Assembly: GCA_016934395.1 (NCBI GenBank)
Contig: JAFGSZ010000099.1
Coordinates: 1 to 64,000, forward strand
Reading direction: 5' to 3'
DNA: 64,000 nt
DNA from: Bacteroidales bacterium
Lineage (GTDB): Bacteria > Bacteroidota > Bacteroidia > Bacteroidales > UBA10428
Below, in pieces: positions 1-64,000 of this stretch. The notes beneath the pieces were generated by a model. The model made no database searches. It was not told the origin of the DNA and worked only from the letters and a program-made list of their open reading frames with translations. Made by a program: the position numbers and the translations under genes. Position 1 is the stretch's first letter, and each line of letters starts with the position of its first letter.

Positions 1-28
1 ATAATATAAAATTTTAAAAAATCATCAA

Positions 29-763
29 ATGGACACAACGATTAATTCAATGAAAAATATGGCAAAAATAGCCGGTTTCGGATATCTGGTCATTTTTATT
101 TCCGGGTTTTTCGCTAATTTTTTTGTTCTTCAGAGCCTTATTGTACCGGGAAATGCAACAGAAACTGCCAGTAATATACTGGGTTCTGAGCCGTTGTTTC
201 GTTTTGGAATTCTTAGCTTTATTATTATGGTAATTTTTGATGTGGTGTTATCCTGGGCGCTATATGTTTTATTCAAACCGGTGATGAAAAATCTTTCACT
301 ACTTACCGCATGGCTCAGGCTGGTGAACAGCACTATTTTTGGAATTGCTTTATATAATCTGATTAATGTTTTGAATCTTCTGAGCGGCGCAGAATACCTC
401 TCAGTATTTGACCCTGGCCAGTTACATGCGCAGGTAATGGTACTTTTAGATACATTTAATAATTCCTGGCTTCTTGGGTTAGTATTTTTCGGTCTCCATT
501 TATTTGGCCTTGGTTATTTAATTTACAAATCAGGCTACATTCCCAAAATTATTGGCATTTTTTTGACAATGGCTGCCATAGGCTACCTGACAGATAGTTT
601 GGCTCATTTTCTCCTCCCCAACTATAGCAACTATGCAACCTTGTTTTTAATAATTGTTATAGTACCGGGAATTATAGGAGAATTGTCACTCACCTTGTGG
701 CTCTTAATCAAAGGTATTAATATTCAGAAGCTGGAAAAAATGGCTATTGAATCTGCCTTATGA
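29..763 (+). CDS. DUF4386-like integral membrane protein
   Basis: A 244-residue, strongly hydrophobic protein with about six predicted membrane segments. The first starts near residue 12, just after a short N-terminal stretch. The segment spacing and a Leu/Asn-rich middle resemble DUF4386 membrane proteins, which are common in Bacteroidota and Bacillota and have no known biochemical role. The ATG at 29 is the first one in frame, and an A-rich stretch lies just upstream. The gene stands alone: the next gene begins 150 bases downstream. The DUF4386 assignment comes from overall resemblance, not from a catalytic motif. Confidence 0.75.
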   Translation: MDTTINSMKNMAKIAGFGYLVIFISGFFANFFVLQSLIVPGNATETASNILGSEPLFRFGILSFIIMVIFDVVLSWALYVLFKPVMKNLSLLTAWLRLVNSTIFGIALYNLINVLNLLSGAEYLSVFDPGQLHAQVMVLLDTFNNSWLLGLVFFGLHLFGLGYLIYKSGYIPKIIGIFLTMAAIGYLTDSLAHFLLPNYSNYATLFLIIVIVPGIIGELSLTLWLLIKGINIQKLEKMAIESAL

Positions 764-913
764 AAATCCAATTTTAAATGAATTATACTAACCCTTTTTA
801 TTTATCTTGCAAATCTAAATTTGTGCTAAGTAACTCCGGATATAATCATATAATTACGAATAAAGCAACAGAATAGGAAAAACAAAAAGAAAATTTAAAT
901 AATTTGAAAGACT

Positions 914-1252
914 ATGAAATTTGTATGGAGTAATAAAGGGATTCTGGTCCCGGTGTATTTAATAGCAACAGGTATTGCTGTTGTAATAATTATCGGGTTA
1001 TTGCAAAAGTATGTTGGAGGGATCTTTATATCGGGTTACGATTATAAAATAAATCTGGCTGTGATACTTTTAATTTCCGGAACATGGACCTATTTTACCG
1101 GTGAGGAATATATAAAAAAAGACGGTAAAAAAGTTAAAATAAATTTGGAGAATGAGTTTTTTGGCATTTCTATGAAAATTTGGGGATACATGTTTCTTGG
1201 CGGAGGAGTTTTATCTTTAATATTAGGCATAAAAGATACTTTAGCAAAATAG
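914..1252 (+). CDS. small membrane protein, function unknown
   Basis: A 112-residue protein with three likely membrane segments (about residues 12-33, 47-62 and 88-108). A short charged, lysine-rich stretch lies between the second and third. I recognise no family. Its ATG follows an AT-rich leader with no clear ribosome binding site, as is usual in this phylum. It lies between the DUF4386-like gene and the Nramp transporter gene on the same strand. The 84-base gap after it carries a Fur-like inverted repeat, so it is probably not in one transcript with the transporter. Codon use and hydropathy support a real gene, but there is no functional clue. Confidence 0.6.
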   Translation: MKFVWSNKGILVPVYLIATGIAVVIIIGLLQKYVGGIFISGYDYKINLAVILLISGTWTYFTGEEYIKKDGKKVKINLENEFFGISMKIWGYMFLGGGVLSLILGIKDTLAK

Positions 1253-1257
1253 ATATT

Positions 1258-1272
1258 ATGTAATAATTACAT
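1258..1272. promoter_or_regulatory. Fur-family-like 7-1-7 inverted repeat upstream of the Nramp transporter
   Basis: A perfect inverted repeat, ATGTAAT-A-ATTACAT, lies 64 bases before the transporter start codon. The 7-1-7 layout and the TAAT-N-ATTA core match the boxes bound by Fur-family regulators (Fur, PerR, Mur/Zur). Nramp transporters for Mn2+ or Fe2+ are classic targets of such regulators. The repeat is seen directly; the link to a particular regulator is inferred. Confidence 0.45.
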
Positions 1273-1336
1273 GTAGTTACAGAATCACGAGATTTTAAAA
1301 GACACTATTCCAACCTCTAAAACGATTACTTGCAGC

Positions 1337-2596
1337 ATGTTTAAATTATTTAAATTTTTAGATCCCAGCAGGCATAAACCCAGGTATGGCGGACTGGATA
1401 TTTTTAAGTTTATAGGTCCCGGCTTGTTGGTAACAGTTGGTTTTATTGATCCCGGGAATTGGGCTTCGAACCTGGCAGCCGGAGCGGATTTTGGTTATGC
1501 GCTTCTTTGGATGGTAACCCTTTCAACCATCATGCTCATCTTATTGCAACACAATGTGGCTCACCTCGGAATTGCCACAGGACTTTGTCTTTCAGAAGCT
1601 GCAGCCATATACATTAAACCCCGTTTCTCCAGAGTCCTCATATCATCAGCCATGCTGGCTTCCATATCCACATCGCTGGCAGAAATACTGGGAGGCGCTA
1701 TTGCCCTTAAAATGATTTTTTCCATACCTATTAGGGCCGGAGCTATATTGGTTACCATTTTTACGTTAATTATGCTGTTTACAAATTCTTACCGGTTAAT
1801 AGAGAAATGGATCATAGCTTTTGTATCGGTCATTGGGTTATCCTTTTTATATGAACTCTCCCTGGTGCATATAGATTGGAATGCGGCAATTACCGGCTGG
1901 GTAACTCCCTCGTTTCCTAAAGGCTCCATGATTGTTATCATGAGTGTTTTAGGAGCTGTAGTAATGCCCCACAATTTATTTCTGCACTCTGAAATTATTC
2001 AAAGCAGGCAGTGGAACCTGAAAGATGAAAAAGTTATTAAAAAACAACTGAATTACGAATTTACGGATACACTGTTCTCTATGCTTATTGGCTGGGCCAT
2101 CAATAGCGCTATGATTCTTCTTGCTGCGGCAACATTTTTTCATGCAAAAACCCAGGTTACAGAACTCGAGCAGGCTAATCAATTATTGGCGCCCTTATTA
2201 GGCAGTCATGCCGCACTTGTTTTTGCTGTGGCGCTTTTATTCTCAGGTCTGGCCTCCACCATAACTTCAGGAATGGCAGCAGGAAGTATTTTCGCAGGAA
2301 TGTTTAAAGAACCTTACGATATAAAAGATAATCATTCGAAGGTTGGTGTAACAATATCTCTTTTACTTGCATTAGGAATTATCTTCCTGATAAAAAATCC
2401 ATTCCAGGGATTAATAATTTCACAGATGATATTAAGTATACAGTTGCCCTTCACCATATTTTTACAAGTCTATCTTACTTCTTCGGAGAAAGTTATGGGC
2501 AAGTATAAAAATTCCGGCTTTTCTAAAATTGTGCTTTATGCGCTTGGAGTAATTGTAACCGTGTTAAATGTATTCCTTTTTATCAGCTTTTTTTAA
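1337..2596 (+). CDS. mntH: Nramp-family divalent metal (Mn2+/Fe2+) transporter
   Basis: A 419-residue inner-membrane protein with about 11 membrane segments. It imports divalent metals by proton symport. The first segment carries the family metal-site motif DPGN (residues 38-41, followed by W), and segment six carries MPHN (residues 210-213). In studied Nramp proteins the Asp, Asn and Met of these motifs bind the metal; all are present here. Length is normal for the family. A 7-1-7 inverted repeat lies 64 bases upstream, suggesting metal-dependent repression. It appears monocistronic. Mn2+ versus Fe2+ preference cannot be read from the sequence, so the symbol mntH is by family. Confidence 0.9.
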   Translation: MFKLFKFLDPSRHKPRYGGLDIFKFIGPGLLVTVGFIDPGNWASNLAAGADFGYALLWMVTLSTIMLILLQHNVAHLGIATGLCLSEAAAIYIKPRFSRVLISSAMLASISTSLAEILGGAIALKMIFSIPIRAGAILVTIFTLIMLFTNSYRLIEKWIIAFVSVIGLSFLYELSLVHIDWNAAITGWVTPSFPKGSMIVIMSVLGAVVMPHNLFLHSEIIQSRQWNLKDEKVIKKQLNYEFTDTLFSMLIGWAINSAMILLAAATFFHAKTQVTELEQANQLLAPLLGSHAALVFAVALLFSGLASTITSGMAAGSIFAGMFKEPYDIKDNHSKVGVTISLLLALGIIFLIKNPFQGLIISQMILSIQLPFTIFLQVYLTSSEKVMGKYKNSGFSKIVLYALGVIVTVLNVFLFISFF

Positions 2597-2844
2597 TAGC
2601 ATAAAATTATATAACATATTGCCAATAGTTGTAATCAACAAAATGAAATGAAATAGTCAGAAGACTATGTATACGGCAAGTTATTCTAAATAGTTGATTT
2701 TTAATCTGTACTGCATAAAAATTAAAATACAACCAATAAACTGCATGATTTTTCGTTAGTATAAGTTAGTTGAGTGTAACTGGATTCATATTCATGAAAA
2801 TTATTTATATGCAATTATTACTACTAATACTAAATTAACGTCTT

Positions 2845-4038
2845 ATGGCTTCAACCGAAGAACAATCAAAAGTCAAAAATCACGAAAGAGTAGTACATCA
2901 GATCGAGCGGGTAAATCTGTACGATTTTGGGTACGAAAAATCGGGAAATGTTAAAGGCGATCCTGAAATGTTTTCTTCCTATCTAAACCGTATTGCCAAC
3001 GGTGACCTGGTAGAAGAAAATTACCAGGGCCTTACCGATGATGAAAAAAAAGTGCGCAGGGAAGAAATCAAAGTGCTGGAGGCTAAACAAAAAGAGTTTG
3101 AAAGCAACAATGCAAAGATTGAGATAGAAATAAAGGAAAAGGAAAAGAAAATTGATGAATTCAGACAGGAATTGCTTAAAATTCGTGAGGTTAAGAATAA
3201 CGATCATGAAAAGCTTAAAGCTGAAACCTTTAGTGGCTTAAAATTCGGGATAGGAATGTTTATTCTGATCATGCTTTCAGTATACCTGTTTTTCTTTTAT
3301 GTGTCGGCAGCTTACAAAGCGTTGTATGTGGATTTTGAAAAAATTGCCGACAATATTGCACAGGGCATAGGCACAGGCAGTATAATGCCAGGGCCGTATG
3401 AATTGTCAGAGGCTATTCAATACAACTATTTGTTGTTTTTGGTTCCCTTTGTGTTTTATGCTTTTGGCTGGGCATTTCATATTTTGCTTGAGCTGAAACA
3501 AAAAATTAAAATTCTTTTTATCAGCCTGTTGATTGCAGTAACGTTTACTGTCGATTTTTTAATAGCACTGATCATTCACAACAATACAGAGATGGCCAAA
3601 GAGCTCATGGGACTGGCTACAAAAAAATGGAGCGCCAGTTCAACATTTTATATCATACTATTCCTGGGGTTCCTGGTATACATCATCTGGAGTATATTAC
3701 TCGATTATTTATTAAAAGAATGGGACAAAAGGAAGATCTCGATTAATATGAAGAAGATCATTAAGCACCTGAGAGCAGATGTAAAAACCCTGCAGTCAAA
3801 AATTATCTCAATTGAGGGTATCAAGAATCAGATTGCAGCTTTTCGGGATGATGTAAGTACAGTTTTTCAGGGTAACCTGAAAAAATATATCGAACAGTTT
3901 TCGTCCGGATGGATCGCTTATCTTGCTCCCAATAATATGAAAGCGGTAAAAGACCGCTGCCTCAACCTAAAAAAAGACTTTGAAGAGAAAAATGGGATAA
4001 AACCCGGGATTGTAAGAGTTATTAGCAGAAGAGGCTAA
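2845..4038 (+). CDS. uncharacterised membrane protein with N-terminal and C-terminal coiled coils
   Basis: A 397-residue protein. Residues 1-125 are hydrophilic, with a strongly charged Glu/Lys heptad-like stretch (about 65-125) that should form a coiled coil. Four membrane segments follow at about residues 131-152, 194-213, 220-246 and 268-290. A second charged helical region lies at about 305-370. No signal peptide precedes the coiled coil, so the N-terminus is probably cytoplasmic. The gene ends 31 bases before a VWA-like lipoprotein gene, and the two probably form an operon. I recognise no family. The layout suggests a membrane scaffold or channel-like partner of the lipoprotein, which is inference only. 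Confidence 0.65.
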   Translation: MASTEEQSKVKNHERVVHQIERVNLYDFGYEKSGNVKGDPEMFSSYLNRIANGDLVEENYQGLTDDEKKVRREEIKVLEAKQKEFESNNAKIEIEIKEKEKKIDEFRQELLKIREVKNNDHEKLKAETFSGLKFGIGMFILIMLSVYLFFFYVSAAYKALYVDFEKIADNIAQGIGTGSIMPGPYELSEAIQYNYLLFLVPFVFYAFGWAFHILLELKQKIKILFISLLIAVTFTVDFLIALIIHNNTEMAKELMGLATKKWSASSTFYIILFLGFLVYIIWSILLDYLLKEWDKRKISINMKKIIKHLRADVKTLQSKIISIEGIKNQIAAFRDDVSTVFQGNLKKYIEQFSSGWIAYLAPNNMKAVKDRCLNLKKDFEEKNGIKPGIVRVISRRG

Positions 4039-4069
4039 TCTGATTTTTATTAATTAAAAAATTGAAATT

Positions 4070-4852
4070 ATGAATAAGTCAACGTTAATTCTGCTCATAA
4101 GCACATTTATATTTATAGGTTCCTGCAAGCCCCCTCCACCACCTGATAAAAAAGTAGTGCATGAGAAACATAATTATATCATCCTGCTCGACCTGTCTGA
4201 TCGTATTATTGTTCAGGATAACCAGCCCGAGAGAGATAAGGAAATCATACGGCATTTGTACGGTCTTTTTGAAAATAAAGTAAAAAAAGACCTGTACATA
4301 AAATCCAGGGATGAGATCAAGGTGGTAATCGCCCCGCAAAAAGGCTCGGAACTGCCCACGTATATTTTTGAAGATCGGATGTACGTAAACATAAATAACA
4401 TTAATAATGTCTTTCGCCGAAAGCAGGAAGAAAAACGTCGTAACGAATTTTTTGCTAATCTCGACACGCTTTATCAGGAAGCAGAATTCAGCAAAATTCC
4501 ATCGGAATATTACGGAGCAGATATCTGGAAATATTTTTATGAAGATCTAAAGGATGATTACGTGAAAGATACAATAACTAAAAATTTTCTGTTTATCCTT
4601 ACCGATGGTTATCCGATTGTGGGAAAAGATAAAGAAAAACTTCAGCCGCTAAAAGATAAGTTTCCCGATCTGCATGTAGTGCTTATTGAAGCAGCTCCGC
4701 GTGAAGAGGATATGGAGTGGGACCGGGTAATCAATCTTTGGGAAGAATGGTTTAATGAAATAGGGATAAAGGATTATACACTTATTAAACGTAAAGCGAT
4801 TTCGAAAGAAAAAGAACAGCTAACGGATATTGTAAGTGTTGAGGAGGAATAA
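4070..4852 (+). CDS. VWA-like lipoprotein, function unknown
   Basis: A 260-residue protein with a lipoprotein signal: a hydrophobic N-terminus ending in a lipobox-like GSC (Cys at about residue 19), followed by a run of prolines. The mature part starts with a buried strand ending in DLSD (about residues 41-44), which resembles the first metal-site strand of von Willebrand A domains (DxSxS). Later, FLFILTDGYP (about residues 173-182) resembles the TDG strand of the same fold. The second Ser of the classical MIDAS motif is replaced by Arg, so metal binding may be altered. It sits 31 bases after the coiled-coil membrane protein, and a terminator follows. The fold assignment is tentative. Confidence 0.6.
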   Translation: MNKSTLILLISTFIFIGSCKPPPPPDKKVVHEKHNYIILLDLSDRIIVQDNQPERDKEIIRHLYGLFENKVKKDLYIKSRDEIKVVIAPQKGSELPTYIFEDRMYVNINNINNVFRRKQEEKRRNEFFANLDTLYQEAEFSKIPSEYYGADIWKYFYEDLKDDYVKDTITKNFLFILTDGYPIVGKDKEKLQPLKDKFPDLHVVLIEAAPREEDMEWDRVINLWEEWFNEIGIKDYTLIKRKAISKEKEQLTDIVSVEEE

Positions 4853-4928
4853 TGGGAATTTAACTCATCTGTTTTCGGAATAAAAAATAGATTTGTTGAT
4901 AAAATCTAAAATTAACAACTTTTAAAAC

Positions 4929-4968
4929 AGGGCTTCATTCCTAAATATATTTAGAGATGAGGCCTTTT
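4929..4968 (+). terminator. intrinsic terminator after the VWA-like lipoprotein gene
   Basis: GGCTTCAT pairs with ATGAGGCC (one wobble) around an inner palindrome, CTAAATATATTTAG, and a TTTT run follows. It lies 77 bases after the stop codon at 4852 and would end the 2845-4852 transcript. Confidence 0.65.
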
Positions 4969-5132
4969 CAATTTAATTACCTCCATCAATTAATTCATTC
5001 CTAGAGATACTTAAGGAAAATTCCATAGAGGTATAATTTTTATTTTGTTCCTGTTTACATATGGAGTTATTAAATTTATTAAATTAGTAATTGGTTAATT
5101 TGATATTTGAGTAATCACTTAAAACAAAAAAA

Positions 5133-5381
5133 ATGGAAATTATTGTAATTCTTATCGTTGGCTTAGCAGCCGGATGGCTGGGCAGCATGATTTACAAAGG
5201 CAGCGGACTTGGTATTATTGGAAATATAATAGTTGGAATTTTAGGAAGTTTTGTAGGTTACTGGCTCTTAGGGAAACTGGGAATCAGTCTTGGCACAGGT
5301 TTGATCGGAACCATACTCACCGGAGCAATAGGTGCAATAGTAATTTTAGTCCTGCTAAATCTGATTTTCAAGAAACGATAA
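5133..5381 (+). CDS. GlsB/YeaQ/YmgE-family stress-response membrane protein
   Basis: An 82-residue, Gly-rich, almost entirely hydrophobic protein with three short membrane segments. The glycine-spaced pattern (GLAAGWLGSMIYKG near the start, then GNIIVGILGSFVGYW) is typical of the transglycosylase-associated family GlsB/YeaQ/YmgE. These are small inner-membrane proteins linked to general stress in several bacteria; their biochemical role is unsettled. Length is normal. The ATG follows an A-rich stretch. It appears to be a single-gene unit after the terminator at 4929-4968. Confidence 0.85.
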   Translation: MEIIVILIVGLAAGWLGSMIYKGSGLGIIGNIIVGILGSFVGYWLLGKLGISLGTGLIGTILTGAIGAIVILVLLNLIFKKR

Positions 5382-5502
5382 GAAATTCCGTATCTCAGAT
5401 TTTATGTAAATAAACCGGTTAATTAGAGTACAATGAACCATTAATTGCCTGAGGATATTTGAAAGTATCACTCTGTATGAATTATATACTCTAAGATTTT
5501 TT

Positions 5503-5994
5503 ATGAAAATTTTTAAAATAGTCTTTTTAATTTCCTTTGCCTGTATTTTTTGTACGCAATTATCATGTAAAAGAGATAACAAAGCATACAATGCGGATAT
5601 AGAAAAACAAAAGGTCGAAAAAGTTATTCATAAAAGTATAGGATGGGCAAAAACCAAGGATATTAATTTGTTATATAGTGTAATTGCGAATGACAGCAAT
5701 TTTATTGTAGTAAATCCCGGAGACAGAATTGTTAAAGGATTTTTGGATTTTACATCAGCCGAAGATTTCTGGATGAATCCTGATTTTAAAGCCGTTCGGT
5801 ATGAAATTAAAGATTTAACCATTAACTTTTCACAAACCGGTGATGTGGCTTGGTTTATCTGTATGCTTGATGATATTAATGAATGGAAAGGTCAGCCAGC
5901 CAATTGGGAAAATACCCGGTGGACCGGTGTTTTGGAAAAAAGAAATAATTCATGGGTAATCGTTCAAATGCACTTTTCGTTTTCCCAAAATTGA
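5503..5994 (+). CDS. SnoaL/NTF2-like (DUF4440-type) lipoprotein
   Basis: A 163-residue protein. The first 23 residues form a lipoprotein signal ending in a lipobox-like LSC, so the protein is probably periplasmic and membrane-anchored. The rest fits the nuclear-transport-factor-2/SnoaL-like cone fold. It starts with a helix of the type VEKVIHKSIGWAKTKD, then a segment on persistent exposure (LLYSVIANDSNFIVV), and ends with strands around WTGVLEKRNNSWVIVQMHFSF. Such folds bind small molecules or act as inactive scaffolds, so no substrate can be named. The neighbours are unrelated small membrane proteins. Confidence 0.7.
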   Translation: MKIFKIVFLISFACIFCTQLSCKRDNKAYNADIEKQKVEKVIHKSIGWAKTKDINLLYSVIANDSNFIVVNPGDRIVKGFLDFTSAEDFWMNPDFKAVRYEIKDLTINFSQTGDVAWFICMLDDINEWKGQPANWENTRWTGVLEKRNNSWVIVQMHFSFSQN

Positions 5995-6112
5995 AAAGAA
6001 AATTTTTGTCTATACACAATACTTTGATTTTATTAGCCAATAATATAAGCCATATTATTTTAATAAAGAGATAATACCTATGGCTGCTTTTTTATAATTA
6101 AAAGTTTAAATC

Positions 6113-6796
6113 ATGAAAAACAGTAAATTTGCTTTTTACAGTTCAGCCCTGCTGGCATTAATAACTATTGTGACTTTTGGTACGGTTAAACCTCCTATTA
6201 CCGGTCCTTTCTGTCCGGGTAACTGTATCGATTACCCTTTCACAGAAATTGCCGCACAGTTTCCTAAGGATTATATCTGGATGTACTTGTCAGTAGTTAT
6301 GATGCTACTCTATGTAACCGTTATCACATGTATTCATTATTATTCCTCTGAGGAAAAGAAAATATTCAGTCATACAGGCCTGGTGTTTTCAATTATCACA
6401 GCCACTGTTCTGATTATCGATTATTTTGTACAGGTATCGGTAATACAACCAAGCATTTTAAAAGGTGAAACGGAGGGTATTGCCCTGTTAACACAGTATA
6501 ACCCTCACGGCATTTTTATAGCGCTCGAGGATCTTGGGTATATGCTTATGGGGATTTCTTTTTTATTTATCGGACTGGTTTTTATTAAATCCAAAGGGCT
6601 AGGAAAAACTATAGGAATTATTTTTATAACAGGTTCTGTCCTTGCTATCGGGTCTTTTATTGTGATTTCCCTGGTTTATGGTATTCACAGAGAATATATT
6701 TATGAATGTATTGTAATTGTAGTCGACTGGCTGGTACTTATAGTAAATGGAATATTACTTAGTATTCTATTCAGGAGGGCCAATCTTAAACAATAA
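6113..6796 (+). CDS. polytopic membrane protein, function unknown
   Basis: A 227-residue protein with about six membrane segments. The first loop contains PFCPGNC and a conserved-looking Pro-rich patch (about residues 28-44) that could face the periplasm, with two cysteines close together. The layout is loosely like the DUF4386-type protein at the left end of the window, but I do not see clear homology. No neighbouring gene suggests a role: the gene is followed by a 292-base convergent gap and then the GH1 gene on the other strand. The ATG at 6113 follows an AT-rich leader. Confidence 0.6.
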   Translation: MKNSKFAFYSSALLALITIVTFGTVKPPITGPFCPGNCIDYPFTEIAAQFPKDYIWMYLSVVMMLLYVTVITCIHYYSSEEKKIFSHTGLVFSIITATVLIIDYFVQVSVIQPSILKGETEGIALLTQYNPHGIFIALEDLGYMLMGISFLFIGLVFIKSKGLGKTIGIIFITGSVLAIGSFIVISLVYGIHREYIYECIVIVVDWLVLIVNGILLSILFRRANLKQ

Positions 6797-6889
6797 ATCA
6801 CGGTAGCATTAGTAATATTTAATCTGCTTTTTCTGAAAATAATTTATCAATTCAAATTCGGAACATACTGTTTAATATTAGATTAAAGT

Positions 6890-6897
6890 TAACTTTG
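6890..6897 (+). promoter_or_regulatory. promoter-like -7 box with no gene downstream
   Basis: TAACTTTG followed by C matches the Bacteroidota -7 consensus TAnnTTTG, reading rightwards. No open reading frame on this strand follows before 9116. A similar box on the opposite strand lies at 6989-6996, so the two face each other across about 90 bases. A clear -33 TTTG is missing, so this may be chance. Confidence 0.25.
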
Positions 6898-6988
6898 CAG
6901 CTAATTTTTAATCTTCAGGGAAATAAAGCAGATCTGTATTTGAATTGTGAATGATATTGTGAAAGGGCCTGTTGTTATAATGTGGCGA

Positions 6989-6996
6989 CAAAAGTA
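6989..6996 (-). promoter_or_regulatory. promoter-like -7 box facing 6890-6897
   Basis: On the minus strand the sequence reads TACTTTTGTCGCC, a good match to TAnnTTTG. It lies inside a perfect 12-bp palindrome, AAAAGTACTTTT (6990-7001). Transcription would run left into the 3' end of the membrane protein gene at 6113-6796, and no reading frame is seen there. Confidence 0.3.
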
Positions 6997-7088
6997 CTTT
7001 TCATAATGGCGCATAAGCATTTAACAGTCGATGGGCCTGTTTAGATATAGATAATTTTAGGTGTTTCCGTTGTTTTTTTTATCCTGAC

Positions 7089-8516
7089 TTATGCTTTTAG
7101 AAAGTCACGAAACCAGTATCCGGAATCTTTGATAAAACGCTGCTGAGAATTAAAATCGGTAAACACAATTCCAAAGCGGGCATCATATCCTTCATTCCAT
7201 TCAAAATTATCAGTAAGAGTCCAGGCAAAATAACCATTAACATTTATTCCTTCTTTTTTTGCCCTTAACAATTGTGAGAGATGATCAATGAAATACTGAA
7301 CCCTCTGGTTATCATGTATGTGACCGTCTTCAACCTTATCTGGAAAACAACAACCATTTTCGGTAACAAGGATTTCAGGAATAGGGTATTTCGAAAATTT
7401 TTTAAGTACGAAATATAATCCTTCAGGAAAAATTTCCCAATTCATTGTTGACATGGGAACGTCCCGTTTTTCAGGTTTCACTTCCCGCGCATGTATTGAG
7501 GGCATTAACAAACTGTGTTTACCCACAAATCGGAAATAGTATTGGAGGCCGATAAAATCAAAATCAAATATAAGCTTTTCGTCATCGCCGGGCTTTTTGA
7601 ATTTATCCATTCGTTTGAGCACAGGCAGGGTATCCTCAGGAAATCCAAGACCATAAAGAGGCTCAATAAGCATACGGTTAAACAGGGCATCCAAACGTTT
7701 TGCTGCTTCCTTATCTTTTTCATTTTTGCGATAAAGATCGATATATGAGCAGGAATGTGTAGTTCCCAGGTATCCGTTGGCCACATTTTCTCGTAATATC
7801 CTTCCCCCCTCAGCCTGGCACAACGCAGCATGCAGCACTCCCGGAAAAAAGTTTCCGATTTTTTTATACCCGGGAGCATGCAGACCCTGTACATACCCCA
7901 ACCCTATAAATCCAAGGGGTTCATTTAGCACACACCAGTTTTTCACCTTGTCGCCATATTCAAGCGAAACAAAATCGGCATATTCGCTAAACCAGTTCAG
8001 GATATCTCGGTTTATCCAGCCACCTCTATCTTCCAGGGCTTGCGGCAAATCCCAGTGATACAACGTGACCATAGGATCAATACCAAGCTCTAAACAGGCA
8101 TCAAATAAAAGATGATAGTAGTCGATACCTTTTTGATTTTTTTCTCCAATGCCATTTGGGAAAATCCGCGACCAGGAAATGGAAGTACGAAAATGTCCAA
8201 AACGGAGTTCTTTGGCATATCCGATATCTTCTTTATAACGGTGATAAAAATCGCAGGCCATATCGGCATTTGATCCGTCTTTAATTTTTCCTTTAGTATG
8301 ATTATACCGGTCCCAAATCGATTCCCCTTTACCGTCTATATTCCATGCCCCTTCGTTTTGAAAGGCTGCCATAGCTACTCCCCATTTAAAATTTTCGCCA
8401 AAATTGGAACGGGTAAAATCAGGGCTTTTTAAAAGAGACAAAGAAAACAGATTCCGGGGAAGCATCATTGAACTACTAAGAAGTGAAAGGCTTTTAATTA
8501 CCCTGCGTCGGTTCAT
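7089..8516 (-). CDS. GH1-family beta-glucosidase-type glycoside hydrolase, exported
   Basis: A 475-residue protein whose residues 40-475 form a complete family 1 (beta/alpha)8 glycosidase. The N-terminus reads RRRVIKSLSLL and then turns hydrophobic, which looks like a Tat or Sec export signal. GH1 signatures are present: FKWGVAMAAFQNEGAWN near residue 44, the acid/base Glu in LNEP (Glu199), and the nucleophile in VTENG (about residue 386). The late WTLTDNFEWNEGY segment forms part of the sugar site. GH1 enzymes release beta-linked glucose or galactose from oligosaccharides with retention; the exact substrate is unknown. No SusC/SusD pair is nearby, so this is not a classical polysaccharide utilisation locus. 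Confidence 0.92.
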   Translation of the reverse strand: MNRRRVIKSLSLLSSSMMLPRNLFSLSLLKSPDFTRSNFGENFKWGVAMAAFQNEGAWNIDGKGESIWDRYNHTKGKIKDGSNADMACDFYHRYKEDIGYAKELRFGHFRTSISWSRIFPNGIGEKNQKGIDYYHLLFDACLELGIDPMVTLYHWDLPQALEDRGGWINRDILNWFSEYADFVSLEYGDKVKNWCVLNEPLGFIGLGYVQGLHAPGYKKIGNFFPGVLHAALCQAEGGRILRENVANGYLGTTHSCSYIDLYRKNEKDKEAAKRLDALFNRMLIEPLYGLGFPEDTLPVLKRMDKFKKPGDDEKLIFDFDFIGLQYYFRFVGKHSLLMPSIHAREVKPEKRDVPMSTMNWEIFPEGLYFVLKKFSKYPIPEILVTENGCCFPDKVEDGHIHDNQRVQYFIDHLSQLLRAKKEGINVNGYFAWTLTDNFEWNEGYDARFGIVFTDFNSQQRFIKDSGYWFRDFLKA

Positions 8517-9115
8517 GATTCTTGAATTAAATTTTAGAAATTAGGAATTGATTTCATTTTCTGAAAAATAAGTAATTTTTCAAACAGTTATAAATTTAAC
8601 ATATATCAATTTTAAAACAGACATTATTAAATTAAGGGTATTTTAGTTGTAATTATATTTTTTTAAAAAGTTTAAATTATCAGAATTCTGACTATTTAAT
8701 AAATATATCGCCATTATAATTACTCTTTCAGTCCTATGGCAATGAAAAAAAAACCTGTGAAGAGGAGGCGGCACCTGATCTTCTTGACATCCTTTTGGGC
8801 TATGTAAACACAAATAATACATTAATCTTTTTATACAATAGCAACGAATCAGTAGTAAAAGAATTTTTTTAATAACACAATTTACCTTTCAATTATATAC
8901 TTGTAATGAAGCAACCAAAAGTTAACCATTATTATATAAGGTAATTACCATTTCTAATAATCCCGATAGGAATTTATTCTCTGTCGCTGTCGTCTTTCAA
9001 TATCTTTAGTTCTAATAAAAATGAAGACTAACAAATAACCGACCAATTTTCTTGGATATTTATAGAAATTTCGCATTATTGCTATATCGTATAATCAACT
9101 TAACCGATATAATCC
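8517..9115. other. 599-base divergent intergenic region
   Basis: This AT-rich region lies between the two divergently transcribed glycoside hydrolase genes and must hold both promoters, but no clear TAnnTTTG/TTTG pair stands out. Rightward from 8720 one frame is open for about 50 codons up to TAA at 8869, without a start codon. A second frame encodes a 23-residue Lys/Arg-rich peptide from ATG 8735. Both look like decayed sequence or chance. Confidence 0.4.
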
Positions 9116-11101
9116 ATGAAAATAAAAATTCTGTCCTGTATACTCACATTCTTATCTTTTACTGCGCTTAATGCCCAGAAACAATGGTGGCTGGATGAAC
9201 CCGTAAGGCTGTTGCAAACCAACCTGCCCATGCACCTGGTGCCTGAATACGACCCGGAACAACTGGTTGAAGAGGTAATACAATCGGGTGCAAACACCTG
9301 GCTGTTTAATGTAGGAGGTATCTATGCGTATTATCCTACAAAGCTTGATTTTCAAACTATCAACCCTTATATGGAGCCCAATCGTGATTTTGCCGGTGAG
9401 CTGATCAGCCTGGCCAGGAAAAACAATATCCGGGTTATTGGCAGGTTTGATTTCAGCCGGTTTCCTTCGGCTGTGGCCAAAGAGCATCCCAACTGGACAT
9501 TCAGAAAACCCAACGGTGAAACCATTCAATTTAATGACCTGGTTACAGCTTGTCTTTTTACCGATTATTATCAGGAATATGCTATTAAAGTGGTTGAAGA
9601 GGGTATGTCACAGTATAATCTGGACGGTATCCTGATCAACTGGTGGGGAAACCATGCCGTGAACAGCTATATTGGCGTATCCAACGGAGTGTGCCATTGT
9701 GAGACCTGCAAAAAAAAGTGGGCAGAGGTTTCTGACAATCCATTGCCCCTGGAAGCTACTCCCGAATATGATGTATGGCAAAGTAAGGTAAAAGGTGAAC
9801 TGGAACACAGAATCCAGAAAATGGTGGATCAATACAATACAAATTGCGCACTGATTCTTTATCACCAGACAGGGAACCGGGAAACCCTGGAAGGATTTAC
9901 CACCGAAACCAAAACAGGTCCGCTGACTAACGAATGGTGGCTTTACCAATCGTCTTATTATGTGAATATGTACCGCAATTCATACCCGGATAAGGGGGAA
10001 TTTAATACTGTGGTGAATTTTCTGAACATGAATTACAGGTTTGCTCCCCATCGATTTATGGTTAACCAGACCCGGATGCTGCAAAGCATGGCGCACGGCA
10101 CCTTTCCATCCTTTTACATGATTGGAATGCCCAGCCAGTTTGATACTACCGGTGCAGCGGCCATTTATTATCCTTTTGAAGTGCATAAAAAATATGAACA
10201 GTATTTTGTACACCAGGAATCGGTAGCTGAAATTGTGCTTATCGACGACAATCTTTCCGAAAATATGAGAGGAATGATCAACATCCTTTCTGAATCGCAT
10301 ATACCCTTTAAAATTATTATGGAAGATAAGTTTGATGAACATTTGGAAGATACCCGGTTATTTATTGCCTTTGGTGAAATTCCCCGAAGTTTAAGGGAAG
10401 CTGTAATTCGCGGCAAAAACCTGTTAGTAATCGGAAATTATCCTCCCTGTCTGGTAAAAGATGAGGTGGTGGGACAGATATCAGCAAAAGAACTTCTGAG
10501 GAGTTACTGGGCAATAAACAACAGTGATATTTTTCCGGAAACTTCAAAACGGAAATTCATTTACAATACCAGCGATTATACCGAACTAAAACCCGATACT
10601 TCTGCTCCTGTATTGCTTTCTCCTCCCGCCATGTCGGCTCCCCCGGAACTTGCAGGTAATGGCATAACAATTTCCAATAAACCCGGCCTGGTAATCCGTA
10701 AATTCGGAGAAGGTACGTTAGCTTACATTCCCTGGAATATAACAGCCATGTATAACGAGCAGGCTTCTTCAAGTATAGAACTGTTGTTGAATGAACTTAC
10801 AGACTATTTACTCGAAGATAGCAGGCAGGTGATCACCGATGCCCATCCCCTGGTGGAAATTTCGCTAATGAAAAACACAGACAAAAATGTGTTATTGCTG
10901 CACATGATCAATAACACCGGGCAACTTCACGGCAGTCATAGTCAATTGATCCCGCTTGTGGACATGAATTTTAATATACGGGGTGAATTTAAGAAAGTAT
11001 ATACGGCCGAGGGTACTATGCTGAAATCGGAGATTAAGAACGGGTATACAAATTTTACTGTAAAACGGCTGGAGGCATATGAGTTGGTGGTGATGGAGTA
11101 G
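9116..11101 (+). CDS. secreted putative glycoside hydrolase (GHL6-type barrel with beta-galactosidase-trimerisation-like domain)
   Basis: A 661-residue protein with a signal peptide ending in LNA at about residue 20. The first 330 or so residues resemble the hypothetical glycosyl hydrolase 6 (GHL6) barrel: RLLQTNLPMH near the start, GANTWLFNVGGIYAYYPT, then NIRVIGRFDFSRF and a later LDGILINWWG segment. Residues about 380-480 look like the glutamine-amidotransferase-like domain often joined to beta-galactosidase-type barrels. A beta-rich tail follows. A CHCETC cluster near residue 195 resembles the cysteine-rich patch of this superfamily. Catalytic residues cannot be fixed from sequence alone. 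It is divergent from the GH1 gene and may act on related glycans. Confidence 0.7.
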   Translation: MKIKILSCILTFLSFTALNAQKQWWLDEPVRLLQTNLPMHLVPEYDPEQLVEEVIQSGANTWLFNVGGIYAYYPTKLDFQTINPYMEPNRDFAGELISLARKNNIRVIGRFDFSRFPSAVAKEHPNWTFRKPNGETIQFNDLVTACLFTDYYQEYAIKVVEEGMSQYNLDGILINWWGNHAVNSYIGVSNGVCHCETCKKKWAEVSDNPLPLEATPEYDVWQSKVKGELEHRIQKMVDQYNTNCALILYHQTGNRETLEGFTTETKTGPLTNEWWLYQSSYYVNMYRNSYPDKGEFNTVVNFLNMNYRFAPHRFMVNQTRMLQSMAHGTFPSFYMIGMPSQFDTTGAAAIYYPFEVHKKYEQYFVHQESVAEIVLIDDNLSENMRGMINILSESHIPFKIIMEDKFDEHLEDTRLFIAFGEIPRSLREAVIRGKNLLVIGNYPPCLVKDEVVGQISAKELLRSYWAINNSDIFPETSKRKFIYNTSDYTELKPDTSAPVLLSPPAMSAPPELAGNGITISNKPGLVIRKFGEGTLAYIPWNITAMYNEQASSSIELLLNELTDYLLEDSRQVITDAHPLVEISLMKNTDKNVLLLHMINNTGQLHGSHSQLIPLVDMNFNIRGEFKKVYTAEGTMLKSEIKNGYTNFTVKRLEAYELVVME

Positions 11102-11246
11102 GGGGGATTGACCCTTCCTTTGTGATTATAAGAGTATGATGCAAATTTGACGGTCTGGAGGGACTTACCGATTAAGTATCAGTAATTCATTCTTCATAAC
11201 AGACCCTAAACCGGCATAAGCTTCTCGTCCCGTTTTGTTGTAAACG

Positions 11247-11277
11247 AAAAATCCCAAACCACTACTGTGATTTGGGA
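11247..11277 (-). terminator. intrinsic terminator of the tRNA-Asp transcript
   Basis: On the minus strand, TCCCAAA-T-CAC-AGTA-GTG-G-TTTGGGA forms a stem with a stacked inner pairing, followed by TTTTT. It lies 8 bases beyond the encoded CCA end of tRNA-Asp. Confidence 0.8.
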
Positions 11278-11284
11278 CCTTCCC

Positions 11285-11362
11285 TGGCGGTCTGGACGGG
11301 ACTCGAACCCGCGACCCCATGCGTGACAGGCATGTATTCTAACCAGGCTGAACTACCAGACC
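11285..11362 (-). tRNA. tRNA-Asp (anticodon GTC)
   Basis: Read on the minus strand, the acceptor stem GGTCTGG pairs with CCAGACC. It is followed by discriminator G and an encoded CCA. The D arm contains AGCCTGGTTAGA, the anticodon stem CATGC/GCATG closes the loop CTGTCAC with anticodon GTC, and the T loop is GGTTCGAGTCC. All four arms fold normally. Transcription runs from the promoter at 11517-11548 through a broken tRNA-Asp copy to this gene and then to the terminator at 11247-11277. A second -7-like box (TAAATTTG, 11396-11403) lies 33 bases upstream and could serve this gene directly. Confidence 0.96.
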
Positions 11363-11395
11363 GTAATATTTTTAATAAACAATAAAGAACCTTTT

Positions 11396-11403
11396 CAAAT
11401 TTA
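11396..11403 (-). promoter_or_regulatory. possible second promoter for tRNA-Asp
   Basis: TAAATTTG on the minus strand matches the -7 consensus TAnnTTTG and ends 33 bases before the tRNA-Asp 5' end. No good -33 TTTG lies at the right distance, so its use is uncertain. Confidence 0.35.
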
Positions 11404-11423
11404 TTGGTCTGAACCAGCGACCC

Positions 11424-11440
11424 TCCCGCCACGGGCGGGA
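11424..11440. repeat. palindrome TCCCGCC-acg-GGCGGGA
   Basis: A 7-bp perfect stem with a 3-base loop, inside the broken tRNA-Asp. GC-rich in an AT-rich setting, and directly followed by the next palindrome. Confidence 0.8.
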
Positions 11441-11458
11441 TCCCGATAGCAATCGGGA
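11441..11458. repeat. palindrome TCCCGAT-agca-ATCGGGA
   Basis: A 7-bp perfect stem with a 4-base loop, abutting the previous palindrome. Short palindromes of this kind are, from memory, dispersed in some Bacteroidota genomes. This is the only full copy I see in the window. Confidence 0.75.
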
Positions 11459-11472
11459 CTAACCAAGCTAAA

Positions 11473-11492
11473 CCTGTCTGCCGACAGGCAGG
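11473..11492. repeat. palindrome CCTGTC-tgcc-GACAGG with a trailing CAGG
   Basis: A 6-bp perfect stem with an alternative pairing through the trailing CAGG. It is placed between the acceptor strand and the D arm of the broken tRNA-Asp. Confidence 0.75.
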
Positions 11493-11516
11493 CTATCAGA
11501 CCTTTTTAAAGCGTTG

Positions 11517-11548
11517 CAAAAATAGTGTTATATTTTTGGTAAACCAAA
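11517..11548 (-). promoter_or_regulatory. promoter of the tRNA-Asp transcription unit
   Basis: The minus strand has a -33 TTTG, a spacer of 20 bases, and a -7 box TATTTTTG followed by C. This fits the Bacteroidota housekeeping consensus (TTTG, about 19-21 bases, TAnnTTTG) very well. It lies just outside the rsmD stop codon and points at the broken and intact tRNA-Asp genes. Confidence 0.7.
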
Positions 11549-11565
11549 TATTAAATTGAAAAAAA

Positions 11566-12105
11566 TTATAAATTTTTCCTGAAAAAACTGAAATGTACAC
11601 TTCCGTATTTCCGGAGTTCAAAAAAATGCTGATGTTTCTCAAAAGAATAGTTGCCGGAATGTTCAAGAATAAACAATCCCTCTTCTTTAAGTAAAGTATA
11701 ATCGAATATCAGATCGGGAAGCAGCGGGATATTCTTATTATCATAAGGAGGATCCGCAAAAATCAGATCATATGTTTTTTTGCATTTTTTTAAATATTTA
11801 AAAACATCGGCATGGATAATCCGGATAGCATGAAAACCCAATTCCTTAACAATTTTCCTAATAAATAAAAACGTCCTGTAATTCAATTCAATTGTATCCA
11901 CACGTGTTGCACCACGCGAAGCAAATTCAAAACTTATGCTGCCGGTACCTGAAAACAGGTCAAGTACAGTAAGGTTTTCAAAATCAACGTAATTTGCCAG
12001 AATATTAAACAGGTTTTCTTTTGCAAAGTCGGTAGTAGGGCGTGCATGAAAATTTTTGGGAACAGGAATTCTTTTACCTTTATATTGTCCGCTTATAATT
12101 CGCAA
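11566..12105 (-). CDS. rsmD: 16S rRNA (guanine966-N2)-methyltransferase RsmD
   Basis: A 179-residue class I methyltransferase that modifies G966 of 16S rRNA during small-subunit assembly. The N-terminus, MRIISGQYKGKRI, is the RsmD hallmark. The AdoMet site follows as VLDLFSGTGSISFEFASRGA (about residues 46-65), and the catalytic ADPPYDNK motif lies near residue 117. Length is normal. Its start overlaps the end of the DUF3822 gene by 13 bases, so the two are translated from one message; this pairing is common in Bacteroidota. Confidence 0.95.
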   Translation of the reverse strand: MRIISGQYKGKRIPVPKNFHARPTTDFAKENLFNILANYVDFENLTVLDLFSGTGSISFEFASRGATRVDTIELNYRTFLFIRKIVKELGFHAIRIIHADVFKYLKKCKKTYDLIFADPPYDNKNIPLLPDLIFDYTLLKEEGLFILEHSGNYSFEKHQHFFELRKYGSVHFSFFRKNL

Positions 12106-12947
12106 CTATACAGGTTTATTAGGTTAATGAAGGTATGTTTCTTAAAATGGTCAAGCGCTTTAGCGAAAATAAATTTTGAATTTGGTATATTATAAAAGAT
12201 ATATGGAAGATATTTTTTTATAGCCGCGAAATATACTGAATGGCTGCATTCTTCACCGGAAAGATAAACCGCTGTTTTTTCGGATTCAATACTCAATTGC
12301 TTACAAACATAAAGAATAAAATACAGCAGGTCGTTTTCATCCTGGTAAGAAAAAGTATTGTACAAATTGAGACTTCCTGAACAGATTACAGCAATATCGA
12401 AAAAATCCTTGTTCAGGTTAATGTAAACTTCATTTTCTTTCGAAGATTTTTCCCGGGTATAAATGCCATTAATAATGGGCGTGGCCTGATGGTAGAAATG
12501 TACTTTTTGGAATTTATTGTACAGTTCATTTGCCACGTAATTGGGAATAGTAAACACATTATATGCATCGATGGCATAAATATAATTATAATGTATTTCA
12601 TCAAGCTCATCAATACTGTGATTAAATTCGAAGTAGGATCTCAGGTCTTTTTCATTAAAATAGGCAGAGGGCACTAATGTAGACTTTTGCGAGGAAAAGA
12701 TTACACCGGTTCTATTATAATTCTGCTGCAGAAGATCATCCTTTTCCAATAAGTCCTCAATTTTTGAGGTAAGGTCTTCCACCAAATGAACATTTTGAAA
12801 ACTATATTTACGAAATGCCAGGAATAACAGGTGTTCTGTGTCAAGTATAAAAAAGGAAAATCCATTCAGGTCAACCTGAATGGATAAATACTTTTGATTT
12901 AATTTCTGTTGGGTAATACTTTTTTCAACGAGATTAATATCAGGCAT
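12093..12947 (-). CDS. DUF3822 family protein
   Basis: A 284-residue soluble protein that overlaps rsmD by 13 bases at its end. The position beside rsmD and the overall pattern fit DUF3822, a Bacteroidota family. The pattern is an N-terminal half with LSIQVDLNGFSFFILD and a second half with EVYINLNKDFFDIAVICSG. The two similar halves suggest an actin-like (ASKHA-type) fold, as proposed for such families, but no ATP-site motif is convincing. It is cytoplasmic and has no signal peptide. Its role may relate to ribosome assembly through rsmD; that is inference from context only. Confidence 0.85.
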   Translation of the reverse strand: MPDINLVEKSITQQKLNQKYLSIQVDLNGFSFFILDTEHLLFLAFRKYSFQNVHLVEDLTSKIEDLLEKDDLLQQNYNRTGVIFSSQKSTLVPSAYFNEKDLRSYFEFNHSIDELDEIHYNYIYAIDAYNVFTIPNYVANELYNKFQKVHFYHQATPIINGIYTREKSSKENEVYINLNKDFFDIAVICSGSLNLYNTFSYQDENDLLYFILYVCKQLSIESEKTAVYLSGEECSHSVYFAAIKKYLPYIFYNIPNSKFIFAKALDHFKKHTFINLINLYSCEL

Positions 12948-12955
12948 ACATCCTT

Positions 12956-13582
12956 TTATTTCTCCCAGTTACCTGCATTATTGGTTGCTTCGGTAAGCGA
13001 TCCTACTTTTATACCAGGGAACTTGGTGATTTTAACTTTTTCATCTTTATAATTGATCACCAGTTGTTTATTAAGTCCGGCAAACAGGGTATCAAATAAA
13101 GCATATGCTTCAAATACCTGCACTGTTACCTTAGATCCGGTTTCCAGTGAACCGGCACCCAAACCAAATACGGAGTTGTTGGTATAGGGTATATATTTTA
13201 TATTATCAATCGGATAATCTTTATGAAATAAGGAATCTTTAACACTTTGTTTGGTAATTCTGATTCGAATTAATCCGTTTTTCAAACCTTGTTCAAAAGT
13301 GTAGGCATCCGGGTCCCATCCAGCAAGGTGCCGGATATTTTCTATATTGAAAGAATCGTTTTTCACAAAGGCAATAAGAGTATCAAAGTCACCAGTATAT
13401 TTTCCGTATTTATCTTTATAAGCAACCTGAATTTTCCGAATATCTTTTAACTTTTCAATTGTTGCATATTCACGCTCTGAACGTTCCTTATTAAACCGTA
13501 TAGGCTTCATTATACTTTCAACGATTAAATATCCTAATATTACAATAGCAACTGCCAATATAATTTGAAATGCTGTTTTCAT
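12956..13582 (-). CDS. membrane-anchored conserved hypothetical protein
   Basis: A 208-residue protein with one N-terminal membrane segment (about residues 5-22) and a charged helix after it (NKERSEREYATIEKLKDIRKIQVAY, in parts). The helix-then-strand start (IRKIQVAYKDKYGKYTGDFDTL) looks like a pilin-like N-terminal layout or a signal-anchored periplasmic protein, but no prepilin cleavage site is clear. The gene ends 8 bases before the DUF3822 gene, so it heads the DUF3822-rsmD operon. I do not recognise a named family. Confidence 0.7.
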   Translation of the reverse strand: MKTAFQIILAVAIVILGYLIVESIMKPIRFNKERSEREYATIEKLKDIRKIQVAYKDKYGKYTGDFDTLIAFVKNDSFNIENIRHLAGWDPDAYTFEQGLKNGLIRIRITKQSVKDSLFHKDYPIDNIKYIPYTNNSVFGLGAGSLETGSKVTVQVFEAYALFDTLFAGLNKQLVINYKDEKVKITKFPGIKVGSLTEATNNAGNWEK

Positions 13583-13667
13583 GATGTATTCTTTGAATTT
13601 TGTTTGCCTGCGAATTTAAAAAAAAAAATTGATTATAAATTCTATCTTTATAATTAATTCCTATCAA

Positions 13668-15080
13668 ATGTTAAAAACTCACTTAAGCAACAAAATTACA
13701 GAGGCATTGGATCATCCTCCAACAATGAGTCAGAAGGAATTGATAGGCAAATTGTCTTCTTTTATTATCAATTCTGAAAAAGAAGAAATTTTTCTTATAA
13801 AAGGGTACGCCGGCACCGGAAAAACGAGTACAATAAGTGCTTTGGTGAAGGTGTTTGATAAAACAGGACAAAAGTCTGTTCTTCTTGCACCAACCGGAAG
13901 AGCTGCAAAAGTGCTGGCATCTTATTCCGGAAAAAATGCAAATACCATACACAAAAAAATATACAGGCAACGATCTTCTAAAGACGGAATGGGTGTATTT
14001 ACGCTTGATAAAAATCTGCATACGAACACCTTATTTATTGTTGATGAAGCATCTATGATTGCCAATACATCAAGAGAAAATACAATTTTCGGATCGGGTC
14101 GTTTGCTTGATGATTTAATACAATATATATATAACGGAAAAGGGTGCCGGATGGTACTAATAGGTGATACAGCCCAACTGCCTCCCGTGGGAATACCGCT
14201 TAGTCCTGCTCTAGAAATACCAAACCTTGAGTTATACGGTAAGGCTTTAACAGAAGTATTTCTTTCAGATATTGTGAGGCAATCTGCCGAATCGGGAATA
14301 TTATCTAATGCCACCCGGTTGCGGGAACTGGTATCCAACAATATAGATCAGGTTCCTCAATTTGCTTTATACGACTTTAGCGATATTGTTGACATAAAAG
14401 GAGATGACTTGCTCGAGAAAATATCCGATAGTTATTCAAAACATGGAATAGAAAATACCATAGTAATATGCCGCTCCAATAAAACCGCTAATAAATACAA
14501 TAAAGGGATACGCAACCGGATTTTATTCCGTGAGGAAGAATTAACGCCAGGAGATTTGCTGATGGTTGTAAAAAACAATTATTTCTGGGCATCCGAGAAT
14601 CCCGACCTTGATTTTATTGCCAATGGCGATATTATTGAAGTAAAAAAAATCAGAAGAATTGAAGAAATGTATGGATATCGTTTTGCAGATGTAGTGGTAA
14701 AATTATTGGATTATGATTTAGAACTTGAACTTAAAATTATGCTTAATGTCCTTGATATGGAATCTGCCTCATTAACCATGGAAGATAATAAAAACATGTT
14801 TTATAAGGTACATGAAGACTATACGCAAATCAAACCCAAAAAAAAGCAATTTGAACTGGTAAAAAACAACCCTCATTTTAATGCTTTGCAGGTAAAATTT
14901 GCTTACGCCATTACCTGTCATAAAGCACAAGGGGGACAATGGGCATGCGCCTTTATCGATCAGGGGTATATTACAAAAGAGAGGATAAATATCGAATATC
15001 TCAGATGGTTGTATACCGCTCTTACCAGGGCAACTGAAATGGTATACCTTGTAAATTTTCCCGAAATGATGTTTCAATAA
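13668..15080 (+). CDS. RecD-like ATP-dependent DNA helicase (SF1B)
   Basis: A 470-residue helicase of the AAA_30/UvrD_C_2 type. Walker A is GYAGTGKTSTIS (about residues 46-57), Walker B is LFIVDEASMI, and motif III is LIGDTAQLPPVG. Motif V is ITCHKAQGGQW and motif VI is RWLYTALTRATE near the C-terminus. The protein probably unwinds DNA in repair or recombination. It lacks the nuclease partners RecB/RecC nearby and is shorter than RecD2. The ATG at 13668 is preferred over a TTG at 13629, which would add 13 poorly conserved residues. It diverges from the 12956-13582 gene and converges with yjbQ. Confidence 0.88.
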   Translation: MLKTHLSNKITEALDHPPTMSQKELIGKLSSFIINSEKEEIFLIKGYAGTGKTSTISALVKVFDKTGQKSVLLAPTGRAAKVLASYSGKNANTIHKKIYRQRSSKDGMGVFTLDKNLHTNTLFIVDEASMIANTSRENTIFGSGRLLDDLIQYIYNGKGCRMVLIGDTAQLPPVGIPLSPALEIPNLELYGKALTEVFLSDIVRQSAESGILSNATRLRELVSNNIDQVPQFALYDFSDIVDIKGDDLLEKISDSYSKHGIENTIVICRSNKTANKYNKGIRNRILFREEELTPGDLLMVVKNNYFWASENPDLDFIANGDIIEVKKIRRIEEMYGYRFADVVVKLLDYDLELELKIMLNVLDMESASLTMEDNKNMFYKVHEDYTQIKPKKKQFELVKNNPHFNALQVKFAYAITCHKAQGGQWACAFIDQGYITKERINIEYLRWLYTALTRATEMVYLVNFPEMMFQ

Positions 15081-15108
15081 GGCTCGTGGGGGCTTTTAAA
15101 TAGTAATC

Positions 15109-15525
15109 TTATTCCCCGATAATTTTCACCAGGAGCCGTTTTCTTCTTTTACCATCAAATTCGCCATAAAATATTTGTTCCCAGGGGCCAAAATCGAGCT
15201 TACCTTCAGTGACTGCAACAACCACTTCACGGCCCATTATCGTTCGTTTAAGATGGGCATCTGCATTATCCTCATATCCGTTATGCTGATAATGGGAATA
15301 GGGCTTTTCGGGAGCCAGTTTTTCCAGCCAAATCTCAAAATCGTGATGTAATCCCGATTCATCATCATTAATAAATATACTTGCTGTTATGTGCATGGCA
15401 TTGCACAACAAAAGCCCCTCTTGTATCCCGCTTTCGCGAAGACACTCATTTACCTGGGGTGTAATATTGATCAATTCCCTTCGGGAAGTGGTGTTAAACC
15501 ATAATTCTTTTCGGAATGATTTCAT
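15109..15525 (-). CDS. yjbQ: YjbQ family (UPF0047) secondary thiamine-phosphate synthase-type protein
   Basis: A 138-residue protein of the UPF0047/YjbQ family. Typical elements are the early strand [11 protein letters not shown], the [16 protein letters not shown] stretch and the late [16 protein letters not shown] motif. The His and Asp/Glu residues in HAHL-like segments ([10 protein letters not shown]) are conserved in the family. Escherichia coli YjbQ has weak thiamine-phosphate synthase activity, and the physiological function is not settled. Length is normal. The gene faces the helicase gene with 28 bases between stop codons. Confidence 0.92.
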
Positions 15526-15770
15526 AATTGCAACAGAATTTAATATCCCAAAGTTAAAAAAATGAATTTGGTTTCTATAATCATGAATTTATTTTAGATT
15601 AATTCGAAGTGGAATTTTTTCTTCTCAGGGATAGCAAAGGGGAAATAATTATACAAAGTCGTTAAAAAGATTTTATCCCGGGTGGGTATTCATTTTCCGT
15701 TATTTAGTGATTTGTTTCAGAAATAAATTTTTTATTGATCCATCTGGCGTTATCTGATCAAATGAAATCC

Positions 15771-15845
15771 GGTCCCGTCAGGGACAGGATATCGGTAGCT
15801 AAATGTTTATTCGGATTTAATACGTGCCGTTAGGTACGTGATAAT
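15771..15845 (+). repeat. REP-like unit A (left arm of the transposase unit)
   Basis: The palindrome at 15772-15785, GGTAGC at about 15794-15799 and the palindrome at 15822-15839 form a 75-base unit. It is closely similar to the solo unit at 16912-16987. The second palindrome encodes the last residues of the transposase. Confidence 0.8.
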
Positions 15846-16308
15846 CAATATCTACTGGTTTAAAAACAAAACGGTCATCGTATTCAATGTCGAATTCTTT
15901 TAATAGATCAAGATATTCCTTTATAAAGGTTTTTATTGTATGATGTTCTTTTTGATTTTGGATATACCTGATTATATTTTCTAAGTCGGATTTGGCATAT
16001 GAAAAAGCAGCGTACCCTTCCTGCCAAGAGAATTTGCCACGAATAAAACCCTTATCATTAATCCATTTTGATGAGTTTCCTTTAATATCCTGCATCAGAT
16101 CTGATAATGATTGTGTCGGTCTGAATCCAAAAAGCATATGAATTTGGTCCGGCATACCATTGATAGCTAACAATTTGTGGTTGTTGTTTTGCACTATTCC
16201 GGTGATATATTTATACAATTCGTCTTTCCAGAAATTAAGAATGATTGATTTTCGGTCCCTGACTTCAAAGACTGCCTGGATATGAATCTGGGTGTAGGTG
16301 TTTGCCAT
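15817..16308 (-). CDS. Y1 (IS200/RAYT-type) transposase, HUH motif changed to Q-I-H
   Basis: A 163-residue protein of the single-domain Y1 transposase family. It starts MANTYTQIHIQAVF and has the middle segment PTQSLSDLMQDIKGNSSKWIN followed by FSWQEGYAAFSYAKSDL and IIRYIQNQKEHH. The nicking Tyr should lie in the last helix. The metal-binding HUH motif, normally D-H-x-H here, reads PDQIHML, so the first His is Gln (codon CAA, one base from His). The protein may therefore be inactive or depend on another copy. ATG 16308 is chosen because the 15 codons upstream run through the right-arm palindrome. The C-terminus (HVPNGTY) is encoded by the left-arm palindrome. Confidence 0.85.
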   Translation of the reverse strand: MANTYTQIHIQAVFEVRDRKSIILNFWKDELYKYITGIVQNNNHKLLAINGMPDQIHMLFGFRPTQSLSDLMQDIKGNSSKWINDKGFIRGKFSWQEGYAAFSYAKSDLENIIRYIQNQKEHHTIKTFIKEYLDLLKEFDIEYDDRFVFKPVDIDYHVPNGTY

Positions 16309-16324
16309 AACATTTGTTTTATTT

Positions 16325-16391
16325 CGTCCCTGACAGGACGATTGTTTATTCATATTATTTTGCTACCAATATAAAGTCCCTAAAAGGACTT
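16325..16391 (-). repeat. REP-like unit C (right arm of the transposase unit)
   Basis: The palindromes at 16325-16340 and 16374-16391 flank an AT-rich spacer with GCTACC. It shares the 17-base string TATTTTGCTACCAATAT with the reverse complement of the solo unit at 16912-16987. This places it in opposite orientation to units A and B. Confidence 0.75.
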
Positions 16392-16395
16392 ATAG

Positions 16396-16549
16396 TATTA
16401 TAATGTTACATAATAATTGAAACATACACGATATCTCATCAGGACATCATTTATTGTTATTTCTTGATCTGTTAGTTGTTTTTGAAGTTGCAATAATTTA
16501 TTTCCTGTGATACTGATAATTGCCAATAATCTGCAATAACATTATAATA
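16396..16549. repeat. possible 154-base AT-rich element with 13-bp inverted ends
   Basis: TATTATAATGTTA at 16396-16408 is repeated as its exact complement TAACATTATAATA at 16537-16549. The minus strand between them is open for 47 codons (16398-16541) with no start codon. No flanking target duplication is visible. In AT-rich DNA a 13-bp match could be chance. Confidence 0.35.
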
Positions 16550-16911
16550 TGATTAAACATAATACAATGTTTGTAATTTTAAATTTAATAAAATGATTTT
16601 AACTTTTTACATTGTAGCTTTATAATTGTGGCAATCACAAAAAGGAATTAATATAATACTGGATTTATATATTGCAAAGATTAAGGAATATCTCTAATTA
16701 CTCAATTTCCTTTAGGTAAATTTTAATAGATACAGAAGCTGTCCCCCTTGTATTAACAAATCTTAATATTTCCGGAATTGACTTTCACAGTTTTGTAAAT
16801 TATATAGGGGGCTATCTAAAAAAATGAAAATAATATGGGGGATGAAATAAGTCAAAAAAAATTATTATAATTTTTTTAAGCATTATTCACACTAAAAAAA
16901 TTGAAAGAATT

Positions 16912-16987
16912 CTGTCCCGTAAGGGACAGCATATTGGTAGCAAAATATTTTTGCGGATCTAATACGTGCCGTCAGGTACGTGATAAT
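16912..16987 (+). repeat. solo REP-like unit B
   Basis: CTGTCCC-gtaa-GGGACAG, then TTGGTAGC, then ACGTGCC-gtca-GGTACGT and GATAAT. It aligns along its whole length with unit A and stops matching right outside both ends. No transposase gene accompanies it. It lies just beyond the stop codon of the ArnT-like gene. Confidence 0.8.
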
Positions 16988-17002
16988 TTTGAGAATATTC
17001 TT

Positions 17003-18706
17003 TTAAAATTCCTGAGGTTTTAATTTAAACAGCACATACCCTTCACAATCCCCCTTACATAATGGAGTTTTGGCAAATATTTCCACGGATTTACCTTCCA
17101 CGTATTCCACCGTTGAAATATAATAAAAATCCGGACCAGGTTTGGGTTTGTATTTCATTATAGAATTCTTCGAAAGGCTAAGATAAAAAGGGACCTGGTA
17201 AGGCAACAACGGAACAAAATCTATATCTACCCTTTTATGTGAAAGGATTATACCTGCATATTTAAGACCAACATTTTTTGTTAAAATATCACCCGTAAGA
17301 TATACAGGTTCTTCTTTGGTAATGTTCTTCACTTCATCAATAAAATTGCGGAAAGCAAAATACCGGGCCTGAAAATCGGGATAATAAAAGGTATTCATAT
17401 ATACACGGGTAATTACCAGTAAAAATAGTACGATATATATTTTCGGACTGTTCTTAATAAAATAATATAAGCTGGCAGGAATTGATATAATTAGAAATAT
17501 TATCAGCAGCAGGAACTTGTTCGGGATATCTACAGCAAATTGAATAAAAAACGAAACAATAAATACAATCGGGATTAATACGCAGATTATTCCAAATAAA
17601 ATAAAGATAATTTTAGTCAGATTATTTCTGCTTTCAATATTTTTGTTGTAAAGCAAAGCTATAACAGTAAACAGAAATGGGATAAACATGTAAAGGTACC
17701 GGAGCCGTACTTCAGGATTTATCCAGTAAATGGGAATATTTAGAATAAAAAACCAGAAGGTAAACCGGACATAAATATTTTCAGTATACACTTTTTTCAG
17801 GAACTTAAAATCGAAGAATAATAAAAACACACACCAGGGTAATAAAATCCTTAACAAAACAACCGGAAAAGTTGCAGTGGAAATAATAATCGAAAGGAGT
17901 GTTCCTCTATCAGCCGTTTTTTCAGCAGCCTCATCAAACAGTTTGTACAAATAGGGCAGGGGATCTTCATGTTGGGAATACACATAAAAATACAGTCCAA
18001 CCAAGGCTATCATTATACCCAGGCTTATAAAATGCCTCCAGTTAAGCAACAATAAGGGTTTTTTAATAACTATTATTAAAGCTACCAGGGTAAATGCCTG
18101 AAATGCCAGAGAAGGTATTCCTTTTGTCAGGATACCTGCTGCCGTTAGCAGATAGGAAATAAAAAACATTAAGAAATATTTTTTATTGGTGCCAAAATGA
18201 AAAATGGTCAGTGCCTGGGCAAAAACCAGTAAAGAATAAAACAGGTCAATTTCACCACTGTAGACACTTCCGTAATAAAATAGCTCGAAACATGTATAAA
18301 AGAACAATGTTGAAAACAGGGCAACTTTTTTGCCTAAATACTTTTTAACAACAACAAAATTCAATAACCCGATTAGCAAAAAACTGATAACAGAAGGTAT
18401 TCGAACGGTCCAGTTATCGAAAGAGTGAAATATTTTCGAGAAAAAAATGATAAGCCAGTTAAACAGCGGGGGTTTGTTATAGTAATTAAATCCATGAATT
18501 GTAGGAACCACATAATTTTTGTTCATTATCATTTCGAGGGCCACAATTCCCCTTCGGGGTTCTTCTCCCCGAAGAACAATCGAATTTAAACTACCACCTA
18601 ATGCAAAAAGGTATAATCCGCCAACTAGTACTAAAAACAAGGTTAATACCAGCGGTTTATTTTTAACAATCCGATTAAGGAATTCCATAAAATACTTTAA
18701 AAACAA
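17003..18706 (-). CDS. ArnT-like (GT83/PMT-type) glycosyltransferase
   Basis: A 567-residue inner-membrane protein with about 12 membrane segments. The family signature is in the first periplasmic loop: RGEEPRRGIVALEM (acidic pair near residue 48, the probable metal/catalytic site) and NYYNKPPLFNWL. Such enzymes transfer a sugar from a polyprenyl-phosphate donor to lipid A, protein or glycan on the outer face of the inner membrane. In E. coli ArnT the sugar is 4-amino-arabinose; here it cannot be named. The gene is downstream of the sugar-nucleotide cluster, but a terminator at 18721-18746 separates them. It is a little longer than E. coli ArnT in total and has a short soluble C-terminal part. 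Confidence 0.85.
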   Translation of the reverse strand: MFLKYFMEFLNRIVKNKPLVLTLFLVLVGGLYLFALGGSLNSIVLRGEEPRRGIVALEMIMNKNYVVPTIHGFNYYNKPPLFNWLIIFFSKIFHSFDNWTVRIPSVISFLLIGLLNFVVVKKYLGKKVALFSTLFFYTCFELFYYGSVYSGEIDLFYSLLVFAQALTIFHFGTNKKYFLMFFISYLLTAAGILTKGIPSLAFQAFTLVALIIVIKKPLLLLNWRHFISLGIMIALVGLYFYVYSQHEDPLPYLYKLFDEAAEKTADRGTLLSIIISTATFPVVLLRILLPWCVFLLFFDFKFLKKVYTENIYVRFTFWFFILNIPIYWINPEVRLRYLYMFIPFLFTVIALLYNKNIESRNNLTKIIFILFGIICVLIPIVFIVSFFIQFAVDIPNKFLLLIIFLIISIPASLYYFIKNSPKIYIVLFLLVITRVYMNTFYYPDFQARYFAFRNFIDEVKNITKEEPVYLTGDILTKNVGLKYAGIILSHKRVDIDFVPLLPYQVPFYLSLSKNSIMKYKPKPGPDFYYISTVEYVEGKSVEIFAKTPLCKGDCEGYVLFKLKPQEF

Positions 18707-18720
18707 TACACAAATAAAAT

Positions 18721-18746
18721 AAAAAATCCCCGGATATTCGGGGATT
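18721..18746 (-). terminator. intrinsic terminator after the phosphohexomutase gene
   Basis: On the minus strand AATCCCC-gaatatcc-GGGGATT is followed by a run of T. It lies between the mutase stop codon (18768) and the start of the ArnT-like gene (18706) and should end the sugar-nucleotide operon. Confidence 0.8.
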
Positions 18747-18767
18747 CTAATTCTATTCTTTCATTTT

Positions 18768-20510
18768 TTATCCAATCAGGTCCTTAATAATAGCATCTAT
18801 TTTTTTATCAAGAAGCTTGTCGGTTTTTTCATATTCAGATTTATTTTTCAGCGTATCTTTTACACTAAAATAAAATTTAATTTTTGGTTCGGTACCGGAA
18901 GGCCGTATGGAGATTTTTGACCCGTCTTCTGTGATAAACTGTAATACATTGGATTTGGGCAGGCTTATTTTTTCAGTTTTTCCGGATTTTGGATCCAGCG
19001 CCGTTTGAGATAAATAATCCAGAATTTGGGTAACTTTTGAATGGTTTATAGATTCCGGAGGATTATTTCTGAAATTTTCCATCATTTTCTGGATTTCTTC
19101 TGAGCCTTCTTTTCCTTTTTTAACTACAGAAATCAGTCGCTCTTTGTAAAATGCAAATTCAACATAAATATCTAAAAGCACATCAAATAGCGATTTATTT
19201 TGATCTTTAGCCCAGGCAGCTGTTTCGGCCAGCAATGCGCAAGACATGATTGCATCTTTATCTCTTACAAAATCACCGGCCAGGTAACCGTAGCTTTCTT
19301 CACCGCCGCCTATAAATGTTTTTTTACCTTCGTTTTTTTGAATGATATCGGCAATATATTTGAATCCGGTAAGCACATGATAATGTTTAACCTTGTATTT
19401 ATCGGCAATATCAGTAAGCAACTCAGTGGTAACAATGGTTTTTACAATATATTCCTTTCCCTGAATTTTACCATTTTCCGACCATTTTGATAGCAGATAA
19501 TAAATCAACAATACGGCAGCCTGGTTACCATTAAGGATAATATATTTTCCGGAATGATCTTTAACAACTATTCCCACACGGTCGGCGTCGGGGTCAGTTC
19601 CCATTACTATATCGGCATTCGTATCTTCAGCTTTTTTAATAGCCAGACTAAGTGCAGCGCTTTCTTCAGGATTTGGAGAGTGAACCGTAGGGAAATTACC
19701 GTCTGCAACATCCTGTTCCGGCACATGAATAACATTATTAAACCCGAATTTTTTCAGCACAAGGGGAGCAAGCTTTACACCAGTACCGTGAATAGGAGTA
19801 TATACTATTTTCAGATCGCTGTTGCGTTTAATCACATCTGGAGACAGTGATAAAGTTTTAATTTTATCCGTATAAATTTCGTCAATTTCTTTTCCTACGC
19901 TTTCGATATTTTCTGCGGGGCCATTAAATTTTACTTCGGAAATATTTTTAATCTTCTGAACCTCGTTTATAATATTTTTGTCGTGGGGCAGAATTATCTG
20001 ACCGCCGTCTTCCCAATATACTTTATATCCATTGTATTCTTTTGGATTATGCGATGCGGTAATTACTATCCCGCTCTGGCAGCCAAAATACCTGATGGCA
20101 AAAGATAATTCCGGCGTAGGCCTTAGATCATCAAATAAATAGACTTTAAATCCGTTGGCAGAAAATATTTTAGCGGCAGTTTCTGCAAACAACCTGCTGT
20201 TATTTCTTGAGTCGTGTGCTATAGCAACCTTAATTTGTGGTATGGAAGTAAAGTTTTTCTTCAGATAATTGCTAAGACCCTGGGTGGCCATACCTACGGT
20301 ATATTTATTCATCCTGTTGGTTCCTGCACCCATAATCCCCCTCAGGCCTCCGGTTCCGAACTCCAGGTCCCTGTAAAAGCGTTCTATCAGTTCAGTTTCA
20401 TTATTATCCATCAATTCTTTTACTTCTTTTCGGGTCTGTTTATCAAAACTTTCTGAAAGCCACAAATTGGCTTTTTCTTTTACCTGGGCCAATAATTCAT
20501 TTTGTGTCAT
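18768..20510 (-). CDS. phosphohexomutase (phosphoglucomutase/phosphomannomutase)
   Basis: A 580-residue alpha-D-phosphohexomutase with all four domains. The phosphoserine loop is TASHNPKEYNGYKVYW, the Mg2+ loop is GTDPDADRVGI, the sugar-binding loop is GGGEESYGY, and the phosphate loop near the C-terminus is RPSGTEPKIKFY. It converts glucose-6-phosphate to glucose-1-phosphate (or the mannose pair), feeding RfbA and UDP-glucose synthesis. ATG 20510 gives the usual MTQNELLAQ-type N-terminus. An ATG at 20537 would add nine residues and overlap rfbD by eight bases, and cannot be excluded. It is the last gene of the sugar operon. Confidence 0.92.
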   Translation of the reverse strand: MTQNELLAQVKEKANLWLSESFDKQTRKEVKELMDNNETELIERFYRDLEFGTGGLRGIMGAGTNRMNKYTVGMATQGLSNYLKKNFTSIPQIKVAIAHDSRNNSRLFAETAAKIFSANGFKVYLFDDLRPTPELSFAIRYFGCQSGIVITASHNPKEYNGYKVYWEDGGQIILPHDKNIINEVQKIKNISEVKFNGPAENIESVGKEIDEIYTDKIKTLSLSPDVIKRNSDLKIVYTPIHGTGVKLAPLVLKKFGFNNVIHVPEQDVADGNFPTVHSPNPEESAALSLAIKKAEDTNADIVMGTDPDADRVGIVVKDHSGKYIILNGNQAAVLLIYYLLSKWSENGKIQGKEYIVKTIVTTELLTDIADKYKVKHYHVLTGFKYIADIIQKNEGKKTFIGGGEESYGYLAGDFVRDKDAIMSCALLAETAAWAKDQNKSLFDVLLDIYVEFAFYKERLISVVKKGKEGSEEIQKMMENFRNNPPESINHSKVTQILDYLSQTALDPKSGKTEKISLPKSNVLQFITEDGSKISIRPSGTEPKIKFYFSVKDTLKNKSEYEKTDKLLDKKIDAIIKDLIG

Positions 20511-20529
20511 TTTTTTCAATATTAATCTT

Positions 20530-21402
20530 TTAACCATTTACATATTTTGTCAGCACCTCTTCCATACTATCGTGCCAGTAGGGTATCTTAATCTCAAAAT
20601 TCTCTTTAATTTTTGACTTATTTAGCACACTATAAAAGGGTCGTTTTGCCGGCAACGGGTAATCTTTGGTTTCAATGGAATTTATAGTGCAGTTTAAACC
20701 GGCAATTTTTACGATTTCTTTTGCAAAATCATACCAGCTGCATACTCCTTCGTTAGAATAATGATAGATACCGGGCTTAAAATTATTTGATTTTTCAGTG
20801 CACAAACTAATAATATTTAATATTGCCAATGCCAGGTCGTGCGCATTGGTGGGTGTACCGATCTGGTCAGATACAACATTAAGTTCCGATCTTTCTTTTG
20901 CCAGCCGTAAAATGGTTTTAACAAAATTGTTTCCATAGACAGAATACAACCATGCAGTTCTTATAATAATGGCTTCTGTTATTGACATAACCCGTTTTTC
21001 ACCTTCGAGCTTACTTTTTCCATAAACTGATTGGGGACCTGTTCTGTCTGTTTCGCAATAGGGTTTGAATGATTCTCCGCTAAAAACATAATCTGTGGAG
21101 ATGTGCAAAAGCTTAAAGTTAAATTTATTTGCATATGCTGCAAGCTTTTCGGGTACTTCAGCGTTAAGCTTCATAGCTTTATCGGGTTCTTCTTCTGCTT
21201 TATCAACAACAGTATACCCTGAACAGTTCACTAAAAAATCTGGTTTATTTTTTAAAAGATAGTTTTCTAACTTTTTATACGAAGTAAGGTCTAAGGAATC
21301 AATATCCGAAAAATGAAACCGGAATTCGGGAAATTTATGTATTAGTTCCTGTAACGATCTTCCTAATTGCCCGTTGGCCCCGGTTATTATAATATTTTTC
21401 AT
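20530..21402 (-). CDS. rfbD: dTDP-4-dehydrorhamnose reductase
   Basis: A 290-residue short-chain dehydrogenase that makes dTDP-L-rhamnose in the last step of the pathway, using NAD(P)H. The N-terminal dinucleotide fold is IITGANGQLGRSLQ, the catalytic pair is in VYGKSKLEGE, and the family motif STDYVFSG lies near residue 105. Length is normal. It starts at the base next to the rfbC stop codon, so the genes are translationally coupled. Together with rfbA and rfbC it covers three of the four pathway steps. Confidence 0.95.
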   Translation of the reverse strand: MKNIIITGANGQLGRSLQELIHKFPEFRFHFSDIDSLDLTSYKKLENYLLKNKPDFLVNCSGYTVVDKAEEEPDKAMKLNAEVPEKLAAYANKFNFKLLHISTDYVFSGESFKPYCETDRTGPQSVYGKSKLEGEKRVMSITEAIIIRTAWLYSVYGNNFVKTILRLAKERSELNVVSDQIGTPTNAHDLALAILNIISLCTEKSNNFKPGIYHYSNEGVCSWYDFAKEIVKIAGLNCTINSIETKDYPLPAKRPFYSVLNKSKIKENFEIKIPYWHDSMEEVLTKYVNG

Positions 21403-21963
21403 TTATTTGATAAAATTAAAATTTATATCGGCATGAATAATATCGGGATGCACTTTGTCTTTGGAAGATAAAATTATCGATGGTTTTTCTATTTTCCAAT
21501 CAATATTCAGGGAACTATCGTTATAAATAATTCCGCGTTCGTATTTTGGATGATAATATTCATCACATTTATAAAGGATTATCGCCGTTTTGCTAAGCAC
21601 AGAAAATCCATGGGCGAACCCTTTTGGTACCAGGAGTTGTATTTTATTTTCTGCCGAGAGTTCAATACCAAACCATTTGCCATAAGTGGGCGAATCTTTT
21701 CTGATATCCACGGCAACGTCATAAATTTTACCATCAAGCACCCTTACCAGTTTACTTTGAGCGTATGGCTCAAGCTGGTAATGCAGCCCCCGGACAACCC
21801 CAAAAGATGATTTTGACTGATTATCCTGAACAAAATTAAAATGTATCCCTGCTTCATAAAAGTCACGCTGGTTAAAACTCTCGAAAAAGTAGCCCCGCTC
21901 ATCTTCAAAAACTTTGGGTTCAATTACTAATAATCCTTCAAGACCTGTTTTTGTAATAATCAT
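21403..21963 (-). CDS. rfbC: dTDP-4-dehydrorhamnose 3,5-epimerase
   Basis: A 186-residue cupin-fold epimerase, step three of dTDP-L-rhamnose synthesis. Family motifs seen are [17 protein letters not shown] near residue 20, then [18 protein letters not shown] with the catalytic His, and [13 protein letters not shown]. The Tyr/Asp partners are present in the [17 protein letters not shown] stretch. Length is normal. Its start overlaps the rfbA stop by four bases (ATGA), and its stop abuts rfbD. Confidence 0.95.
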
Positions 21964-22853
21964 TCTTCTTTAATAAATGTAAAAAAATCTTCGTTGGCAA
22001 TTTTCACCAGGTACTGCCCATATTGATTTTTCATGAGCGGTTCAGCCAGTTTTAATAATTGCTTTTTATTAATATATCCTTTTTTATAGGCGATTTCTTC
22101 CAAACAAGCAACTTTTAGTCCCTGTCTCGATTCAATGGTATGAATATAATTTGATGCCTGAAGCAGGCTTTCGTGTGTTCCCGTGTCGAGCCATGCGATC
22201 CCCCGTCCGAGAATATCAACTTTAAGCCGCTTTTCATGTAGGAATAATCTGTTAAGATCTGTAATTTCTAATTCTCCCCGTGCAGAGGGTTTTAAGGTTT
22301 TCGCTTTTTCCACTACATCGTTTGAATAAAAATACAATCCTGTTACTGCGTAATTTGATTTTGGATTTTCCGGTTTTTCTTCCATACTCAGCACATCTCC
22401 GGTTTTATCGAATTCTACTACTCCATATCTTTTCGGGTCGGTAACATAATAACCAAAAACAACAGCCCCGTCTTCCAGGTTGGCAACTTTCATCAATTCG
22501 GTTCCCAGACCATGTCCATAAAAAATATTATCACCAAGAATAAGACAAACGTTTTCCTTACCAATAAATTTTTCGCCAATAATAAAAGCCTGGGCCAACC
22601 CGTCTGGTGATGGTTGTATTTCATAACTGATGGATAATCCGATGTGGTTTCCATTTCCTAATAAATCCCGGTAAAGATGAATATCTTTTGGGGTTGAGAT
22701 TATCAGTATATCACGAATCCCGGAGAGCATAAGTACCGATAAGGGATAAAATATCATGGGTTTGTCATAAACCGGAAGGATCTGCTTTGAGATACTTTCG
22801 GTTATGGGATATAACCTAGTACCGGAACCTCCGGCCAGAATAATTCCTTTCAT
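21960..22853 (-). CDS. rfbA: glucose-1-phosphate thymidylyltransferase
   Basis: A 297-residue nucleotidyltransferase, step one of dTDP-L-rhamnose synthesis (glucose-1-phosphate plus dTTP). The nucleotide-binding signature is [11 protein letters not shown] at residues 8-18, followed by [18 protein letters not shown]. The metal site is in [10 protein letters not shown] and the sugar-binding region contains EKPENPKS. Length is normal for the RmlA family. It overlaps rfbC by four bases. The usual next enzyme, RfbB (4,6-dehydratase), is not in this window. Confidence 0.95.
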
Positions 22854-22899
22854 AGAACAACTGGATTGTTTTAACCATGCAAATATAAAAAGTATATAT

Positions 22900-23841
22900 T
22901 TAAACCCGTAATAATTTTTTAAAGTAGACTATTGTCTTTGACAGTCCTTCTTCAATTCCGATTTTAGGTTCCCAGTTATTCAGGTGTTTTTTCGCAAGTG
23001 TTATATCAGGCTGGCGCTGAACGGGGTCATCGGATGGCAGGGCGCAATATATAATTTTTGATTTGGAACCTGTAAGCTTGATTATAAGTTCTGCCAGTTC
23101 ATGTATGGTAAACTCATAAGGATTACCCAGGTTTACCGGACCAATAAAATCATCCGAAGTTCCCATCATCCGGATAAGGGCTTCAATCAGGTCATCGATA
23201 TACTGAAAACTTCTGGTTTGATCGCCTTTTCCATATACAGTAATATCCTGGTTTTTTAATGCCTGTACAATAAAATTCGACACAACCCGGCCATCATTCG
23301 GATGCATATTTGGCCCGTAGGTATTAAAAATCCTGACTATTTTTATTTTTACCCTGTTTTGGTTATGATAATCCATAAAAAGAGTTTCTGCACAGCGTTT
23401 CCCTTCATCATAGCAAGACCGGAATCCGACCGGATTCACATGGCCCCAATAATCTTCGGTTTGGGGATGAATTTTCGGATCACCATACACTTCGCTGGTT
23501 GAGGCCTGGAGCACCTTAGCTTTAATCCGTTTTGCAAGGCCCAGCATATTTATAGCCCCCATAACAGAAGTTTTGGTCGTTTTAATAGGGTTGTATTGAT
23601 AATGTATGGGTGATGCGGGGCAGGCGAGGTTATAAATTTCATCTACTTCTGCAAAATAAGGATGGGTGATATCATGCCGAACCAATTCAAAAAACGGGCT
23701 TTGTAACAGACCTATAATATTTCTTTTGGAACCTGTAAAATAATTATCAAGACAAATTACATCGTTACCCTCATCTAAAAGTCTTTTGCATAAATGTGAA
23801 CCAATAAATCCCGCACCACCGGTTACCAGTATTTTTTTCAT
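22900..23841 (-). CDS. UDP-glucuronate decarboxylase (UDP-xylose synthase)
   Basis: A 313-residue SDR enzyme converting UDP-glucuronate to UDP-xylose with bound NAD. The Rossmann motif is [10 protein letters not shown] (residues 8-17), the substrate region is [12 protein letters not shown], typical of UXS rather than of 4,6-dehydratases, and the catalytic Tyr-Lys lie in [28 protein letters not shown] is also a UXS hallmark. Length matches bacterial UXS. The gene follows ugd, which makes its substrate, with 17 bases between them. It should not be taken for the missing RfbB. Confidence 0.92.
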
Positions 23842-23858
23842 AATCTAATTTAAAATTA

Positions 23859-25172
23859 TTATCTTCCTATACCATAATAAGTAAATCCATATTCTCGAAC
23901 TTCTTCAGGATCGTAAATATTTCTGCCATCAAAAATTACTTTGGTATTCATAAGTTTTGAAAGAATTTTATAATTTGGAACCCTGAATTCATTCCATTCT
24001 GTAATTAATACCAGTCCGTCTATATCTATGGCCGCTTCGTACATATCTTTAGCATAGGTAATTTTTTCACCCAGGTGTCTTTTAGCTTCATTCATGGCAA
24101 CCGGATCATAAGCAATGATCTTTGCACCCTGTTGAATAAGTTTTTCAATTATCACAGTCGAAGGTGCTTCGCGCATATCATCCGTATTGGGTTTAAATGC
24201 AAGGCCCCAGATACCAAATATTTTGTTTTTTAGCACGCCCTTAAAATGTTTATTGATTTTATCGAAAACTACATTTTTCTGGTTATTGTTTACCTGTTCC
24301 ACGGCTTTTAATATCGAAAGCGAATAATTGTAGTCGCTTGCTGTTTTTATTAAAGCTTTAACATCCTTCGGGAAACAGGAACCTCCATATCCGGCTCCTG
24401 CATAAATAAATTTGTCGCCGATTCTCGGATCACTCCCGATACCTCTACGCACAGAATCGATATCGGCGCCTACCAGTTCACAAAGATTAGCAATATCGTT
24501 CATAAAGCTGATTTTTGTAGCCAGCATAGAATTTGCAGCGTATTTGGTCATTTCGGCAGAAGGTATATCCATAAAAATCAAAGGATGCCCGTTAAGCAGG
24601 AAAGGTTTATAAAGGCGCTTCATAATTTTTTCTGCTTTTTCAGATTCAATACCGATTACAATTCTGTCTGGTTTTAAAAAGTCATTTATTGCTGAACCTT
24701 CTTTTAAAAATTCAGGATTCGAAGCAACATCAAAATTAAGAGATGCTCCTCTTTTATCGAGTTCCTCGCGAATAGCGTTTTTTACTTTTTTAGAAGTTTC
24801 AATAGGCACTGTACTTTTTGTTATCACCACAAGATAATTATTCATGAACCTGCCAATATCGCGTGCCACTCGAATAACATATTGCAGATCTGCGCTTCCA
24901 TCTTCTCCGGGAGGGGTCCCCACGGCAATAAATATTGCTTCACAGTCTGTAATATTATCTTTAAGATCAGTCGAGAATTTCAGTCTTCCCTTCTCCAGGT
25001 TTCGTTTTACCATAGATTCCAGACCGGGTTCAAAAATGGGGATAATACCTTTATTCAGGTTTTCTATTTTCTTTTTATCAATGTCTATGCCGATAACCTC
25101 AACTCCGGTTTCAGAAAAACAAGTACCTGTAACTAATCCGACATAACCGGTACCAATAATTGCAATTTTCAT
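23859..25172 (-). CDS. ugd: UDP-glucose 6-dehydrogenase
   Basis: A 437-residue enzyme oxidising UDP-glucose to UDP-glucuronate with two NAD+. The N-terminal NAD fold is GTGYVGLVTGTCF (residues 7-19). The catalytic Cys266 is in GYGGSCFPKD, and FKPNTDDMREAPS marks the C-terminal UDP-binding domain. Length is normal. It is the first gene of the leftward sugar-nucleotide operon and supplies the UDP-xylose synthase that follows. No clear TAnnTTTG box is seen in the AT-rich 243-base gap upstream. Confidence 0.95.
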   Translation of the reverse strand: MKIAIIGTGYVGLVTGTCFSETGVEVIGIDIDKKKIENLNKGIIPIFEPGLESMVKRNLEKGRLKFSTDLKDNITDCEAIFIAVGTPPGEDGSADLQYVIRVARDIGRFMNNYLVVITKSTVPIETSKKVKNAIREELDKRGASLNFDVASNPEFLKEGSAINDFLKPDRIVIGIESEKAEKIMKRLYKPFLLNGHPLIFMDIPSAEMTKYAANSMLATKISFMNDIANLCELVGADIDSVRRGIGSDPRIGDKFIYAGAGYGGSCFPKDVKALIKTASDYNYSLSILKAVEQVNNNQKNVVFDKINKHFKGVLKNKIFGIWGLAFKPNTDDMREAPSTVIIEKLIQQGAKIIAYDPVAMNEAKRHLGEKITYAKDMYEAAIDIDGLVLITEWNEFRVPNYKILSKLMNTKVIFDGRNIYDPEEVREYGFTYYGIGR

Positions 25173-25355
25173 AGTTGGATTTTTTTGTAAATATAAATTA
25201 TAAATATTATCGATAAAAAATATTATTTTACAATGAGAAGATAATATTATTTTTAACCTGACAAAAACCTTACTTTAGTAGTATATAGGTAAATAAAAAG
25301 CGATGAATTTATAATAATTTTTTTTGTATCTTTAGTTTTTTAGCCAAGAAAATTA

Positions 25356-25363
25356 TAGTTTTG
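25356..25363 (+). promoter_or_regulatory. -7 promoter box of the S1 gene
   Basis: TAGTTTTG followed by C matches TAnnTTTG. It lies 53 bases before the S1 start codon, in a suitable position. A -33 TTTG at the best spacing is not clear. Confidence 0.5.
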
Positions 25364-25415
25364 CAGCTCGATTTAAACAATATAATGTCTAATGTATTAA
25401 TTTATACTTATTTAA

Positions 25416-27668
25416 ATGGCTGAAGAAAACAACAAGATTAAAGAAGAGCAGACTGAGAACGTAGATCGGGCTGAATCTGAAATTCAGGATGTTAACCTGG
25501 ATGAGAAAAAAGAAATGAAAGAACCTGAAAGCAAAGTTGAAGAGGTTGAAGCAGAGGTAGAAAATACCAATGAAATCGAAGAAGAGCCGGAAATAAAAGC
25601 TGAACAAACCGTGGAAACTTCGGATAACAAAGAAGAAGAGCCTGAAAAAGTGGCTGAAGAGGTTAAAGATTCGACAGAAGAGGAAATTCCAGAGGTTGAA
25701 AAAACTGAAGAAGAACCTGTAGCAAAAGAAACAAAACCTGCTAAAGAGGAGGAAGAAATATCTACTCCTTCCGATGATGCAAATAAATCAAGATCTGAAT
25801 CTGAGCCCCAAGAGCAGGGCCAGGAAAGTGAAGACAAAAAAGAAATAAAACCTGAACCTGTAGAAACTCCAGTTGCAGAAGTTAAAGAAGAGGAATTTGA
25901 TTGGGACAATTATTCCAACTCCGAAGATCTTTATAATAATAAACAGCGTTCGGAATTTGAAAAAATGTATGACGCTACCTTATCCACAGTAGCTGTTAAC
26001 GAAGTTGTGGAGGGTACTGTAATCAGCATGAACAAACGCGAAGTTGTAATTAATATCGGGTATAAATCAGAAGGTGTTATTAGTCTGAACGAATTCAGGT
26101 ATAATCCCGAACTTGCAATTGGTGAAAAAGTTGAAGTTTATGTTGAAAGTCAGGAAGACAAAAAAGGTCAGCTCGTACTTTCGCATAAAAAAGCGCGTGC
26201 TCTAAAATCCTGGGATAGGGTAAATGAGGCGCTTGATAAAGATGAAATTATAAAAGGGTACATTAAATGCAGAACAAAAGGCGGAATGATTGTAGATGTT
26301 TTTGGCATCGAAGCTTTCCTTCCCGGTTCTCAAATAGATGTAAAACCCATACGAGACTATGATATCTATGTGGGAAAAACCATGGAATTTAAAGTGGTTA
26401 AAATTAACCATGAATTCAAAAACGTGGTAGTTTCGCACAAAGCACTTATTGAAGCTGAATTAGAACAACAGAAAAAGGAAATTATTGCCAAACTCGAAAA
26501 AGGACAAATTCTTGAAGGAACCGTTAAAAACATTACTTCTTATGGTGTATTTATTGACCTGGGTGGTGTTGACGGACTTATTCATATTACCGACCTTTCA
26601 TGGGGCAGGGTAAATCATCCTGAAGAAATTGTTGAGCTGGATCAAAAATTACAGGTGGTAATTCTTGATTTTGACGACGATAAAAAACGAATTGCCCTTG
26701 GTTTAAAACAATTAACTCCTCATCCCTGGGATTCTCTTGATACAAATTTGAATGTAGGCGATAAGGTAAAAGGAAAAGTAGTTGTTATGGCCGATTACGG
26801 TGCATTTGTTGAAATTGCCCCTGGGGTGGAAGGATTAATCCATGTCTCAGAAATGTCATGGTCACAACATTTACGCAGTGCCCAGGAATTTCTGAAAGTA
26901 GGAGATGAAGTTGAAGCTGTAATACTAACTCTGGACAGGGAAGACCGGAAAATGTCCTTAGGAATTAAGCAGTTAAAACAAGATCCCTGGCAAAATATTG
27001 AAGAAAAATATGCAATTGGTTCCAAACATACCGCAAAAGTTCGAAATTTTACTAACTTTGGAGTGTTCGTTGAAATAGAAGAGGGAGTAGATGGATTAAT
27101 TCATATTTCAGACCTCTCCTGGACAAAGAAAATTAAACATCCTTCTGAGTTTACAAATATTTCGGATGATATTGAAGTTGTGGTTCTTGAAATTGATAAA
27201 GAGAACAGAAGATTAAGTTTAGGGCATAAACAATTGGAAGAAAATCCATGGGATGTTTTTGAAACGGTCTTTTCAGTTGGTTCTGTGCATGAAGGTACTG
27301 TAATTGAAGTTACCGATAAAGGTGCTATAGTTGCATTACCATACGGAGTAGAAGGTTTTGTTACTCCTAAGAATATTGTGAAAGATGATGGTTCATCTGC
27401 AAAAGTTGATGAAAAGCTGGAGTTTAAAGTGATTGAATTTTCGAAAACCGCAAAAAAAATTGTTCTTTCGCATACTCGTATGCATGAAGAAGAAAAACGT
27501 GCGGCTTCCAGTGATAAGAAATCTTCAGGACAGGGAAAAACAGCTAAAAAACCAAAAATAAACCTGGAGAAAACAACCCTGGGTGATATTACTGATTTAG
27601 CTGCCATAAAAACTGAAATGGAGGAACAGGAACAGAAAAAGAAGAAAAGCGCAAAAAAAGATGACTAA
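25416..27668 (+). CDS. rpsA: 30S ribosomal protein S1 with a long acidic N-terminal extension
   Basis: A 750-residue protein with six S1 RNA-binding domains, starting near residues 193, 275, 363, 446, 532 and 620. The middle ones carry the classic pattern YGVFIDLGGVDGLIHITDLSW. S1 binds mRNA on the small subunit and supports initiation, which matters in a phylum with weak Shine-Dalgarno use. Residues 1-165 are an unusual, Glu/Lys/Pro-rich, low-complexity extension without a domain, ending in a DWDNYSNSEDLYNN stretch. The C-terminal 60 residues are Lys-rich. Bacteroidota S1 proteins are commonly near 600 residues, so the extra length comes from the N-terminus. The ATG at 25416 is well placed after the -7 box. 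Confidence 0.93.
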   Translation: MAEENNKIKEEQTENVDRAESEIQDVNLDEKKEMKEPESKVEEVEAEVENTNEIEEEPEIKAEQTVETSDNKEEEPEKVAEEVKDSTEEEIPEVEKTEEEPVAKETKPAKEEEEISTPSDDANKSRSESEPQEQGQESEDKKEIKPEPVETPVAEVKEEEFDWDNYSNSEDLYNNKQRSEFEKMYDATLSTVAVNEVVEGTVISMNKREVVINIGYKSEGVISLNEFRYNPELAIGEKVEVYVESQEDKKGQLVLSHKKARALKSWDRVNEALDKDEIIKGYIKCRTKGGMIVDVFGIEAFLPGSQIDVKPIRDYDIYVGKTMEFKVVKINHEFKNVVVSHKALIEAELEQQKKEIIAKLEKGQILEGTVKNITSYGVFIDLGGVDGLIHITDLSWGRVNHPEEIVELDQKLQVVILDFDDDKKRIALGLKQLTPHPWDSLDTNLNVGDKVKGKVVVMADYGAFVEIAPGVEGLIHVSEMSWSQHLRSAQEFLKVGDEVEAVILTLDREDRKMSLGIKQLKQDPWQNIEEKYAIGSKHTAKVRNFTNFGVFVEIEEGVDGLIHISDLSWTKKIKHPSEFTNISDDIEVVVLEIDKENRRLSLGHKQLEENPWDVFETVFSVGSVHEGTVIEVTDKGAIVALPYGVEGFVTPKNIVKDDGSSAKVDEKLEFKVIEFSKTAKKIVLSHTRMHEEEKRAASSDKKSSGQGKTAKKPKINLEKTTLGDITDLAAIKTEMEEQEQKKKKSAKKDD

Positions 27669-27698
27669 TCAAATGATATATATCTAAAACTTTTCAAT

Positions 27699-28049
27699 AT
27701 GGAATTTAAAATAGAAAAGCATGATCATTACACCTTAATTCAAGTTTTGGAAGAAAAACTCGATACACATATTGCCCCAACGTTGAAATCTGAATTGGTG
27801 CTGGTTTCCGGTAACGGTGAAAAAAACATCATTTTGGATCTCGGGAAATGTAAATACTGTGATTCTTCCGGATTAAGTGCAATATTAGTGGCCAACAGAT
27901 TATGCAAAAATGCAAATGGAACTTTCGTTTTAACCGGATTAAATGATGCCGTGGAGCGACTGATAACCATTTCACAACTTGATACTGTACTGAATATTTC
28001 CAGTACAATTGAAGAAGGTGCTAATTTAATTTCAGAAACCGAAAAATAG
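27699..28049 (+). CDS. STAS-domain anti-sigma factor antagonist-like protein
   Basis: A 116-residue single STAS domain. The phospho-acceptor region is CKYCDSSGLSAILVANRL, with Ser56/Ser57 in the position phosphorylated in SpoIIAA-type proteins. Such proteins switch partners (sigma factors or kinases) according to phosphorylation. It follows the S1 gene by 30 bases and precedes rnz by 20, so all three are probably cotranscribed. No cognate kinase or phosphatase is adjacent, although SiaB/SiaC and STAS/Hpt genes occur further right. The partner is unknown. Confidence 0.85.
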   Translation: MEFKIEKHDHYTLIQVLEEKLDTHIAPTLKSELVLVSGNGEKNIILDLGKCKYCDSSGLSAILVANRLCKNANGTFVLTGLNDAVERLITISQLDTVLNISSTIEEGANLISETEK

Positions 28050-28069
28050 ATATATTTTCAAAAATCATT

Positions 28070-29002
28070 ATGTCATTTGAATTGACGGTGTTGGGAAGTA
28101 GTTCTGCACTTCCAACATCTAAACGTTTTCCGACCGCTCATGTACTCAACGTGCATGAGCGGTTTTATTTAATCGATTGTGGTGAAGGAACTCAAATGCA
28201 ATTGCGGAAATATAAAATCAGCCTGGGGAAAATTCATACAATTTTTATAAGTCATCTTCATGGGGACCATGTTCTCGGACTTTTTGGGTTGCTTTCTACT
28301 TTTAATTTATTGGGAAGGGAAGCGCCTTTAACCATTTATGCACATGCTGATTTGGTTTCACATTTAGAATTTCTCAGAAAAACTTTTGCAAACACCTTAT
28401 CATTTCAAATCATTCATAAACCCATTCGTTCGAAAGAAAATGGGATTATTTTCGAAGACAAAAATATAATTGTTGAATCGGTTCCGCTTAGACACAGAAT
28501 TCCTACTATGGGATTTCTTTTCAAAGAAAAACCACATCTTCGTAACCTTAGGAAAGAAAGTTTAGAAAAATATAAGATTCCGATAAAAGAACGTTTAAGA
28601 ATTAAAGAGGGTGAAGATTTTGTGTGCGAAGACGGAACCCGTATACCCAATTCTTTATTAACTATTCCCCCTTTTAAAAGCCGCACCTATGCCTATATAA
28701 CCGATACCCGGCCCGTTGAAAAGATTGCAGAAAGAATTCTAAATTTTGATCTACTATATCACGAAGCTACTTTCCTTGAAAAAGATGCTAAATTGGCAAA
28801 ACAAACCTATCATTCCACAGCAAAGCAGGCAGCTCAAATTGCAAAAAACGCCAGGGTGAGAAGATTATTATTGGGTCATTTTTCTTCCCGGTATAAAGAC
28901 CAAAAGGATTTTTTAGACGAAGCTGGAATAGTATTTCCAAATACCCAGGTAGTTGAAGATGGTGACAAATTTTTAGTAGAAAAACAAAGAGAAGAAGCAT
29001 AA
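28070..29002 (+). CDS. rnz: ribonuclease Z
   Basis: A 310-residue metallo-beta-lactamase-fold nuclease that trims tRNA 3' ends. The metal motif is HLHGDH (His62, His64, Asp66, His67). Further ligands are the His in PLRHRIPT, the Asp in AYITDTRP, and the final His of LLLGHFSSRY. The GEGTQMQLRK stretch is typical of RNase Z. Length is normal. It is the third gene of the S1-STAS-rnz unit. Confidence 0.95.
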   Translation: MSFELTVLGSSSALPTSKRFPTAHVLNVHERFYLIDCGEGTQMQLRKYKISLGKIHTIFISHLHGDHVLGLFGLLSTFNLLGREAPLTIYAHADLVSHLEFLRKTFANTLSFQIIHKPIRSKENGIIFEDKNIIVESVPLRHRIPTMGFLFKEKPHLRNLRKESLEKYKIPIKERLRIKEGEDFVCEDGTRIPNSLLTIPPFKSRTYAYITDTRPVEKIAERILNFDLLYHEATFLEKDAKLAKQTYHSTAKQAAQIAKNARVRRLLLGHFSSRYKDQKDFLDEAGIVFPNTQVVEDGDKFLVEKQREEA

Positions 29003-29087
29003 ATTTGATTGTAAGAATACCTTGATTATTTTATTAGTTTGATTCATATTTTAAAATTCCTGTTTAAATTTTAATGTTCAGAATCAT

Positions 29088-29095
29088 TATCTTTG
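29088..29095 (+). promoter_or_regulatory. -7 promoter box of guaA
   Basis: TATCTTTG followed by CGCCC closely fits the TAnnTTTG consensus and lies 38 bases before the GTG start. A -33 TTTG at ideal spacing is not obvious. Confidence 0.5.
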
Positions 29096-29132
29096 CGCCC
29101 ATATAATCTCGAGGAAACATAAATAAAACGTT

Positions 29133-30662
29133 GTGGCAGAAAAAATACTTATTCTTGATTTTGGCTCACAGTATACTCAATTAATAGCCCGCAGGGTGAG
29201 GGAACTAAATGTATATTGCGAAATACACCCGTTTAATAAAATACCGGATATCGATTCTTCTATTAAGGGTGTAATATTATCCGGCAGTCCCTATTCGGTG
29301 AGGGATGCTCAGGCGCCAGTCCCTGAGCTATCGGCAATTAAAGCTAAATTACCATTACTTGGAATTTGTTACGGTGCCCAGTTTCTGGCACATAATTTCG
29401 GCGGTAATGTCCTGCCATCAAAGCACAGGGAATACGGACGTGCTACACTGGAGGTAGTGAATCCACAATCCAAGCTGCTTAAAGGGCTGTCGCAAACCAC
29501 GCAGGTATGGATGTCACACGGGGATACCATTACAAAATTACCGGAAAACTGTTATATTATCGGAAGCACACGTGATGTTAAAGTCGGGGCTTTTAAGATT
29601 CATGAAGAAGAAACATATGGTATACAGTTTCATCCGGAAGTATATCATACTACCGAAGGAAAAATCTTACTTCATAATTTCTTAATAGACATTTGTGGCT
29701 GTTCACAAGACTGGACTCCGGCTTCATTTGTGGAGTCAACAATAAAAGAATTGAAAAAACAACTGGGAAACGATAAGGTTGTTCTTGGTCTTTCGGGAGG
29801 CGTGGATTCCAGTGTGGCCGGGATTCTTTTACATAGAGCAATAGGTAAAAATCTCACCTGCATTTTTGTTGATAACGGATTGTTGCGGAAAAATGAGTAT
29901 GAAAAAGTTTTGCATTCATACAAGGATATGGGATTAAATGTAGTAGGTGTGGATGCCAAGGAAAAGTTTCTGAAAGATTTAGCAGGCATTTTTGAACCAG
30001 AAGCAAAAAGAAAAAGTATCGGGAAAAATTTTATTGAAGTATTTGATAAAGAAGCCCACAAGATTCAAAATGTAAAGTGGCTCGGGCAGGGAACCATATA
30101 TCCTGATGTAATTGAATCTATTTCTGTAAATGGCCCTTCGGCAACAATTAAATCGCATCATAATGTCGGTGGACTTCCCGAACGTATGCATCTCAAAGTT
30201 ATAGAACCACTTAAATTGTTATTTAAAGACGAAGTACGTAAAGTAGGTAAAACCCTGGGTATTGATCCTGACATCCTGAACCGTCATCCCTTTCCGGGAC
30301 CTGGTTTAGCCATACGAATATTAGGTGATATAACACCGGAAAAAATCGCCATCCTTCAGGAAGTCGATAATATATATGTTGAAGGATTAAAGGAGCATGG
30401 ATTGTATGATGAAGTCTGGCAGGCAGCTGCGATTCTTCTGCCTGTGCAATCGGTAGGTGTTATGGGCGATGAACGCACCTATGAAAATGTAGTGGCGCTG
30501 AGAGCCGTTTCTTCAACAGACGGGATGACAGCCGACTGGTCTCAGCTACCGTATAGTTTTCTGGCTGAAATTTCAAACCGAATTATTAATAGTGTAAAAG
30601 GGATTAACCGCGTGGTTTATGATATAAGCTCCAAACCGCCTGCCACAATAGAATGGGAATAA
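29133..30662 (+). CDS. guaA: GMP synthase (glutamine-hydrolysing)
   Basis: A 509-residue two-domain enzyme making GMP from XMP, ATP and glutamine. The N-terminal amidotransferase has Cys79 in GICYGAQF and the catalytic His-Glu in QFHPEV. The ATP pyrophosphatase motif is [10 protein letters not shown] (about residue 218). The C-terminal dimerisation domain contains [13 protein letters not shown] and ends in PPATIEWE, the family terminus. It starts with GTG, followed by GCAGAAAAAATA; the promoter box at 29088-29095 supports this start. The gene appears monocistronic. Confidence 0.97.
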
Positions 30663-30853
30663 ATTAATATTAAATAACTATCTTAGTACTTAAAAGAAAT
30701 TAAGACATTTATATCATAAGAAATACTTGCCAACCAGGATATTGATGGACATATAGCTGGATATATATTATTCACAGGCAGGTAAATAGTAACCATTTTG
30801 GTCTTTTAATCAGGCAGCTAAAATAAATAAGAAATATTTAAACAAATTTGATT

Positions 30854-32437
30854 ATGCGGTTTTATGTTATATTTTTTGTGGGGATTCTGTTTCAATTACA
30901 ACTTGCAGCACAATCTGTATACGAACAGGCAAATAAAATTTCAAAAGCAGTGGAGCTGATCAATTGGTATTATGTTGATTCTGTAGATACAGAAAATCTG
31001 GTAGAAACAGCAATTGAAAGCATGCTTAAAGAACTCGATCCGCATTCAACTTACCTCAACCGGGATCAGGTGAAAAAAATGAGCGAACCGCTTGAAGGAA
31101 ATTTTGAGGGAATAGGGGTTTCGTTTAATATTCTTCAGGACACCATTCTGATCATCAATCCGATAATCGGCGGACCCTCCGAAAAATTGGGCATTTTACC
31201 GGGTGACAGGATAGTTAAGGTGGATGGTAAGAATGTGGCCGGAATCGGAATTACCACAGAGAATGTTTTTTCTTTACTCAGAGGGGAAAAGGGAACCCGG
31301 GTAAGTGTTACCATTTTTCGAAAAAATGAAGATGAATTACTCGATTTTACCATTATCCGGGATAAAATTCCAATTTACAGTATTGATGCCTCTTATAAGG
31401 TAAAGGACAATATCGGATATATTAAAATTTCCAGATTTGCACAAACTACCATTCAGGAGTTTGATTCTGCTATTATTAAATTGAAGAAGCAGGGTGTACA
31501 AAATCTTATCCTCGATTTAACCGGAAATGGCGGGGGATTGCTGGAAGCGGCAGTACAATTGGCTGATGAATTTCTGGAAAACAATAAGCTGATTGTATAC
31601 ACTGAAGGATTAAAAAGTCAGAGAGAGGATAGAATAGCCACTGCCGAAGGCAATTTTGAAAAAGGAAATGTTGCTATTATAATTGATGAGGGTTCAGCTT
31701 CGGCAAGTGAAATTGTTGCCGGCGCAATCCAGGATTGGGACAGAGGTGTAATTATTGGTCGCCGTTCGTTTGGTAAAGGGCTCGTGCAGCGTCCCCTGTG
31801 GCTACCTGATTATTCTATGTTGCGGTTAACAGTGGCACGGTATTATACACCCTCAGGAAGACTGATACAAAAACCTTACGAGAATGGCTCTGAAGATTAT
31901 AGCATGGAACTTATTAACCGGTATACCAATGGAGAAATGATGTCTACTGAAGGTATCCATTTTCCCGATTCCTTAAAGAAACAAACACTAATTAGTAAAA
32001 GGACTGTATATGGTGGTGGAGGAATAATGCCCGACTTTTTTGTAGCCATTGATACTTCAAATTACTCCGATTATTATCGTGATATTGTCAGGAAAGGGCT
32101 GCTTAACCAGTTTATTTTAACCTATCTGGATGATAACCGCAGCAATATTGAGAATAAATACGCCACTTTTGAAGACTATAAAAAGAATTTTACTGTAGAT
32201 GAAAAGTTGTTTTCAAAAATGGTAAAATTTGTTGAAAAAGAAGGCCTTCCGAAAAATGATAAGGATCTCGCGATATCAGAAAAACAGATAAAATTACTAA
32301 TCAAAGCTTATTTTGCACGCGATTTGTGGGGGCCAAGCGAATTTTATGAAATTGTTAATGAATCTGATACAAAGTTTCAAAAAGCGATAGCCATATTGGA
32401 AGATTGGGAAAATCTTGCTGAATTTATAATTCCGTAA
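30854..32437 (+). CDS. S41-family C-terminal processing peptidase
   Basis: A 527-residue exported serine protease of the CtpA/Tsp type. The signal peptide covers about residues 1-19 (ending LAA). An N-terminal helical part comes first, then a PDZ domain starting near EGNFEGIGVSFN. The catalytic Ser is in IDEGSASASEIV and the Lys in RSFGKGLVQ. These proteases degrade or process envelope proteins. A TTG two codons upstream (30848) is also open, but ATG 30854 gives a standard signal peptide. The gene lies between guaA and pnuC, and the link to pnuC (22 bases) may be an operon by chance of packing. Confidence 0.93.
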   Translation: MRFYVIFFVGILFQLQLAAQSVYEQANKISKAVELINWYYVDSVDTENLVETAIESMLKELDPHSTYLNRDQVKKMSEPLEGNFEGIGVSFNILQDTILIINPIIGGPSEKLGILPGDRIVKVDGKNVAGIGITTENVFSLLRGEKGTRVSVTIFRKNEDELLDFTIIRDKIPIYSIDASYKVKDNIGYIKISRFAQTTIQEFDSAIIKLKKQGVQNLILDLTGNGGGLLEAAVQLADEFLENNKLIVYTEGLKSQREDRIATAEGNFEKGNVAIIIDEGSASASEIVAGAIQDWDRGVIIGRRSFGKGLVQRPLWLPDYSMLRLTVARYYTPSGRLIQKPYENGSEDYSMELINRYTNGEMMSTEGIHFPDSLKKQTLISKRTVYGGGGIMPDFFVAIDTSNYSDYYRDIVRKGLLNQFILTYLDDNRSNIENKYATFEDYKKNFTVDEKLFSKMVKFVEKEGLPKNDKDLAISEKQIKLLIKAYFARDLWGPSEFYEIVNESDTKFQKAIAILEDWENLAEFIIP

Positions 32438-32458
32438 ATTATTTTAGCGCTATACATA

Positions 32459-33091
32459 GTGGATTTTAGTCAGGTGGTTAATGTTTCTATTTTATGGATT
32501 TTCCAGCATTATATTGAGGTTCTGGGTACTATTACAGGATTGATTTATCTGTTTTACTCCATAAGGGGTTCTATATTATTATGGCCATTCGGTATTTTTA
32601 CATCAGCATTATATATTTATGTGTTCTTTGATTCGAAGTTTTATGCAGATATGGGGCTTAACGTATACTACCTTTTGATCAGTATTTATGGGTGGTATCA
32701 TTGGTTACATCCTGATAAAAATGATCCGTCAGGAAAGGGCCATAATCTTTTAATATCAAAGATTACAAAAAGCAGAAGTATTATTTTATTTTTTATTACT
32801 CTCGGTATATTTATAGTTCTTGCTTTAATATTGCGGTATTTTACCGATTCTGAACTTCCTTACTGGGATGCATTCACCACTGCGGCTAGTATTACAGCCA
32901 CCTGGATGCTGGCCAGAAAAATTCTGGAACATTGGCTGATCTGGATTGTGGTGGATGCTGTTTCTGCAGGATTATATGTTTATAAGGGATTATTTCCCAC
33001 TGTGTTATTGTTTTTAGTGTATACAATTATGGCAATAATCGGGTATATTCAATGGAAAAAAGAATGGAGGAAGATCCAGTTAGAAACATGA
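32459..33091 (+). CDS. pnuC: PnuC-family nicotinamide riboside transporter
   Basis: A 210-residue inner-membrane protein with about seven membrane segments. PnuC hallmarks are GLIYLFYSIRGSILLWPFGI, YADMGLNVYYLLISIYGWYHW and the late IWIVVDAVSAGLYVYKGL stretch. It imports nicotinamide riboside by facilitated diffusion, trapped by phosphorylation. The start codon is GTG at 32459. Its stop overlaps the start of the NadR-like kinase by four bases (ATGA), which strongly links the two in NAD salvage. Confidence 0.93.
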   Translation: MDFSQVVNVSILWIFQHYIEVLGTITGLIYLFYSIRGSILLWPFGIFTSALYIYVFFDSKFYADMGLNVYYLLISIYGWYHWLHPDKNDPSGKGHNLLISKITKSRSIILFFITLGIFIVLALILRYFTDSELPYWDAFTTAASITATWMLARKILEHWLIWIVVDAVSAGLYVYKGLFPTVLLFLVYTIMAIIGYIQWKKEWRKIQLET

Positions 33092-33606
33092 AAAAAATTG
33101 TGATTACCGGACCTGAATGTACGGGTAAATCCGCCCTTACGAAAGAATTGGCTGAGACCTATAACACAATCTATATTCCCGAATACGCGCGTGATTTTGT
33201 TGAGAAGCTTACTCGGCCGTATTCTTATGAAGATTTAATACACATTGCAGAAACCCAGGTAAAGCAGGTTCAGGAGTATTCAGAGCGTGCAAACAGAATA
33301 TTATTTGTGGATACTTTTTTAATTATAACAAAAATCTGGTTTCAGATAAAGTATAACAAATATCCCATATGGCTCGATAAATCCATTAAAGAGATTAATA
33401 TAGATTTGTATCTTTTGTGTGATACAGATATTCCATGGATTGCAGACCCGGTGAGAGAAAATGGAGGTGAGATGAGAAAAGAACTGTTCAGGTTGTATAA
33501 AAATCAGCTTGATGAATTCAATTGCAATTACGAAATCATCTCCGGCATAGGAAATGAAAGACTAAAAAATGCTATAACCGTAATAAGCAGCAAAATTAAA
33601 ATTTAA
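33088..33606 (+). CDS. NadR-like AAA ATPase, probable nicotinamide riboside kinase
   Basis: A 172-residue P-loop protein. Walker A is GPECTGKSAL (residues 7-16), and the early IYIPEYARDFVE segment and later VDTFLIITKIWF stretch match the ribosylnicotinamide kinase domain of NadR. It lacks the NadR N-terminal nucleotidyltransferase domain, so it is a stand-alone kinase. It would phosphorylate nicotinamide riboside imported by PnuC to NMN in the cytoplasm. ATG 33088 overlaps the pnuC stop codon by four bases and is preferred to an upstream ATG at 33052 inside pnuC. Confidence 0.9.
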   Translation: MKKIVITGPECTGKSALTKELAETYNTIYIPEYARDFVEKLTRPYSYEDLIHIAETQVKQVQEYSERANRILFVDTFLIITKIWFQIKYNKYPIWLDKSIKEINIDLYLLCDTDIPWIADPVRENGGEMRKELFRLYKNQLDEFNCNYEIISGIGNERLKNAITVISSKIKI

Positions 33607-33617
33607 ATGTATGGCTT

Positions 33618-34754
33618 GTGAATAAATTTGAGATTATTGCTAAAACATACCAGGGACTCGAAGGAGTATTGGCGGAAGAAATCCGGCAACTGGGAGCGGA
33701 AAATGTTGCTATAATACGTCGGGCAGTGAGATTTGATGGCGATGAACGCCTGTTATATATGTCCAATATATACCTGCGTACGGCAATTCGAATTTTAAAA
33801 CCCATCTATAATTCAGTACTTAACAAAGCCGAAGATTTATATGATGTGGTGCGCCAGATCGACTGGTCGCAGTATTTTACGGTGTATAATACCTTTTATA
33901 TCGATGCTGTAACCTATTCAAAACATTTTAATAATTCGCATTTTGTGGCCCAGCGAACGAAAGATGCAATTGTTGACCAATACAGGGACAAGTATGGGCA
34001 GCGGCCTGATATTGACTTAAATAATCCACACATTCGGATTCATATTCATATTGTTGAAAATAATATTTCTATTGCACTTGATAGTTCCGGTGAATCGCTC
34101 CACAAACGGGGATACCGGAAATTTCAGGGTAAAGCTCCGTTAAATGAAGTACTGGCAGCCGGCTTAATTCAATTATCGGGATGGGATGGCAAGATTTCTT
34201 TTGTTGATCCAATGTGTGGTTCCGGAACCTTAGCCATTGAAGCCGCCTTGTTAGCCTCCGGAATACCTGCCGGGTTTTTCAGGAAACAATTTGCATTTCA
34301 AAACTGGAAATCTTATAACCGGAATTTATTCGATTCCATAAAAAATGAAATTAACAGGCAGAAATCAACCGATTTTCCTGAAATTGTTGCCTCAGATGTT
34401 TCTTTACCTGCAATTGAATCAGCAAAAGAAAATGCAAAAACAGCAGGTGTATTAAATCGAATTCAATTTAATAATATAGCTTTTGAACATACAAAAGCTT
34501 ATGCGAAAACCGGCATATTAATTATGAATCCTCCTTATGGTGAGCGATTAAAAGTTGATAAAATTAATGACTTTTATAAATTAATAGGGGATACACTAAA
34601 ACAAAACTATGCCGGTTATGACGCCTGGATATTTAGTGGTAATAAACAGGCTATAAAGGCAGTAGGATTGCGCCCCGATCGAAAAATATCCTTGTATAAC
34701 GGTTCTATTGAAGGCTGGTATTATAAATATTCCATGTATAGTGGTAAGGGTTAA
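33618..34754 (+). CDS. THUMP-domain class I rRNA methyltransferase (RlmL/RlmK-type)
   Basis: A 378-residue protein. Residues about 1-160 form the N-terminal ferredoxin-like/THUMP RNA-binding part (TYQGLEGVLAEEIRQLGAE). The methyltransferase follows with FVDPMCGSGTLAIEAALLA as the AdoMet loop and NPPYGERL as the catalytic motif. These enzymes make m2G in 23S rRNA (G2445 for E. coli RlmL). The second domain of E. coli RlmL/RlmK (m7G activity) is absent. The start is GTG 33618, 11 bases after the kinase stop codon. Confidence 0.9.
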   Translation: MNKFEIIAKTYQGLEGVLAEEIRQLGAENVAIIRRAVRFDGDERLLYMSNIYLRTAIRILKPIYNSVLNKAEDLYDVVRQIDWSQYFTVYNTFYIDAVTYSKHFNNSHFVAQRTKDAIVDQYRDKYGQRPDIDLNNPHIRIHIHIVENNISIALDSSGESLHKRGYRKFQGKAPLNEVLAAGLIQLSGWDGKISFVDPMCGSGTLAIEAALLASGIPAGFFRKQFAFQNWKSYNRNLFDSIKNEINRQKSTDFPEIVASDVSLPAIESAKENAKTAGVLNRIQFNNIAFEHTKAYAKTGILIMNPPYGERLKVDKINDFYKLIGDTLKQNYAGYDAWIFSGNKQAIKAVGLRPDRKISLYNGSIEGWYYKYSMYSGKG

Positions 34755-35006
34755 GATTTGGTTTAGCGGTATTCTGGCTTGGTAATGAAAATAAATTATG
34801 TGCGAAATACAGGTTGGTAAAAAAAAAATCCAACCACTAATTATTTAAACAAATTTAGTTATATTTAAAATCGTAAAATTCTGATAAATTCCTGTAGTCA
34901 GGTGAACATTATCAGCAATGATTTTTATAAGAAGATATTTTTTATATATTTGTTGATTTTATTGCAATTCTATAGATTAAATTACTAAGCATAAGTTAAG
35001 CTTTAT
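34755..35006. other. 252-base intergenic region before siaB
   Basis: AT-rich. GGTTGG-taaaaaaaaaat-CCAACC near 34824-34847 could form a short hairpin, without a T run to mark a terminator. No TAnnTTTG box is clear, so the siaB promoter is not identified. Confidence 0.4.
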
Positions 35007-35552
35007 ATGAGCTTTAATATTACAAATTACTATAATGAAATAAGCAAAGGAGATGTAATCCTCGCCTATAAAGGCAGTATTACATCTGACCTTATTAATG
35101 ACATTCTTGAATCTGTAGAGAAAAAGCTGGATGCTGCAAATGAAGCCAGTAAGACAAAGAAAAAATTATACAATATATTAATTGAAAGTCTTCAGAATTT
35201 ATATCATCATATAGAAGAAAAGCATGAGGGGATTGAAGAAGAGCTTGATCCCAAATTTGGTGTTTTGGTAGTTAAGCGCGAAGGGGATATCTATAATGTA
35301 ACCACAGGAAATTTTATTAATTCCAGCAGAATTAAATTTCTCAAGGAAAAAATTGAAAAAATTAATAGCCTTACCAAAGATGAGCTTAAGGATATGTATA
35401 AGTTTATCTTAAATCATCAGAAATTATCGGCAAAAGGAGGAGGAGGACTGGGCCTGGTGGATATAGCCAGAAAAACAGAATACGATCTCGAATATGCCTT
35501 TTATAATTATAATGGAAATTATTATTTTTTCAACCTAACAATTAAGATTTAA
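35007..35552 (+). CDS. SiaB-family protein kinase
   Basis: A 181-residue protein of the SiaB/DUF6272 family, a GHKL-type ATPase-like fold. The glycine-rich ATP lid reads AKGGGGLGLVDIARKT near residue 145, and a helix with EESLQNLYHH-type residues (IESLQNLYHHIEE, about residue 60) supplies the usual Asn. In Pseudomonas aeruginosa SiaB phosphorylates SiaC and thereby controls the diguanylate cyclase SiaD. Here SiaC follows by 27 bases, but the SiaA phosphatase and SiaD are not nearby. The length is typical. Confidence 0.88.
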   Translation: MSFNITNYYNEISKGDVILAYKGSITSDLINDILESVEKKLDAANEASKTKKKLYNILIESLQNLYHHIEEKHEGIEEELDPKFGVLVVKREGDIYNVTTGNFINSSRIKFLKEKIEKINSLTKDELKDMYKFILNHQKLSAKGGGGLGLVDIARKTEYDLEYAFYNYNGNYYFFNLTIKI

Positions 35553-35579
35553 TTTCTTTTCTAAATCATATAACCAAGT

Positions 35580-35960
35580 ATGAAACCGATTTATATTGAA
35601 GGAACTGCTAAGACACCGATGGTAAAGTATGACAACGAAAATGGAACAATTGAGATAAAAGGCAGATCGATACCCGAAAATTCCATAGAATTCTATAAAC
35701 CCCTGGTAGATTGGTTAGATGATTACGCCGGAAGCCCCAAAGAATTAACAAAAGTAGATGTTCACCTTGAATATTTTAATACCAGTTCATCCAAATGTAT
35801 TCTCGATGTTTTTAAAAAGCTTGAAGCAATTCATAAGAACAAACACGAAGTACTTATTAACTGGTTTTATGAAGAAGATGACGAAGATATGCTTGAGGCC
35901 GGAGAAGACTATGAATCGATTATCAGGGTGCCCTTCCGAATGATAGAAATTGTAGACTAA
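35580..35960 (+). CDS. SiaC-family regulatory phosphoprotein
   Basis: A 126-residue DUF1987/SiaC protein. The phospho-acceptor Thr68 lies in YFNTSSSKCIL; Thr68 is also the number I recall for the site phosphorylated in P. aeruginosa SiaC. The N-terminus has IEGTAKTPMVKYD, and an acidic stretch, EEDDEDMLEAGEDYE, precedes the last strand. In the known system unphosphorylated SiaC activates the cyclase SiaD. No cyclase domain occurs here, so the target must be something else. A terminator follows at 35981-36006. It converges with the ABC transporter gene. Confidence 0.9.
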   Translation: MKPIYIEGTAKTPMVKYDNENGTIEIKGRSIPENSIEFYKPLVDWLDDYAGSPKELTKVDVHLEYFNTSSSKCILDVFKKLEAIHKNKHEVLINWFYEEDDEDMLEAGEDYESIIRVPFRMIEIVD

Positions 35961-35980
35961 GAGATAATTTTTTATACAGA

Positions 35981-36006
35981 AAAAGCCGTTTTATACGGCT
36001 TTTTTT
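35981..36006 (+). terminator. intrinsic terminator after siaC
   Basis: AAAGCCG-ttttata-CGGCTTT followed by TTTT on the + strand. It lies 20 bases after the SiaC stop and overlaps the end of the convergent ABC gene. With A residues on its left side it could work in both directions. Confidence 0.85.
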
Positions 36007-39000
36007 ATTGCAGACTTTTGTTATGATCAAATTTTCGGTTACTGAAATTTTCAAGGTAATCGAGGAATTTCCGTAATAACCGGAAGTACAACATAATGTA
36101 AAATAGTACTGACATTATCCATATAACCAGGGTATTTACCCAAAATGTTTTATAATAATTTCCAAATACTTTTTTTCGTGGTGCATAAAAATGGGCTTTA
36201 ATAAAGTTATGGTCCGGATCTAAATATATAGGATCAATTTTTTGATATAAATTTCCTTTATATTCAACAATTCTGACCACTTCGTTGCTGTTTTCAACAA
36301 ATTCTGCAAGACGGTCATTATGATAATCACGTTTTAATTTCAGAAATTTTTGTTTTTCTTCCTCAGTTTTTTGAAAATCGCGAATTATCTGATCGCGTAC
36401 ATCATTGGCCCGGTTATATATTTTAATATAATACCGGTTTATTTTACTTATATAGTTTCTGGTTTCATTTATTACTTTATTATTTATTTCTTCGGGATAG
36501 AGTAAATCTAAAAATTGATATTTGACAATTTTATTAGTCGATTGCTCTTTTGAAATTTCATTTCTTAAAAGTTCAAGATAATTCTTAACCTTTTTATTAT
36601 GCTTATCATTTTTATGATACTTCTCCAGGTAATCGAGTTTATTAAGCAGATTCCGAATCCAGTAATTTTTCTTAAACTCAGCAATGCTCATAATTTTATT
36701 CAGATCATAAAAATTATCCATATAATCATTTTCCATAAACTGATACACTGCCAGTGCTTCGTACCCCCAGCGGGCTGTAATTATTTCACCGTAAAAAGGA
36801 ATCTTGCTTGGAGATGAAATTGAGGGATTGAGCTTTTCATATTTTACAATTATTCCACTTAAAATAATCTGCGGGATAACTAAAAATGGAATTAATATAT
36901 AAATGGTAACAACAGTTTTAAAACTATCTGAAATTACCAATCCCATAAGATTTGCAGAGACCCAGCAGCTAAACAGGATTATCCAGTAATATAAGTACAT
37001 GCCCTTTATACCCATTATTGAATTACCTACCAATACAAAAAGCAAAGCCTGTATGGCTGAAATAATTACCAGTACGGCAAGCTTTGATAACAGGTATCCC
37101 GACCAGCTTAAGTTTAAGAAAGCTTCACGTTTTAATATTTTCCGGTCTTTTATAATTTCTTCCGCACTTACGGTCAATCCCATAAAAATGGCAATAATTA
37201 CAGCCATAAAAATATATACAGGCAGGTTGCTGTTACCTATAAATGTATAGCCGAATTCGTTTGAAGCGCTAACATTGTGATATTTGATAATAAATGATAA
37301 TATAAATGCCAGAATAGGAGCTTCCAGAAAATTAATAAACAGATATTGTTTGTTGGCCAGTTTGGAGAGCACATCGCGGCTGATGAACACTAAAAACTGT
37401 TTGAAAATGTTCGGGATTTTAAATGAAATTTTCGGGATATTATTTATCAGGATTTCTGCTTTATCTTGTTTTCTGGCACTGTATTCCCTGTAATATTCAT
37501 TCCATTCCTTTGGCGATATTTTACGATTGAAAGTAAATTTGCCGTATTCATCCAAAACATTAGACTCAACAATGTTAAAAATCTGTTCCGGATTTACGTT
37601 ACCGCATACATGGCATTCGCTTTCGGTATAATTTACATGATGAACTTTAGATTTAAAATATATAATTGAATCGATGGGATTACCATTATAAATCAGGTAA
37701 CCACCGGTGTCAAGTATTAGCAGCTTATCAAACATTTTAAAAATATCTGATGAAGGCTGGTGAATGACTACAAAAACCAGTTTTCCTTTAAAAGATAACT
37801 CTTTTAAAAGGTCCATTATATTTTCCGAATCTCTCGATGATAATCCTGATGTAGGTTCATCCAGAAACAGGATGGCAGGTTCACGAATTAATTCCAGAGC
37901 AATATTTAAGCGTTTTCGTTGTCCGCCACTAATTTTTTTATTCAGCGGAGAACCTACCAATATATCTTTAATTTCGTAAAGACCAAGGCTTTGAAGCATT
38001 TTATCAACAACTCCAACAATTTCTTTTTTCGAATAATTATCAAAACATAACTTGGCGTTATAGAATAAATTCTGAAATACGGTAAGATCTTCAATCAGTA
38101 AATCGTCCTGAGACACATGGCCGATAAGGCCTTCGACCTTCTCACTTTCTTTGTGAATATTAATTCCATTAATCAGGATTTCACCTGCCGAAGGTGTAGC
38201 CGATCCATTTAAAACATTAAGCAGGGTTGATTTACCGGCACCGCTGGCACCCATAATGCCAATAAGTCTACCGGTCTCTCCCTTAATACTCATTTCATGT
38301 AAACCTATCCGTCCGTTTTTGAATATATAGCTTATATTTTTTGCTTCAAATACAATTCTGGATTCCCTTTGGTCTTTACTGAAAATGGATACCACATCGC
38401 TGTAATACACCGGCCTTATACTATGATCGCGAAGAGAAGAACCCGTATTAAACACATAGGTTTTTTCTTTGGACAAAAGCTGGCCATTTAAATACATTTC
38501 GTTATCTCCAATATATCTTAAAAGATACATATTTATAGAATCGAGATGCAAAATTCTTAATTGTCCTTTGAAATTCTCAGAAAATAAGTGTTTATTCGTT
38601 GGGTATCTGTTGGTTCTTTGATTATCGATGATAAGGAATTTTTCAGATACCGGAACTATATCAGATGGAGGAATGCATAATTCTTTAATATTGTCATGCT
38701 CTTTTAAAGGAATATGAAAAGATTCAGCTACGGTTAAAATAAATTCATATTCCTGTTCGGATATTTCCTGTTTATCAGAATTCACAAATTCAAATAATTC
38801 CACAAGCACAATTACTTTCTGACTTTGAGTAAGTTCACGGTTTATTTGTGAGCAGATTTTAAGAATTTTTACCGAGTCAGGTCCAATTCTTTTTGTTCCC
38901 CTTTCGAGATGAAGAATTTTATGTTTATGGTAAATTGTATCAAAAAGAGTAAGAAAACTTTGTACCAGTTCCTGGTTAAGCTGACGACGCAGGAAAAATT

Positions 39001-39091
39001 CGACCACAGTTCTCCTGTCGCTCCTGTTGCTTTCAGGTCTGGCAATAATAGCAAACAATTCCAATAAGGCTTTGAGTATTTGCTCACTCAT
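36005..39091 (-). CDS. TerB/FHA-like/ABCG-type fusion transporter
   Basis: A 1028-residue membrane protein. Residues 1-135 are helical and resemble a TerB-like (tellurite resistance B) domain. Residues about 165-240 contain short strands with YLNGQLLS, similar to an FHA-like sensor. The ABC ATPase follows, with Walker A GASGAGKST (281-289), signature ISGGQRKRLNIAL (about 390) and Walker B LFLDEPTSG. The C-terminal half is an ABC2-type permease with about six membrane segments and a large soluble loop (about residues 790-930). Half-transporters like this dimerise. Transport substrate is unknown. It is convergent with SiaB/SiaC and the next gene on its right is clpB. Confidence 0.85.
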   Translation of the reverse strand: MSEQILKALLELFAIIARPESNRSDRRTVVEFFLRRQLNQELVQSFLTLFDTIYHKHKILHLERGTKRIGPDSVKILKICSQINRELTQSQKVIVLVELFEFVNSDKQEISEQEYEFILTVAESFHIPLKEHDNIKELCIPPSDIVPVSEKFLIIDNQRTNRYPTNKHLFSENFKGQLRILHLDSINMYLLRYIGDNEMYLNGQLLSKEKTYVFNTGSSLRDHSIRPVYYSDVVSIFSKDQRESRIVFEAKNISYIFKNGRIGLHEMSIKGETGRLIGIMGASGAGKSTLLNVLNGSATPSAGEILINGINIHKESEKVEGLIGHVSQDDLLIEDLTVFQNLFYNAKLCFDNYSKKEIVGVVDKMLQSLGLYEIKDILVGSPLNKKISGGQRKRLNIALELIREPAILFLDEPTSGLSSRDSENIMDLLKELSFKGKLVFVVIHQPSSDIFKMFDKLLILDTGGYLIYNGNPIDSIIYFKSKVHHVNYTESECHVCGNVNPEQIFNIVESNVLDEYGKFTFNRKISPKEWNEYYREYSARKQDKAEILINNIPKISFKIPNIFKQFLVFISRDVLSKLANKQYLFINFLEAPILAFILSFIIKYHNVSASNEFGYTFIGNSNLPVYIFMAVIIAIFMGLTVSAEEIIKDRKILKREAFLNLSWSGYLLSKLAVLVIISAIQALLFVLVGNSIMGIKGMYLYYWIILFSCWVSANLMGLVISDSFKTVVTIYILIPFLVIPQIILSGIIVKYEKLNPSISSPSKIPFYGEIITARWGYEALAVYQFMENDYMDNFYDLNKIMSIAEFKKNYWIRNLLNKLDYLEKYHKNDKHNKKVKNYLELLRNEISKEQSTNKIVKYQFLDLLYPEEINNKVINETRNYISKINRYYIKIYNRANDVRDQIIRDFQKTEEEKQKFLKLKRDYHNDRLAEFVENSNEVVRIVEYKGNLYQKIDPIYLDPDHNFIKAHFYAPRKKVFGNYYKTFWVNTLVIWIMSVLFYIMLYFRLLRKFLDYLENFSNRKFDHNKSLQ

Positions 39092-39490
39092 GTTTTAAGT
39101 GCCCTGTTAATTAATTTAAATTCCCTGGATTCTACGGAATTCAGCTGTGTTTGTTACAGCCTTATTTAGAATAAAAGTATTATGAACCGGCACTGTTTGT
39201 AGGCTCATTTTATATATTTAAGTGCAAACCTAACATTGTTATTTTATAGGTTTAGTTCCACCTGTACAGAACCGATTTGTGAAGTTTTATTTATTAAAAA
39301 ATTCGTAATTCAAATCATGGTTAGTTTGCAAATGGTATTTTCTTAAAAGACATAATTTTTAGAAATACTTAAGGTAAGAATCTGTTTCGGACATTTTTGC
39401 ATTTCAATTTTTCGATACTTAGTCATTTTGGCATAATGAGTATATTGGTAATAAATTTGAAGGAAACTCAGAAAATAAATAGTTAAGAAG
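39092..39490. other. 399-base divergent region between the ABC transporter gene and clpB
   Basis: It contains the clpB promoter (39427-39459). AAACCTA and TAGGTTT (39226-39232 and 39247-39253) form a 7-bp stem with a 14-base loop of unknown meaning. No CIRCE element or other heat-shock operator is seen, and no gene. Confidence 0.5.
39427..39459 (+). promoter_or_regulatory. promoter of clpB
   Basis: A -33 TTTG (39427-39430), 21 bases, then a -7 TAAATTTG (39452-39459). This is a near-perfect match to the Bacteroidota housekeeping promoter, 31 bases before the clpB ATG. Confidence 0.7.
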
Positions 39491-42079
39491 ATGAATTTAA
39501 ACAATTTTACCATAAAATCGCAGGAAGCTATACAACAGGCTTTTGTTATTGCTGAAGGATTGAGTCATCAGGCAATTGAAAATGGTCATTTAATGAAAGG
39601 GATTTTAAGCCAGGGTGAAAATATTACATTATTTCTATTAAAGAAACTTGGAGTAAATGTGAATCATTTTGAAAATGTGCTTGGCAAAATTGTTGAATCC
39701 TATACAAAAGTCTCAGGGGGCGAACCCTATTTAAGTTCAACAGCTAATCGTACATTGAATAAGGCACAAAATTTCTCAAAGGAATTCGGAGACGAATTTG
39801 TTTCGATTGATCATTTATTATTAGGAATGTTTGCCTCAGGTGATGAGGTTTCCAGATTAATGAAAGACAGTGGTATTACTGAAAATAATCTTAAATCTGC
39901 AATTAAAGAGTTAAGAAAAGATTCAAAGGTTCAAAGCCAGACTGCCGAAGATAGTTTTAATTCATTAAGCCGTTTTGCTATTAATTTAAACGAGCAGGTG
40001 CGTAACGGAAAACTAGATCCGGTTATAGGCAGGGAAGATGAGATCCGGAGAATTTTGCAAATTATTAACAGGAGGACAAAAAATAATCCGATTCTTATTG
40101 GAGAACCTGGTGTTGGTAAAACGGCTATTGCAGAAGGTTTGGCTCACAGGATTGTCAATAATGATGTACCTGAGAATCTGAGGACAAAACAAATTTTTTC
40201 ACTTGATATGGGGGCATTGATTGCCGGCGCCAAGTATAAAGGTGAATTTGAGGAACGGTTAAAAGCCGTTGTGAAAGAAGTAATTAGTTCAAATGGTGAG
40301 ATTATATTGTTTATTGATGAAATACATACCTTAATTGGAGCTGGTAAAAGTGAAGGCGCTATGGATGCTGCAAATATACTAAAACCGGCTCTTGCACGCG
40401 GTGATCTTCGGGCCATCGGAGCCACCACCTTAAATGAGTACCAGAAATATTTTGAAAAAGATAAGGCTCTCGAAAGAAGATTCCAGATTGTTATGGTTAA
40501 TGAACCCGATATAAACGATGCAATTTCAATTTTAAGAGGTATAAAAGACAGATACGAAATGCATCATAAAGTCCGAATAAAAGATGATGCAATTATTGCC
40601 GCAGTTGAATTGTCAGACCGCTATATTACCGACAGGTTTCTTCCGGATAAAGCCATTGACCTGATTGATGAAGCTGCCTCGAAGATGAGAATGGAAATGA
40701 ATTCATTGCCACAGGAAATTGATGATATTCAAAGGAAGATTCAGCAATTGGAGATTGAACGTGAAGCTATAAAACGTGAAGGTGATTCTGAGAAAATAAG
40801 TAGGCTTGGAGAAGAAATTGCAAATTTATCTGATGAGAGAAACCGGCTGAAAGCCAGATGGCAGTCAGAAAAAGAAATTATTGACAAAATTCAGAAGTGC
40901 AAATCTGAAATCGAAAATTATAAGCTCGATGCCGATCAGGCCGAACGGCAGGGTGATTATGGCAAAGTAGCCGAAATCAGGTACGGAAAGATTAAGGAAT
41001 TGGAAGGTTCAATCGATAATTTGAAAAAACAACTTGAAGATTTACAGGCTCATTCGGCAATGATCAAAGAAGAGGTTACTTATGAAGATATTGCTGAAGT
41101 AGTATCGAAATGGACAGGCATACCTGTGAGTAAAATGCAGCAGGGAGAACGGGAAAAACTGCTGAAACTGGAGGACGAATTGCATAAACGGGTAATTGGC
41201 CAGGAAGAAGCAATTATGGCTGTGGCCGATGCGGTGAGAAGAAACAGGGCAGGACTTCAGGATGCCAGGCGGCCCATAGGCTCCTTTATATTTCTTGGAA
41301 CCACAGGTGTGGGAAAAACTGAACTGGCCAAAGCACTTGCTGAATATTTATTTAATGACGAGAACCTGATGACACGTATTGATATGTCAGAATACCAGGA
41401 AAGGCATTCGGTATCCAGGCTTATTGGAGCCCCTCCCGGTTATGTAGGCTACGATGAAGGAGGACAGCTAACGGAAGCAGTTAGAAGAAAACCTTATTCG
41501 GTAGTGCTGCTCGATGAAATAGAAAAAGCGCATTCCGATGTATTCAACATCCTTTTGCAAATTCTGGATGAAGGGCATTTAACGGATAATAAAGGACGGT
41601 TTGTGAATTTTAAAAATACAATAATTATTATGACTTCAAATATCGGTTCAAACATTATCCAGGAAAATTTATCGGGACTCAATGAAACGAATCGCGAATT
41701 TGTGCTCGAAAAAACCAGGAAAGAAGTTTTCGAAATATTGAAAGCTTCTGTGCGGCCTGAATTTTTAAACCGGATTGATGAAATAATTATGTTTACACCG
41801 CTGAATAAAGATGAAATTCAAAAAATTGTGGAATTGCAAATCTCTCAACTTCAGGCTATGCTAAATAAAAATAATGTGAAAATCAGTGTATCGGATGATG
41901 CTATTACCTGGCTGGCAAATGCGGGTTATGATCCGCATTATGGCGCCCGGCCAATAAAACGCTTAATACAGCAAAAAATATTAAATGAATTGTCAAAACA
42001 AATTCTTGCCGGAACAATAAACAGGAATAACGAAATTTCGCTGGAATTGAAAGATAATAATTTGATTTTCGATAATTGA
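39491..42079 (+). CDS. clpB: ATP-dependent chaperone ClpB
   Basis: An 862-residue disaggregase that works with DnaK to rescue aggregated proteins. It has an N-terminal Clp domain, the first AAA+ module (Walker [14 protein letters not shown] near residue 204, Walker [16 protein letters not shown]), the coiled-coil middle domain (about residues 400-530), and the second AAA+ module (Walker [14 protein letters not shown] near 602, [15 protein letters not shown]). The C-terminal domain ends in an Arg-rich [10 protein letters not shown] segment. The length is that of full ClpB, not ClpA/ClpC. A consensus promoter lies just upstream; no heat-shock operator is visible. Confidence 0.97.
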
Positions 42080-42099
42080 TCCCCGGGTATAACAGGGTG

Positions 42100-42441
42100 T
42101 TATTTTGTAAAACCTTTAAGACAATCATCAAGATTATCGTAAAGATCAAATACATTATGAAGCTGTAATAATTTAAATAGCTCCATAACTTCGGGAGAAA
42201 TGTCACAAATTTTAAATTGACCGTCTTTGTTGTTTGCTGTTTTCATTATAGATAAAAATACACCAAATCCGGTACTATCTATAAATCTAATCCCATCCAG
42301 GCTCAGGGCAAGTTTAATATCCGGTTTACTAAAAAGGTTTTTTAACTGCTCTTTTACAGGTTCTGTAATTAAAGCATTAAATCTATCGATATTATTAAAT
42401 TTAACAACAACAACTCCATTAATCCTTTCAGTTTTCAACAT
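42100..42441 (-). CDS. STAS-domain protein (anti-sigma antagonist type)
   Basis: A 113-residue single STAS domain. The phospho-acceptor motif is IRFIDSTGFGVFLSIM, with Ser56 in the DSTG position. It resembles the STAS protein at 27699-28049 in fold and length, though the sequences differ. Partner-switching proteins like this act with a serine kinase and a phosphatase; neither is adjacent. Its upstream neighbour, ending 12 bases before its start, is a histidine phosphotransfer protein on the same strand, so they likely form one operon. It converges with clpB, with 20 bases between the stop codons. Confidence 0.85.
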   Translation of the reverse strand: MLKTERINGVVVVKFNNIDRFNALITEPVKEQLKNLFSKPDIKLALSLDGIRFIDSTGFGVFLSIMKTANNKDGQFKICDISPEVMELFKLLQLHNVFDLYDNLDDCLKGFTK

Positions 42442-42453
42442 AATACAAGTAAT

Positions 42454-42807
42454 TTAAAAATATAAATCTAAATTTTCTTTAACTTCTTCAAGTTCAATAA
42501 TGGCATTATTCGTTTCGACTTTAAAATTTTCAACAATTTTTTTATATAAATCGTTGTCTTTACCTTCTTTAGTCATATTTTCAAGTGTCTTTAAATCTGC
42601 GGCAAGATCGTTTAAACCCATTATAGAAATTGAAGATTTAGCCTTATGTGCTAACTTTCCTAATTGTAAATAATCTTTTTTTGCTAACAAATCATCCATT
42701 CCTATCGTAAACTCCTTCACTTGTGAAATAAAAATCTCTATCATCTCTCGAACAAGATCTTTATTTCCAGCTGACATGTCTCTAAGATATGTGAGATTTG
42801 TTTTCAT
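42454..42807 (-). CDS. Hpt-domain histidine phosphotransfer protein
   Basis: A 117-residue four-helix protein. The phospho-accepting His54 is in KLAHKAKSSISIMG, the standard Hpt motif. It should relay phosphate between a hybrid histidine kinase and a response regulator in the cytoplasm. No kinase or response regulator lies in the window, so its partners are orphan genes elsewhere. It precedes the STAS gene by 12 bases, an unusual pairing that suggests a link between phosphorelay and partner switching. Confidence 0.88.
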   Translation of the reverse strand: MKTNLTYLRDMSAGNKDLVREMIEIFISQVKEFTIGMDDLLAKKDYLQLGKLAHKAKSSISIMGLNDLAADLKTLENMTKEGKDNDLYKKIVENFKVETNNAIIELEEVKENLDLYF

Positions 42808-42970
42808 TAAAAAAGAATTATAGTTGATTAATTTTAGATTAAAAAGTTGAATTTAAAAAAATTCAATCAAAAATAGATTAAATTTTTTACTTTTAGTAAA
42901 ATTATTATTAATCTAGTATAGAAAAGAACGATTTTAAACGACATCTTGTAACCATCAATTACTAATAAAG

Positions 42971-44026
42971 ATGAAGAAGATAAGTAACATTATCCTGATT
43001 ATTTTATTTTTTACTCCATCGGCATTTTGCCAGTCTGCTGATGAGTTTAATCTTAGTGTTTATCAAAAGGAAAAATCTGCTCAACGGATGTATAATCAGG
43101 CCGTAGATATGATTTCAGGACGAGATTATTATGGAGCGCTAATTGAGCTGGATAGTGCAGTAATACTAAATCCGAATTTTAAGGAAGCACTGCTTCAGCG
43201 GGGAAAAGTTAAATTTATGCTGAATTACAAAGCAGGGGCAAAGCTCGATTTTCAGCAGGCTATTCAGATAGATCCGGCATATGGTGAGGCTTATTTTAAT
43301 CTTGCTTATGTGGAATTTGTATTAGATCCCGACCTTCATAAGCTTGATAATTTTAATATGGCTATACAAAGTGGTTTTAAAACTCCTTTTGCTCATTATT
43401 ACCGGGGTGTGATAAAACTTCTGACGAAAGATTTTAACGGGGCTATAGCAGATTTTAGTGCAGCTATCGAAAAGAAGCCTGATTATGCTTTAGCTTTTCA
43501 TGACAGGGGAACTGCAAAAAATTTACTGGGGGATTACCAGGGGGCAATATACGATTATCGTTTGGCTGCTAATTATGAGCCTGATATGATATTGGCTTAT
43601 ATTGATATGGGAAATACAAAAAAGAAAATTGGCGACTACCAGGGATCAATTCAGGATTTTGACCAGGCATTACGTATCGATTCTTTAAATTATATGGCAT
43701 ATAACCTTAGAGGTGGTGCCCGGTATATTCTGGGAGATTTTGAGGGTGCAGCAAATGATTTTAATAAAGCCCTGATATTAAAAGACGATTATTATTTGGC
43801 AATGAGTAATCTGGGTAATGTAATGGCAAAACAAAATGAATATGAGCAGGCTGTGGAACTTTATAATACTGCGCTTGCGGTTTTTCCAGACCACGGTGAA
43901 TCGTATCTTAACAGGGGACTGGTATATGAGTTAATGGGCCGTCTGGATAATGCTTGTTCCGATTGGCAGTCAGCCGAAATCCTTGGCATTAGTCAAGCAC
44001 CGGATTATTTAAAAGAATGTAAGTAA
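42971..44026 (+). CDS. exported TPR-repeat protein
   Basis: A 351-residue protein with a signal peptide (about residues 1-20, ending FCQ). At least seven tetratricopeptide repeats follow, each near 34 residues with the usual A-x-x-D-F-x-x-A pattern (for example GAIADFSAAIEKKPDYALAFHDRG and GSIQDFDQALRIDS). It probably acts as a periplasmic scaffold. The gene ends 18 bases before the PorE-like OmpA gene, so the two are cotranscribed and may interact. Confidence 0.85.
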   Translation: MKKISNIILIILFFTPSAFCQSADEFNLSVYQKEKSAQRMYNQAVDMISGRDYYGALIELDSAVILNPNFKEALLQRGKVKFMLNYKAGAKLDFQQAIQIDPAYGEAYFNLAYVEFVLDPDLHKLDNFNMAIQSGFKTPFAHYYRGVIKLLTKDFNGAIADFSAAIEKKPDYALAFHDRGTAKNLLGDYQGAIYDYRLAANYEPDMILAYIDMGNTKKKIGDYQGSIQDFDQALRIDSLNYMAYNLRGGARYILGDFEGAANDFNKALILKDDYYLAMSNLGNVMAKQNEYEQAVELYNTALAVFPDHGESYLNRGLVYELMGRLDNACSDWQSAEILGISQAPDYLKECK

Positions 44027-44044
44027 TTTTTAATTCCTGAGGTA

Positions 44045-46123
44045 ATGAATAAGCGAACCATCATAATTTATTTTATTCTGGGATTTTTTCTTGCTCAAAC
44101 AGTGAATTCCCAGCAACTGTTAAAAATTAAAAAAAGTGAGTTTAAAATTGAAGGAAAGAGTGGCATTAAAGAAGCCTGGGCAGCTGTTAAATCTGGCAAT
44201 CAATATTTTTCAGAGGGATTGGGTACATATCGCGAAGCCCGGGAGAATTACCTTGCGGCATATTCATATAATGCTGAAAATGCCGAATTAAACTACATGT
44301 TGGGTGTATGTTACCTTAATATAGATGCCAAATTTGAATCTATAAATTATTTCCGAAAAGCATACGAATTAGATGCTGAAGTAAGTCCCGATATACATTA
44401 TATGCTGGGCAGAGCCTATCATCTTGTTCTGGATTTTGATAATGCTATTACCGAGTATAAAGAATATAAAGAACATATTCATCCCAAGCAGATAACCATT
44501 TTAGGACCCAGGATCGATAATTTAATAGAACAATGTCATAACGGGAAGGATCTTGTTGCTAATCCCAGGAGAGTGGTAATCAATAATCTCGGAAGGGAAA
44601 TAAATTCGGTTTATGATGAATATAATCCTGTTGTATCCGCAGATGAATCGGTGATGTATTTTACCACACGACGTCCATATTCTGAAAAAAGCAAAAGAAA
44701 TCCTTTTGACAACAAATTTTTTGAAGACATATATTATACTGATAATGTTGATGGAAATTGGATCAGGGCAAGGCGAATGGAAAAATCCATAAATCAGAAA
44801 AAGAATAAAATGAACAATGCTGTTGTTGGTTTATCTCCTGATAAACTATCGCTGTATTCGTATATTGGAAATAAAAATGAAGGTGATTTGTTTGTAAGTA
44901 ATTACAAAAAAGGAAAATGGACATCACCAAAAGCCTTATCCGGGAAAATTAATTCAAATAGCCGGGAAACTTCTTTATGTATATCTTCAGATGAAAGTCT
45001 GCTGTTTTTTGTTTCTACCAATGATAAGAACAATTATGGCGGCTCCGATATTTATTACTGTAAAAAAAATGACCGGGGCAGGTGGAGTAAGCCTGCAAAT
45101 CTTGGAGCCATGGTTAATACATCTTACGATGAAGCAGCTGTAAGTCTTTCAGCAAACGATAGTATATTGTTTTTTAGCTCTAAAGGACATAATACTATGG
45201 GCGGATTTGATATTTTTCAATCTACCATGTCAGATGTTGGGTTATGGTCGAAACCTGTTAATGTGGGATATCCGATAAATACCCCGGACGATGATGTGTT
45301 TTATAAACTAATGCCTGATAAAAAATCAGCATATTACTCCACAATTCGGGAAACCGGAATCGGGGGCAGGGATATTTATAAAGTAATTTTTCTTGGTGCT
45401 GAAAAAGGTATGCTGATCAGTAACGATAGCATAACTGTTGCTGCCATCGAAATGCCCGTTGAAGGGATATTCTTTGAACCGCCGTTAAAACTTAAAATCG
45501 ATACATCGATATTAATGAAAGGCTTGATTACCGACACGGAAAATAATAGTCCTGTTAAAGCTAAAATAGAATTAATTGATCCTGACTTCAGTAATTCAGT
45601 TGCTACTGCAATTTCTGATTCCAGCGGCCGGTACCAGTTACGCATACCGGTATCAAAGTCTTACGGAGTAGAAATTGTAGCCAAAGGATATCTCTTGTTA
45701 CTTGACGCCATTGATGTTTCGGGCTATACTTTCGATGAAGTTATTTTCAAAGACTTTTCACTGGAGAGGGTCGAGGTAGGCGCTAAGGTTATACTTAAAA
45801 ATATATTCTTTGAATTCGGTAAATCTGCTTTAAAACCCGAATCTTATTCTGAACTTGATAACGTGGTAAAACTTCTGGAAAGCAATGAATCAATTCGTAT
45901 CGAGATTTCCGGACACACTGACAATGTTGGTTCTTTAAAAGCCAATACAAAATTGTCGCAAGACCGGGCCAAAGCAGTTTCAACATATCTGGTAGGTAAA
46001 GGGATTAATTCTTCAAGACTGGAATATAAAGGATATGCCGATACACAACCGGTAGCTACAAACAATACCGCCGACGGAAGGGCTCAAAACCGCAGAGTTG
46101 AGTTTAAAATTCTGAGTAAATAA
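44045..46123 (+). CDS. PorE-like outer-membrane-associated OmpA-family protein
   Basis: A 692-residue exported protein with the domain order TPR (about residues 50-155), PD40/WD40-like propeller repeats (about 190-450, with Y-x-F-T-T and L-x-F-x-S motifs), a carboxypeptidase-regulatory-like domain (about 490-560), and a C-terminal OmpA peptidoglycan-binding domain (about 580-690, with IEISGHTDNVGS and LSQDRAKAV). The same order occurs in Porphyromonas PorE, which tethers the type IX secretion machine to peptidoglycan. Membership in T9SS is inferred from this architecture; the other por genes are not here. The signal peptide ends near VNSQ. A terminator follows. Confidence 0.82.
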   Translation: MNKRTIIIYFILGFFLAQTVNSQQLLKIKKSEFKIEGKSGIKEAWAAVKSGNQYFSEGLGTYREARENYLAAYSYNAENAELNYMLGVCYLNIDAKFESINYFRKAYELDAEVSPDIHYMLGRAYHLVLDFDNAITEYKEYKEHIHPKQITILGPRIDNLIEQCHNGKDLVANPRRVVINNLGREINSVYDEYNPVVSADESVMYFTTRRPYSEKSKRNPFDNKFFEDIYYTDNVDGNWIRARRMEKSINQKKNKMNNAVVGLSPDKLSLYSYIGNKNEGDLFVSNYKKGKWTSPKALSGKINSNSRETSLCISSDESLLFFVSTNDKNNYGGSDIYYCKKNDRGRWSKPANLGAMVNTSYDEAAVSLSANDSILFFSSKGHNTMGGFDIFQSTMSDVGLWSKPVNVGYPINTPDDDVFYKLMPDKKSAYYSTIRETGIGGRDIYKVIFLGAEKGMLISNDSITVAAIEMPVEGIFFEPPLKLKIDTSILMKGLITDTENNSPVKAKIELIDPDFSNSVATAISDSSGRYQLRIPVSKSYGVEIVAKGYLLLLDAIDVSGYTFDEVIFKDFSLERVEVGAKVILKNIFFEFGKSALKPESYSELDNVVKLLESNESIRIEISGHTDNVGSLKANTKLSQDRAKAVSTYLVGKGINSSRLEYKGYADTQPVATNNTADGRAQNRRVEFKILSK

Positions 46124-46152
46124 AAAATCAGTATTCACGATCTGATTTTTTA
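46122..46152 (+). terminator. intrinsic terminator after the PorE-like gene
   Basis: AAAAAATCAG pairs with CTGATTTTTT around a 10-base loop, overlapping the stop codon region of the upstream gene. The T-rich right side makes it a good + strand terminator. Confidence 0.7.
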
Positions 46153-46235
46153 TTCTGAATCCTAATTTTTATCATCGTTTCATACGCTGATAATTTTATA
46201 GATTTGTTTCAATAATTACATTGTAACTTCCAGGT

Positions 46236-46243
46236 TATGTTTG
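46236..46243 (+). promoter_or_regulatory. -7 promoter box of gcvT
   Basis: TATGTTTG followed by G matches TAnnTTTG, 36 bases before the gcvT start codon. The -33 element is not clear. Confidence 0.45.
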
Positions 46244-46279
46244 GAAGCTCATAATACTTTCTAAACAGATGGTTATAAA

Positions 46280-47368
46280 ATGAAAACAACCCAACTTATT
46301 TCTTTTCATGAAAAATTGAGGGCAAAATTAGTCGAGTTTGCCGGGTATAAAATGCCCCTGGAATATACCGGTGTTAATGATGAACATCTTACTGTGAGGA
46401 AAAAGGTTGGAGTATTTGATGTTTCTCACATGGGTGAATTCTGGGTGAGTGGAGAAGGAGCACTTGATTTCCTGCAAAAAATTACTACTAATGATGTTTC
46501 CAGGTTAGTACCCGGTAAAGCACAATATTCATGTATGCCCAACGGCCTTGGTGGTATAGTTGATGATCTGATTGTATATCATTATGAAGATAAAAAATAT
46601 TTGTTGGTTGTAAATGCAGCAAATATTGAAAAAGACTGGAAATGGATCAATCGGCATAATACCTTTAATGCTGTTATAGAAAATGCCTCGGATAAAATGT
46701 CTATGGTGGCAGTACAGGGTCCTGAGGCAAAAAATGTAGTACAGAAACTAACCAAAATAAACCTGGCAGCAGTAAAAAGTTTTTCTTTCGAAACAGGAAA
46801 AGTTGCCGGAGTTGACCATGTTATTATATCTGCAACCGGATATACCGGTGCTGGCGGAGTTGAATTGTATTGTTATAATGACGGAGCTGAAGCCCTTTGG
46901 GCTGCTATTTTTGAAGCTGGTGCGGATAAAGGGATTAAACCCATAGGTCTTGCCGCAAGAGACACATTACGCCTGGAAATGGGATATTGTTTATACGGTA
47001 ACGACATTGACGATACTACCTCTCCCCTGGAAGCAGGATTAGGATGGATCACAAAATTTACAGAACATAAAAATTTTATCGATAAAGAATTTCTCGAAAG
47101 ACAAAAAGAACAGGGCGTTCAAAGAAAATTGGTAGGGATCGAAATGATAGAACGCGGAATACCAAGACATCATTATTCTATTTTGAACCAACAAGACAAA
47201 GTTATCGGCCAGGTTACTTCTGGAACCATGTCGCCATCTATGAATAAAGGCATTGGAATGGGATATGTAAAAACAACTTATGCCGCTCCGGGCACTGAAA
47301 TTTATATTGGTATCCGAAATAAAAAAGTAAAAGCTGCTGTTGTCACTTTCCCAATTTATAAGGATTAG
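46280..47368 (+). CDS. gcvT: glycine cleavage system aminomethyltransferase (T protein)
   Basis: A 362-residue enzyme transferring the methylene group from the lipoyl H protein to tetrahydrofolate. Family motifs are an early [30 protein letters not shown], then [15 protein letters not shown] (folate-binding loop), and [18 protein letters not shown]. It is longer than the bare GcvT fold by a normal C-terminal barrel. gcvH and gcvP are not beside it. It sits 55 bases before comB, with its own promoter box. Confidence 0.96.
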
Positions 47369-47389
47369 GATTTCCGGAATTTTTTTTTG

Positions 47390-47397
47390 TATTTTTG
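47390..47397 (+). promoter_or_regulatory. -7 promoter box of the comB-like gene
   Basis: TATTTTTG followed by GCGCC fits the TAnnTTTG consensus and lies 26 bases before the ATG. It directly follows a T-rich tract. Confidence 0.5.
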
Positions 47398-47423
47398 GCG
47401 CCATATAGGATATTTTTCTTTTT

Positions 47424-48152
47424 ATGGACAGGAAAAATAAAATCGAGGTTTGTTTTACCCCGGCAACATACGATGTATTTCGAAATGATGAAGCTATTGT
47501 AGTAGTTGTAGATATTCTTCGCGCCACAACTGCTATTTGTTCGGCATTTATGAACGGCGCCGAGCGTATTATTCCAGTCGGCACATTAGAAGAAGCCAAA
47601 GCATATAAGGAACTGGGATTTCTGGTTGCCGCAGAACGTGATGGCATCGTTAAAGATTTTGCTGATTTCGGGAATTCACCGTTTAATTTCACAAAAGAAC
47701 GGGTGGAAGGAAAACCAATTGTTTACAGTACTACTAATGGTACGAATACAATTATGATGGCGAAAGACAGTTACAAAGTATTGATTGGCGCTTATCTGAA
47801 TATCAGCACAATTTCTAAGTATATTCTTAGCGAACAGCGGGATGTACTGATTTTTTGTGCTGGATGGAAAAATAAATTTAATCTCGAAGATTCCTTATTT
47901 GCAGGTGCTCTTGCACAACAGGTGTTAGAAGATAGTAATTTTTATACGATTTGCGATTCTGCCCTGGCTTCCATTGATTTGTGGAAAATGGCAAAACCAA
48001 ATCTAATAGGATATATTGAAAAAGCTGCCCAGCGTCACAGATTAAAAAAGAATAAACTCGACGATGTATTAGAGTTTTGCCACACACAAAACCTTACAAA
48101 CATTATTCCGGTTCTGGAAGGAAATTATCTTGTACCTCTAAAATTCAATTAA
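47424..48152 (+). CDS. comB: 2-phosphosulfolactate phosphatase family (ComB) protein
   Basis: A 242-residue protein of the ComB family. The motif VDILRATTAICSAF, the FGNSPFNF loop and YSTTNGTNTI are characteristic, and all lie in the Rossmann-like core. ComB removes phosphate from 2-phosphosulfolactate in coenzyme M or sulfolactate metabolism. Bacteroidota members are often found without the rest of that pathway, so the true substrate may differ. Length is normal. The ATG at 47424 follows a promoter box by 26 bases, so a short leader is likely. Confidence 0.88.
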   Translation: MDRKNKIEVCFTPATYDVFRNDEAIVVVVDILRATTAICSAFMNGAERIIPVGTLEEAKAYKELGFLVAAERDGIVKDFADFGNSPFNFTKERVEGKPIVYSTTNGTNTIMMAKDSYKVLIGAYLNISTISKYILSEQRDVLIFCAGWKNKFNLEDSLFAGALAQQVLEDSNFYTICDSALASIDLWKMAKPNLIGYIEKAAQRHRLKKNKLDDVLEFCHTQNLTNIIPVLEGNYLVPLKFN

Positions 48153-48242
48153 TTAGACAACTCCTGTAGCTCGTAAATTTTACTGTTAGTAATTTGTACA
48201 TATTAATTTTTGCATTTAGCTAGCGTGGTGCCAATATTTTTT

Positions 48243-48250
48243 TAACTTTG
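48243..48250 (+). promoter_or_regulatory. -7 promoter box of the serine biosynthesis operon
   Basis: TAACTTTG followed by A matches TAnnTTTG. It lies 48 bases before the serC ATG. Confidence 0.45.
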
Positions 48251-48298
48251 AATTCCATTCGCTACTGTGAATTGTATAACAACCTAATTTTTATTTGT

Positions 48299-49369
48299 AT
48301 GAAAAAACATAATTTTAATGCAGGCCCTTCTGTACTGCCCAAATTTACAATAGAAAACACCGCTAAAAATGTACTTGATCTCGAAGGGACAGGTTTATCG
48401 ATAATGGAAATATCCCACCGGTCAAAAGAATTTTCAGCCATTATGGATGAATCAGTTGCGTTAATGAAGGAATTGCTCGATGTTCCCTCAGGTTATAGTG
48501 TATTATTCCTGCATGGCGGAGCCAGTCTGCAATTTTGTATGATACCCTATAATTTGCTTAATAAAAAGGCTGCTTATCTTGAAACAGGTTCCTGGTCATC
48601 TAAAGCCATTAAAGAGGCGAAGATGTTTGGTGAAGTTGAAGTAGTAGCCTCATCCAAAGAACAAAATTATAATTTTATTCCAAGAGATTTTCGTGTATCC
48701 GGAGATGCTGAATATTTGCACATCACTACAAACAATACAATTTACGGTACGGAAATAAAAGAAGACATTGAAGTTCCGGTTCCCCTTGTTGCAGATACAT
48801 CGTCTGATATTTTAAGCAGACCTATGGATGTGTCGAAATACGGTTTAATCTATGGAGGCGCTCAGAAAAATCTTGGTCCTGCGGGCCTGGCCTATGTAAT
48901 TATTAAAGATGATATTTTAGGGAAAGTAGACCGGACAATACCCACAATTTTAAATTATAAGACACATATTGAAAACGGGTCTTTATATAATACCCCGCCA
49001 TGCCTTGCAATTTATGCCAGCCTTCAGACCCTGAAATGGTTAAAAGGATTGGGCGGATTAAAGGTTATTAATAAAATGAACACAGACAAGGCCAATATGC
49101 TGTATGATGAAATTGAAAGAAATAAACTTTTTGTTTCAACTGTTAAAAATCCGGCTGATCGTTCAATAATGAATGTGACATTTGTAATGAATGAAAACTA
49201 TAAAGATAAGGAGGCTGATTTTCTGCAATTTGCCGTTTCAAAAGGAATGGTGGGGATAAAAGGACACCGTTCTGTAGGTGGTTTCCGTGCTTCTCTTTAT
49301 AATGCCCTTCCAAAAGAAAGTGTAATAGCACTTATTGATGCAATGAAAGAATTTGAAGCTAAAGCCTGA
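48299..49369 (+). CDS. serC: phosphoserine aminotransferase
   Basis: A 356-residue PLP enzyme, step two of serine synthesis from 3-phosphoglycerate (also used in pyridoxine synthesis). The N-terminus [11 protein letters not shown] is typical, and the PLP lysine is Lys190 in [11 protein letters not shown]. The C-terminal [11 protein letters not shown] supplies substrate phosphate contacts. The ATG at 48299 is chosen because the TTG-started upstream extension (48248) overlaps the promoter. It is followed by serA after 38 bases and then DUF1015. Confidence 0.96.
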
Positions 49370-49407
49370 TCGTTAAAAGCTTCTGAAATTATTAAAATAT
49401 ACTAGCT

Positions 49408-50328
49408 ATGACTAAAATTTTATTAGGTACTGAAAAACCCTTTGCTAAAGAAGCTGTGGAAGGTATTACAAAGATTTTCGAAGATGTCGGTTTCCAACTG
49501 GTAAAACTTGAAAAATATACAAATCAGAGTGATCTTATAAATGCGGTAAAAGATGTAGACGGATTAATTATCAGGAGCGATATTGTTGATAAGGAGGTTA
49601 TTGCTGCAGCTAAAAATCTGAAAATTGTAGTCAGGGCTGGCGCCGGTTATGATAATATTGACCTTACAGCAGCATCATCTAAAGGTATAGTGGCTATGAA
49701 CACTCCGGGTCAAAATGCAAATGCTGTTGCAGAACTTGCAGTGGGTATGATGCTCTATCTTAATCGTAACGGTTTTAACGGTTCAGCAGGTACTGAATTA
49801 AGAGGAAAAAAACTGGGCATCCATGCTTATGGACATGTAGGTAAAATCATCGGTCATATTGCGAAAGGTCTCGGGATGAAAGTATATGCACACGATCCGT
49901 TTATTGATAAAGTAATTATTGAAAATGACGGTGTGGTTTGTGAAGAAGATGTGAAGGACCTCTATAAAAAATGTGAATACATTTCCGTTAACCTTCCGGC
50001 AAACGATAAAACCAGGGATTCTATAAATGCCGGTTTATTGTCATTGATGCCTAAAGGAGCTACACTGGTGAATACTGCCCGTAAAGAAATTATTCATGAA
50101 GAATCTCTGCTGAAAATATTTGAAGAACGTGCTGATTTCCGCTATATCAGTGATATTGCTCCGGATTGTAAAGATCAGATAGCATCCAAATATCCGGGCA
50201 GGTTCTTTTTTACTCCTAAAAAAATGGGAGCTCAGACCGCTGAGGCAAATATTAATGCAGGTCTTGCTGCAGCACGGCAAATTGTTAGCTTTATTCAAAC
50301 CGGAGATAAAACTTTTCAGGTAAACTAA
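49408..50328 (+). CDS. serA: D-3-phosphoglycerate dehydrogenase-type 2-hydroxyacid dehydrogenase
   Basis: A 306-residue NAD-dependent D-2-hydroxyacid dehydrogenase. The dinucleotide fold is LGIHAYGHVGKIIG (about residues 137-150), less canonical than GxGxxG in its first part but still glycine-spaced. Early substrate contacts are seen in VVRAGAGYDNIDL and APGQNANAVAE-like residues (NTPGQNANAVAE). No ACT domain follows, so it is a short-form SerA without serine feedback sensing in that domain. It sits between serC and DUF1015, so it should provide the first step of serine synthesis. Confidence 0.92.
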   Translation: MTKILLGTEKPFAKEAVEGITKIFEDVGFQLVKLEKYTNQSDLINAVKDVDGLIIRSDIVDKEVIAAAKNLKIVVRAGAGYDNIDLTAASSKGIVAMNTPGQNANAVAELAVGMMLYLNRNGFNGSAGTELRGKKLGIHAYGHVGKIIGHIAKGLGMKVYAHDPFIDKVIIENDGVVCEEDVKDLYKKCEYISVNLPANDKTRDSINAGLLSLMPKGATLVNTARKEIIHEESLLKIFEERADFRYISDIAPDCKDQIASKYPGRFFFTPKKMGAQTAEANINAGLAAARQIVSFIQTGDKTFQVN

Positions 50329-50348
50329 ATTTTTGAAATTTCTATACT

Positions 50349-51596
50349 ATGGCAATTGTTCTGCCCTTTAAAGGGTACCGGCCAAAAAGGGAGCTGGCTT
50401 CTTCTTTGGCATCGCGTCCTTATGACGTACTTAGTTCGGATGAGGCAAGGATAGAAGTAAAGGATAATCCGAATTCTTTTCTACACATTGTAAAACCTGA
50501 GGTAGATCTCCCGGAAGATGTTGATCATTACTCGGAACAAGTATATAATAAAGGCAGGGAAAATCTGCAAAAATGGATAAGCCAGGGTATATTGTTTCAG
50601 GATTCAGAACGGTATTATTATATCTATGCCCAGACTATGTGGGGCAAAACGCAATACGGACTGGTTGGATGTGCTTCTGTGCAGGATTACCTAAACAATG
50701 TTATTAAAAAACATGAACTTACCCGTGAGGTAAAAGAAATTGACAGAAAAAACCATATCCGGATTACCAACTTCAATGCTGAACCTGTATTTTTTACCTA
50801 TCCGGATAATACTAAGATTAATGCCATTGTTTCTGAAGTGGTACAAGTGACAGCTGAATATGATTTTACACTGGATGACGGCGTACGGCATCAATTATGG
50901 GTTATAAAAGACAGCAAGAAAAACCGGGAAATTGAGAAAGTTTTTCGTGAAGAAATTCCCTGCACCTATGTGGCCGATGGTCATCACAGAACAGCTGCTG
51001 CGGCACATGTTGGTGAAGAACGTAAGCTGGCAAATAAAAATCACTCAGGAAAAGAAGAATATAACTATTTTCTGGCAGTTCACTTTCCAGCAAGCCAGTT
51101 AACAATTATTGATTATAACAGGGTGATCAAAGACCTTAATGGACTGGGTAAATCTAAATTTATTGAAAAATTATTAGAAAAATTCGATATAGAAGAAAAA
51201 GGAAAACAAGAATATAAACCTTCACGGGCCCATGAGTTTTCCATGTATATAGACGGAAACTGGTATGGACTTACTGCGAAAGAAAATACTTATAAGGATA
51301 ATGATCCCATAGGATGCCTGGATGTTACCATATTGTCTGAATTGGTGCTTGCGCCGATATTAGATATTACAGATCTTCGAAAGTCAGAAAGGATTGATTT
51401 TGTTGGTGGTATTCGCGGCCTGGGGGAATTAAAGCGAAGAGTTGACAGTGGTGAAATGGCAGCTGCATTTGCCCTTTACCCGGTAAGTATGGATCAATTA
51501 ATTAAAATCGCGGATACAGGGAATATTATGCCTCCAAAAACCACATGGTTTGAACCCAAACTAAGAAGCGGAATTGTAATTCACAGCCTGGAGTAG
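50349..51596 (+). CDS. DUF1015 family protein
   Basis: A 415-residue soluble protein of the DUF1015 family. The hallmark N-terminus is FKGYRPKRELASSLASRPYDVLSSDEAR, followed by NPNSFLHIVKPE. Mid-protein YVADGHHRTAAA and the late FVGGIRGLGELKRRVDSGE are conserved. The family resembles a ParB/sulfiredoxin-type fold and has been proposed to act as a kinase; one archaeal/bacterial proposal is a serine kinase. Its location directly after serC-serA, 20 bases downstream, supports a role in serine metabolism but not the specific reaction. Confidence 0.9.
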   Translation: MAIVLPFKGYRPKRELASSLASRPYDVLSSDEARIEVKDNPNSFLHIVKPEVDLPEDVDHYSEQVYNKGRENLQKWISQGILFQDSERYYYIYAQTMWGKTQYGLVGCASVQDYLNNVIKKHELTREVKEIDRKNHIRITNFNAEPVFFTYPDNTKINAIVSEVVQVTAEYDFTLDDGVRHQLWVIKDSKKNREIEKVFREEIPCTYVADGHHRTAAAAHVGEERKLANKNHSGKEEYNYFLAVHFPASQLTIIDYNRVIKDLNGLGKSKFIEKLLEKFDIEEKGKQEYKPSRAHEFSMYIDGNWYGLTAKENTYKDNDPIGCLDVTILSELVLAPILDITDLRKSERIDFVGGIRGLGELKRRVDSGEMAAAFALYPVSMDQLIKIADTGNIMPPKTTWFEPKLRSGIVIHSLE

Positions 51597-51600
51597 AACT

Positions 51601-51845
51601 ATTGAACCATTGACTCATTGAACCATCGACTTAATAATCATTGAATTATTGAACTATTAGATATAGATGATTAAAAAACTTTCAACGAATTAACAAATCA
51701 ACCCATCAATCTATCAATTCATTAGCACATTAACACATTAGAACATTAGCACATTAGCGCATTAGCCCATTAGAACATCAGCACATCAACCCATCAATTC
51801 ATTAGCACATTAGAACATCAGCACATCAACCCATCAACCGATCAC
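51601..51845. repeat. degenerate period-8 tandem repeat array
   Basis: About 28-30 imperfect units of eight bases fill the gap between the DUF1015 gene and rsmE (convergent). Units read ATTAGCAC, ATTAGAAC, ATCAACCC, ATTGAACC and similar, with consensus ATYRRNNC. The array is interrupted around 51660-51690. Frequent alternation of a few unit types suggests repeated slippage. No spacers of CRISPR length occur. It is not coding in any frame. Confidence 0.85.
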
Positions 51846-51851
51846 TAAATC

Positions 51852-52559
51852 TCATTGGTTTAGTAGCGAAAGAGTATGGCAGGCTACAATACCAGCTGTT
51901 TCGGTGCGTAATCTGTTTTTTCCCAGGCTCACGGATTGAAAAGAATATTTTAGCGCCAGATCAATTTCTTTCGATGAAAAGTCACCTTCAGGGCCAATCA
52001 ATAGTATGGCGTGTTGCCCCTTTGGATAAATTTCATAAAGCTCTTTTTTTTCGCTGTTCATACAGTGAGCGATATATTTTCCTGTTTCAGCATACTGTTG
52101 TCTGATAATAAAATTATTAAAATTTACTGCTTCATTAATTTTTGGCTTATAAGCTTTCACAGATTGTTTAATGGCGGAAATTGCAATTTTTTCAAGTCGT
52201 TCCGTCTTGACTACCTTTCGTTCGGAATGCTCGCAAATTATCGGTGAAATTTCAGTTATTCCAATTTCGGTAGCTTTCTCAACAAACCATTCAAATCGAT
52301 CAATACTTTTTGTCGGGGCAATGGCAATGTGGAGGTAATAATTTTGTTTTTCATATTCAGGAAATATCTCCAGAATTTTAACTTCACAGCGTTTAGAAAG
52401 ATTATCTGATATTATTGCTTTATAGAAACCTCCTCTACCATCAATCAGCCAGATGATATCATTCTTGTTCAGCCTTAAAACCCGGCTGCAATGTTTCGAT
52501 TCTTCTTCACTTAGAGTATATTGATTGCCTGCAATATCGGGAGTGTAAAAAATATGCAT
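51852..52559 (-). CDS. rsmE: 16S rRNA (uracil1498-N3)-methyltransferase
   Basis: A 235-residue SPOUT-class methyltransferase acting on U1498 of 16S rRNA. The N-terminal PUA-like part has HCSRVLRLNKNDIIWLIDGRG, and the SPOUT knot has LLIGPEGDFSSKEID and the terminal LGKNRLRTETAGIVA (normally LG.RILR.ETA). Length is normal. It has a -7-like box at 52583-52590 and is divergent from the phosphodiesterase gene by 50 bases. Confidence 0.95.
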   Translation of the reverse strand: MHIFYTPDIAGNQYTLSEEESKHCSRVLRLNKNDIIWLIDGRGGFYKAIISDNLSKRCEVKILEIFPEYEKQNYYLHIAIAPTKSIDRFEWFVEKATEIGITEISPIICEHSERKVVKTERLEKIAISAIKQSVKAYKPKINEAVNFNNFIIRQQYAETGKYIAHCMNSEKKELYEIYPKGQHAILLIGPEGDFSSKEIDLALKYSFQSVSLGKNRLRTETAGIVACHTLSLLNQ

Positions 52560-52582
52560 TTTGTTCTTCGTAAAATTATGCC

Positions 52583-52590
52583 CAAATTTA
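52583..52590 (-). promoter_or_regulatory. -7 promoter box of rsmE
   Basis: TAAATTTG followed by G on the minus strand matches TAnnTTTG and lies 23 bases before the rsmE start. Confidence 0.45.
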
Positions 52591-52609
52591 AAAAAAATAT
52601 TTTCGGAAT

Positions 52610-53113
52610 ATGATCAGGATCGGTTTAATATCTGATACCCACGGATATCTTGACAAACGATTATTTGAATACTTTGATGAGTGTGATGAAATATGGCATG
52701 CCGGGGATATCGGAAGTATAGACTTGGCTAATCAATTAAATAGTTTCAGATTACTAAGGGCCGTACACGGCAATATTGATGGAATAGACATTCGGACTGT
52801 ATACCCTGAAAATTTACGGTTTTATTGTGAAAAGGTAGCTGTGTGGATAAAACATATAGGTGGTTATCCAAATAATTATGACAGGTCAGTACGTGAGGAA
52901 ATTACAGAGAATCCTCCTGATTTGTTCATATCAGGGCACTCCCACATTCTTAAAGTAATTTATGATAAAAAGTTAAATCTGTTACATATAAATCCCGGCG
53001 CTGTTGGGAAAAACGGAATGCATCAAATTCGGACTGCAATACGCTTTTCCATTGACCAATCCGAGATTAACGACCTTGAAATTATTGAACTCGGTAAAAG
53101 AAGCGATGGGTAA
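52610..53113 (+). CDS. YfcE-type metallophosphoesterase
   Basis: A 167-residue calcineurin-like phosphoesterase. Metal-binding motifs are ISDTHG (residues 7-12), HAGDIGS, and the later SGHSHILKV with HINPGAVG. These proteins resemble E. coli YfcE, a phosphodiesterase with unclear natural substrate. The length matches the family. It begins near the rsmE gene in a divergent gap and ends eight bases before the stop codon of the convergent 1506-residue gene. Confidence 0.9.
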   Translation: MIRIGLISDTHGYLDKRLFEYFDECDEIWHAGDIGSIDLANQLNSFRLLRAVHGNIDGIDIRTVYPENLRFYCEKVAVWIKHIGGYPNNYDRSVREEITENPPDLFISGHSHILKVIYDKKLNLLHINPGAVGKNGMHQIRTAIRFSIDQSEINDLEIIELGKRSDG

Positions 53114-53120
53114 CGAAATG

Positions 53121-56100
53121 CTAATTACCATTATTTAGCGGATTTTCCTGTTCTTCTATACCTTCCCTGAATCTTCGTACAAACAAATCTTTTTTCCTGT
53201 CGGTAGAAATCATATAAATGTATGAAGTCCTTCCGCTGGGAACTTTCATTCGTCGATCTTTGGGTTTAAGTTCTTTAATTTTATCCAGGTAGTCTTTGTT
53301 TGATGCATGAGTCTGCATAACTCCCCGGGTATAACCAAAATAATACCAGTGCCGCCGGTCGGCTTCAAGATAAATATCAAGAATATCCCCGCTGCGTTTT
53401 ATCTGAAGCTCAATTAACCCGTTTACCCGTTTGTTAATTTGAGTATTATTAATACTGGCAATACCAATGGGACCTTCAGACCAGTATGAGTTGGTTTCAT
53501 TATTCCATCGAAATTTTAATTCGCTAAATAAAAGGGTATGCTGCAGTTCAGGTGGTAATTCCTTATAAAAACCAAACAATCCCAGTTGATCCTTTAAAAT
53601 CTGTGCTTTTTCAGGCCCTAACCATTCGTTCATACCTTTTGTATAAACCATACTGCTTAAATCGGTAGCAGCTAAATCAGGTAAACTGTCGATTTCACTG
53701 GCAATAATATTTAGAATTTCTGGTGTGATAAAAAAATCAATAGCCAGCATCATATCCAGGAGCGTTTCATTTTCAGCCATCTTGTGTGTAACATTACCAA
53801 CTGCCGAAAGTTTAATTTGTCCTAATTCGGCGCCCAGATACAATTTTCCTTCTCCATATAATCCACACGATTCGCGGTGCAGGCTAACATAATTGCCGGG
53901 CAGGGTCTGGTCGAGTAATTTTTCTTTCGAAGATATTTTATAACGTTCAGAAGCTTTGTCGTATACAAGAAATCCATCCGCGGAAACAATACTATTGTCG
54001 CTGTAATTTTTCCACGGTGTTAAAAAAGCCGGATACAGGTGCACTGAGTCATAATATACAAACATACCATTATAAATCTTTTGTTTATTAATATCATACT
54101 GCTGTGCAGGCGCGGGTATATAAATTTCTTTCGGATTAATAACAGATTCAAAATAGAGCCATCTTGTATCCAGCATATCGCAATTGGTTTCGATAAGTGT
54201 GGCACCTTTAAACGTGAGGAATTCCTGATTGGCATCGAGAAACACTTTTCCCTGGTAGGCATAATTCGGACTGAGTGTAAAATTATCTGGTTCCAGGATT
54301 TCACCATTGGCCAAGGTAGTTAAACTGTCGTTGACTTTAATTTCCTTAAAATAAATTATTTGTTCTTTATCATTTTCATCATAATAGATGTAATCTCCGC
54401 TACCTGAATAAAAATTCCGGCTGTTGATTTTAATTTTAGATGAATAAAATTTATGAAATCTGCTTTGGGTATTGGCCATTACCGTGGCGTTTTCCAGTAT
54501 TCTCATATTGGCATCCTCTTCAACATATACCATTCCGCTATCAGGGTAAATTCGGGCATCAGCAACCTCAATAAACTTTACACCTGTAGCTTTAATAACA
54601 TTTTTCTTATAGTCGTAATATGCACGAGGTGATACAAATTGTAAGGAGTCTTGTTTGGGGTGCATGGAAATAAAAGTTGGGCCATCCAGTTGTTCATCAT
54701 CAAAATTAATAATGCCGGTTTGGGGAGGTAAAGTAGTTTCGAGTCCCATGGCAAGTTCCTGTTTCTCCATATCCCATATAAATTTATCGAGATAACTGAT
54801 ATACCTGTTTTCAGGAAAATTAACCAGAGTATATTCTTCATTGCTTTTAAAAATGCCCTTTTTAATGGTGTAGTTAATGTTTGAATTCATATTTTCCGCC
54901 AGCACGGTAAATCCTTCAGTATTTAAAGATTTAAGCCTGAAATCAGCCGTATCCGCATAAATTTCATCAGATGTATATGTAAATAAGTCAGAGTTCAGAT
55001 CTGAATTTTTCAGGTCCATTCGTCCTTTGCCCGACAAACGGGCCGGAGTAAGTTTTAAATCACCCAGCAGTTGGGTAGTATCGTTAAACATTATAAAGTT
55101 ACTGGTCTTTTTAAAAGCATACATTTCATCGGCATATGGAAGCCAGTGGATAAAATTATTCTCCGATTGAACTCCCGGATACTGGGTTTCAACCGTTTGT
55201 TTTTTAATTGTATATTTTTTTGCCTCGGTATCCATAGAATCCGGATAAAATATAAAATCATCAGAAAGAGTAACTGAAGTAAGATAATCCAATTCACCGT
55301 TTCCACGTAATCCTTTATTTGAGAGGTCAAGGGAGTTTTTAAAGATTCCTTTTCCATCATAAACAGGGATACCTTCAGATTGTGTTGTATAACTAAATCC
55401 AAGCGATTTATCAGGTTGAAGTTTGAGAGTTTGTTCCATTACAGGCAATATCCCGGCAGATTGAAATTCACCTTCGAAGGTCATTGATTGAGCATTAAAG
55501 TTATCGAGACTATCCATACTGAATGGATAAAGTTCAAAGAAAAAGTCATCGGAATTGTAAACACCTCCCAATACATTATTACCGTTGTAGAAAATATAAG
55601 AATTCTCTTTACTGTTAAAGATTGGATATTCGGGATTTGGATTTCTTCCTGATTTATTATCGGGCTTATCGATTAAAATTTCTCCGGTAATATGCTGCAC
55701 CAGGTTGGCTGCTTCTGCAACTTCGGGAAAACCATAGTTTGTTTTTTTACCGGTTTGAAACCTGATTTGCATGGAATCTACATTTTGAAGGCTGATCTTA
55801 AATGAATCGTAATCGAAAAAAAAGTTTGAACCGTAAAAGGTAAACAATCCGGCATCTACTGTTCCGTCAAACTGGAAATTACGATTACGTTTCATAATAA
55901 TTTTCTCCCGTTTGGGATAGATGACCACATTTTGGGAATCGCTGACAAAAATTTTGGGTATGCCATAAATAATTAAGTCGTTAGACCGAATATCAAATAC
56001 TGCATTCTCTAAAGGGGCCTCTACCCGAGAAGGAAAATTGATCACGTCAAAATCAATAAGGTTAACGCTGGCTGCAATATAATCGTTCAGTCGGGGTTTT

Positions 56101-57641
56101 ATAGTCGCCATATCCGTGTTGGAATCATAAAAAATAAAACCCAGTACCGACATACGCATGAGCAATTGTCTTACTGTATGAATAGGTTTTTTAAGATAAT
56201 CTGCAAAATCCTGGGCCAGAAACTGATCCCGGCCAATCTTTTTTGAAAATCCGCGAATAGAGAGGAGGGGATGCACGGCATCCATTTCCTGCATACCCAG
56301 GTATTTATTAAGATTGAAAAAATTTATGGATTCGAAATTTGCATTACCAATAGAAGTGCCCCGGGCCGGAGTAAAGCGCATAAAAGGTTCATTCATATAC
56401 CATTGTAACTGTTCAAATTCCATATCCACATTATGATAGGAATTAAAGTACGGACTAGTGGATGTGAAGTTTTCAGATCGGTTAAGCGTTAATTCACGAT
56501 TTTTAACAACATAAGTTAAATGGAGGTCCGGATGATAGATAGAATCTTTATTCAATTTGATCACAATACTTGCATTCAAACCATTAATTCTATCCGATTT
56601 AAATCCGAAATAATTCGAATTGGCAGTGAGGCGCAAGGTATCATTGTAATAAATTTTGAGCATGGCGGGTTTCTCAAAATTTCCGGTTCCCACAAGTTTT
56701 GCACCCTGCATAGAAAGTCCTCCTTCATAATCAATATCCTGATAAAGATTGCGAATCTTAAAATTTTTTGTATATGAATCAAATTGGGGATAGGTAGCGC
56801 TTTCCTGTGTTTTATTAAATTTTACTTTATCTATCAGGATACCTTTTAGTGGTGCATCAAAATATAATTTATTTGTAAATACAACTTCCTCTGCCTGATA
56901 TTCAGATTTTTTCATATCTATTTCATACACATCAAGTGTGGCGAAAACCTCTTCAGGTTTAAATCCTCCTCTTTCCCAGGTTACCATTCCGCCATTTCCT
57001 TCCCATTTATCTTCAAGTGGAAAATACACCCCCCGGGTTTCAAAAATTTTAATGCTGTCTCTCTTGGCATAACATGTAAGTTCGGTTTTTTCAAACTGAA
57101 ATTGGATCTCTTTTTCAAATCTAATGCTATAATTAGCTGGATTGGCTGTCCATTGTGTAGATGCAGATTTATACAGGGTATTTTCGGATAATATATACCA
57201 GGTGTTTTCAAGCAGGTGATTAATATGACTTATTATTACTTTTTTTCGTTTAATAATTGCAGATAGGCCTTCTGACCATTCTGAAAAGTCTTTTTCAGGA
57301 ATATTGTTTTCTTTGAACGCCAGCAGGCAATTCATGTAATTTTTAAAATGTAATGAAGGTTTGGCATTATTTTCAATCAGTTCCTGTGATAGTTTTATAA
57401 TCACTTCTTTATCTTTTTCAGAAAATAAACTATCACTTTGCCAGGCCATAATAAACCTGTCCAGAATTTCTTCGGCTTCTGAGGTAAGGTTATTTTCCAT
57501 ATAGTCTGATAATTCATCGATATATTTTTCAGGTTCGCCTGAAAATTTCTTGAAATCCTGGGCACAGACAAATTCAAAAGACATCAAAACTATCAGTACC
57601 GGGGTAATTAATTTTATTATAGTATTTGAGATTAGCTGCAT
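53121..57641 (-). CDS. very large secreted protein, function unknown
   Basis: A 1506-residue protein with a signal peptide (about residues 1-28, ending CAQ). The mature protein is mostly beta-strand-rich, with repeated segments in which short strands alternate with Asp/Asn-rich turns and aromatic residues (patterns such as DGTVDAGLFTFYGSNF and KLYFDAPLKG). A helical stretch at about residues 490-520 (YLKKPIHTVRQLLMRM) resembles a small winged-helix insert. It lacks a C-terminal aromatic beta-barrel signature or sorting domain, so outer-membrane insertion is not clear. A periplasmic or surface scaffold similar to AsmA/LptA-like beta-structures is possible. I know no characterised homologue. 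prmA lies upstream. Confidence 0.75.
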   Translation of the reverse strand: MQLISNTIIKLITPVLIVLMSFEFVCAQDFKKFSGEPEKYIDELSDYMENNLTSEAEEILDRFIMAWQSDSLFSEKDKEVIIKLSQELIENNAKPSLHFKNYMNCLLAFKENNIPEKDFSEWSEGLSAIIKRKKVIISHINHLLENTWYILSENTLYKSASTQWTANPANYSIRFEKEIQFQFEKTELTCYAKRDSIKIFETRGVYFPLEDKWEGNGGMVTWERGGFKPEEVFATLDVYEIDMKKSEYQAEEVVFTNKLYFDAPLKGILIDKVKFNKTQESATYPQFDSYTKNFKIRNLYQDIDYEGGLSMQGAKLVGTGNFEKPAMLKIYYNDTLRLTANSNYFGFKSDRINGLNASIVIKLNKDSIYHPDLHLTYVVKNRELTLNRSENFTSTSPYFNSYHNVDMEFEQLQWYMNEPFMRFTPARGTSIGNANFESINFFNLNKYLGMQEMDAVHPLLSIRGFSKKIGRDQFLAQDFADYLKKPIHTVRQLLMRMSVLGFIFYDSNTDMATIKPRLNDYIAASVNLIDFDVINFPSRVEAPLENAVFDIRSNDLIIYGIPKIFVSDSQNVVIYPKREKIIMKRNRNFQFDGTVDAGLFTFYGSNFFFDYDSFKISLQNVDSMQIRFQTGKKTNYGFPEVAEAANLVQHITGEILIDKPDNKSGRNPNPEYPIFNSKENSYIFYNGNNVLGGVYNSDDFFFELYPFSMDSLDNFNAQSMTFEGEFQSAGILPVMEQTLKLQPDKSLGFSYTTQSEGIPVYDGKGIFKNSLDLSNKGLRGNGELDYLTSVTLSDDFIFYPDSMDTEAKKYTIKKQTVETQYPGVQSENNFIHWLPYADEMYAFKKTSNFIMFNDTTQLLGDLKLTPARLSGKGRMDLKNSDLNSDLFTYTSDEIYADTADFRLKSLNTEGFTVLAENMNSNINYTIKKGIFKSNEEYTLVNFPENRYISYLDKFIWDMEKQELAMGLETTLPPQTGIINFDDEQLDGPTFISMHPKQDSLQFVSPRAYYDYKKNVIKATGVKFIEVADARIYPDSGMVYVEEDANMRILENATVMANTQSRFHKFYSSKIKINSRNFYSGSGDYIYYDENDKEQIIYFKEIKVNDSLTTLANGEILEPDNFTLSPNYAYQGKVFLDANQEFLTFKGATLIETNCDMLDTRWLYFESVINPKEIYIPAPAQQYDINKQKIYNGMFVYYDSVHLYPAFLTPWKNYSDNSIVSADGFLVYDKASERYKISSKEKLLDQTLPGNYVSLHRESCGLYGEGKLYLGAELGQIKLSAVGNVTHKMAENETLLDMMLAIDFFITPEILNIIASEIDSLPDLAATDLSSMVYTKGMNEWLGPEKAQILKDQLGLFGFYKELPPELQHTLLFSELKFRWNNETNSYWSEGPIGIASINNTQINKRVNGLIELQIKRSGDILDIYLEADRRHWYYFGYTRGVMQTHASNKDYLDKIKELKPKDRRMKVPSGRTSYIYMISTDRKKDLFVRRFREGIEEQENPLNNGN

Positions 57642-57676
57642 CAGGTTTAATTCTGTTTATGAATTTTAAAATTAAG

Positions 57677-58507
57677 TTATTTCTTTAAAAATCGGATCAT
57701 AATCCAGTTTCCTTTTGTTTTTGTGCCTATATATTCCAGGTAGTTTACAGTTGCTGTGTCTATAATGGTTTTGGAATCTGCTTCAAGAATTCCGCTTACC
57801 ATTAGATGCCCTCCTGTATATAACGATTTGCCGTATGTTTTAATATCATTTAATAAAATATTCCGGTTAATATTGGCCAGAATAATATCAAATTTATGAT
57901 CTTCTATTTTACCTGCATCTCCTTGTATCACCTTTATATTTTTCACCCGGTTTCTTTCAATGTTTTCGAGTGTATTGGTATAAGCCCATTCATCAATATC
58001 TATTGCCATAATATTACCTGCCCCTTGCTTTGATGCAAGTATTGCCAGAACACCTGTTCCGCAACCCATATCAAGCACTTTTTTATTTTGCATTTCTGTT
58101 TCCAGAATTCCCCGGACCATGAGTTCGGTGGTTTCATGATGTCCTGTTCCGAAAGACATTTTAGGTTCAATAATAATCTCAAAGGGATATTTTTCTGCAA
58201 TTTGGTGAAAGGGCGCCCTGATCAGACAGAGGCCATCTATAACCACCGGTTCAAAGTTTTTTTCCCATTCTTCGTTCCAGTTCTTATTTTCAACAACAGC
58301 ATAGGAAATATCTAAGCTTTTAAAATTAAAATATGCATTTTTTATTTTTGAAATTATTGAGGAACTGAATAAAGAATCTGGCAAATACCCGATAATGTAA
58401 TTATCATATTCTTCAATACCCTCAAATTCCATCAGATCGAGTTCGGCAATTAATAGTTCTTTTAGTTGATTTTCATTCTGTGGAAGATTAAACCTGAATG
58501 CATACAT
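57677..58507 (-). CDS. prmA: ribosomal protein L11 methyltransferase
   Basis: A 276-residue class I methyltransferase that trimethylates ribosomal protein L11. The AdoMet motif is VLDMGCGTGVLAILASKQGA (about residues 142-161), followed by AIDIDEWAYTNTLEN, and the catalytic loop is DIILANINRNILL. The N-terminal ferredoxin-like substrate domain precedes it. Length matches the Bacteroidota form, slightly short of E. coli. The promoter is not clear; the 1506-residue gene follows 35 bases downstream. Confidence 0.93.
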   Translation of the reverse strand: MYAFRFNLPQNENQLKELLIAELDLMEFEGIEEYDNYIIGYLPDSLFSSSIISKIKNAYFNFKSLDISYAVVENKNWNEEWEKNFEPVVIDGLCLIRAPFHQIAEKYPFEIIIEPKMSFGTGHHETTELMVRGILETEMQNKKVLDMGCGTGVLAILASKQGAGNIMAIDIDEWAYTNTLENIERNRVKNIKVIQGDAGKIEDHKFDIILANINRNILLNDIKTYGKSLYTGGHLMVSGILEADSKTIIDTATVNYLEYIGTKTKGNWIMIRFLKK

Positions 58508-58567
58508 TTTTAAATGATTTTGATACTATGAATAAGATAGCCTAAAAATTACAAAACCTGTGCGCAT

Positions 58568-58613
58568 AAAAAAACGGTAATAGCATAAATTATTTAACTA
58601 TTACCGCTTTTTT
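58568..58613 (-). terminator. bidirectional intrinsic terminator after tpiA
   Basis: CGGTAATAG pairs with CTATTACCG around a 14-base AT-rich loop. T-rich runs follow on both strands. On the minus strand it lies 18 bases after the tpiA stop codon. Confidence 0.8.
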
Positions 58614-58630
58614 TCAAACAATAAGTTTAT

Positions 58631-59380
58631 TTAAAAAGCATTCACAATGCCCATAAAATCATCAGCGTTAAGCGAAGCGCCACCAATCAGTCCTCCATCA
58701 ACATCGGGTTTATCGAAAAGCTCTTTAGCATTCGAAGGCTTGCAGCTTCCGCCATATAAAATACTGGTGTTACCTGCGGCATCTTTCCCATATTTTTCAG
58801 TAATTAAGTGGCGAATTACTTTATGCATCTCCTGCGCTTGTTCGGGTGAGGCCACAACACCGGTGCCAATAGCCCAAACGGGTTCATATGCTATAACTAC
58901 TTTACTGAATTGTTCGGGTGAAAGATCAAAAATTCCTTCTTCAATCTGTTGTTTTACCACACTAATATGTTTTCCGGATTCTCTTTCCGCAAGAACTTCG
59001 CCGCAGCAAAAAATAGGAGTCAACTCGTTTTCAAGGGCCAGCTTCACTTTTTTATTCAGGGTTTTATTATCTTCGTTGTAATAAGCCCTTCGTTCCGAAT
59101 GACCAATAATCACGTGGGTTGCACCTGTTGATTTGATCATTTCAGCAGACACTTCACCTGTATAGGCGCCACTTGCTTCCGAGGCACAATTTTCAGCGCC
59201 AAGAAATAATGAGTCTTTTGAAATAACTTTGCTTACTTCAGAAAGGTGAATAAAGGGTGTGCATAGAATAACAGTAACATTATTGCCCAAAACCTGCTGA
59301 TTTACCTGTTTTGCTAACTCAATGCCGTCCTGAAGATTTTTATTCATTTTCCAGTTGCCGGCTACTATCTTTTTTCTCAT
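58631..59380 (-). CDS. tpiA: triose-phosphate isomerase
   Basis: A 249-residue (beta/alpha)8 glycolytic enzyme. Catalytic residues are the Lys of AGNWKMN near residue 11, His in IIGHSERR (about 95) and Glu in [11 protein letters not shown] (about 169). The phosphate loop is [14 protein letters not shown] 59380 gives the standard [13 protein letters not shown] start; an in-frame ATG 14 codons upstream (59422) adds an unusual N-terminus and is unlikely. It sits downstream of the BT_3928-type gene, as in other Bacteroidales. Confidence 0.97.
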
Positions 59381-59484
59381 GTGTATATAATTTTGATTAT
59401 GGAACTTTTTACGAAAGGCCAAAAATACTAAATAAAGTTTTTAAAACAGAATGAATAACTCTGAATATCAATTTTTCAATCCGG

Positions 59485-60723
59485 TTATTTTTTCAGGATA
59501 TATCGCGTATACAATACATGAAAAGCCAACAGCACCAAAAAAAATATTGCAGAAATAGAAAGCACTTTTAAATGCTCCAGTTTGCTTCGGTATTGGTTGA
59601 TTGTAAATTGACTGAAATCTTTTGTAAATTCATCGGGAGGCGGAAAATCCCGAAATCCCCATTTACCCAGGATAATTCCGTTACGTATTAATAACAGGCC
59701 GGGATTTGACCGGATAATGGTTTTTAATGTAATTTCATCGCCGGTATAAATAGAAAATTCAACGGGCAGGGTATTTCTTAGATTTTCAATTTCCTCATTT
59801 GTGGATGAAGTAATGCAGTAAAAAGTACAATTTCTTTCCGCACAACTTAGGGCAATCTCATTTGCTTTTTTTATCGCTTCGATATTAGTCTTTGAGAGAT
59901 CGTATGCAACCATCAGCAAAGAATAATCCGAATCGTAAAGCAAATTTTCAGTATAATCTTCACCCTCTATGGTGGTTAATGTAAAATCGTGAATAGGAGG
60001 TTCATATCCCTTTTTTACCAGTGTTTGCCTGGTCTCCACCCATGTCCATGTAGAATCTTTCCAGGGATAATTTTCCATGGTAAATTCTTCCTGCACCCCG
60101 TTTTTCTCATAGATTAAAGTTGTTTCGTATTCGTCAATCGGCATACCTTCGGGAATTTCCATACCCTCTGGAATGCTCGCTCCGGTTTTATATGGCCTGA
60201 AATCGAGCAGGGGAAGATGTCTGTATGAATAAAGGGAGATACTTATTCCAAAAATTATCAATGCTGCTGCGAGAATCCATTCTGTAATATCTGGGTAAAA
60301 CGGAATATATTTTCTGCGTGAAATGAATATTATTAAAACCGGAACAAAAAGGATTATATTTTTCCAAAAGGTTTGCCAGTTGGTAAGAATAATTGCATCG
60401 CCAAAACAACCGCAGTCGCTTACGGGATTATAAATTGCAAGAATAAAAGTAAGCAGTGTAAAGTAGCTCATAAAAATAAGCAGCAGCCAGCTTGTAATTT
60501 TCATGCGAATTCCCAGTAAAAGGTTAATCCCGATCAGCAGTTCAAGAGTACTGAGAATAATGGCCAATGGAAGGGATAGATGATCGAAAAAGGATAGTCT
60601 AAAAGCTTCGAAATAATCCATAAACTTATAAGCTGATCCCAGAGGGTCAACTGCTTTTACAAAGCCTGAAAAGATAAATACCAGTCCGACAACTAAACGA
60701 CTGATAATCCTGACAATTTTCAT
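59485..60723 (-). CDS. BT_3928-type DoxX/thioredoxin-like membrane protein
   Basis: A 412-residue protein. The N-terminal third has four membrane segments with the DoxX/MauE pattern SRLVVGLVFIFSGFVKAVDPLG and a Cys pair in SDCGCFGD (about residue 105) that could be redox-active. The C-terminal part contains a periplasmic thioredoxin-like domain (LLMVAYDLSKTNIEAIKKANEIALS, with a Cys pair in SCAERNCTFY). A final membrane segment closes the protein. The family is Bacteroidota-specific and linked to tpiA by gene order. A role in periplasmic thiol chemistry is inferred from the cysteines. Confidence 0.85.
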   Translation of the reverse strand: MKIVRIISRLVVGLVFIFSGFVKAVDPLGSAYKFMDYFEAFRLSFFDHLSLPLAIILSTLELLIGINLLLGIRMKITSWLLLIFMSYFTLLTFILAIYNPVSDCGCFGDAIILTNWQTFWKNIILFVPVLIIFISRRKYIPFYPDITEWILAAALIIFGISISLYSYRHLPLLDFRPYKTGASIPEGMEIPEGMPIDEYETTLIYEKNGVQEEFTMENYPWKDSTWTWVETRQTLVKKGYEPPIHDFTLTTIEGEDYTENLLYDSDYSLLMVAYDLSKTNIEAIKKANEIALSCAERNCTFYCITSSTNEEIENLRNTLPVEFSIYTGDEITLKTIIRSNPGLLLIRNGIILGKWGFRDFPPPDEFTKDFSQFTINQYRSKLEHLKVLSISAIFFLVLLAFHVLYTRYILKK

Positions 60724-60741
60724 TTCTGGAATTTTTTATAA

Positions 60742-61419
60742 TTAAACGAATTGTAATTGACTTCTCATTTTTTCAAAAATAACTTCCGGAGGTAATATTA
60801 TGTTTTTAGCATCGCTGCAGGTAATTTTAATAAAATCCTTATGTTTATCCACTTCGCGTAAATATACCTGTCTTACGCGTTCCTGAAAAGGAAGGTTCTG
60901 TTCATGAATGTCCGCAGCTCCGGCAAGATAATCCCTGTCGCTGCCTTTTCGCTGCTGTTTCAAATTATTCTCTGTAAAACTAAAAGGAACATCCAGAAAA
61001 AGACTGATATCAGGGCGAGGAATTTTATTATATGAATATTCAAATTCAAGAATCCATGCTGCGAGCTCCGCAGATTTATCCTGGTTTTCAATCTTGGCAC
61101 ATTGAAATGCAATATTCGAATATACATAACGATCAACAATAACCAGATTTCCGTCAGAAAGCCAGCCATTAATTAATTCGCTCGAATCTTTACGGTCACC
61201 GGCATAAATCAGCGCTACAAGGTATGGATTTACTGAATTAATATCACCAAGTTCGCCTCGTAGAAATCGGGCCACAAGCTCACCATAAAAAGGGGAATTT
61301 GTTCTGGGAAAATGGAGATATTTGTATTTTATTTTTTGAAGCTCCAGATAGTTTTGCAATAATTTAAGCTGGGTTGATTTGCCCGATCCGTCCAGACCTT
61401 CGATGTTAATAAAATTCAT
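60742..61419 (-). CDS. tmk: thymidylate kinase
   Basis: A 225-residue P-loop kinase converting dTMP to dTDP. The P-loop is EGLDGSGKSTQ near the N-terminus, the DRY segment is VIVDRYVYSN, and the LID region is rich in Arg/Lys (NLKQQRKGSDRDY). The ATG at 61419 gives the standard MNFINIEGLDG start; the longer open frame from 61596 overlaps the divergent folP gene and is rejected. It is divergent from folP with 85 bases between the starts. Confidence 0.94.
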   Translation of the reverse strand: MNFINIEGLDGSGKSTQLKLLQNYLELQKIKYKYLHFPRTNSPFYGELVARFLRGELGDINSVNPYLVALIYAGDRKDSSELINGWLSDGNLVIVDRYVYSNIAFQCAKIENQDKSAELAAWILEFEYSYNKIPRPDISLFLDVPFSFTENNLKQQRKGSDRDYLAGAADIHEQNLPFQERVRQVYLREVDKHKDFIKITCSDAKNIILPPEVIFEKMRSQLQFV

Positions 61420-61504
61420 AATTATTAAAAAGTTCTTGGATAATAAATAGTTGTGATACGCGCTAAAGTTTTTATTTTTAACTAAAGTTAAACACCACTG
61501 ATAA

Positions 61505-62386
61505 ATGGAATTTAAAGATACATTTTTTTCGAGAAAATTAAATTTAAATTGCGGCGGTAGGTTACTCGATTTAAGTGAACCCCGTGTAATGGGCATTTTA
61601 AATGTTACCCCTGACTCATTTTATGATGGTAAGAGGTACACCACAAAAGAAGCCATCCAAGCCAAAACACAACAGATTTTTAGTGAAGGCGCTTCATTTA
61701 TTGATATTGGGGGATATTCATCAAGACCCGGTGCAGCAAATATTTCTGTTGAAGAAGAATTTAAGCGGCTTGCAATGGCATTAGAGATCGTTAGAACGGA
61801 ATATCCGGAAGTCATTATATCTGTTGATACTTTTAGGTCATCGATTGCCAGAAGAGTGGTTAAGGATTTTTCAGTAGATATTATAAATGATATATCAGCA
61901 GGTGAGTTGGATACAGAAATGTTTGCAACAATTGCCGAATTGCAGGTGCCGTATATTATTATGCATATGAAAGGAAATCCACAGAATATGCAGGATAGCC
62001 CGGCTTATACAGATATTTTAAAAGAAATATTTATGTACTTTTCGAAAAAAATACAGATTTTAAATAAGTTGGGAGTAAACGATATTATTCTGGACCCCGG
62101 ATTTGGTTTTGGCAAAACTACAGGCCATAATTACCGGATATTAAATCAGCTTATACATTTTGAAATTTTTGAGCTTCCGTTAATGGTTGGTTTGTCGAGA
62201 AAATCTATGATTTATAAAATACTGGAGAATACACCAGATGACGCGCTGAACGGAACCACCGTGCTGAATACTCTGGCTTTGTTAAACGGGGCCCATATAT
62301 TGCGGGTACACGATGTAAAGCAAGCCATTGAAGCTATTGCTCTTGTTAAACAATACATTCAAGCAGGCGAATCTGAAACGGAATAA
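61505..62386 (+). CDS. folP: dihydropteroate synthase
   Basis: A 293-residue TIM-barrel enzyme joining p-aminobenzoate to the pterin pyrophosphate; target of sulfonamides. Family motifs are MGILNVTPDSFYDGK near residue 28, IDIGGYSSRPGA (pterin site), DTFRSSIAR, NDISAG and LDPGFGFGKT. The C-terminal LRVHDVKQAIEA carries the RVHDV motif. Length is normal. cdaA follows 30 bases later, a pairing common in Bacteroidota. Confidence 0.97.
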   Translation: MEFKDTFFSRKLNLNCGGRLLDLSEPRVMGILNVTPDSFYDGKRYTTKEAIQAKTQQIFSEGASFIDIGGYSSRPGAANISVEEEFKRLAMALEIVRTEYPEVIISVDTFRSSIARRVVKDFSVDIINDISAGELDTEMFATIAELQVPYIIMHMKGNPQNMQDSPAYTDILKEIFMYFSKKIQILNKLGVNDIILDPGFGFGKTTGHNYRILNQLIHFEIFELPLMVGLSRKSMIYKILENTPDDALNGTTVLNTLALLNGAHILRVHDVKQAIEAIALVKQYIQAGESETE

Positions 62387-62416
62387 ATTAGTAACTTTGA
62401 ATTTCAAAATATTTCT

Positions 62417-63202
62417 ATGATACCCGGTTTCATTATTTTTCGGTTTATTGATCTTATTGATATCCTGCTGGTGGCGTTTCTAATGTACCAGATCTATATA
62501 CTTATAAAAGATACTTTAGCTATACATATTTTTGTCGCTATAATTGCCATCCTATTACTGTGGAAAGTAGTAGACATTACAAAAATGAAGCTTCTGGGTT
62601 CTATTCTCGGCCAGATAATAGGAGTAGGTGCCATTGCAATTATCGTGCTTTTTCAGCAGGAAATAAGACGATTCCTTGTATTAATGGGAACAAGGTATTT
62701 TTCAAATTACCGGCTAAACCTTGATAATTTATTTCTCACCAATTTAAAGCAGGATCATGTAGTAAAAATCAATTCAATTGTTAAGGCATGCATTAATATG
62801 GCTAAAAATAAAACAGGAGCCCTGATTGTTCTCAAAAAGAAATCACATTTAAATACCTATGTTGAATCGGGAGACTTTATAAATGCCAGCACTTCCAGCA
62901 GATTGATTGAAAGTATTTTTAACAAATACGGGCCATTACACGACGGAGCTGTAATTATTATTGATGACAGGATTGTGGCCGCGCGCTGTGTTTTACCGGT
63001 ATCCGATAATTTTAACCTTCCACCCACATATGGTATGCGGCACAGAGCAGGTATCGGGCTAACAGAGCAAACCGATTCACTGGTTATTATTATTTCTGAA
63101 GAAACCGGTGAAATATCGCTGGCTGAAAGAGGAAAAATAAAAAGAGTTGATTCGAAAATATTATACAGGTCTTTAGAAAAAGAATTTGGGATCAAGCAGT
63201 AA
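62417..63202 (+). CDS. cdaA: diadenylate cyclase CdaA (c-di-AMP synthase)
   Basis: A 261-residue membrane enzyme making c-di-AMP from two ATP. Three N-terminal membrane segments (about residues 10-30, 38-55 and 62-85) precede the DAC domain. Its motifs are PLHDGAVIIID (DGA) and GMRHRAGIGLTEQ (RHR), both intact. Length is typical. The messenger controls potassium and osmotic balance in many bacteria. The gene follows folP and precedes an mscS-like channel gene by 96 bases. Confidence 0.96.
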   Translation: MIPGFIIFRFIDLIDILLVAFLMYQIYILIKDTLAIHIFVAIIAILLLWKVVDITKMKLLGSILGQIIGVGAIAIIVLFQQEIRRFLVLMGTRYFSNYRLNLDNLFLTNLKQDHVVKINSIVKACINMAKNKTGALIVLKKKSHLNTYVESGDFINASTSSRLIESIFNKYGPLHDGAVIIIDDRIVAARCVLPVSDNFNLPPTYGMRHRAGIGLTEQTDSLVIIISEETGEISLAERGKIKRVDSKILYRSLEKEFGIKQ

Positions 63203-63298
63203 TTATGTTTGAACATAATTCGTTTTTATAGAAGAATTTTTTTCATAACATATTTTTAAGTATTCATACAAAGTAATTCTATAAATTACCCTGCATAT

Positions 63299-64000
63299 AT
63301 GAAATTAAATGAAATATTAGATTATACTTTATGGAAAACGGACAAGTTTTCATTAACCGTGAATCATTTACTCATAGTATTGCTTACCCTGATTGTAACT
63401 AAAGTAGTAACAGAAATCATCAAACGTATATTCAGGCGGCAATCCAAAAAAAGAAATATTGAGATTGGCCGGTATCATGCAATTATCCAATTGTTCAAAT
63501 ACATTTTGTGGACATTTGCGATACTTATAATTTTAGATACCATTGGAGTAAAAATTACAATATTGCTTGCTGGTTCTGCGGCATTGTTGGTTGGGATAGG
63601 GTTAGGATTGCAACAGTTGTTTCAGGATTTTGTCTCCGGGATTGTGTTGCTCTTTGAAGGATCTCTCAAAATTGGCGATGTTGTTGAATTACAGGATGGA
63701 GTGATCGGAAAGGTTAAAGAAATAGGGATTCGTACCTCTAAAATAGAATCGAGGAATAATATTATAGTTATTGTTCCGAATTCAAAATTTATTGGTGATA
63801 ATGTAATAAACTGGAGTCATATTGAAAAAAGAACCCGTTTTGATGTAGGTGTGGGCGTAGCTTATGGTTCGGATGTGGAACTGGTAAAAAAACTTCTTCT
63901 TGAGTGTGCTAAAGAAATTCATGAAATCTCTAAAATTCCGGCTCCATTTGTACGTTTTGAGGATTTTGGAGATTCTTCCCTGGATTTTAAATTATACTTC
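63299..64000 (+). CDS. MscS-family mechanosensitive channel (partial, runs off the right edge)
   Basis: 234 codons are visible and open to the last base, so the 3' end lies outside the window. Membrane segments lie at about residues 20-40, 65-85 and 86-108; the last is the pore helix with GSAALLVGIGLGLQQLFQDF. The beta domain follows with FEGSLKIGDVVEL and VIVPNSKFIGDNVINWS, both MscS signatures. The protein releases osmolytes when membrane tension rises. It is close to cdaA, whose product c-di-AMP governs osmolyte levels. Confidence 0.93.
   Translation, partial: MKLNEILDYTLWKTDKFSLTVNHLLIVLLTLIVTKVVTEIIKRIFRRQSKKRNIEIGRYHAIIQLFKYILWTFAILIILDTIGVKITILLAGSAALLVGIGLGLQQLFQDFVSGIVLLFEGSLKIGDVVELQDGVIGKVKEIGIRTSKIESRNNIIVIVPNSKFIGDNVINWSHIEKRTRFDVGVGVAYGSDVELVKKLLLECAKEIHEISKIPAPFVRFEDFGDSSLDFKLYF

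Follow-up and report, generated by a model that had tools for sequence, protein, structure and literature searches.

A transposase gene between two mirror-image arms

The window, by which we mean the whole 64,000-nucleotide stretch of DNA analyzed here, contains at positions 15772-16389 a minus-strand transposase gene, tnpA, lying between two mirror-image arms (Table 1). Direct reading confirmed the coordinates of this arrangement, which a previous sequence-only reading had described as a mirrored-arm transposase unit with a GTAG-type box between two hairpins. Read on its own strand, each unit consists of a hairpin (P1), 8 nt, the box GGTAG, 22-23 nt (21-22 nt when counted after the C of GGTAGC), and a second hairpin (P2). 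GGTAGC had been reported as conserved in all three units of the region and as sitting between hairpins, and we indeed read it there at 15794, at 16367-16362 on the minus strand, and at 16936. The left arm and the solo third unit are 86% identical across 80 nt, and in a longer alignment of the two, the clear similarity stops, by eye, at the unit edges. A relaxed form of the unit (hairpin, 8 nt, GGTAG, 15 to 35 nt, hairpin, with at most one mismatch per stem) had six occurrences in the 64-kb window, among them the three units described here; 100 first-order Markov randomizations of the window gave a mean of 1.03 and a maximum of 3.

Table 1. Features of the tnpA locus and the neighboring solo unit
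Feature	Position	Strand	Basis or remark
tnpA, Y1 (HUH) transposase, subclass 1.2 type	15817..16308	-	Pfam, NCBIfam, alignment motifs
Left arm, outer hairpin P1, GTCCC-GTCA-GGGAC	15772..15785	+	Direct reading
Left arm, box GGTAGC (member of the N[G/A]TAG class), separated from P1 by 8 nt	15794..15799	+	
Left arm, inner hairpin P2, ACGTGCC-GTTA-GGTACGT, one G.T pair	15822..15839	+	Overlaps last tnpA codons
Right arm, outer hairpin P1, minus-strand sequence GTCCT-N4-GGGAC, one T.G pair	16376..16389	-	
Right arm, box GGTAGC, separated from P1 by 8 nt	16362..16367	-	
Right arm, inner hairpin P2, with 16 nt between it and the tnpA start	16325..16340	-	
Third unit, solo: P1 16914-16927, GGTAGC 16936-16941, P2 16964-16981	16914..16981	+	

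The gene likely starts at 16308 with MANTYTQ, matching its relatives, and from there encodes a protein of 163 aa; the stop of the ORF lies at 15817. The inner palindrome of the left arm had been said to encode the C-terminus of the transposase, and P2 does encode its last residues, YHVPNGTY. These residues nevertheless look like a read-through extension and the coding overlap appears incidental: among nine loci compared, the stop codon precedes P2 in four relatives (L050, L126, L159, and L170), the C-terminal extension being shared with L027. Across 53 loci, the first perfect hairpin lay 3-8 nt past the stop in 24 and ahead of the computed stop in seven. A conserved role for P2 in coding the C-terminus was rejected on these comparisons.

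The enzyme is of the subclass 1.2 type

The ORF, searched in its longer 178-aa form, matched the Pfam Y1_Tnp family with 92.5 bits. With the NCBIfam models, the window TnpA scored 68.5 bits for IS200/IS605, above the cut-off of 55, and 34.7 bits for RAYT, below the cut-off of 80. Its nearest solved sequences are transposases, among them 2fyx and 2xm3 (E about 1e-5), the latter presumably the ISDra2 TnpA, and its nearest named relatives are mostly from Bacteroidetes.

In the available sections of the published classification (PMC6006769), the motif Y---NP denotes RAYTs (class 2) and Y---Q--HH denotes TnpA_Y1 subclass 1.2, which was described from Cyanobacteria and Bacteroidetes and counts among its criteria a characteristic domain of about 30 aa at the C-terminus. 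The Y motif of the window TnpA is YIQNQKEHH, that is, Y---Q--HH instead of Y---NP; together with the low RAYT score, this overturned the earlier description of the enzyme as RAYT-like.

An alignment of 136 proteins, the window TnpA among them, revealed the family motifs D-H-u-H, WQ, and Y---Q--HH. Within the Y motif, Y was conserved in 136 proteins, Q in 135, the first H in 134, and the second H in 136, figures that are partly preselected because some of the aligned proteins were collected with a pattern spanning YIQNQKEH. The WQ motif is also present (W in 135 and Q in 130 of the 136), so that the window protein resembles subclass 1.2 in its Y---Q--HH, its WQ, its short length, and its low copy number. 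Its HUH motif, however, reads DQIH rather than the DH[IV]H of the subclass: the first HUH His is H in 134 of the 136 proteins, Gln only in the window copy, and Tyr in one other. DH[IV]H is kept by the family and lost in the window copy; L053 (Flavobacterium daejeonense) and L061 (Mongoliibacter ruber), for instance, have an uninterrupted frame with this motif. Because the first HUH His is replaced by Gln, the window TnpA is probably inactive, a decayed copy.

A second copy of the window tnpA was absent from its own genome, and with it the near-identical multiple copies by which IS200/IS605 elements are recognized. The genome has three further Y1 genes, which share only 33-41% identity with tnpA and lie on contigs other than those of the locus and of the gene-free units described below.

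A rigid spacing and a box that varies between lineages

We measured the distance from hairpin to box, between 0 and 20 nt, over all boxes rather than once per locus. Near the genes, [GT]GTAG (292 boxes) followed a hairpin at 8 nt in 73 cases and at 7 nt in 21, with no other distance exceeding six cases; similarly, TATAG (273 boxes) followed at 8 nt in 63 cases and at 7 nt in 33, other distances accounting for at most five. The 7-8 nt peak was absent for the control boxes CTAC, GATG, GATC, and GAAG. At 500-1000 nt from the genes, the peaks were lower ([GT]GTAG: 17 at 8 nt among 322 boxes; TATAG: 18 at 8 nt and 14 at 7 nt among 194 boxes), as expected if arrays reach that far. Since [GT]GTAG and TATAG both peak at 7-8 nt, the GGTAGC of the window was assigned to a class N[G/A]TAG, of which it is one member, ATAG occurring in other lineages. 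Past the box, 76 P1-box units had 52 further hairpin starts at 22-27 nt and 13 elsewhere in the range 0-49 nt. Two other distances were frequent near the genes among the control boxes: CTAC 3 nt after a hairpin (18 cases), perhaps the second face of the array, and GAAG 12 nt after a hairpin (16 cases).

We then examined 86 boxes picked as ATATNGGTAG, a selection that does not require a hairpin. A perfect 5-bp stem with a 4-nt loop stood at the fixed distance in 48 of them. Stem pair 4 was Watson-Crick in 64 of the 86 (GC in 42 and AT in 22), versus 37.5 expected from the columns, and stem pair 5 in 46 versus 25.2 expected, although part of these loci had been fetched with the core stem TCCC/GGGA fixed. 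In a separate alignment of 26 units, 99.6% of the stem cells were paired; most of these units had been prefiltered for paired stems, and the value is not independent evidence. Judged from the aligned boxes, P1 stems covary and the spacing between P1 and box is rigid.

The base before TAG, G or A, required nine changes on a tree of 99 proteins, 75 of them labeled, versus a mean of 25.1 and a minimum of 18 in 500 shuffles of the box base. In these sequences, the box base follows the enzyme phylogeny, a pattern that joint inheritance of gene and arms would equally give. The 4-mer before the box, taken per locus, tracks the enzyme tree weakly (47 changes; mean 54.0 and minimum 50 in 300 shuffles). 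The sequences trailing P1 and P2 of the same unit agreed at 4.49 of 9 positions, and those of different loci at 3.58 of 9 (67 loci). Over the pooled units, neither a conserved tetranucleotide nor conserved positions were found 5' of P1 or P2, so that the guide rule known from IS608 cannot be seen in them, a result with which a lineage-specific guide remains compatible.

The unit accompanies close relatives of the enzyme

Relatives L048-L127 (the best 80 of 84) were collected by searching with peptide patterns taken from the window protein, YIQNQKEH among them, and further loci (L208-L226 and L228-L247) were hand-picked from the upper part of the list of TnpA-positive genomes, with intact frames preferred. 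For the family count, a unit was defined as a 5-bp stem with a loop of 3-5 nt followed 8-10 nt on by [GA]TAG. This count excluded the window locus, loci whose flanks were short, and those fetched for their units (L188-L207 and L227).

A unit lay within 200 nt of the gene, on either side, in 68 of the 90 relatives with at least 45% identity, and 22 had none by the definition used. The idea that the arms recur beside other copies of the transposase was thereby borne out. At a distance of 700-900 nt, 8 of 138 windows contained a unit, the near count covering two windows per locus and the far count single windows. A like-for-like count, with two windows per locus both near and far and similar proteins collapsed, gave 55 of 75 near versus 6 of 54 far. 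At the same 90 loci, five scrambled boxes were found in 3 to 14 cases, and two wrong spacings in 9 and 12. Overall, the hairpin-box unit is a conserved neighbor of the subclass 1.2 enzyme in most of the close relatives examined.

The signal fades with distance from the window protein. Between 40% and 45% identity, 5 of 13 loci had the unit, compared with as many as 4 of 13 for scrambled boxes and with 1 of 24 distant windows; below 40% identity, 13 of 36 had it, compared with as many as 9 of 36 for scrambled boxes and with 0 of 65 distant windows. Below 45% identity, the unit signal is therefore not clear of the scrambled controls, and the exact unit is not established for distant relatives. 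A motif-free comparison of the flanks detected inverted arms in 19 of the 36 loci below 40% identity. As a separate observation, four distant transposase relatives, L101, L103, L109, and L094 (Planctomycetales, Parachlamydiales, Chlamydiae, and Terriglobia), have long inverted arms (scores 110-217) composed of several palindromes.

Among the 90 close relatives, units upstream of the gene were on the plus strand in 36 cases and on the minus strand in 10, and downstream units were on the minus strand in 39 and on the plus strand in 18. The mirrored orientation around the gene is a preference. Mirrored units on both sides occurred at 18 of the 90 loci, with 15.6 expected from independent occurrences of the 36 and the 39, so this count is close to a chance coincidence of the two sides. 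In the motif-free test, which included the loci fetched for their units and the window locus, 49 of 141 loci scored higher for inverted similarity between their flanks than 99% of 1500 cross-locus pairs, versus 0 of 108 far inverted window pairs; direct similarity passed in 37 of the 141, palindromes yielding both orientations.

Units without the gene

The sequence-only reading had proposed collecting copies of the unit across its own genome. We searched with a covariance model built from 26 units, the three of the window included, and scored 150 of 2674 first-look candidates. Eight units had E<1e-4, a low copy number: three at the tnpA locus, three on contig C127, and one each on C150 and C66, so that five lie away from tnpA at three gene-free places. 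The places on C127 and C66 have about 190 nt of clear similarity, by eye, inside a longer weak alignment, and when the entire locus was aligned locally with the gene-free copies, the alignments were long and of low specificity.

When 395 genomes of the class were searched, the strict pattern TCCCN4GGGAN9GGTAG occurred 112 times in 45 of them, and its backward control 25 times in 20. TnpA (E<=1e-30) was present in 29 of the 45 pattern-positive genomes versus 109 of the 350 others (Fisher p 2e-5). Against a link between unit and enzyme, this strict, window-type unit was missing from 109 of the 138 TnpA-positive genomes, and 46 of the 112 matches fell in TnpA-negative genomes. One genome, G388 (loci L188-L195), which has no TnpA at E<=1e-30, accounts for 29 of these 46, the most units in any of the 395. 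Its units form inverted modules of the order P1-box-P2-box'-P1', and several of the modules have an additional short hairpin outside P1.

Two other genomes, G048 and G187, contain tandem repeats of units. The form GAGGTCNNATGTTTATAG, taken from L057, L059, and L061, matched in six of nine genomes searched, with up to 17 copies, and in one genome the matches were spread across six contigs. Gene-less units occur singly, as inverted pairs, and as tandem arrays. One stretch of the L061 genome (G419, C20:33405-35620) is a dense array resembling a small satellite, with 14 strict matches and six steps of exactly 149 bp.

Comparison with known single-strand systems

In the available text of Quentin et al. 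2018 (PMC6006769), subclass 1.2 is listed with REP 'no' and as generally devoid of IS200-type terminal structures. Our family differs from this description in the unit that accompanies most close relatives, and the window copy differs further by its missing first HUH His. We read the units as a correction of the published description and not as grounds for excluding the family from the subclass. In most of the close relatives examined, an enzyme of a subclass said to lack REPs and IS ends adjoins a conserved site of exact geometry, which becomes a candidate for the missing substrate.

The IS200/IS605 elements (IS608 and ISDra2; subclass 1.1) share with the window locus an HUH/Y1 enzyme with Y---Q and hairpins on both sides. 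According to the parts of PMC5934647 and PMC6006769 that were available, the IS608 TnpA binds a one-strand hairpin at each end. It cuts at a short site in the left flank and, on the other side, at the terminal bases of the right end; a guide located 5' of the hairpin selects the cleavage site through base pairing. The likeness extends to the short box, which follows one hairpin on its 3' side and precedes the other on its 5' side, an arrangement like that of right and left ends (PMC5934647, available part). The window family differs in that its arms tend to be mirrored, the gene of the window has no second copy in its genome, and there are gene-less units; no 5' guide was found over the pooled units.

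With the RAYT/TnpA_REP systems (REPs, BIMEs, and REPINs; class 2), the locus shares a palindrome-flanked gene of low copy number, inverted pairs, and dispersed gene-less copies. In RAYT REPs, GTAG lies at the 5' foot of the hairpin, and a guide role was shown for one enzyme (PMC8266576, available part). A parallel with this guide had been drawn from the GTAG in the window, and the box position contradicts it: there is no GT[AG]G at a hairpin 5' foot, the box lies 7-8 nt 3' of P1 and mostly 22-27 nt 5' of P2, and it reads ATAG elsewhere. Two hairpins per box and a different enzyme class set the family further apart; two pattern searches gave at most 29 strict matches per genome. Because the box, read 5' to 3', follows one hairpin and precedes the next, it sits at an IS200/IS605-type cleavage position and not at the position of a REP guide.

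TIRtrons likewise combine a Y1 transposase (TIRYT) with inverted flanks, some of them self-complementary, as described in the available part of Di Nocera et al. 2013 (PMC3733652); the window arms, in contrast, lack GGGGWSAS, and their enzyme is of class 1. The CGTC-tagged REPs of Di Nocera, also reported in Bacteroidetes, were set aside as different, having CGTC at the foot and stems of 8-9 bp. RepRanger counts REPs in three Bacteroidota genomes, its available text containing neither the word RAYT nor a stated transposase link (PMC12306157), and none of four group names was found in the available text of PMC2817692. No description of the hairpin-box-hairpin unit was found in our searches of the open-licence PMC literature.

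A candidate substrate with a putative cleavage box

We consider it likely that the locus is a decayed subclass 1.2 Y1 (HUH) element with its cognate REP-like sites, each a junction-type unit with a putative cleavage box. The best reading of the unit is that of a candidate REP-like substrate of the subclass 1.2 TnpA, with two hairpins framing a probable cleavage box. Since the order of the unit equals an IS608-type right end joined to a left end, we infer that the box is the cleavage or target site and that TnpA binds P1 and P2. On this model, P1 and P2 would fold when the strand becomes single during replication, TnpA would bind both hairpins, and it would cut and rejoin at the TAG box. P1 with its box 8 nt on would act like an IS200/IS605 right end, and the box with P2 25 nt on like a left end; the trailing 8-mer is a candidate for what governs the choice of box. 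A segment between two boxes on the same strand could then be excised and inserted, by which gene-less units would spread and arrays lengthen or shorten. In the genome of the window, this system is probably inactive now, because the cognate enzyme lacks one metal-binding His.

An alternative is a plain IS200/IS605 insertion sequence of 1142 nt, mobile on the plus strand, with the box at 15794 and P2 as its left end, P1 at 16914 and the box at 16936 as its right end, and the right arm incidental. On the plus strand, the third unit indeed repeats the left arm directly, in the layout of such an element, and the window TnpA passes the IS200/IS605 model. We nonetheless hold this reading unlikely, as arms near the gene are preferentially mirrored in the family in the counts given above, the own genome contains only distant Y1 genes besides tnpA, and tnpA keeps one conserved neighborhood in five related loci (see below).

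The hairpins could instead be RNA or transcription features of tnpA and its neighbors, such as terminators or 3' UTR hairpins, rather than transposase substrates. The frequent hairpin 3-8 nt past the stop codon would suit such a role. Units nevertheless occur on both sides of the gene, at a fixed box spacing, in tandem arrays, and at three gene-free places in the own genome, and by reading there is no T-run directly after P1 or P2 in the window; seven consecutive T do occur on the minus strand, roughly a dozen nt past P1 of the third unit. The Rfam search of the window stretch returned two hits, both below their gathering scores. This explanation is very improbable. A search of 20 loci against Rfam found only a Flavo-1 RNA near one subclass 1.2 locus (L053:4556-4633, minus strand), apparently unrelated. 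Finally, a true RAYT/REPtron with an unusual REP is scarcely credible: the REPtron-like layout, the low copy number of the gene, its persistence at one locus in several genera, and the GTAG inside the unit speak for it, and the failed RAYT model, the absent Y---NP, the position of the box away from the hairpin 5' foot, and ATAG in other lineages speak against it.

Within the reading as a subclass 1.2 element with REP-like sites, the unit is an intermediate between IS200/IS605 ends and REPs, and it bears on how REP systems arise from insertion sequences. The units may also explain some of the short palindromic arrays in Bacteroidota genomes. A bolder proposal, which we offer tentatively and regard as somewhat doubtful, is that of a third Y1 single-strand system besides IS200/IS605 and RAYT/REP, built from junction units with shared ends, one box serving as an element's right end and also as the left end of its successor. 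If this were true, any box-to-box stretch would be mobile, from a 50-nt single-hairpin monomer up to a gene-bearing segment. Excision would restore a complete unit, and tandem arrays and REPIN-like modules would grow and shrink by one rule.

Turnover of units beside a stable gene

Five loci, L057, L059, L061, L069, and L117, come from Belliella, Cyclobacterium, Mongoliibacter, Lunatimonas, and Algoriphagus, genera that we take to form part of the family Cyclobacteriaceae. They align from the region upstream of tnpA through the gene itself over 1.7-3.2 kb at 75-92% identity, and in four of the five, synteny resumes downstream, with the array in between. Counted by eye, the complete composite modules of the array number one in L117 but several in each of L057, L059, L061, and L069. 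Similarly, the same-genus pair L178 and L184 is 92-95% identical in its surroundings, and the units of its upstream arrays differ in number and order. These comparisons of sequence show units gained, lost, or shuffled beside a stable tnpA, changes for which TnpA is one candidate agent; recombination or slippage could also change arrays. An empty-site comparison through the neighboring gene of the window (17003-18706) yielded two matches (E<=1e-60) in 22 other genomes of the family, both 34% identical.

A Dyadobacter pair, L058 and L062, contains a different short repeat downstream of tnpA, around CATCGCTACGCGATT, which differs in copy number between the two loci and is not associated with a TAG box. 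The indel in this pair falls in this different repeat and was set aside.
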